This document shows, in pieces, positions 1 through 25,721 of a stretch of 25,721 bases of DNA. Source of the stretch: a virus; IMG/VR virus record IMGVR_UViG_3300013093_000244, positions 1-25,721 of that record, one strand, 5' to 3'. The notes under the pieces were generated by a model. The model was not told the DNA's origin and ran no database searches. It was given only the letters and a program-made list of their open reading frames with translations. Both the position numbers and the translations under genes were made by a program. Within the stretch, counting starts at the first letter, position 1; each line of letters begins with the position of its first letter.

Positions 1-522
1 AGTATTTGAAAACCAACCAACTATATTATTTGCCCAATATCCACCAACAGCAAAAACAAGATTAGCATTTGCTGATGCAGTACCTACCACTAGATTACCA
101 TTATTACTTGTTGTACCTTGTACAATCATATAACCATCATGTGCGTACTGTGATGTTTGTTGATTTGTAACGGGATTCCATTGAGAATTATTAAGACCAA
201 AATCAATAAAACCTTCATTATCAGTACCATCATCTGCGGTTAAAATAACGTCTGAAGTGCCATATTGATTAAAGTTTTGTGTATTAATCTGCATGTAACT
301 ATTAACATTACCAGAAAATTGTGCTACTGTGTTAGGTAATGTAATCGTATTGTTACCAACATTCAATTGATTATTCAAGTATAGTTGTTGTGCAAGAGTA
401 TTTCCGCTAAACTGAACTGTTTTACTTTGAGATACATCTACACCAATAAACGTTGCGTTGCCGGTATTTGCACCTGCAAATGTTGTTAAAACTGGTAGAG
501 CTGAAATTTTTACTGTTGACAT
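1..522 (-). CDS. Phage structural/fibre-like protein, C-terminus beyond window
   Basis: An open frame begins with ATG at 522 and runs without a stop for 174 codons to the window edge, so the C-terminus is missing. The product begins MSTVKISALP and is rich in Asn, Thr, Gly and Ser, with few charged residues and no Cys in the visible part. That composition is typical of beta-structured virion appendage proteins. A central stretch (TADDGTDNEGFIDFGLNNSQ, about residues 86-105) resembles a segment I associate with structural proteins of aquatic T4-like phages, but I cannot name a family. It is the last visible gene of the leftward baseplate operon, 3 nt after the gp7-like gene, with an AGGA ribosome site overlapping that gene's end. 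A baseplate-attached fibre or its collar is the likeliest role, by position and composition only. Confidence 0.6.
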   Translation of the reverse strand, partial: MSTVKISALPVLTTFAGANTGNATFIGVDVSQSKTVQFSGNTLAQQLYLNNQLNVGNNTITLPNTVAQFSGNVNSYMQINTQNFNQYGTSDVILTADDGTDNEGFIDFGLNNSQWNPVTNQQTSQYAHDGYMIVQGTTSNNGNLVVGTASANANLVFAVGGYWANNIVGWFSNT

Positions 523-525
523 TTA

Positions 526-3500
526 TTATCCTAATAGAATGTATTGACCATCTTCTGTTATAATTTGTGAGTTACCATCTTCAGTTGAAATGTATGGCTC
601 AAAATCTTGACCAACAACACCACTAACTAAAATTTGATTTGCGTTTGCTAACGGAGCTTTCTTGACGGCAACGTTAGAGCTGAATGTGTAATTTGAATTT
701 GCTCCCAAATATACTAAACTGTTTGCATAGTCTACCCAATCAACAACACCAATATGATATGCAAACTGACTTAATGAATCGCCTGTTTGAATAACATCGA
801 TAATTGGGTATTGACCATTTGTATAGTTTCCGTTATTATAAACGTTATACACACTTGTATAGATACTTGCTATATTTATGACGTTTGATGATGAGTTACC
901 ACTTGCAAAAGCAACATTAGGGAATCTTGACCAAACACTATCTACAAATGTAATTGTATTTGATGAATTATTAACACTTGCAATTTCAGATGTGATTGTC
1001 AGGTTATTTGATGTGGTCATTGAGAATGTATTTGCATTTGACAAATAATCAGTCAATGTATTACCTGCGGATAAACTTGTAAACGTTATTGTGTTACTTG
1101 AGTTTTGTACATATGCAGGCCACAACCATAATTCAGCAAATTCACCACTCCCACCAGTAAATGAAACTGGATTTGTTGGAAATATACTATAATTACCAAC
1201 ATTACTTATTGCATACGATGATATTGAACTATCTATTCCCGTATTACCTGTGACAGTAATTTTTGCTGGATAAACACTCGTACCACCAACAACTGTTAAA
1301 ACGTCACCTACATTATAACTTGCACCACTATAATACATATTTGCAGAAACAACATACTTGTTATCTGAAACATTAATTTTACCTTGTGGGTTGTTTGTCC
1401 CTACAATATTACTAAAATATTTTCGTGAATTTAATTCGTTGGCTAAAATATATGATGCTTCAGCCTTAGATTTCAGAGCAAATCTACCAATCAAATTAAT
1501 ACCGGATGGATGTAAAAGATTTAGTAACGTATTTCTATAGTCTGAGATAGCTCTTTCAACAGTAATTCGATAAGTAAAATTATTATAGTCTGAGCTTTGC
1601 AATACGTCATATGAACTTAATTGTCCTGAACTATCGAGATATTGTCCTTGGCCAATTACAAGACCATTTAAATATTTTGCTGTTGCATCTGCGTTTCCGT
1701 CACCATAGTTTCTAACACCGTATTGATTGTAAGGTGATGGTATATATGTTGATGTTGTATATGCAACGTTTGCCATCGTTATTGAAACACCACCAGAATT
1801 TGCAATCAATAGCGGTTGAGCTGGATTAGGTTGAGATGTATAATTGAATACACGCAAACTATACAAAGATTGTGACGGATTATAATTTTGTTGTAGCAAA
1901 GAAATTGAATTGACTGTTGCTAGATATGTGGCAACATTAACGTTTGCACCTTGATAGACAACTTGACCTAATGTTGGTGGTTGTGTTGCACCAACATTCG
2001 ATACAACAATATCTTGAACTTTGAGTGAAACCTTTGGTGCAGAAACATAGTCTTCACCACCATCAATCAAATTGATTGTTGTAATTGCACCTATTCGATT
2101 TAACGATAATGAAAAAGTTGCACCAGATCCCAATATACCTGGTGTATATAAATTAGCACCATAACCTGTTGAAGTATTAATCGTGACTGTTGGTAAAACA
2201 CCACCAACATAACCTAATCCACCTTGAGGTAACCCTGCGGTTGCTTGATACATTACATTAGTTACGTTACCATTTGCGTCAACTGTAAGTCTTGCATTTG
2301 CACCATAACCATAGCCGCCAGAAAAAACTATAGTATCATTACTTCTATAACCAGTACCAGTATTTGCTATTTGAATAGGGGCAAGAATACCTAACGCAGT
2401 TACACTACCAATAATATTATTAGTCGTATCGTTTGATACATATGAAGATAATGCAGTAACTGATGGTGGTGTTGACATGCCGCCACCACCATTATTTAAT
2501 AATATTGAACCTATTGGGTTTGTATCAAATGTGGTAAATGTAAAAGAATTAGCAAGAGATGCATTTGCATTTGCACTTGTATTTGCAGTTAAAAATGAAT
2601 AGGTATCGCCAATTTTAAAACCATTTGATTTTGCAATAGAATCAATTGGTAATTTAATTGTGACCGTATTATTACTTGTTACTGAGAATACAACCGCATT
2701 TGCAAGAGAAGTTTCTTGACCAGAAATATAAATTGTTGAAAAACCATTACCAGGATATAATTGTGTTGTTGGTGAAATTGTGTACCCATAGCCACCGCTA
2801 ACAACTGTAATACCTTGAATAGAACCAGTAGTTACTTCATTTACATCGGCTACAGCACCGATAGGGTGAGCAATATTTGAATTTAAACCACCATAAACAA
2901 TAACAGGATCGGCAACATTATAACCAAGACCTCTGTTGTTAGGATCAATATTTACCGAACTGATTTGTCCTACAATCGTTGCGGTAAGAGTTTCAGCACC
3001 AACTGTATTGGCGCTAACTATATTACCATTTAGAAAGTAAACTGGTTGATTATAAGAATCTAAAATCGTAACTTGTTCACCAGATTGGAACAGACGTTCA
3101 ATATCCGATATGAAGATTTCAATTTTGTTTTGAGCTACAACAACGTTTTCTATTGTTGCAAATGCTTTTGATGTTAAACCAAAAACTCTCAGATTAGTAC
3201 AAAGTAGAAAGTTTAAATCGGTTGAGGCAAGTTTAATGCTCTTTGGTATATACCAAGTGCCTGATGATGCAGAGAGAACCGCATCTTTAGTATAGAAATA
3301 ATCAAAATCAGAATTAAATAAAACTCTGAATAAAAATTGATAAGATGCTGGCGTACCTTTTGATTGATATAACTCTCTTGCAGTTTTAACCGCAGTCGCA
3401 GGCGATATTAATGCTTCAGCCGGAAAATATTGTAGAAAATCATTGATAAAATAATTTTGAAATCCTTCAATCGTATTATCAATGTCTGTATAATCCCAAA

Positions 3501-3705
3501 GACTTTTTGAAGCATATAAAGGGCCTTGAGTGCCAGTTGTATCTGCAATAGTTATCTGTGAATTAGTTGTATTAGCCAGTTCCATCCATTCGTAATACGC
3601 TTGAAGAAACGATACGAAATTATTACCATATACTGAAGTATCTAAAAGATATTCAGGTAGCTGTGATGGTATGAATAATGATGTTTTTTGGTTGCTTTGA
3701 ATCAT
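526..3705 (-). CDS. gp7: Baseplate wedge protein, gp7-like with large repeat insertion
   Basis: This 1059-residue protein directly follows gp6, the place gp7 holds in T4. Residues about 31-40 (VSFLQAYYEW) and 112-137 (LYQSKGTPASYQFLFRVLF and following) resemble the block in the C-terminal part of T4 gp7 that reads STKGIEASYKFLFKVLYNEE. A second block near residue 735-765 (LLNLLHPSGINLIGRF) resembles gp7 FVHPVGFGFIA. In T4 these blocks lie roughly 130 residues apart. Here they are about 600 apart, separated by Gly/Asn-rich GxGY repeats. The large N-terminal part of T4 gp7 has no counterpart. The protein would be a wedge component bridging to the peripheral baseplate. The gp7 match is from memory of the T4 sequence. 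The start overlaps the gp6 stop by 1 nt. Confidence 0.68.
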   Translation of the reverse strand: MIQSNQKTSLFIPSQLPEYLLDTSVYGNNFVSFLQAYYEWMELANTTNSQITIADTTGTQGPLYASKSLWDYTDIDNTIEGFQNYFINDFLQYFPAEALISPATAVKTARELYQSKGTPASYQFLFRVLFNSDFDYFYTKDAVLSASSGTWYIPKSIKLASTDLNFLLCTNLRVFGLTSKAFATIENVVVAQNKIEIFISDIERLFQSGEQVTILDSYNQPVYFLNGNIVSANTVGAETLTATIVGQISSVNIDPNNRGLGYNVADPVIVYGGLNSNIAHPIGAVADVNEVTTGSIQGITVVSGGYGYTISPTTQLYPGNGFSTIYISGQETSLANAVVFSVTSNNTVTIKLPIDSIAKSNGFKIGDTYSFLTANTSANANASLANSFTFTTFDTNPIGSILLNNGGGGMSTPPSVTALSSYVSNDTTNNIIGSVTALGILAPIQIANTGTGYRSNDTIVFSGGYGYGANARLTVDANGNVTNVMYQATAGLPQGGLGYVGGVLPTVTINTSTGYGANLYTPGILGSGATFSLSLNRIGAITTINLIDGGEDYVSAPKVSLKVQDIVVSNVGATQPPTLGQVVYQGANVNVATYLATVNSISLLQQNYNPSQSLYSLRVFNYTSQPNPAQPLLIANSGGVSITMANVAYTTSTYIPSPYNQYGVRNYGDGNADATAKYLNGLVIGQGQYLDSSGQLSSYDVLQSSDYNNFTYRITVERAISDYRNTLLNLLHPSGINLIGRFALKSKAEASYILANELNSRKYFSNIVGTNNPQGKINVSDNKYVVSANMYYSGASYNVGDVLTVVGGTSVYPAKITVTGNTGIDSSISSYAISNVGNYSIFPTNPVSFTGGSGEFAELWLWPAYVQNSSNTITFTSLSAGNTLTDYLSNANTFSMTTSNNLTITSEIASVNNSSNTITFVDSVWSRFPNVAFASGNSSSNVINIASIYTSVYNVYNNGNYTNGQYPIIDVIQTGDSLSQFAYHIGVVDWVDYANSLVYLGANSNYTFSSNVAVKKAPLANANQILVSGVVGQDFEPYISTEDGNSQIITEDGQYILLG
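1900..2950 (-). repeat. GxGY-type protein repeats inside the gp7-like gene
   Basis: The encoded protein (about residues 255-600) contains recurring units of the form G-x-G-Y, a short spacer, P-x-V, then Gly-rich and Ala-rich turns. Examples are GLGYNVADPVIVYGG, GGYGYTISPTTQLYPG, GTGYRSNDTIVFSGG and GGEDYVSAPKVSLKV. Two further units lie near residues 800 and 842. Units of the same style occur in the C-terminal part of gp6 (about residues 525-600). The units are diverged at DNA level, so this is a protein-level repeat. Unit boundaries are approximate. Confidence 0.55.
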
Positions 3706-5774
3706 TATTTTGCAGTAACATTAACTGTGATAGCGGAAGGATCATTAGGATCAACCGTAAGAATTCTACTATATGAAGATGAAAATATTGTTGTTGCCGG
3801 ATTAACTGAAATTGTTAACTGAGCTAATGGGTTATTAACTGCTATCGGATTAAAAGAATTCAATTCAACAATACCATTAATATAATCAATTGTACCAATA
3901 TTTGGTTTTAATATTGTTTTTACATTATTACCATTATAATAATACAATCTCAGAGTACCGTATTGACCTTCTAATATAGCAGTTGCGGCACCACCAGCAC
4001 CTGTATAGTCGTTGACATTAGGAGTAATTACTATTAAAGCGGCGGTATAACCTGAGCCAGCATTTGTCACATTGATTGTCGAAATTGAACCATTAACTAA
4101 TACTGCTTCTGCTGTTGCACCCATACCGTCACCATAAATTGTAACTGTTGGGGTATATTGATACGAGTAGCCAGGGTTTATAATAGGTATTGATTGTATA
4201 CCCGATGTAGTTTGTGGTAACTCATCAATATAAACTGCATCAATAATATTAGCACTATCGCTTGGATCTGTATATTGTATACCGGGATCACTCGTCACAC
4301 CACTTAATAATACACCTCTTTGTAAAGGAATACCAAAATTAAACTTATATGATTGTAATGCAGTTAAACTTGGGAAAAATTTCTTTTGAAGCTGTAGTGA
4401 AAATTCACTTGCAAGAATCGATTGATTGGTATTTTGAATTGCTATTGTTAATTGCGAACCTGAAAATGTTGAATTAAAAGAATTCAGAGTCGAGGTTGTA
4501 AAATTTGCAATCGTATTAAAAACTGTAGAGCCAATTTGTGATGCTGTATATGTTGTTTGTGTCGAATCAAAATATACATTCGCAACAAGTTTAATATAAT
4601 TATAATCAGGATCAACAATAACAGGAACAACTGTCATCATTGAAATTGGTGTTAGAATTTTTCCAATTATAGTTTGTTTTTGTGTTGCTGTTAATGTATA
4701 AGCACCTTTTGGTTTTAAACAAACAAAAACTTGACCGTATACTGGCGGATCATTTTCTTGACCACCCCAAACATTTACCGCATCGAAACCAAATAATTTA
4801 TTTTGTTGAATCGCTGTAATATAGTCATCTTTTGTGACTGCACGACCTTGAGCGGCATATGATTTAGGTGCTTGAAATTTAATTGATGCTATTGTTTCTT
4901 TATCTGATCCTGATGTTGCAGGCACATAACCACTTACAATTGCATTATAGCCAATATTAGTCATTAACTGAAAACTATTGGCACCTGCGGCAGAAGAACC
5001 TTCAGTTGAAAGATATGATACGGTAATAATATTACCATCATTCAACTTTTTACCAAGAACACCATCACCAAATGATATATTATAATTACCGTTTAATGCC
5101 TCTTGAACAAAATAAACTGTTGAAGTACCATTTAGGTATAAACTTGATGAGGTTTGTTGATATACTTGAATTGCCGAATTAGATACTGATTGTTGAACTA
5201 CAACCTTTAATGTTGTAGTATCGATTGCATTATCAGGAACTTCAAAAGTATAAGTTGGGTTGTTAGTCGAATCTACTGTAAACGAATATGTAGCTAAAAC
5301 ACCTTGATATATTGCTATATTATTAAATGATGCAATATTTGTTACTAAATTTGTTGCTACGGTTACAGGATTAATATTAGTAAAAACATAATTAACCCCA
5401 TTTATCTGCTCGGATAAGAATGTTGAAAACGCAGGCAACGTTAGCGTTGGTGATGAAACGCCTGTTACGGTAATATTAACAAATGCAACAGGACAAATTG
5501 AAGATTTGGGTGTATAATCTAATAATTTAGCATGAGATATTACTGAACGTCTTTGAACCGCAGAGTCCAAAAACATTTCATTAGCAACCATGTTTAAGTA
5601 AAACGCATTATATTGTGTATTGTATGCGAATACATCAAGTAATGTGTCAAGTGCCGAACCCTCAAAGTTATAATCTTGAAATGTTGATTGACTTTGAAGA
5701 TAAGTGATGAAGTTCTGTTTGATTCCGTTAAAATCAAGTGCTGACAGTTGAATGTTAGAATTGGCTCCAGCCAT
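3705..5774 (-). CDS. gp6: Baseplate wedge subunit gp6
   Basis: The 689-residue product is close to T4 gp6 in length (about 660). Its N-terminal block, with EGSALDTLLDVFAYNTQYNA followed by FYLNMVANEMFLDSAVQRRS and VISHAKLLDYTP (about residues 39-90), is the conserved gp6/gpJ-like signature: a bilayer of helices that sits at the tail tube and dimerises to form the continuous ring holding the wedges together. A Gly-rich C-terminal stretch (about 525-600) carries GYSYQYTPTVTIYGDG and GSGYTAALIVITP, the same style of repeat seen in the next gene. It overlaps gp25 upstream and the gp7-like gene downstream by 1 nt each, so the three are probably translationally coupled. Confidence in the family is high. 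Confidence 0.93.
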   Translation of the reverse strand: MAGANSNIQLSALDFNGIKQNFITYLQSQSTFQDYNFEGSALDTLLDVFAYNTQYNAFYLNMVANEMFLDSAVQRRSVISHAKLLDYTPKSSICPVAFVNITVTGVSSPTLTLPAFSTFLSEQINGVNYVFTNINPVTVATNLVTNIASFNNIAIYQGVLATYSFTVDSTNNPTYTFEVPDNAIDTTTLKVVVQQSVSNSAIQVYQQTSSSLYLNGTSTVYFVQEALNGNYNISFGDGVLGKKLNDGNIITVSYLSTEGSSAAGANSFQLMTNIGYNAIVSGYVPATSGSDKETIASIKFQAPKSYAAQGRAVTKDDYITAIQQNKLFGFDAVNVWGGQENDPPVYGQVFVCLKPKGAYTLTATQKQTIIGKILTPISMMTVVPVIVDPDYNYIKLVANVYFDSTQTTYTASQIGSTVFNTIANFTTSTLNSFNSTFSGSQLTIAIQNTNQSILASEFSLQLQKKFFPSLTALQSYKFNFGIPLQRGVLLSGVTSDPGIQYTDPSDSANIIDAVYIDELPQTTSGIQSIPIINPGYSYQYTPTVTIYGDGMGATAEAVLVNGSISTINVTNAGSGYTAALIVITPNVNDYTGAGGAATAILEGQYGTLRLYYYNGNNVKTILKPNIGTIDYINGIVELNSFNPIAVNNPLAQLTISVNPATTIFSSSYSRILTVDPNDPSAITVNVTAK

Positions 5775-6163
5775 TATCTATTCCTTTGAAGTAAAAGATT
5801 TACAGCAGTCGGTGTTGTATTATTACCAATAAAAACATAAAGACTGACTTGAAAACTATCTTGGTCTGCTAATGCAGAAACATTTAATTGATAAATTGTG
5901 GCTCTTGGCTCATAATTCGTAATCAATCTCACAATCTCATCTTCAATGCTACTAGCAGTTAATGGTGAGAGTGGCTCAAATAATAATGCATAAAGACCAC
6001 TACCGACTGTTGGATTAAACAGTTTTTCATAGGGTCTAGTATATAAAAGATTCTGAATTGAACGAATAACCGCCTGTTCGTTATAACTCATGGATACATC
6101 TCCTGTCACCGGATTGGGAAGGAAACGTAAATCTAAATCTGAGTATATAATTGTACTTGCCAT
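5774..6163 (-). CDS. gp25: Baseplate wedge subunit gp25
   Basis: At 129 residues this matches the usual length of gp25 (about 130). The region FNPTVGSGLYALLFEPLSPL followed by EDEIVRLITNYEPRATI (about residues 45-90) is the gp25/GpW-type signature shared with T6SS TssE. The protein joins gp6 and gp53 to form the wedge core and is where sheath polymerisation begins. It is often described as lysozyme-like, but no enzyme function is expected. Its stop overlaps the gp6 start by 1 nt. The ribosome site before ATG is weak, and a TATAAATA motif lies only 5 nt upstream. Confidence 0.93.
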   Translation of the reverse strand: MASTIIYSDLDLRFLPNPVTGDVSMSYNEQAVIRSIQNLLYTRPYEKLFNPTVGSGLYALLFEPLSPLTASSIEDEIVRLITNYEPRATIYQLNVSALADQDSFQVSLYVFIGNNTTPTAVNLLLQRNR

Positions 6164-6170
6164 TTTCTAT

Positions 6171-6929
6171 TTATATTGGTGTGCCAAGTGGTACTGGAAC
6201 TAATGTTGGTGATGTAGGTCCTGTTGCAACGTGTGTATGCAAATTGTAATCAACAGTAACAAATGTATCGTAAGCGGCTCGTAAAGAAGCTAAAGAACCA
6301 AATAAACCTGGCGTTGGAAGACCTGTATCGTAAATATTACCAGGAACAAGTACGGTGGGTGTTAATGCTAAAGGCCCTGCGGCTATCACACCTAATGGTG
6401 CTAAAATGCTACCTTTAGTAGAATTCACAGAACCTAATGCAGAAACACTACCGTTTACAGTTAAATCTGAATTTATGTTAACTGCATCTGCTGAAAGTGT
6501 TAATGTTCCAGAAGTTGTAATATCGGTATCACCTTCACTAATAATTTCAGCACTACCTGCAACGTGAGTTATCATATCACCCGCAACGGTTTGATTAACA
6601 TTACCATCAACTTGAATGTAAGAATCGCCTTTAACATGTAAAACAGAAGGACCACCTATTGTAATATTACATTGACCTCCTATGTATACATTATTATTTT
6701 CCATTGTAATGTAATAACCATTACCAAATATTTTAGTAATTGATGTTCCATCTTGTTGCCATTCTATAAAATTATTTGCGGTTCCGTGTTGTAAACGAAT
6801 CCTTTGTGCATTTGGGGTATCATCCATTTCAAAAAGATGACCGCCTCTTGTTTGTCTTGCATTATTGTAAGGATATTCAGGTTTTGCACTTGAAAACGGT
6901 TCGGTCCATGAACTATCAGGTATTGCCAT
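6171..6929 (-). CDS. gp5C: Tail needle: gp5 C-terminal beta-helix as a separate gene
   Basis: The 252-residue product matches the C-terminal fragment of T4 gp5. The segment EPFSSAKPEYPYNNA then GGHLFEMDDTPNAQRIRLQH corresponds to T4 EPVSSYKGEYPYVHT and SGHIQEFDDTPGQERYRLVH. It is followed by VKGDSYIQVDGNVNQTVAGD-type repeats (about residues 100-145) of the VgrG/gp5 triple-stranded beta-helix that forms the membrane-piercing needle. There is no lysozyme or OB domain in this ORF. The gene starts almost exactly where T4 gp5 is cut during maturation (between residues 351 and 352). After the repeats, residues about 155-252 form an Ala/Pro/Gly-rich tail not seen in T4 gp5, ending with HTHVATGPTSPT. 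The gp5 match is secure. The mode of assembly with the OB-domain protein is inferred. Confidence 0.88.
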   Translation of the reverse strand: MAIPDSSWTEPFSSAKPEYPYNNARQTRGGHLFEMDDTPNAQRIRLQHGTANNFIEWQQDGTSITKIFGNGYYITMENNNVYIGGQCNITIGGPSVLHVKGDSYIQVDGNVNQTVAGDMITHVAGSAEIISEGDTDITTSGTLTLSADAVNINSDLTVNGSVSALGSVNSTKGSILAPLGVIAAGPLALTPTVLVPGNIYDTGLPTPGLFGSLASLRAAYDTFVTVDYNLHTHVATGPTSPTLVPVPLGTPI

Positions 6930-6938
6930 AATTTAATC

Positions 6939-7838
6939 CTATGCGGTTGCAGTTGTTTGAGTTTGTTTGGCAGTTTGATCATCCTGAGCTTGTTGAGCTA
7001 ACTTCGCTTGTTCAACACCTGCGGCGTAACTAGCTTTTGCATCAGTAAGACATTGTTGAAATTGTGCAACAAGTTCATGTAGTCCTGCTTTTATTAAGTC
7101 TTGAATGTACTTAGTCAATAAATTTATCAATGCTTCCAACTCTTTTAGGCGTTGTTTTACCATTTGTATAAAATCTTGAATTGCTTTTACCCACTTTTTA
7201 AACATTTCGATTTGTGCTTTGATAGCTTTTGCTTGGGCTTCAACATCACCCAAACCAAGATAGTCTAAAATTGCTTGTCTTAATTCGGCAAGAGCTTTTA
7301 AAATTACCATACGTGCTTGTGCAATTGCCATACCTATACCACCGCAAACATCACAAACATGAACTGTATTTTGATTTGCATTTGCAATCGCAGTACCTGC
7401 AGTAATTCCTGCCGCAGATGGTGGTGTTGTACAACTCGCATCTGTTGTTAGGCCAATATTAGAATTAGGGTTGTTGCTTGCCGCTGTCGATGAACAATTT
7501 ATATTATCTATTGGTGAAGGATCACCGTTAACACCTAAAGCCGCTAATGCGGCTTGAACTTCAGTTACCGCTTTTTCAGCTACAGTAGCAATTGAGACCG
7601 GCGGTGACAAAGGTTGATTTGCATAATATCTTCTTGCCTGTTCTAATGTTGAAACTGGTGTTGCGCCAGGATTATCACCAACAGCCCCTACAATTACTTC
7701 CGGTATCGCACCTTGTGAACCTGCTTCAGTAGGCACCGGATTTGATAATGGTATTTGTGAATTTAAAAGTTCGGCTTGTTGTGCAGTCGAAAGATATGGA
7801 CTACCTCCTACTGCGCCTGTTGTTGTTGAATCTGCCAT
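6939..7838 (-). CDS. Unassigned hub-region protein with helical C-terminal half
   Basis: I do not recognise this 299-residue protein. Residues 1-160 are Ala/Thr/Pro/Ser-rich and low in complexity. A CDVCGG motif follows (about residue 160), and residues about 165-285 are strongly alpha-helical with coiled-coil character (QAKAIKAQIEMFKKWVKAIQ, then repeated hydrophobic heptads to LVAQFQQCLTD). It sits between the gp5 OB-domain gene and the gp5 needle gene, the place that holds the lysozyme domain in T4 gp5, yet no lysozyme motif is visible. A clear GGAG ribosome site precedes ATG. By position it could be a linker or chaperone for the hub-needle complex. That is inference. Confidence 0.75.
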   Translation of the reverse strand: MADSTTTGAVGGSPYLSTAQQAELLNSQIPLSNPVPTEAGSQGAIPEVIVGAVGDNPGATPVSTLEQARRYYANQPLSPPVSIATVAEKAVTEVQAALAALGVNGDPSPIDNINCSSTAASNNPNSNIGLTTDASCTTPPSAAGITAGTAIANANQNTVHVCDVCGGIGMAIAQARMVILKALAELRQAILDYLGLGDVEAQAKAIKAQIEMFKKWVKAIQDFIQMVKQRLKELEALINLLTKYIQDLIKAGLHELVAQFQQCLTDAKASYAAGVEQAKLAQQAQDDQTAKQTQTTATA

Positions 7839-7848
7839 AAATTACTCC

Positions 7849-8166
7849 TTACCCTGGTACATCAGTTGTATTTGCTTTGGGTAAAATACCCATCATTATT
7901 GGGAATTGACCTGACTCTCCATCCATGAAGAATCCCATTACCCACTCACCAACATTTGGTGTTTCAAAAGAACTTGAATTATTTATAGGTAGTAATGGAT
8001 GTGCCCAAGGTAAATCTTTATCGGCAAGTAACTCTTTGTATGGTGAATGCCAACCAAAAATTCTAACACGACATCTACCTACTGTTAGCGGGTCGGCATT
8101 ATCAACAATAACACCAACCCACCAAACAAAACCATTAAAACCAAAAAAACTATTACGGTTTGACAT
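7849..8166 (-). CDS. gp5N: gp5 N-terminal OB-fold domain as a stand-alone hub protein
   Basis: The product (105 residues from ATG at 8166, or 109 from an in-frame ATG at 8178) reads WWVGVIVDNADPLTVGRCRV near its start. This parallels T4 gp5 NWFVGVVEDRMDPLKLGRVRV, followed by a GWHSPYK-like turn, LPWAHPLLPI and VGEWVMGFFMDGESGQFPIM. This is the OB-fold of the gp5/VgrG hub that seats on the gp27 trimer. In T4 it is fused to lysozyme and needle; here the ORF stops after the OB fold. I prefer the 8166 start because the protein then begins MSNRNSFFGF with a GGA element upstream. Either start overlaps the end of the gp27-like gene. Confidence 0.85.
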   Translation of the reverse strand: MSNRNSFFGFNGFVWWVGVIVDNADPLTVGRCRVRIFGWHSPYKELLADKDLPWAHPLLPINNSSSFETPNVGEWVMGFFMDGESGQFPIMMGILPKANTTDVPG

Positions 8167-9607
8167 TTTGTATTCCATTCACAGCATTTTGAAATCCTTT
8201 TGTTAAAGGATTTGGTGGTGCAGGTAAGAATTGTGACTTATCTGAACCAAAACTTTCTTTAATCATTTCAATTATCGTTTGATACTCTGTATTATTAACA
8301 ATATGTCTTACCGCAGTTACCAAATAATAGCCTGAGTAAAACACATCTAAACCTCTTGAATCCGAATTCGGTGTTGTCAACTGTGTTGGCGTTAAATCAA
8401 AACAATTAAATTGTAGTTTCATACCAACATATATTTGACTATCACCCGGTATTGAAACCTTGATTTTCATATAGTTATTTAACCCCAATTGTGCAACTCG
8501 ATTGGGTAAATAATCTTGTACGTGAACATCGTGTGCAACTGAATCATTTTGTACCGGATCTGTATAATATATTTTTTGATTATAATTACCGGGTACTATT
8601 CTCAAAGCACCAACTTCAGTCCTGATATCATTAGGCGGGTGATACATTGTGTCACCCCAACGATTTGTTAATGCAGTCGTTAATGGTGACATATTTAAAG
8701 TTTTAGCTAACGGAAAATAAAGATCATACATAAAATCATTGGCAATAATATTTCTCGTTAACGGGTCAATAGTTAAAACTCGATTATGAAAAGTACCTTG
8801 AGATGTTGCTTCTAAAACATCAAAAAACTTTATAACTTGCATATGTATAACATTGACAGCCTGATCTTTTATTTCATTTGAAATATTTTGTGGGTTGTAA
8901 TACAATGATTTGAAAGAATCTTGAGAGAATAAAGTCTGCAATGACACAAAATTATAGCCGTTTATATTTTCAAAGAAAAGATAATCCGCACCTGGATTGA
9001 AGTTTGCCGGTCTAGAATACAAACTCAACCAATGTATTGTTTCAAATATTTTTTTATTTGGTAATATAAAATCATACACACCTAGAGTTGGGTCAATATA
9101 ATATAGTTTAGTTTGAGCCTGTGTTGGTCTTGCCATACCAACAGTCATAGGGGTGAGTTTTAAATATGTGGTAAAAATATCATCTATAATATCGCTTATT
9201 TGACTACTTCTATATGCTTTAGATATTCTATATCTTTCTGAAATCATTAGTTCTTCAGAACAAAAATAAATTATAAATGATTCTTGATTTTTAGATGCGT
9301 CAGTTAGTCTGTCACCAATTTTATATACCCTAAAAGTTCTTTCAATCGACACATTATCATTAGTTGTTTTTTGAAATTTAAATTCAATAAACTCGGTTCC
9401 GTTCAATCTCAAACTTGAAATTATATTTGTTGCATCGTTCAATACAATTTCACCATAAATTGTACTACTATAAATGTCTTCATAGTAATTTAATTCTTTT
9501 AACTGATTTTTCAAAGGTAAAGGTGATGATAATGAAGCAGTTAAAAGATTAACATAGACTAGATTATAGTCCGATGCTAACTTAATTGATGATATTGTAT
9601 CTGCCAT
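8153..9607 (-). CDS. gp27: Baseplate hub protein, gp27-like
   Basis: The 484-residue product has the features of a phage hub: an early beta-rich domain (YGEIVLNDATNIISSLRLNG, about residues 52-71), then FRVYKIGDR, and a long middle domain. Its C-terminal section, KVSIPGDSQIYVGMKLQFNC and YSGYYLVTAVRHIVNNTEYQ, matches the usual end of gp27/gpD-type hubs, where the strand before the last helix reads YYVxxVxHxxxxxxYxT. The next gene is the gp5 OB domain, the physical partner of gp27. T4 gp27 is shorter (391). Identity is based on context and pattern, not a clear residue-by-residue match to T4 gp27. Confidence 0.65.
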   Translation of the reverse strand: MADTISSIKLASDYNLVYVNLLTASLSSPLPLKNQLKELNYYEDIYSSTIYGEIVLNDATNIISSLRLNGTEFIEFKFQKTTNDNVSIERTFRVYKIGDRLTDASKNQESFIIYFCSEELMISERYRISKAYRSSQISDIIDDIFTTYLKLTPMTVGMARPTQAQTKLYYIDPTLGVYDFILPNKKIFETIHWLSLYSRPANFNPGADYLFFENINGYNFVSLQTLFSQDSFKSLYYNPQNISNEIKDQAVNVIHMQVIKFFDVLEATSQGTFHNRVLTIDPLTRNIIANDFMYDLYFPLAKTLNMSPLTTALTNRWGDTMYHPPNDIRTEVGALRIVPGNYNQKIYYTDPVQNDSVAHDVHVQDYLPNRVAQLGLNNYMKIKVSIPGDSQIYVGMKLQFNCFDLTPTQLTTPNSDSRGLDVFYSGYYLVTAVRHIVNNTEYQTIIEMIKESFGSDKSQFLPAPPNPLTKGFQNAVNGIQNVKP

Positions 9608-9610
9608 TTT

Positions 9611-10240
9611 TTATTGCATCAATGAAACAAATTGTTTCTCAAGGTCATTTACATAGGCGCTATTGATAATATTAATGTTTCTCTTTGATTCATTTAATTG
9701 ATTTTCATAATCTAAAATATAAACAATATTCTTATCTATGGTGTATGTTACTGTGCTACCGCTAGGAAAAGTGGCTGTACTAGTCGAAGGAATGATATTT
9801 GCATATGTTGGGGCATCAACATAGGTTGTTTTTACCGAAGTTTGTTGTGATGAGCTATCGTATGTCGTAATAGTTTGTTGATAATTGTATACTGTCGTTT
9901 GACAGTATGCGGTTACACTTTGATTATTTGCGGCAGCCAAAGTACCATACTTATCGTTTAGATATGCCGCAAAATCATTATTGTTTAAAGGCCAATCACT
10001 TTTTGGGTCTATCATATTATTTGCATAAAATATTAACCAGTATCTATATTGGTCATTATAATACTTATACGCAATATTTTCGGGTAAATCTTGTTCCTGT
10101 ATTGTATATTTGTAAAACAAAAGAGGATTTAAAGACAGTTTAGGTATTAAAGATGCCCTTGCGGTAAGGTCAATTGCACCAATAATATTATTGTTTTGGT
10201 CTAATATTGCTGTAGCAGGTAAAGTTTTAAAATACTTCAT
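9611..10240 (-). CDS. gp53: Baseplate wedge subunit gp53
   Basis: This 209-residue protein (T4 gp53 is about 196) has the characteristic N-terminal LysM-like stretch: YKYTIQEQDLPENIAYKYYN, then QYRYWLIFYANNMIDPKSDW with PLNNNDFAAYL (about residues 43-93). gp53 wedges carry the same pattern, a YYGDPxxxWxIxxxNxxxDxxxDWP motif. It binds near gp25 and gp6 and completes the wedge so that wedges can join around the hub. The C-terminal third contains a Thr/Ser-rich beta segment. Its start overlaps the tube-cap gene end by 4 nt. Confidence 0.85.
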   Translation of the reverse strand: MKYFKTLPATAILDQNNNIIGAIDLTARASLIPKLSLNPLLFYKYTIQEQDLPENIAYKYYNDQYRYWLIFYANNMIDPKSDWPLNNNDFAAYLNDKYGTLAAANNQSVTAYCQTTVYNYQQTITTYDSSSQQTSVKTTYVDAPTYANIIPSTSTATFPSGSTVTYTIDKNIVYILDYENQLNESKRNINIINSAYVNDLEKQFVSLMQ

Positions 10241-11592
10241 TTAATAATACCTAATTTGTTCTCGATACTATTTACAACTGATCCTAGAGGTTGAGCAGTT
10301 TTTTGAGCTTGTTGGCTGCTTAAATATTTTTGATAGCCGCTAGTGACTGCTGAATTATTGATGTCAGCTTTGGTAAACATTGTTGTTTCCATCATGCTGA
10401 GAGTCATTGTAGTTTGAACTGGATAGCCATCATTAAATGCGGCCCAACCGTTAGGTGCATAATCCACTGCTACATTAGTTATAACACACTCTTTAATATT
10501 AAATATCTTTGCGGTCTGTCCTTTAGATACAACATTAGTTATACTTTGATTTTGACCTAGAAAACCAAGACCAACATTGTTGAGTGATTTTTGCAATTGA
10601 TTGATAACTGAACCAGCAATACCATTTTGACCAGTGAATACCATTTTTACACTCATTAATTGCGGCGGTGTCAAATAACGTCCTGGGTTAGTTGAATCAC
10701 CATTGACTAATCCTGGTGATGAAAAATAAGTAAACGCATCAATAATATTATTAACAGTTTGTGCTTCAGCCGAACTTTTTGGGGTAAAGATGAAGGTCAT
10801 TGTAAAATTTCTAAAATCACGACCTTGATATATCAATTGCATTTGTGGGTTTACATATTGTCCTAATGACTGATTTAATAGTCCTGTAATCTCAGTATTG
10901 TTACCACCTAATACACTTGTAACATCACCTAGTTTTTTAGAAATTGCCGATTTAACATTCGGATCATCTAAAATTTTTGCGGCAGTTATATTTGAAATAC
11001 CGTTTTTAGATGCCTCTTTTAAAGAATCTGCCGCACTCGCAACAAAACCTAATTTCCCCAATGTTTGAGTCATACTTACCGAATTATAACTTGAATCCCA
11101 TGATGCATGAAGAGTATCGGGTAAATATAAAGAAATTGTTGCAAGATTTGAACTTTTTTGTCTTGGTTTATATGTCGTGGCACTAAAAGCAGACTCAAAT
11201 GCTTTAAACGCCGCAGGTGCGTTACCCACTAAAAATTTCTCAACCTCTAGTGCCGAATCTTGAAGTGCTTGTAAATTTGCTTTTGTAGGTTCCGTTTGAT
11301 AGGCACTTTTATCATTGTTAAAAACTTGCATTACTTTTTGACTTTCTTGAGCTATTGTTTGTCCTGCTTTTGCCGAAGAATTTGGTAAGTCATTGTACGC
11401 CTCTACGAATGGGGTATCCCAATCATATATTGAAAATTGAATAGCATGATTTAATGCTGGATTCGTAGTTAAATCTGAAGGGTAAACAAAATTGCCAGCA
11501 CCTTCATTTTGAAAAAGTTTAGATAGAGGACCAGCTAACTGATTAAAAGGTAGCTGAATGCCATTAATTGAGGGATTTGTAAAAAAAGACAT
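10237..11592 (-). CDS. gp48: Baseplate tail-tube cap/initiator, gp48-type
   Basis: This is the first gene of the leftward baseplate operon and encodes 451 residues. The region YQGRDFRNFTMTFIFTPKSS, then AEAQTVNNIIDAF (about residues 255-290), and later IKECVITNVAVDYAPNGWAA followed by DGYPVQTTMTLSMMETTMFT (about 370-412) match the pattern of gp48/gp54, where FRxFTFxYxFxPKSxxEA and a late YxPxGxxAxYxxGxPVxxxLxLxFxE segment belong to the tube-like fold. The protein would cap the hub and start polymerisation of the tube. gp48 and gp54 are related, so which one this is cannot be settled here. It is longer than T4 gp48 (about 364) because of a helical N-terminal third. Confidence 0.78.
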   Translation of the reverse strand: MSFFTNPSINGIQLPFNQLAGPLSKLFQNEGAGNFVYPSDLTTNPALNHAIQFSIYDWDTPFVEAYNDLPNSSAKAGQTIAQESQKVMQVFNNDKSAYQTEPTKANLQALQDSALEVEKFLVGNAPAAFKAFESAFSATTYKPRQKSSNLATISLYLPDTLHASWDSSYNSVSMTQTLGKLGFVASAADSLKEASKNGISNITAAKILDDPNVKSAISKKLGDVTSVLGGNNTEITGLLNQSLGQYVNPQMQLIYQGRDFRNFTMTFIFTPKSSAEAQTVNNIIDAFTYFSSPGLVNGDSTNPGRYLTPPQLMSVKMVFTGQNGIAGSVINQLQKSLNNVGLGFLGQNQSITNVVSKGQTAKIFNIKECVITNVAVDYAPNGWAAFNDGYPVQTTMTLSMMETTMFTKADINNSAVTSGYQKYLSSQQAQKTAQPLGSVVNSIENKLGIIK

Positions 11593-11618
11593 GTGCCTGA
11601 AAATAGAGTTGTAACAAG

Positions 11619-11626
11619 TATTTATA
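11619..11626 (-). promoter_or_regulatory. T4-type late promoter for the leftward baseplate operon
   Basis: The minus strand reads TATAAATA, the consensus of T4-family late promoters recognised by gp55 with gp33 and the sliding clamp. It lies 27 nt upstream of the gp48-like ATG in the gap between two divergent operons. No -35 element is needed for this class. Confidence 0.65.
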
Positions 11627-11627
11627 T

Positions 11628-11635
11628 CATAAATA
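11628..11635 (+). promoter_or_regulatory. Late promoter variant for the rightward tail operon
   Basis: The plus strand reads CATAAATA, one base from the late consensus TATAAATA. It lies 28 nt upstream of the gp4 ATG at 11663 and is separated by one base from the opposite-facing late motif. The spacing fits a start site near 11643. Confidence 0.5.
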
Positions 11636-11662
11636 ACGAGACATTCAACAATTGGTAATAAT

Positions 11663-12103
11663 ATGGCTTATAGCGGAAAATTTATCCCAAGAAACCCACA
11701 AAAGTATCGTGGCGACCATAGAAACATACAATGGCGTTCTACTTGGGAATATAGATATATGAAATGGCTTGATGAAACAGATGCCGTTGTATCATGGGCG
11801 AGCGAAGAAATTGTAATACCTTATAGAGATCCTGCTGATGGCAGACCTAGGCGTTACTTTGTAGATTTCTATGCTCAAATTAAAGCAAAAGACGGTACTA
11901 TTAAGTCTTATTTAATAGAGATTAAACCAAAGATGCAAACTGTTGAGCCTAAAGTTCAAACAAGAAAAACTAAAAGATATATCAATGAAGTTTATACTTA
12001 TGCCGTAAATCAAAATAAATGGAAAGCGGCTACCGAGTATGCTTTAGACAGAGGTTGGGAGTTTAAAGTATTTACCGAAGATGACTTAGGACTGTCTAAA
12101 TAA
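11663..12103 (+). CDS. gp4: Head completion protein gp4 (nuclease fold)
   Basis: The 146-residue product (T4 gp4 is about 150) begins MAYSGKFIPRNPQKYRGD and continues STWEYRYMKWLDE, closely following T4 gp4 (MALSGKFKPKNYKKYKGD, SSWELKLMMYLD). The TnsA/PD-(D/E)XK-like residues are present: E29, D68 in YFVDFYAQ, and E86/K88 in IEIKPK. gp4 acts on filled heads to prepare them for tail joining. It is the first gene of the rightward operon, with a 3-nt gap to the gp2-like gene, as in T4, where genes 2 and 4 are neighbours. Confidence 0.92.
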   Translation: MAYSGKFIPRNPQKYRGDHRNIQWRSTWEYRYMKWLDETDAVVSWASEEIVIPYRDPADGRPRRYFVDFYAQIKAKDGTIKSYLIEIKPKMQTVEPKVQTRKTKRYINEVYTYAVNQNKWKAATEYALDRGWEFKVFTEDDLGLSK

Positions 12104-12106
12104 TAG

Positions 12107-12706
12107 ATGGCATCAAAACTAACAATACTATCACAGCAAAGAGAAAAACTCGGTCATGGTGTAATGACCAAGGATTCTTTGAAGTGGCTCGGTCAAAAGA
12201 TTACCGAGCTAAGAAATCCTACATTAATACCATCTGCAATTAAAAAAGAAGATGTTCGTAATGTTAAGAGTGTTCAGACTGGTGCAATGTATTTTTTCTA
12301 TTATGACCCAAAACTAAAAGAAGAGTTACCATATTACGATAGATTTCCGCTTACATTGATACTTGAGAAGTACAATGATGGTTTTTTGGCATTAAACTTA
12401 CATTACTTACCATTTAAATGGCGAGTGGCATTTATGTCAAAGCTAATGCCGTATGGAGCTATCAGGAACAAGCAAGAAGAGGTTGCAAGATTACATGTGA
12501 CTTACGATATACTTGAGGCTACACGCACTCTAAAAGAGTTTAGACCCTGTTTAAAGCGTTATTTGTATGACCATATGCAATCAAGGATATTGGCAGTTCA
12601 ACCAAACGAATGGGATACCGCTTTAGCATTACCGATTCAGCAATTCAAAAAGGCAACCGCAAAAGAAGTGTGGGCCGATTCATTAAACGAGATAAGGAAT
12701 TCATAA
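12107..12706 (+). CDS. gp2: gp2-like DNA end protector / head completion protein
   Basis: The 199-residue protein has the stretch MYFFYYDPKLKEELPYYDRF, then PLTLILEKYNDGFLALNLHY (about residues 61-105). I associate this with the short gp2-like DNA end protector of aquatic T4-like phages. Its place beside gp4 agrees with T4 order. T4 gp2 binds the ends of packaged DNA and shields injected DNA from RecBCD. The C-terminal part is basic and helical (RPCLKRYLYDHMQSRIL), suiting a nucleic-acid role. It abuts the next gene with no gap. The family call is moderate; the function is transferred from T4. Confidence 0.6.
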   Translation: MASKLTILSQQREKLGHGVMTKDSLKWLGQKITELRNPTLIPSAIKKEDVRNVKSVQTGAMYFFYYDPKLKEELPYYDRFPLTLILEKYNDGFLALNLHYLPFKWRVAFMSKLMPYGAIRNKQEEVARLHVTYDILEATRTLKEFRPCLKRYLYDHMQSRILAVQPNEWDTALALPIQQFKKATAKEVWADSLNEIRNS

Positions 12707-13291
12707 ATGCCGTCATCCATCAGTAAATTTATTAGTACTTTTGGGCAAGATCCAGCTAGAAAGTTCATGTATGATGTGACAATACCGGTACCTCTAGGGT
12801 TAGCTGATTATGCTAGTACAGGTAGAAATCTTACATTTCGTTGTGATTCTGCCGTATTACCTGGTAGAAATATTGAACTTACAAATAAAAAGATCGGATC
12901 TGCACCTATTGAAAAGTTTCCGTATCACTCAACATATAGTGATGTTACATTAGATTTTATTTCAAGTTCTGGTATGGATGAAAGAGTTTTCTTTGATGCT
13001 TGGCTTGATTATATAAATCCGTCTACGGATTTCAATTTCAATTATAAATCTACTTATGCAGTTGATCTATTAATTACTCAATACGACATGGCCGGTAATA
13101 AAACATATCAATCAAAATTGATAGATGCATATCCTGTAACAATAAATCAAATGGATTTATCATGGAATACTGAAGATGTGCATAAAGTTACCGTTCAATT
13201 TACATACACATATTGGTTGAACAATAACATTAACCCATTGAGTTTAAAGTCATTAGGACAAACAGTAAAACAAGAATTATTAACATTTTGA
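12707..13291 (+). CDS. Tail-tube family protein (gp19-type fold)
   Basis: The 194-residue product resembles the T4 gp19 tube family: an N-terminal FGQDPARKFMYDVTIPVP, the loop LTFRCDSAVLPGRNI (residues about 42-56), the central PYHSTYSDVTLDFISSSGMD (72-91) then FFDAWLDYINP, and the C-terminal INQMDLSWNTEDVHKVTVQF with TYTYW. These correspond to the tube protein hairpin and the FFDxW(xx)I motif. T4 gp19 is 163 residues. Because the main tube gene usually sits with the sheath gene elsewhere, this copy beside baseplate hub genes may be a tube initiator (gp54-like) rather than the bulk tube. The family is fairly sure; the exact role is not. Confidence 0.7.
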   Translation: MPSSISKFISTFGQDPARKFMYDVTIPVPLGLADYASTGRNLTFRCDSAVLPGRNIELTNKKIGSAPIEKFPYHSTYSDVTLDFISSSGMDERVFFDAWLDYINPSTDFNFNYKSTYAVDLLITQYDMAGNKTYQSKLIDAYPVTINQMDLSWNTEDVHKVTVQFTYTYWLNNNINPLSLKSLGQTVKQELLTF

Positions 13292-13303
13292 TTGGAGATT
13301 ATT

Positions 13304-14026
13304 ATGGCATTGCCTAAAATTGATACACCAACGTATACGTTGGATTTACCGTTAAGTAAGAAACAAGTTATCTTTAGACCTTTTTTAGTAAAAGAGCAAA
13401 AGAATTTAATGATGGCTCTTGAGTCTGATGATAAAGATACTGTAGAAAGAAACGTCAAACAAATTTTAAATAACTGTACTATATCTACTGATATTGATAT
13501 TGATGAGTTACCGGTAACTGACATTGAATATTATTTTATTAACTTGAGAGCTAGGTCTGTTGGTGAATTTGTAGAAAACAAATATGTTTGTACAAATACT
13601 GTAGACGATAAGCAATGTGGTAATAAAATGGAAATAAAATTAAATTTGCTTGATGTTAAAGTTGAAATGCCGGAACAAAAAGATTTAATTGACCTTGATG
13701 GCAAATTATCAATTAAATTAAAGTATCCTAAATTTTCAATTATATCAAAACTAGCAAATAAAAATTCTACGGTAGAAGTTGCATTTGACATTATGATTGA
13801 TTCTATAGAATATATCTTTGATGGTCAACAATATTTTTATGCGGTCGATAGTACTAAAGAAGAACTTAGTGAATTTATAGAATCACTTAGTCAAGAGCAA
13901 TTTAGTAAACTTGAAGAATTTTTTGAAAATTTACCAAAAATAAAACAACACGTTGATATGAAATGTTCGAGATGTGGATTTGACCATTCAATGGATGTGG
14001 AGGGTCTTGAGAATTTTTTCGGATAA
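13304..14026 (+). CDS. gp26: Baseplate hub subunit gp26 (T4_baseplate family)
   Basis: The start is ATG at 13304, giving 240 residues beginning MALPKIDTPTYTLDLPLSKK. A GGAG ribosome site at 13294-13297 sits 6 nt before it, so an upstream in-frame TTG at 13292 is not needed. The motif ELPVTDIEYYFINLRARSVG (about residues 69-88) is typical of the gp26 family. Two Cys pairs, CTNTVDDKQC near residue 97 and CSRCGF near the C-terminus, could form a split zinc ribbon. T4 gp26 is 208 residues and takes part in hub assembly. Its stop overlaps the following ATG by 1 nt (TAATG). Confidence 0.78.
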   Translation: MALPKIDTPTYTLDLPLSKKQVIFRPFLVKEQKNLMMALESDDKDTVERNVKQILNNCTISTDIDIDELPVTDIEYYFINLRARSVGEFVENKYVCTNTVDDKQCGNKMEIKLNLLDVKVEMPEQKDLIDLDGKLSIKLKYPKFSIISKLANKNSTVEVAFDIMIDSIEYIFDGQQYFYAVDSTKEELSEFIESLSQEQFSKLEEFFENLPKIKQHVDMKCSRCGFDHSMDVEGLENFFG

Positions 14027-14208
14027 TGTTCGGTTATGATAGTCTTAAGAACTACTATATGACAAACTTCTCTCTGATGCAACATCACAAATATAGTTTA
14101 ACCGAACTTGAATCAATGATACCTTGGGAGAGAGATATTTACGTTACTTTGTTAATGCGATATATTGAAGAAGAAAATGAAAAGGCAAAACAAAGAATGA
14201 AGAAGTAA
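14026..14208 (+). CDS. Small tail/hub assembly protein downstream of gp26
   Basis: This 60-residue protein reads NFSLMQHHKYSLTELESMIP then WERDIYVTLLMRYIEEENEK. Short phage proteins with a YSxxEIExMxPxEREIYVxLL pattern commonly follow a tail gene in the position of an assembly chaperone. The TAATG overlap with gp26 indicates translational coupling, and a ribosome site for it lies inside the gp26 end. Its place equals that of a gp51-like hub assembly factor, although T4 gp51 is much longer (249). The gene is real; the role is inferred from position. Confidence 0.65.
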   Translation: MFGYDSLKNYYMTNFSLMQHHKYSLTELESMIPWERDIYVTLLMRYIEEENEKAKQRMKK

Positions 14209-14211
14209 TAA

Positions 14212-15711
14212 ATGCAAAACGAGTTATTCAATCAACTACTTTCCGAGGGTAAATTAGGAGTTATCCTTGAAAATGGTGGGGCCAATCTTACTACAGCACA
14301 GATACAAAAAGTTAAAGAAGCCGCTAAAGAACAGGCGAACATGACTTTAGAAGAAGTGCAACGCAATGCGGATATCTTACATGGTATTCGTACACAGCGT
14401 AATGTTCGTTCGTCTGATGTAATGAATGACTATACCGGTAATCTTAAAGATAAGTTTGAGCCTCAACGTATTGCAAAAGCCATGGATGGTTCGTCAAAGT
14501 TAAAAGGTAAAACTAATGATGAAATGCAAGAAGAACCTGAGGAAGAAAAATATGAAAAGCGAAAAGATCCTAGTATATCCAAAGTTGCCCCTAGCACTCA
14601 TTTAAGATTAAAGAAAGGTGATTCTGAAGCTGACATACTTGCCAAAATGTTAAATTTAATTAATGAAAATTATGTTAGAAAAAATAAAAGTCAATTAAAA
14701 TCCGATAAAATGAAAATGGAAATTGACAAGAAAAAAGAAATGCAAAATAAAACGCTTCTTCATGCGTTTGGATATAAAAAAGATAAAAAGACAGATGAAA
14801 CTACTCACGAATTTAATTGGTTGAAAGTTGCATCAATAGGTGCAATTGCAGGATTTGGTTTACTTGGTGCTGAAGAAGCCCATGCAAAGTTTAAAGATGT
14901 ACAGAAAATTAAATTTCCGACTATCGATGAACTACTTAATAAGTCTAAAGAAGAAATGGATAAGGTTAAGTTGAAAATACCTTCGATGGGTGATAATAAA
15001 GATAATATTGAATTTGACTTTAAAGAATTTCCTTTCAAAAGTGATGAATCTATTGCCGGTGGCCCTGTCGCAAAAGAAATAGTAGATGTGTGGCAGAAAA
15101 TTAAAAAATCACATCCTGATGCAGTTATTACGGCGGGTAATGATTTATATCATCGTACTTTACCAAAATATTCTAATGGCAAACTTAGTTTGCATACTGA
15201 AGGTACTGCTACTGATATTGTTATGGATAAAATGAGTAAAGAAGGTGCTGAAAACTTACAGAAAGAACTTGGCAATAACACGAGGGTTACGTATGAACCG
15301 CCAGATTTACGTCCTAACAGCAGAAACAAGAGTGGACATTATCATATTGAAACACCAAATATATCTGGTGAAATGGTAAATATTGTTAAAGTTCCTGTGC
15401 AAAAGAAAACACAAGAACCTACAATGGTTGAAAATGTAGAATCTAAAGCACAAGAAAATAAAACAAAATTACCGGAAATTGTTAAAAAACCTTATGCACT
15501 TCAAAAATCAGATGAAGTCGTTAAAGAAGCCCAAGACACTTTAGGTGAATCGAAAAAGCCTAACGTAATTGTTATTAATGAAACAACTAATATTAAACAA
15601 TCAATTACTAAAATGGTTGATAGAATCAACACAATGAATAAAGAACATGATATCGCTCCGGCATTAATTAAACAAACTGGTTTAAATATTAATATGTTGC
15701 AATACAATTAG
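14212..15711 (+). CDS. Tail protein with M15-type zinc peptidase domain
   Basis: This 499-residue protein has a charged, helical N-terminal half, a hydrophobic patch at about 203-219 (WLKVASIGAIAGFGLLGA), and a peptidase-like domain at about 285-385. In that domain, S326-L-H328-TEGTAT-D335 and HYH378IE give the H-x6-D ... HxH zinc pattern of the M15 family (D-Ala-D-Ala or L-Ala-D-Glu peptidases). Residues about 124-150 (KVAPSTHLRLKKGDS then DILAKMLNL) recur in the next gene. Position between hub and tape-measure genes suggests delivery with the tail, cutting peptidoglycan during entry. This is a plausible replacement for the missing gp5 lysozyme. The catalytic call is by motif; the delivery role is inference. 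Confidence 0.72.
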   Translation: MQNELFNQLLSEGKLGVILENGGANLTTAQIQKVKEAAKEQANMTLEEVQRNADILHGIRTQRNVRSSDVMNDYTGNLKDKFEPQRIAKAMDGSSKLKGKTNDEMQEEPEEEKYEKRKDPSISKVAPSTHLRLKKGDSEADILAKMLNLINENYVRKNKSQLKSDKMKMEIDKKKEMQNKTLLHAFGYKKDKKTDETTHEFNWLKVASIGAIAGFGLLGAEEAHAKFKDVQKIKFPTIDELLNKSKEEMDKVKLKIPSMGDNKDNIEFDFKEFPFKSDESIAGGPVAKEIVDVWQKIKKSHPDAVITAGNDLYHRTLPKYSNGKLSLHTEGTATDIVMDKMSKEGAENLQKELGNNTRVTYEPPDLRPNSRNKSGHYHIETPNISGEMVNIVKVPVQKKTQEPTMVENVESKAQENKTKLPEIVKKPYALQKSDEVVKEAQDTLGESKKPNVIVINETTNIKQSITKMVDRINTMNKEHDIAPALIKQTGLNINMLQYN

Positions 15712-15720
15712 GAATAAGAA

Positions 15721-17676
15721 ATGGATTACGAAACAGCTAGACGAGTCAAAAGTAGAAGTGTAAAAGAACTTACAATTCGAAACATTGAACAAGGTGAAGG
15801 CATTTTAAATTTTGCTTTGGAAGGATTTGGTCTTGGTTCTGCAAGAAGGGCCATAAGTTCTAAATTAAATGCATCGGTTACAGGATTAATTGAAAAAGTA
15901 GATCCATTAAATTTAGTAAGTAGTCTTTTTGGACCATTTCTAACATCATCTATTGGTAGACTTACTGGTAGAAGTCAAAAAACCAGGGAATATTTTAGGA
16001 AAAAAGCTCAACAAAGACAGCGTGAGAAAAAATATTATACAAAAGTGGCGCCTGGTCGTGCAACTAAATTACGTATGGGTGATTCTACGGTAGATATTCT
16101 TGCCAAAATGTTAAATTTGATGCAAAAAGACCATGATGAAAATTTAAAAAGATTTGAACTTGAATCTATACATAATCGAGCTAGGTCCGATTTAGATGAA
16201 AAGATGCATAAAGAACTTCTTAATATTATTTCAAATTCGATGGGAGATGTTTCTAAACCTAAAAAAGAAAAAGGTAAATCATTTTTTGAAAAACTTAAGG
16301 ATGAATTAGTAAATGTTTTTGATGACCTTAAAAAGGGATTTGAAAAGTTTTCAAAAGTTATTTTAGGTATTGTTGAAGATGTTTTTATTGTATTTAAAGA
16401 TATTTTTAAAGGTATTTTAACGGTATTTGAATTCTTAGGTAAAATTGGATTAAATCTAATACAAATGGTTTTTTCAGGTGTAATGGAAACTTTTGGAAAG
16501 TTTTTTCCTGGTATTTTAGCATTGTCTAAAGTTCTTAATAAATTAAAAAGTGCCTTTATAAGTAAAGTTATTTCATTCGAACAAGAATTAGTATCAATTT
16601 GGAAATGGATCGTTGTATTAAGTCGAAGAATTAGTATAGCTAACAAAAATACTAAAGGTAAAGTAATAAAACTAGCCGTTGATTTAGGGATGAGTGCTCT
16701 TGTTGTCGATATTGCAAAATCGAAAACAGATGATGAAAAGCGAGAAAAAGTTTTAGGATATGCACAGGAGCATAAAGAAGAAATCGAAAAAGATCCTGAA
16801 AAATTTGATGTCATTCAAGACCTATATGATATTGCATCAAGTTTCGGTCTTGATGAGGTTTTAAAATTATCTTCTATGGTTGCCGAAAAATATTTTCCGA
16901 CTGCTAAAGGTATGTCGAATTTTTTTGCGGAAAATTTAAATAAACCAAAAAGTTTTAAAGATTTTGCGACACTTGGATTCTTAGATAAACTAGGCGTTAA
17001 ACTACAAAGTGTGACTACTGATGATTTTGATAATATTTTAGATTATGGCAAAAAAGCCTATGAATACATGAAAGAGAATAACCTAACTCCTGAAATGGCT
17101 AAAAAAGACCAAAAATGGCGTCAACTTGTAATGAGTTACAGAAATGAAGTTTTAATTCCTTATTTAAAAACAGCAGGAATTGAATATAAAGGTGAATATC
17201 CAGAAGACTTTAGCTCTAGGTTTGTTTTAGGTGATAAACCACTTTTTACGGTTTCTTCAGCAATTGAATCTCACGATAGAATTATTGAAGAAAAAGAAAA
17301 AAATCAAAAAGATAAAGAAAAAATTGAGAAATTAAGAAATGATTTTGAGAAATCGTTAGGTTTAGAAAATATTGATCCTAAAAAAATAGAGCAAGACATA
17401 CTGAGTATGAGTCATAAGTTATCTGATATGGCTTCTGGTAAACTAGAAATGTTACCAGGTATGTTACCAGATTTTTCCGATATTACTGAAAAACTTAGAG
17501 GTACTGTTGATAGTGTATTCAGTAAACATGAAGGCGCAACAATTATCAATAAGGTTACTAATAATCTTGGTACAGAACCAGAAATGAAAAATATAACAGG
17601 TGACGGTATAGGTCTTGTAAGAACTACAGAAAGTTCTTTACGTCAATGTCAATCTAATTACGCTATAGCCTGCTAA
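15721..17676 (+). CDS. Tape-measure-like tail protein (gp29 position)
   Basis: The 651-residue product is Lys/Glu/Phe-rich and mostly helical. Residues about 185-330 form long amphipathic and hydrophobic helices (for example FIVFKDIFKGILTVFEFLGK and IGLNLIQMVFSGVMETFGKF), typical of tape-measure proteins that span the tail and can insert into the host membrane. Length is similar to T4 gp29 (590). Residues about 108-133 (KVAPGRATKLRMGDS then DILAKMLNL) duplicate a module of the preceding gene. A long charged coiled-coil zone follows at about 535-580. No named domain is visible. It is the last gene of the rightward operon and ends just before the hairpin at 17690. Confidence 0.65.
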   Translation: MDYETARRVKSRSVKELTIRNIEQGEGILNFALEGFGLGSARRAISSKLNASVTGLIEKVDPLNLVSSLFGPFLTSSIGRLTGRSQKTREYFRKKAQQRQREKKYYTKVAPGRATKLRMGDSTVDILAKMLNLMQKDHDENLKRFELESIHNRARSDLDEKMHKELLNIISNSMGDVSKPKKEKGKSFFEKLKDELVNVFDDLKKGFEKFSKVILGIVEDVFIVFKDIFKGILTVFEFLGKIGLNLIQMVFSGVMETFGKFFPGILALSKVLNKLKSAFISKVISFEQELVSIWKWIVVLSRRISIANKNTKGKVIKLAVDLGMSALVVDIAKSKTDDEKREKVLGYAQEHKEEIEKDPEKFDVIQDLYDIASSFGLDEVLKLSSMVAEKYFPTAKGMSNFFAENLNKPKSFKDFATLGFLDKLGVKLQSVTTDDFDNILDYGKKAYEYMKENNLTPEMAKKDQKWRQLVMSYRNEVLIPYLKTAGIEYKGEYPEDFSSRFVLGDKPLFTVSSAIESHDRIIEEKEKNQKDKEKIEKLRNDFEKSLGLENIDPKKIEQDILSMSHKLSDMASGKLEMLPGMLPDFSDITEKLRGTVDSVFSKHEGATIINKVTNNLGTEPEMKNITGDGIGLVRTTESSLRQCQSNYAIAC

Positions 17677-17677
17677 C

Positions 17678-17700
17678 AAAAAACCCACCTTGCGGTGGGT
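17678..17700 (-). terminator. Rho-independent terminator between converging operons
   Basis: A perfect 7-bp stem (ACCCACC, loop TTGC, GGTGGGT at 17683-17700) is followed on the minus strand by six T residues, a good terminator for the leftward rubrerythrin transcript. On the plus strand the stem is followed by TCTAAAA, a poor T tract, so any effect on the rightward tail operon would be weaker. Confidence 0.8.
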
Positions 17701-17737
17701 CTAAAACTCTTCAGAAGACACTTAAGAAGAAAGAGTT

Positions 17738-17869
17738 TTAAATGAGTTCGTAGTCTTCCTTACCACATCCACACTCTGGACATTCAAAATCTTCAGGTAA
17801 TGTTTCCCATTTACCTTCAGTCTCCTCATCATGTATGTGTCCACATACTAAACATACGTGTTCTTTCAT
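17738..17869 (-). CDS. Stand-alone rubredoxin domain, partner of the rubrerythrin
   Basis: A 43-residue ORF reads MKEHVCLVCGHIHDEETEG, a short linker, then FECPECGCGKEDYELI. C6-x2-C9 and C30-x2-C33 form the iron-binding set of a rubredoxin domain; C35 is extra. In classic rubrerythrins this domain is fused to the C-terminus of the diiron domain and passes electrons to it. Here it starts in a different frame, with ATG overlapping the rubrerythrin TGA (ATGA), and a strong GGAGG site sits 4 nt before its ATG, inside the rubrerythrin gene. Together the two ORFs (149 + 43 residues) equal the usual length of a fused rubrerythrin (about 191). Confidence 0.85.
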   Translation of the reverse strand: MKEHVCLVCGHIHDEETEGKWETLPEDFECPECGCGKEDYELI

Positions 17870-18315
17870 AGAGCCTCCAATACTTTAGTGTATGCATCAG
17901 CGTGTCTTTTCTCTACTTTAGCAAGAGCCGCAAACTTCTTTTCAGCCTTCTTTAGAACTTCTTTGAATTGTTCAGCGTGTTCTTTAGATTCTGCAATTTG
18001 TTCTTGTATCTCTTTTTGGGCTTCAGATTTACCTTCTGCAACTGCAATAGAATAAAACTGAGGATACATTTCTGTAAACTCATATGTTTCACCATCGATT
18101 GCCTTCTGTAAACATTCTTTAGTTGAAGGCTTACCGATTAACAATTCTAAATGGCTCCATGCGTGTAAGATTTCTTGGTCAGCAGTATGTTCAAAGTGTT
18201 TTGCAACCTCTTCAAAACCTTCTTCCCTAGCAATCTTTGCAAAATATCTATACTTGATATGTGCCATGGACTCTCCTGCCAAGGCACTCTCAAGGTTTTT
18301 GAGAGTGACACTCAT
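17866..18315 (-). CDS. Rubrerythrin diiron (ferritin-like) domain protein
   Basis: The 149-residue protein is a four-helix ferritin-like domain with all the diiron ligands expected of rubrerythrin. E15, E48 and H51 (ADQEILHA), E76 and E79 (GETYEFTEMYP), and E109 and E112 (AESKEH) keep the spacing I recall for Desulfovibrio rubrerythrin (E20, E53, H56, E94, E97, E127, E130), except for a shorter middle loop. The enzyme reduces hydrogen peroxide to water and needs a rubredoxin domain as electron carrier; the next ORF supplies one. It starts 1 nt after the gp32 stop, with AGAGGA in the gp32 end as ribosome site, so it is co-expressed with replication genes. The role, peroxide protection during infection, is inference. 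Confidence 0.9.
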   Translation of the reverse strand: MSVTLKNLESALAGESMAHIKYRYFAKIAREEGFEEVAKHFEHTADQEILHAWSHLELLIGKPSTKECLQKAIDGETYEFTEMYPQFYSIAVAEGKSEAQKEIQEQIAESKEHAEQFKEVLKKAEKKFAALAKVEKRHADAYTKVLEAL

Positions 18316-18316
18316 A

Positions 18317-19207
18317 TTAATCTTCCTCTGCTAATTTTGCGAAATAATCTAAATCGTCATCTTCAGCTAACTCAGGTTCAGCACTAAACGAACGTTGAGC
18401 AACTTTAGGTGTCTCTTTGAGAATTTCTACTGTTGTTTTACCGGCAGTATCTACTAACCCAAGAACTTTGTCAAGGCGTTTCTTCAAGTCATCATATGAT
18501 TTAAACTCTTTTTCACCCACAAGAACTTGTAGTGAATGTTCAGAGTTATAAATCTTTTCTAGTTTTGCATCATCTTCACTCAATGGTGCTGGTGTAGCAA
18601 ACTCAGACTTATCATAAGATTGATAGCCATCAACTTTACGAATCTTCAATTTGAAGTTCGCACCTTTCCACAAATCAAATGGGTCGAATGGTTTTTCATC
18701 AGGGAATGTAGGATTCCATGCTTCTACCAATTTTTCATAGATTTTCTTACCGTACTTGAATAAAAATACTTTACCTTCATTCTCTGGATGCTTAGGGTCA
18801 GAAACAATGTATACATTAGATACGTAATTTAACTTACGCTTTCTATCTCTTGCTACTTGTTTGTTTGCCTCGATGCCAGAATTCCATAACAAACTATTAC
18901 TCTCACAAACAGGACAATTCTTACCTTGAGTTGTCAAACAATTATCAATTAACCAGCCACCAGGACCTTGAAAGCCATGATGCCAGTATTTGACCCATTG
19001 TAAACCATCTTCACCATCTTGCGGTGGTGTAGGTAAGAAACGTATTTCAGCCATACCATTACCAGCCTTATCGACTTCTGGTTTCCAAAATAGTTCTTTG
19101 TTTGATGCACCATCGAATGAGGTGTTGAGTGCTTCAGCGGCTTTTGCAAGACGGTCTAGATTTGAACCTTCTTCCGCTCTTTTCTTTAGTTTAGAAAAAT
19201 CTACCAT
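18317..19207 (-). CDS. gp32: Single-stranded DNA-binding protein gp32
   Basis: The 296-residue product matches T4 gp32 in length (301) and layout: a basic N-terminal segment for cooperativity, an OB core starting near KELFWKPEVDKAG, the zinc site H77-x12-C90-x7-C98-x2-C101, and an acidic C-terminal tail (AEDDDLDYFAKLAEED) that recruits partner proteins such as gp59. It coats single-stranded DNA during replication, recombination and repair. AAGGA lies 7 nt before ATG. A late-type TATAAATA motif lies 65 nt upstream. It shares an operon with gp59 and gp33-like, and with the rubrerythrin genes downstream. Confidence 0.95.
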   Translation of the reverse strand: MVDFSKLKKRAEEGSNLDRLAKAAEALNTSFDGASNKELFWKPEVDKAGNGMAEIRFLPTPPQDGEDGLQWVKYWHHGFQGPGGWLIDNCLTTQGKNCPVCESNSLLWNSGIEANKQVARDRKRKLNYVSNVYIVSDPKHPENEGKVFLFKYGKKIYEKLVEAWNPTFPDEKPFDPFDLWKGANFKLKIRKVDGYQSYDKSEFATPAPLSEDDAKLEKIYNSEHSLQVLVGEKEFKSYDDLKKRLDKVLGLVDTAGKTTVEILKETPKVAQRSFSAEPELAEDDDLDYFAKLAEED

Positions 19208-19271
19208 GTGTATTTCCTTTCGTTGTATACGTTGTATTTTCGTTTGATTTCACAGTTTTCATAATATAGTC

Positions 19272-19279
19272 TATTTATA
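19272..19279 (-). promoter_or_regulatory. Late promoter motif before gp32
   Basis: The minus strand reads TATAAATA, overlapping the stop region of the HAD phosphatase gene and lying 65 nt upstream of the gp32 ATG. This would let gp32 and the rubrerythrin pair be made late in infection in addition to read-through from upstream. The intergenic gap of about 67 nt otherwise holds only the gp32 leader. Confidence 0.5.
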
Positions 19280-19754
19280 AGAGTTTTTGTAACTCTTTTA
19301 TTGTTTCTTTGGCATTTTTATGCCAAATTGCAATTCCACCGGCTTCAATCCAATCGTCAATAACACTTCTAGTGTCATCAATAATGATTGAGTCCTTATT
19401 CGCAAATTTGTACTTGAGAGCCTTACCAGGTACAAAATGTCTTGGGTATTCGATACCGTATTTCTTTAACCATATAGTCTTCTGTTCAGAGATTGTTTCG
19501 TGCGAATCTTCTCTTGCAGATGAGGATAGAATGTGTATAGGAGGGTAGGCTTCATTTAAGAACTGTATGAGTTCTTTCATGTCTTCCATAGGCTCAAGTG
19601 TTTCAAATTGACGAGTCTCGATGAAATGTGTAAAACTCTTACCGAATGTACCTTTACGTTCAGCCATATCGGTATGATTATTATACAATTCTTGATATCG
19701 TTTTTGAAAATCACAGATGACACCATCCATGTCTAAGTAAATTGTTTCAATCAT
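19275..19754 (-). CDS. HAD-superfamily phosphatase, 5'(3')-deoxyribonucleotidase-like
   Basis: The 159-residue protein has HAD motif I near the start (Y6-L-D8-M-D10-G-V), motif II at ILSSSAR (about residues 74-80), a lysine in GKALKYK, and motif III/IV in SIIIDDTRSVIDDW (about 121-134). The DMDGV form and size fit the NT5C-type 5'-nucleotidases seen in phages, which remove phosphate from deoxynucleoside monophosphates. A role in nucleotide turnover fits its neighbours gp59 and gp32. It overlaps the gp59 stop by 4 nt. Substrate cannot be told from sequence. Confidence 0.8.
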   Translation of the reverse strand: MIETIYLDMDGVICDFQKRYQELYNNHTDMAERKGTFGKSFTHFIETRQFETLEPMEDMKELIQFLNEAYPPIHILSSSAREDSHETISEQKTIWLKKYGIEYPRHFVPGKALKYKFANKDSIIIDDTRSVIDDWIEAGGIAIWHKNAKETIKELQKLL

Positions 19755-20356
19755 AATAAATGTTCCTTCATAATATCTCTACATTGATCCTTATCAAATT
19801 TTAAAAATGGGGTATATTTTAAAATAAGATTTCTTTTCTGAGGCCATATTATAGTTTCAGAAATCTTTTCCGACCACATTGTGGTAAACTTTAATATACT
19901 TTCCATGATACATATTGTTTCAAGTTTGATATCGCCGTGTAGCCATTCGGAAAGTAATTTTGGGTATTCACCATGATTCACTTTCAGTAGCTCAGATGGG
20001 TTATCTTTAACTAAATCTTTTAAATGCATTATATCTTGTTCAAACGCATATGTCAAAGATTGTTTTGTTTTTTGCCATTTGCGGTAGACTTCATCAGATT
20101 CTGTATCAAGTAAATCACCAGCCCATTTCACATTTCGTATCAAGAAATTAGCAACTAAAAAATCCATCAATTCATCATAGGAGTATTTTTTTGCAAGTTT
20201 GTAGAATTGAAATTTATCTTTTCTTCTTGCAAACTGATCCTTGGTAACATTAGACTTTCCGTTATACTTAAAATAATCATAAGAATCAGTAGTAAAATGG
20301 AGTTTGATGGCATTATAAAGTGAACAAGCCGCAAAGCCTGTATTCTCATCATTCAT
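19751..20356 (-). CDS. gp59: Helicase loader gp59
   Basis: The 201-residue product aligns by eye with T4 gp59 (217). Shared features are YNAIKLHF (T4 YKLYLMIKQH), KDQFARRKDKFQFYKLAKKY (T4 AYQKRRDKYFFQKLSEKY), the DELMDFLVANFL block, WAGDLLD (T4 WIGDISD), and FEQDI. gp59 loads the gp41 replicative helicase onto gp32-coated forks. It overlaps the gp33-like gene by 4 nt and the HAD gene by 4 nt. The gp32 gene in the same operon encodes its physical partner. Confidence 0.9.
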   Translation of the reverse strand: MNDENTGFAACSLYNAIKLHFTTDSYDYFKYNGKSNVTKDQFARRKDKFQFYKLAKKYSYDELMDFLVANFLIRNVKWAGDLLDTESDEVYRKWQKTKQSLTYAFEQDIMHLKDLVKDNPSELLKVNHGEYPKLLSEWLHGDIKLETICIMESILKFTTMWSEKISETIIWPQKRNLILKYTPFLKFDKDQCRDIMKEHLL

Positions 20357-20580
20357 ATTGGTAGTTTAGAAGTTCTCTTAAGTAGATTTAATTCTTGTGC
20401 CTCATCTCGTATCTTTACTTTCAATGCCGAGGTGAGTAGTTTTGATGCCACATCAACCTCAAGGCCTGTCTGTTCACAATGCCAAAGAATTGCTTCCATT
20501 TTAGATATTCTTTTGTCTGTTGATATTGTTTCAATCAAAAGAGAAAAGTCGCTTATTTCAGATTTAGTTGGTGTTGTCAT
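20353..20580 (-). CDS. gp33: Late transcription accessory factor, gp33-like
   Basis: This 75-residue protein resembles the short gp33-type late-transcription factors of aquatic T4-like phages: a helical middle, RISKMEAILWHCEQTGLEVD, and a C-terminal EAQELNLLKRTSKLPI. In T4, gp33 (112 residues) binds the RNA polymerase beta flap and links it to the sliding clamp at late promoters; the hydrophobic, basic C-terminus fits that kind of binding. gp33 next to gp59 also matches T4, where 33, 59 and 32 lie together. No ribosome site precedes ATG, and a promoter lies so close that the message may be leaderless. Confidence 0.68.
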   Translation of the reverse strand: MTTPTKSEISDFSLLIETISTDKRISKMEAILWHCEQTGLEVDVASKLLTSALKVKIRDEAQELNLLKRTSKLPI

Positions 20581-20586
20581 AGTATA

Positions 20587-20615
20587 ATTATATCACAATT
20601 AAGTTAATAAGTCAA
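20587..20615 (-). promoter_or_regulatory. Sigma70-type promoter for gp33-gp59-HAD operon
   Basis: On the minus strand TTGACT (20615-20610) and TATAAT (20592-20587) are 17 bp apart, only one base from full consensus. The predicted start, about 7 nt past the -10, falls at or beside 20580, the first base of the gp33-like ATG. The -35 lies just after the endolysin stop. Confidence 0.8.
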
Positions 20616-20616
20616 G

Positions 20617-21108
20617 TTAATATTTTGCATAAAACACATGATTGCCAATTATTTTTACTGGATGAATATTTGTCCAACCAGGATGTACATATGTGGCATG
20701 ATAGAACATCACATTTGCTTTTGCAATGTCTTTGTGCAATATTGGTTCTGTTAATGCTTTTCTGGCAACTATAACAGATTCTTCCCATGCATATTCATTA
20801 CGAACAGGATAAGATTTCTCGCATGTCCATGTGAACTGGCAAGTTTCACCAGTCTTTTGATACACTACACCACATATATCCGATGGATAGTTTTTGTTTT
20901 GTGTACGATTCATCACCACTTGGGCTACTGCTAGTTTACCTTCATAAGGTTCCATAGCGGCTTCATAATATAAGTTTTTTGCCATACAAAGTATTTGTTT
21001 GTTGAACTCTGCTTTAATTGTATCTGTTAAAGTAGAGGGTTGTTTAGCATTAGTTGTAATAAGTGTCAATGCTAAAATAAAAATGATAGTTTTGCTAAAA
21101 AACTTCAT
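20617..21108 (-). CDS. Secreted SleB-type cell wall hydrolase (endolysin)
   Basis: The 163-residue protein has an N-terminal signal sequence or signal-anchor (KTIIFILALTLITTNA, residues about 6-21) and a Hydrolase_2/SleB domain. LCMAKNLYYEAAMEPYEGKL then AVAQVVMNR (about residues 40-68) includes the catalytic glutamate E49 in the YYEA motif. The C-terminal half has TCQFTWTCE and FYHATYVHPGW, also typical. The enzyme cleaves peptidoglycan glycan strands. The signal means Sec export to the periplasm, so timing would not need a classical pore-forming holin for release. A GGAG ribosome site (AGCAGGAGAAC) precedes ATG. No holin or spanin is recognisable in the window. Confidence 0.85.
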   Translation of the reverse strand: MKFFSKTIIFILALTLITTNAKQPSTLTDTIKAEFNKQILCMAKNLYYEAAMEPYEGKLAVAQVVMNRTQNKNYPSDICGVVYQKTGETCQFTWTCEKSYPVRNEYAWEESVIVARKALTEPILHKDIAKANVMFYHATYVHPGWTNIHPVKIIGNHVFYAKY

Positions 21109-21200
21109 TAGTTCTCCTGCTGATTGAGCATACTCTGATGAGTTGCTGGCCTTCTATGTAGTTTGAAGGATGGAATTATGAATAGCGTAGATTCATAATA

Positions 21201-21221
21201 GGGGTTTTTATGAAGAACCCC
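21201..21221 (-). terminator. Possible terminator after the outer-membrane protein gene
   Basis: A hairpin with a 6-bp stem (GGGGTT at 21201-21206 pairing AACCCC at 21216-21221, 9-nt loop) lies 20 nt past the OMP stop. On the minus strand the stem is followed by TATTATG, a weak T tract, so efficiency is uncertain. The rest of the 133-nt gap before the endolysin shows only that gene's ribosome site and a short GAAT/ATTC inverted repeat. Confidence 0.5.
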
Positions 21222-21241
21222 ATAACTTCTCTAATTATTTA

Positions 21242-21718
21242 TTAGAATGATACTTTTACACCGGCAAGATATGTATTGCCGTTAAAAGATTTTGTAGTAG
21301 ATCCACTTGCACTTGCTTCATAACGATAGTCGGCAGTTAATGCAACGTCCTTAAGAACATCAACTGAAACGCCAGCACCAACTACACCAGCAAAGCCGGT
21401 ATCTTTAGCTTTTGTATTGAATTGATTGAGTCGTTGATCTATGAATAAACCACCAACTTTAACAGTAGCTGTAGCAGGACCGAATTTTGCAACATCGTAA
21501 CCAGCAACTAAACTTAACTTTGTAGTATCTGTTTTCTGGTAGAAATCTACACCAGCAGTAGCAGATAATTTGTTAAAATGTTGACCTACGGTTAGACCTA
21601 AGCCTGCATCTGAATGGTTATTATCTGTACGGTCACTTGAACCATTAATACCCACTTCTAATGCACTTGCACCTAATACAAATGTAGCCAATAAAGTGGC
21701 TAGTAACGTTTTTTTCAT
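21242..21718 (-). CDS. Outer-membrane beta-barrel protein with signal peptide
   Basis: The 158-residue protein starts MKKTLLATLLATFVLGASA, a clear Sec signal peptide with cleavage near residue 19. The mature part shows alternating hydrophobic/polar strands (LSLVAGYDVAKF, VALTADYRYEASAS, YLAGVKVSF) and ends in Phe, the usual BAM-recognised C-terminus of Gram-negative outer-membrane proteins. About eight strands fit the OmpA/OmpX/Lom type. AGGAG lies before ATG. The gene stands alone between two hairpins and directly follows the tmRNA terminator, so its own promoter is not obvious. Phage barrels such as lambda Lom alter the lysogen or cell surface; here blocking of receptor or superinfection is possible but inferred. 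Confidence 0.8.
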   Translation of the reverse strand: MKKTLLATLLATFVLGASALEVGINGSSDRTDNNHSDAGLGLTVGQHFNKLSATAGVDFYQKTDTTKLSLVAGYDVAKFGPATATVKVGGLFIDQRLNQFNTKAKDTGFAGVVGAGVSVDVLKDVALTADYRYEASASGSTTKSFNGNTYLAGVKVSF

Positions 21719-21736
21719 TTAAACTCCTTTTAGTTG

Positions 21737-21774
21737 AAAAATTGATTGGTTATTCTGTTACTAGGAAACCAATC
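21737..21774 (-). terminator. Terminator after the tmRNA gene
   Basis: On the minus strand GATTGGTT (21774-21767) pairs perfectly with AACCAATC (21751-21744), loop 15 nt, followed by AATTTTT. It lies 18 nt past the tag stop codon and ends the tmRNA transcript before the OMP gene. Confidence 0.75.
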
Positions 21775-21791
21775 GAAACCCTAAGCCACGT

Positions 21792-21824
21792 TTATGCGGC
21801 TAATGCGAATAACTCATCGTTTGC
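21792..21824 (-). other. tmRNA tag reading frame (ANDELFALAA-stop)
   Basis: The resume codon GCA at 21824-21822 opens ten codons giving ANDELFALAA and ends at TAA. The AND start and the ALAA end are hallmarks of proteobacterial proteolysis tags recognised by ClpXP/ClpAP. E. coli has ANDENYALAA, and many betaproteobacteria have ANDxxFALAA forms. The sequence just before GCA (AATAACT) resembles the conserved region that positions the resume codon. Confidence 0.93.
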
Positions 21825-21908
21825 AGTTATTAAATTTTGCTTTTAACGTCTACTCCTGACGAGTTGTCTGTGCCTCTACTTGTTGCCCTGTCGAAACTAT
21901 GCAGGCCC

Positions 21909-21967
21909 ATCAAAAGCATACTATCTCTACTTAAAGTTTATCAGCAAGCCGACTCACAGTATGCTTT
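21909..21967 (-). other. tmRNA intervening transcribed segment with stem
   Basis: This 59-nt spacer joins the acceptor 3' end to the coding 5' end. Its ends form a perfect 11-bp inverted repeat (AGTATGCTTTT at 21958-21968 and AAAAGCATACT at 21912-21922), which stacks beyond the acceptor stem and presents the precursor as a hairpin for processing by tRNA-type nucleases. The loop holds about 35 nt. Confidence 0.8.
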
Positions 21968-22163
21968 TGGTGGACCTGGGGGGATTCGCACCCCCGTCCA
22001 AAACACTTTTCGATTTACTTCATACAACCATAATCATCTAACAGATTGCGTTTGCTTTCTCTTAAATGATTTTCTTAAAATCTTAAGCCACAGTTTTTTA
22101 GCTTTTCTTTTTTGATGCTTAAACTCTGCTTTGTTTAGCTTGAAGATTAACTTTTCAGTTTTC

Positions 22164-22192
22164 ATTATACTCTTTTTTTAGTTATCTGTCAA
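22164..22192 (-). promoter_or_regulatory. Perfect sigma70 promoter for the tmRNA gene
   Basis: The minus strand carries TTGACA (22192-22187) and TATAAT (22169-22164) with a 17-bp spacer, the full consensus. The predicted start is near 22157. It lies between the adhesin stop at 22209 and the tmRNA, so the tmRNA is an independent unit for host polymerase. A leader of roughly 115 nt before the likely acceptor piece is A-rich. Confidence 0.92.
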
Positions 22193-22208
22193 GGTAAATA
22201 ATATTTTT

Positions 22209-23183
22209 TTATGCAGTCGGGCCATATAATCCACTATATCCTGTGGGTATAGTCACAAGAGGAAAACCTGTTATAGAATGACCACCGCAACCTCCTGAAC
22301 CACCACCCATATACGTTGTACAAGTTGGTGGATTGTGATATCCCGGACAACCCGCCGCACCCAAACTACCACCAGGACCACCTCTAATAGTTCTAGTTGC
22401 ATGATCTATCGGTGAAGTGGTAACTATGTATGCTTGTGGATTACTTCCGCCCCCGGTTAAACTACCTGCAGTTGAATTACAACCAGTGACTGTAAAACGT
22501 GGAGTTGGTAGATATGCTGAGTGTAGTCCTCCACAACCATATCCAGCACCACCCCCACCAGCAGAATCCCAAAGTTGATAAACTCCACGGTCACCAATAT
22601 ATGCAGAACCACCACCACCGCCACCACCGCCAATAACACCATTATTAACTATGGTTACTGGGGTAATAGTATTCAAGGCACCACCACCTGGTTGTCCGTC
22701 TAATGGATAATTTGTTCGACAAGCAAACCAATTTGACATACCACCAGTACCACCTTTACCAACTATGTAACCATTATTTACTAGAATAACGCCTTGAGGA
22801 AAACAACCGCCAATAACTAGACCAAATAAATAATGACTAGTCGAATAAACAACAGAACATGATGGTATTACTGCGGTTAAACCAGTATTTTGAGGCCATC
22901 CTGCGTTAATAGCCAATCTAGCTAAACATGCATTTGTTGTCGTACCTATACAGAATACGAATCTGTTTGATTTACCATAAGCACAATAAAATGATATTGC
23001 AGAACCGCTTGATGGCTTGCCTAAAAGATTTCTAACCGCAGGATCATTCATTGAAATTGTAGCAGTACCACTTGGATTGTAGCCAGGTGTTGATGGTGCT
23101 AATTCGACTTCAATAGAACGTGAGGCGCAACTGCCACCCAATGACATTGCGGCTGGTGATGCTGATGCTGGTATAAGTGCCAT
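22209..23183 (-). CDS. Glycine-rich tail adhesin, gp38-like
   Basis: The 324-residue product has no visible enzyme motif. From about residue 125 it becomes Gly-rich with short variable insertions: GVILVNNGYIVGKGGTGG, TIVNNGVIGGGGGGGGSAYI (eight Gly in a row), SAGGGGAGYGCGGLHSAY, RGGPGGSLGAAGCPGYHN, and GGGSGGCGGHS. This is the polyglycine-sandwich style of receptor-binding adhesins such as gp38 of Salmonella phage S16, where Gly-rich sheets hold hypervariable loops that touch the receptor. The N-terminal 120 residues would attach to the fibre tip. It has 12 cysteines, which is unusual. Its ATG follows the upstream stop directly (TAAATG). Receptor binding is inferred from composition. Confidence 0.7.
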   Translation of the reverse strand: MALIPASASPAAMSLGGSCASRSIEVELAPSTPGYNPSGTATISMNDPAVRNLLGKPSSGSAISFYCAYGKSNRFVFCIGTTTNACLARLAINAGWPQNTGLTAVIPSCSVVYSTSHYLFGLVIGGCFPQGVILVNNGYIVGKGGTGGMSNWFACRTNYPLDGQPGGGALNTITPVTIVNNGVIGGGGGGGGSAYIGDRGVYQLWDSAGGGGAGYGCGGLHSAYLPTPRFTVTGCNSTAGSLTGGGSNPQAYIVTTSPIDHATRTIRGGPGGSLGAAGCPGYHNPPTCTTYMGGGSGGCGGHSITGFPLVTIPTGYSGLYGPTA

Positions 23184-23432
23184 TTATTTCTTTGCTGTTA
23201 TTATCGCTGTGGATGTTTCCTTGTCAAATTTAATGTACCCTTCACAACAGATATTCCAGTCATCGTTTCCTTGACCGTCACCAGTAGTTTCATCATGTGA
23301 TTTAACATCTATTCTAAAATGTTTGACAAGATATTCTTTTTGTTCGTTTTCAAAAATACGCCAAACGTGTTGCATTGAACCTCGTCCTGGCTGTCCTCTT
23401 GATTTATTGAATCTTATATGGTATTTATTCAT
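23184..23432 (-). CDS. Small conserved phage protein of unknown function
   Basis: I start this at ATG 23432 (82 residues, MNKYHIRFNKSRGQPG), because AGAGG lies a few bases upstream and the ATG overlaps the upstream TGA (ATGA); an earlier in-frame start at 23456 lacks such a site. The middle, HVWRIFENEQKEYLVKHFRI, then DDWNICCEGYIKFDKET, looks like a small beta-barrel-type protein found in aquatic T4-like phages near 2OG oxygenase genes. I cannot name a family. It is coupled to the oxygenase gene upstream and abuts the adhesin gene downstream. Confidence 0.65.
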   Translation of the reverse strand: MNKYHIRFNKSRGQPGRGSMQHVWRIFENEQKEYLVKHFRIDVKSHDETTGDGQGNDDWNICCEGYIKFDKETSTAIITAKK

Positions 23433-24136
23433 ATGACCTCTGCAACTGGACGGCAAACTTGATTAGGCACTTGATTCACCGGTATAATACTTAAATTAAA
23501 GTGAATGAAAATAAAAGCACTATCTGAGCCATGTCTACCAAAAGCATGAGGTAACCATGAATTTGAAAACATAAATGTACCTGATTTTGCAGGAAAATTA
23601 ATTGCAATACTAGCCGCAGTTACTTCAGCCATGTTTCTTTCCGGTAAATTAATTTGTTTTTTACCAGGTCTTGGGTCGTGAAATATTACATTTGAGCAAT
23701 CTTCAGGACATTCTAGTAAATAAAAGCCGGTTAATTGAGAACCAAAGGGATGTATATGTTCTTCATTATGCGAATGTTTATAATGTTCTTGTGCCCAAAA
23801 GTCTTGTATGTATACATTGTAGTGTTGCATATCATAGCCTTGGCTATCTAAAATATTCCAGCCAGCTTGTGCAGTATATTGTGCCATTTCTGCTATTCTT
23901 GGGTCATCATGGAATGAATTAGTCATAACTACAGGATATAATTGATTTAATTTATCACCATAGTTTTTTCTGGCTTCTCTTAAATGTTCTCTTGCAACTG
24001 TTCTTGCAGTTTCTAAGAATCTTGGTTCTTCAATCGCATAAATGATGGAAGGAAAGTACGCAAAGGCATTCATTTGTGCCTGTTCAACTGGTGCCTGTAT
24101 ACTTTTTTCCGCTTTCACTTTTTTCACTTTAGCCAT
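23429..24136 (-). CDS. Putative 2OG-Fe(II) oxygenase
   Basis: The 235-residue protein matches the phage/marine putative 2OG-Fe(II) oxygenase family. WAQEHYKHSHNEEHIHPFGS, then QLTGFYLLECPED (about residues 114-146) corresponds to the HxHPxSxxSGxYYL block; IFHDPRPGK (151-159) follows; and SGTFMFSNSWLPHAFGRHGS (185-204) is the distal histidine block. Likely iron ligands are H129 (or H127), D154 and H197. The usual arginine near the end (RxSxxFN) is replaced by FIFIHFNLS, so 2OG binding may differ. The substrate is unknown; roles in modifying nucleotides or proteins have been proposed for phage relatives. It overlaps the next gene by 4 nt and abuts the nuclease upstream. Confidence 0.8.
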   Translation of the reverse strand: MAKVKKVKAEKSIQAPVEQAQMNAFAYFPSIIYAIEEPRFLETARTVAREHLREARKNYGDKLNQLYPVVMTNSFHDDPRIAEMAQYTAQAGWNILDSQGYDMQHYNVYIQDFWAQEHYKHSHNEEHIHPFGSQLTGFYLLECPEDCSNVIFHDPRPGKKQINLPERNMAEVTAASIAINFPAKSGTFMFSNSWLPHAFGRHGSDSAFIFIHFNLSIIPVNQVPNQVCRPVAEVI

Positions 24137-24790
24137 TTAATTCTTCCTATTATAATAACGAATCGCATCAATCAAACCATTTATATGGTCTTTAGTCTTT
24201 TGTTTGAATATGATTGGTGGGTTATCTTGTACAGCCATGATAATTACCAAATTTTGTATCGGTACACCAACTAATTCTTCATACATCAATGCATACGCAG
24301 TTGTTTGCCAAAAATAGTCTTCAATATCTTCTATTGCCTTAACACGCTTTGAAGTTTTAAAGTCAATAACAGATAATTCACCGTCAAACTCTGCAATACA
24401 GTCTACACGACCAGCCAATTTTAGTTTAGTAGACCACAATGCTTGTTCTTGATAGTGTATATTATTTATTCTATTGAGTATAGGCTTTATATCTTTGAAC
24501 ATTTCTTTAGCATCAGGCATTGCCTCACTAAGCGGTTCATTATTAAGATAATCTTCGCATAACTTGTGTACCGATGTACCTTTGGTAGATGCTATCTTAG
24601 ATATTCTATTGGCTTCTTCCTCACCAACTTGCTTACGCCAATCAAAGAACTTCTCACGAGATTTTAAACCAATAACGGTTGTAACGGAAAGAAGTTTAGT
24701 ACCATCTGGTAGTGTATAAACTCTCTTTCCGTCTTTTTGTGTTATCGATTTTAAGTCTTCAATCTCTTTTGGTTTACATGTTATAAACAT
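24137..24790 (-). CDS. PD-(D/E)XK exonuclease, RecB/MGME1-like
   Basis: The 217-residue protein carries the RecB-family nuclease signature. Motifs are H75 in GTSVHKLCED, an upstream Glu near 115, D130 in LAGRVDCIAEF, D143-F-K145 in SVIDFKTSKR, and Q162...Y166 in YFWQTTAYALMYEE (the QxxxY motif). The order and spacing fit MGME1/Cas4-type single-strand exonucleases common in T4-like phages of water bacteria. It would trim single-stranded DNA ends in replication or recombination. The start at 24790 follows an in-frame MFITCKPKEIEDL. It abuts the oxygenase gene with no gap. Confidence 0.85.
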   Translation of the reverse strand: MFITCKPKEIEDLKSITQKDGKRVYTLPDGTKLLSVTTVIGLKSREKFFDWRKQVGEEEANRISKIASTKGTSVHKLCEDYLNNEPLSEAMPDAKEMFKDIKPILNRINNIHYQEQALWSTKLKLAGRVDCIAEFDGELSVIDFKTSKRVKAIEDIEDYFWQTTAYALMYEELVGVPIQNLVIIMAVQDNPPIIFKQKTKDHINGLIDAIRYYNRKN

Positions 24791-24795
24791 TAATA

Positions 24796-24945
24796 TTATT
24801 CTCGTACATTATGAACATTATGATTTGCTAATTCATAGTCTCTTTTTTGTCTAGCATATTCTGCTAATTCTTTGATTAAACGCTGTTTTTTCATTTGTTC
24901 GTAGTAAATACGCACAGCTTTTGGCATCATTCTTTTTTTGCTCAT
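24796..24945 (-). CDS. Small basic hypothetical protein
   Basis: The 49-residue protein begins MSKKRMMPKAVRIYYEQMKK at ATG 24945, chosen because a clean GGGAG site (24955-24951) is 5 nt upstream; a longer in-frame form from 24984 has no such site. It is Lys/Arg-rich and helical with an Asn/His tail. No family is recognised. It sits 5 nt before the exonuclease gene. Confidence 0.6.
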   Translation of the reverse strand: MSKKRMMPKAVRIYYEQMKKQRLIKELAEYARQKRDYELANHNVHNVRE

Positions 24946-25069
24946 TGGGTCTCCCATTGTTAACAGAATTGTTCTTTTTAACATTTGGGATGGTTACATT
25001 AGGCTTTTTGTCATCAACACTCCTAATTGGTGGAAGAAATAAGGCTGGAATTTGTGTGACTTTTACCAT
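24851..25069 (-). CDS. Possible small ORF overlapping the 49-residue gene
   Basis: A 72-codon frame begins MVKVTQIPALFLPPIRSVDD at ATG 25069, overlapping the end of the upstream FmdB-like gene by 7 nt. Its first 40 residues look protein-like (hydrophobic PALFLPP, then a Lys/Asn/Val-rich part) and fill an otherwise empty stretch of about 117 nt. Its last third lies in another frame of the 49-residue gene, which has the better ribosome site. Either both are used or one is chance. No family recognised. Confidence 0.35.
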   Translation of the reverse strand: MVKVTQIPALFLPPIRSVDDKKPNVTIPNVKKNNSVNNGRPNEQKKNDAKSCAYLLRTNEKTAFNQRISRIC

Positions 25070-25344
25070 TCTCTTTGCATCTTTGTTTTATGCCCACCCT
25101 TGATTGTATTTCCTGGGATGGATTCTTTCATACGATTAATAACATATTTTTCAAAAGTCGAATCTGCTTTACCAGTACCAGGTGTACTCATACGCATACC
25201 ATCACCGAAACCTGGTAAAGTCTCGGCAGAAAAGTATCTTTCTAGATGAGGATTTTGTTCTTTAAACTCATCTAGTTTAGTGTAAGACATTGTGTGAACT
25301 TCAACTTCACTTGTATTCTTATTCAGAAAATCATACATTGGCAT
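25063..25344 (-). CDS. FmdB-like small phage protein without zinc cysteines
   Basis: The 93-residue protein begins MPMYDFLNKNTSEVEVHTMS, then KLDEFKEQNPHLERYFSA. The start resembles FmdB-type small proteins (MPTYxFxCxxCG), but the cysteine pairs of the zinc ribbon are replaced. Similar zinc-less versions with an EFKxxNPHLER stretch and a C-terminal FEKYVINRMKESIPGNTIKG occur in T4-like phages of aquatic bacteria. Function is unknown. Its start overlaps the end of the upstream gene by 14 nt. Confidence 0.65.
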   Translation of the reverse strand: MPMYDFLNKNTSEVEVHTMSYTKLDEFKEQNPHLERYFSAETLPGFGDGMRMSTPGTGKADSTFEKYVINRMKESIPGNTIKGGHKTKMQREW

Positions 25345-25720
25345 GAAACCACTCCGGTATAGGTCTAGAATTTACTTTGCCTCGCCATGATGCGAGGTGC
25401 TGTTTGTTATTTATATAGTAGTTACGATACGATTGTATAGAATTACCTGGAACTTTTACCTCGTCCGGCATGGCAGGAAAAGGCTCATCAAAGGTTCTGT
25501 CTACGTTTTCTAATTTTTTAGGTATCATAGACAATGCGGTAACTAGACCTGAACGTTCGCATAGGTGAACTTTGCCGTATCTATAGGTATATTCTTTACA
25601 CACTTCAATCAACAATGAATGTAGCCATTGATAGTTTGGTTTACTTAGTCTTGCCCATATAGCAGAAGGATGATTCAAGTGAGTTGCACTATACAATATA
25701 GTATCACGAAAATCAGAAAG
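25331..25720 (-). CDS. Conserved phage protein, N-terminus beyond window
   Basis: The frame is open to the right window edge: codons before the internal TTG at 25696 read LSDFRDTI in continuous frame, so the gene starts outside the window. The visible part holds SATHLNHPSAIWARLSKPNY, WLHSLLIEVCKEYTYRYGKV, AMPDEVKVPG, YRNYYINNK and RPIPEWF. These belong to a family common in T4-like and other phages, in which an N-terminal HxxKMxxExxQML part (not visible here) precedes HxNHPxxxWxxxSxxNYxWL. Members are sometimes labelled pyrimidine-dimer DNA glycosylase-like, but I regard the function as unproven. Confidence 0.65.
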   Translation of the reverse strand, partial: LSDFRDTILYSATHLNHPSAIWARLSKPNYQWLHSLLIEVCKEYTYRYGKVHLCERSGLVTALSMIPKKLENVDRTFDEPFPAMPDEVKVPGNSIQSYRNYYINNKQHLASWRGKVNSRPIPEWFHANV

Positions 25721-25721
25721 A

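Follow-up and report, generated by a model that had tools for sequence, protein, structure and literature searches.

A conserved rubrerythrin and rubredoxin gene pair, most likely a peroxidase, in uncultured phages of aquatic bacteria

Two adjacent genes of a T4-like phage, one for a one-domain rubrerythrin (rbr) and one for a stand-alone short rubredoxin (rd), represent a two-gene system that is conserved among uncultured phages infecting aquatic bacteria and that, as judged from sequence, is most likely a peroxidase. The window analyzed here, 25,721 bases long, is the whole of a virus record. A first-pass annotation had described the locus as a fused rubrerythrin split into two overlapping genes. 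The two-gene layout is an inherited, conserved arrangement of these phages, not a broken single gene. In the explanation that we consider probable, the pair provides an auxiliary peroxidase made up of a one-domain rubrerythrin and a separate rubredoxin, which derives from or shares ancestry with a proteobacterial operon, takes its electrons from a host reductase, and is expressed in coupled fashion in time with replication. The explanation builds on the intactness, conservation, and ancestry of the genes, on purifying selection, and on the absence of a reductase from the contigs searched.

Organization of the locus

The 149-aa diiron ORF, the 43-residue rubredoxin ORF, the ATGA overlap between them, and the GGAGG site noted in the first-pass annotation are all present (Table 1). 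The GGAGG lies 4 bases ahead of the rd ATG, and a GGAG-type site also precedes rd in most of the relatives listed; the ATGA overlap argues for translational coupling of rd to rbr. The gp32 gene is directly upstream, with the rbr start located 1 base past the gp32 stop. The surrounding genes are T4-like by Pfam and PHROGs comparison and include a deoxyribonucleotidase, the gp59 helicase loader, and a late-transcription co-activator, together with weak matches to tail proteins. Given gp32, gp59, the co-activator, and the tail genes, and the replisome genes found in relatives, the pair qualifies as a phage auxiliary metabolic gene system, in the sense of cell-derived metabolic genes carried on a phage genome. 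A terminator-like hairpin downstream of rd likely marks the end of a gp32-rbr-rd transcript; the evidence for both the hairpin and co-transcription is weak, and a sigma-70 promoter scan returned about as many candidates as expected by chance.

Table 1. Features of the rubrerythrin and rubredoxin locus in the window
Feature	Position	Strand	Evidence
rbr, one-domain rubrerythrin, 149 aa	17866-18315	-	ORF list, Pfam PF02915
rd, stand-alone short rubredoxin, 43 aa, CxxC-x20-CxxC	17738-17869	-	ORF list, Pfam PF00301
ATGA overlap of rbr stop and rd start	17866-17869	-	Read in sequence
GGAGG ribosome-binding site of rd, within rbr 3' end	17874-17878	-	Read in sequence
GAGGAAG ribosome-binding site of rbr, overlying gp32 end	18322-18328	-	Read in sequence
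gp32 single-stranded DNA-binding protein gene	18317-19207	-	Pfam gp32 6.4e-40, PHROG 224 4.8e-100
Terminator-like hairpin and T run	17681-17702	-	1 found versus 1.4 expected by chance; position only

Two other features of the window bear on the phage and its host. A permuted tmRNA of betaproteobacterial type at 21735-22080(-) (RF01850, 128 bits; RF04321, 136 bits; ARAGORN tag ANDELFALAA) gives a hint that the host may belong to the Betaproteobacteria, where the complete rbr-rd-reductase operon occurs. The presence of this tmRNA in a T4-like phage also points to phage control over ribosome rescue. The ORF at 21242-21718(-) has a signal-peptide-like start and an outer-membrane beta-barrel match (PF13505, 1.9e-8), with no strong PHROG; its product reads as a phage-encoded outer membrane protein, possibly with a role in superinfection exclusion.

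Two genes at every viral locus

A scan of IMG/VR with the window's diiron protein identified 517 stretches encoding relatives, and two further queries gave at least 563 in one case and 492 in the other, the three sets overlapping. Among the relatives retrieved from diiron-protein queries are 142 distinct viral loci, none of which contains a fused rubrerythrin-rubredoxin gene. A separate rd ORF lies close downstream of rbr in 139 of the 139 testable loci; the other three end at a contig edge and hence are not testable for rd. The search of phage and bacterial genomes proposed in the first-pass annotation has recovered the same two-gene order, which is also that of the nearest Betaproteobacteria. 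The intergenic gap is -1 in 90 loci and -4 in 35, amounting to overlap in 125/139, and is positive in the remaining 14 (+1 to +16, +130, +142, and +412). The largest of these gaps, 412 bases, belongs to L325; a small ORF of its own sits between rbr and rd in L055, L059, L065 (3451-3592), and L013 (3451-3580).

These comparisons bear on whether a sequencing indel or a programmed frameshift might conceal a single fused protein, as the overlap of the two frames within 4 bases could suggest. The junction is nonetheless identical in independent assemblies. L001, which is a separate record, shows 99.8% identity across the two genes and matches at 6439/6447 bases over the locus with the ATGA junction kept, and the junction is unchanged in L002 (97.4%) and in L003 and L004 (89-90%), which counters the indel named as a possible refutation in the first-pass annotation. 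All 139 testable loci are unfused; the frame of rd relative to rbr takes one value in 128 loci and another in 11 and is never in-frame, and four loci have the small intervening ORF. No slippery heptamer was seen by eye at the junction. Both frames are also under purifying selection, with pooled pN/pS of 0.23 for rbr and 0.16 for rd (the latter with the proteins put in register on the first Cys), in keeping with the earlier description of two intact, separate genes downstream of gp32 in a phage. The conserved unfused loci and the independent records exclude a sequencing indel, gene decay to a pseudogene, and a product fused by frameshifting, or leave them very unlikely, and we consider a single fused product the most improbable of the readings weighed here.

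The pair adjoins gp32 or its neighbors in 19/142 loci and regA, gp62, or gp43 in 45/142; in 78/142, many of which have short flanks, neither gp32 and its neighbors nor regA, gp62, or gp43 is seen. Placement by gp32 or between regA and gp43 is a phage-specific trait of the system, as are the trimmed rd loop, translational coupling, and repeated change of rd type. Among 50,697 cultured phage records there is no close match to the pair (unannotated human fecal "Bacteriophage sp." matches were left out). The view that such an enzyme is unusual in a phage consequently holds for cultured phages and fails for uncultured ones, given more than 500 IMG/VR stretches.

The diiron protein

The rbr product matches the Rubrerythrin family (PF02915; 1.8e-18, 67.6 bits against a curated cut-off of 22.8) and rubrerythrins in the PDB (best E-value 3e-22), and scores 79.5 against the NCBIfam rubrerythrin equivalog model, for which the cut-off is 200. 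PHROGs holds no convincing family for either rbr or rd, and annotation by PHROGs would miss the pair for that reason. The 149-aa chain lacks a C-terminal short-spaced rubredoxin-like domain, the ORF stopping before such a domain. Its AlphaFold2 model (pLDDT 93.9) is a four-helix ferritin-like chain with a last helix of 52 residues. In Foldseek the model best matches Pyrococcus furiosus rubrerythrin (E 1.9e-7 to 1nnq), and it also fits Clostridium difficile rubrerythrin and sulerythrin, the best matches being mostly at 1.0-1.8 A. The fit to Desulfovibrio vulgaris rubrerythrin is poor (about 14 A) beside the good P. furiosus-type fit, a combination that in the model suggests a domain-swapped dimer.

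The candidate metal ligands are E15, E48, H51, E76, E79, E109, and H113. The first-pass annotation placed all seven at family spacing, which is correct for six of them (E15-x32-E48-x2-H51, E76-x2-E79, and H113) and not for the helix-D Glu, which is off by one: the pair reads E109-x3-H113, and Ser aligns with the ExxH Glu of P. furiosus rubrerythrin. This arrangement is common to all relatives, phages and bacteria of the group alike, in alignment A1, where a second ExxH, E135/H138, is also invariant 25 residues past the helix-D pair. The two regions resemble an internal repeat of the last helix (EHAEQFKEVL and RHADAYTKVL), and the predicted iron ligands could be either E109/H113 or E135/H138. 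Because the helix-D spacing departs from that of classical rubrerythrin, the metal site and its chemistry could differ as well. In comparison with classical fused rubrerythrins (D. vulgaris, P. furiosus), the fold and most ligand positions are alike; the fused short-spaced tail domain and the ExxH in helix D belong to the classical proteins and not to phage rbr.

The rubredoxin

The 43-aa protein had been taken for the rubredoxin domain of a rubrerythrin. It matches free Rubredoxin (PF00301; 7.8e-8, 32.7 bits against a cut-off of 23) and P. aeruginosa rubredoxin (5e-9), whereas its match to the rubrerythrin tail domain RUBY_RBDX (9.6e-4) falls under the cut-off. The four Cys, in two CxxC pairs, are invariant in rubredoxin alignment A2, and the model (pLDDT 92.7) fits known rubredoxins, among them 2v3b and 6rxn; those that it fits include the P. 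aeruginosa protein solved with its reductase. In alignment, phage rd corresponds to the bacterial rubredoxin with 9 residues of the loop removed (x29 to x20) or with 12 removed (x17); the full-length x29 loop is absent from the window's rd (x20), and other loci have x17 or x22. The x22 spacing is seen in a divergent partner rubredoxin at L350:1944-2090 (CPVCDYVYENDPDRTVPFAELPEDYLCPAC). A short loop does not bar rd from the rubredoxin family, because accepted rubredoxins such as 6rxn share it: in the 45-residue Desulfovibrio desulfuricans protein (PDB 6rxn; 36% identity) the loop is likewise shortened. By these sequence comparisons the rd product is a trimmed classical free rubredoxin, not a rubrerythrin tail domain.

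The x17 and x20 types are scattered across the rubrerythrin tree, so rd has been exchanged, or its loop altered, repeatedly. At least 10 changes are required on a small tree; on a larger, poorly resolved tree there are 21, against 26 with shuffled labels, and five are forced by well-supported branches. Such frequent change of type might be expected if the phage rubredoxin mainly served a rubredoxin-dependent enzyme of the host and its pairing with rubrerythrin were merely positional, but every viral rbr locus with enough downstream sequence has rd, and we regard this alternative as improbable.

Cellular relatives and origin of the pair

Among 84,980 species genomes, the best relatives of rbr are in Betaproteobacteria (61-69% whole-protein identity). 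In nearly all of the betaproteobacterial loci retrieved, rbr encodes about 153-159 residues and a rubredoxin gene of its own, for 54-56 residues, lies within about 160 bases; in L097, where the sequence ends shortly past rbr, no rubredoxin was detected. A flavoprotein gene comes next after rbr-rd in most of the examined bacterial loci with enough sequence, and the Polynucleobacter flavoprotein contains a rubredoxin-binding domain (PF18113, 1.5e-22) and most resembles NADH:flavorubredoxin reductase. The bacterial system comprises a one-domain rubrerythrin (of a sub-cluster of group 5, PMC5114695), an adjacent rubredoxin, and a reductase, and shares with the phage pair its gene order, one-domain build, and invariant residues. 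It differs in that the phage rubredoxin has lost 9 or 12 loop residues, the phage genes overlap whereas the bacterial ones are about 15-160 bases apart, and the reductase gene is absent in the phages searched.

In a tree of 85 sequences, phage rbr forms one clade (97/100) on a long stem, separate from but beside the betaproteobacterial one-domain forms, and cyanobacterial proteins fused to a long-spaced rubredoxin fall outside the phage-betaproteobacterial group (branch 84/89). The "cyanobacterial-type" group 5 rubrerythrins of Cardenas et al. (2016) include one-domain proteobacterial and fused cyanobacterial members, with a one-domain ancestor inferred and fusion placed in Cyanobacteria (PMC5114695). 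The window's rbr would belong to this group, in the proteobacterial one-domain clade, the bacterial members being assigned by their description in PMC5114695. The ferritin-like domain of the fused Anabaena RbrA-type proteins of group 5 is related to that of the phage (42-44% when aligned by BLAST) and has the second ExxH region; these proteins differ from the two phage genes in carrying the long-spaced rubredoxin domain in the same chain.

These relationships decide against the origin first suggested, in which a fused rubrerythrin gene was split within the phage into two subunit genes. In gene order and total length the pair does look like a fused rubrerythrin, and fused forms with a long-spaced rubredoxin are known in Cyanobacteria. 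The nearest cellular relatives are nevertheless already two genes, the fused forms lie outside the group, the ancestor was probably one-domain, and rd aligns with free rubredoxin except for a missing loop. A split is rejected on relatives, tree, and rd alignment, and it retains very little probability; that the two products together make about 191 residues, the size given for a normal fused rubrerythrin in the first-pass annotation, is a coincidence. With the nearest bacteria two-gene, the fused cyanobacterial forms outside, and a one-domain ancestor, the two-gene state is therefore inherited. Transfer was presumably from cell to phage, and the tree gives no date for it.

One bacterial chromosome carries the phage-type pair: L150 (3001-3584), a 1.49 Mb contig of a Vampirovibrio MAG, in which the pair shows 82% identity, lies inside the phage clade, and adjoins thiol peroxidase (tpx) and enolase genes. 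The next best match in that phylum, among 292 genomes sampled, is at 60%. The L150 pair looks like a transfer from phage to bacterium, although faulty binning or assembly of the MAG is an alternative.

A second rubrerythrin occurs in T4-like phages of marine waters. Pelagibacter phage Mosig (EXVC030M) encodes, immediately upstream of gp32, a one-domain rubrerythrin that is only distantly related; it is of a type resembling the published "aerobic-type" and comes without a rubredoxin gene or domain. Of 80 IMG/VR relatives (L354-L433, marine pelagiphage-like contigs), none has a rubredoxin. As at the window's locus, gp32 is often close, within 2.3 kb in 25/80 and within 220 bases in 11/80. In the tree the Mosig protein groups with short bacterial forms (L166, L167), far from the window's group, so the two kinds of rubrerythrin appear to have been acquired separately by T4-like aquatic phages.

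Proposed function

In the proposed mechanism, the phage pair would descend from, or share ancestry with, the proteobacterial rbr-rd-rubredoxin reductase operon, T4-like phages having kept rbr and rd without the reductase gene. During infection, electrons from NAD(P)H would enter through the host rubredoxin reductase and pass via phage rubredoxin to the diiron site of phage rubrerythrin, where hydrogen peroxide would be reduced to water. The ATGA overlap would tie rd translation to that of rbr, and the location, either behind gp32 or flanked by regA and gp43, would bring expression alongside the replication genes. Electrons are most likely borrowed from the host because 16 large phage contigs (60-356 kb, some perhaps incomplete) lack the reductase domain PF18113; tblastn likewise found no rubredoxin reductase in the flanks of the viral loci. 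Phage rubredoxin may not be the sole donor, because FNR is reported to reduce the diiron site of Anabaena RbrA without help from the rubredoxin domain (PMC6616624).

The working peroxidase of diiron protein and rubredoxin suggested in the first-pass annotation remains likely, on the strength of homology and gene partnership. The fused group 5 relative RbrA is cited in PMC6616624 as a proven peroxidase (Zhao 2007), and our literature search found no biochemical data on one-domain group 5 members. An alternative of some weight, which we nonetheless consider unlikely, is that the diiron protein, as a member of the ferritin-like proteins, chiefly handles iron or senses oxygen, or donates to another diiron enzyme of phage or host, with rubredoxin as its reductant and peroxide removal secondary. 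The shifted helix-D ligand and the second invariant ExxH in the 52-residue last helix are compatible with such a role, and nucleotide-metabolism genes nearby would allow a connection with DNA precursor synthesis. The invariable presence of rubredoxin alongside rubrerythrin, joined in cells by rubredoxin reductase, is instead typical of the electron supply of a peroxidase, and in L150 the phage-type pair adjoins tpx.

A bolder version of the peroxidase reading, offered tentatively, is that of a modular phage peroxidase, in which the rubredoxin is kept separate, streamlined, and exchangeable (17- or 20-spaced, perhaps to fit the host reductase), placement in the replication block shields replication from peroxide, and rubrerythrin has been recruited at least twice independently.

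Significance

A literature search found no study of an rbr-rd pair in phages; rubrerythrin receives passing mention as a viral auxiliary gene in the available portions of PMC10146946 and PMC10199544, which leave a rubredoxin partner undescribed. The pair is nevertheless common in uncultured phages, occurring in hundreds of IMG/VR stretches without a close match in cultured phages. It constitutes a natural experiment on the shortening and replacement of an electron carrier while the enzyme that it serves stays the same, and its presence suggests that peroxide truly limits phage replication and that the pair would benefit the phage.
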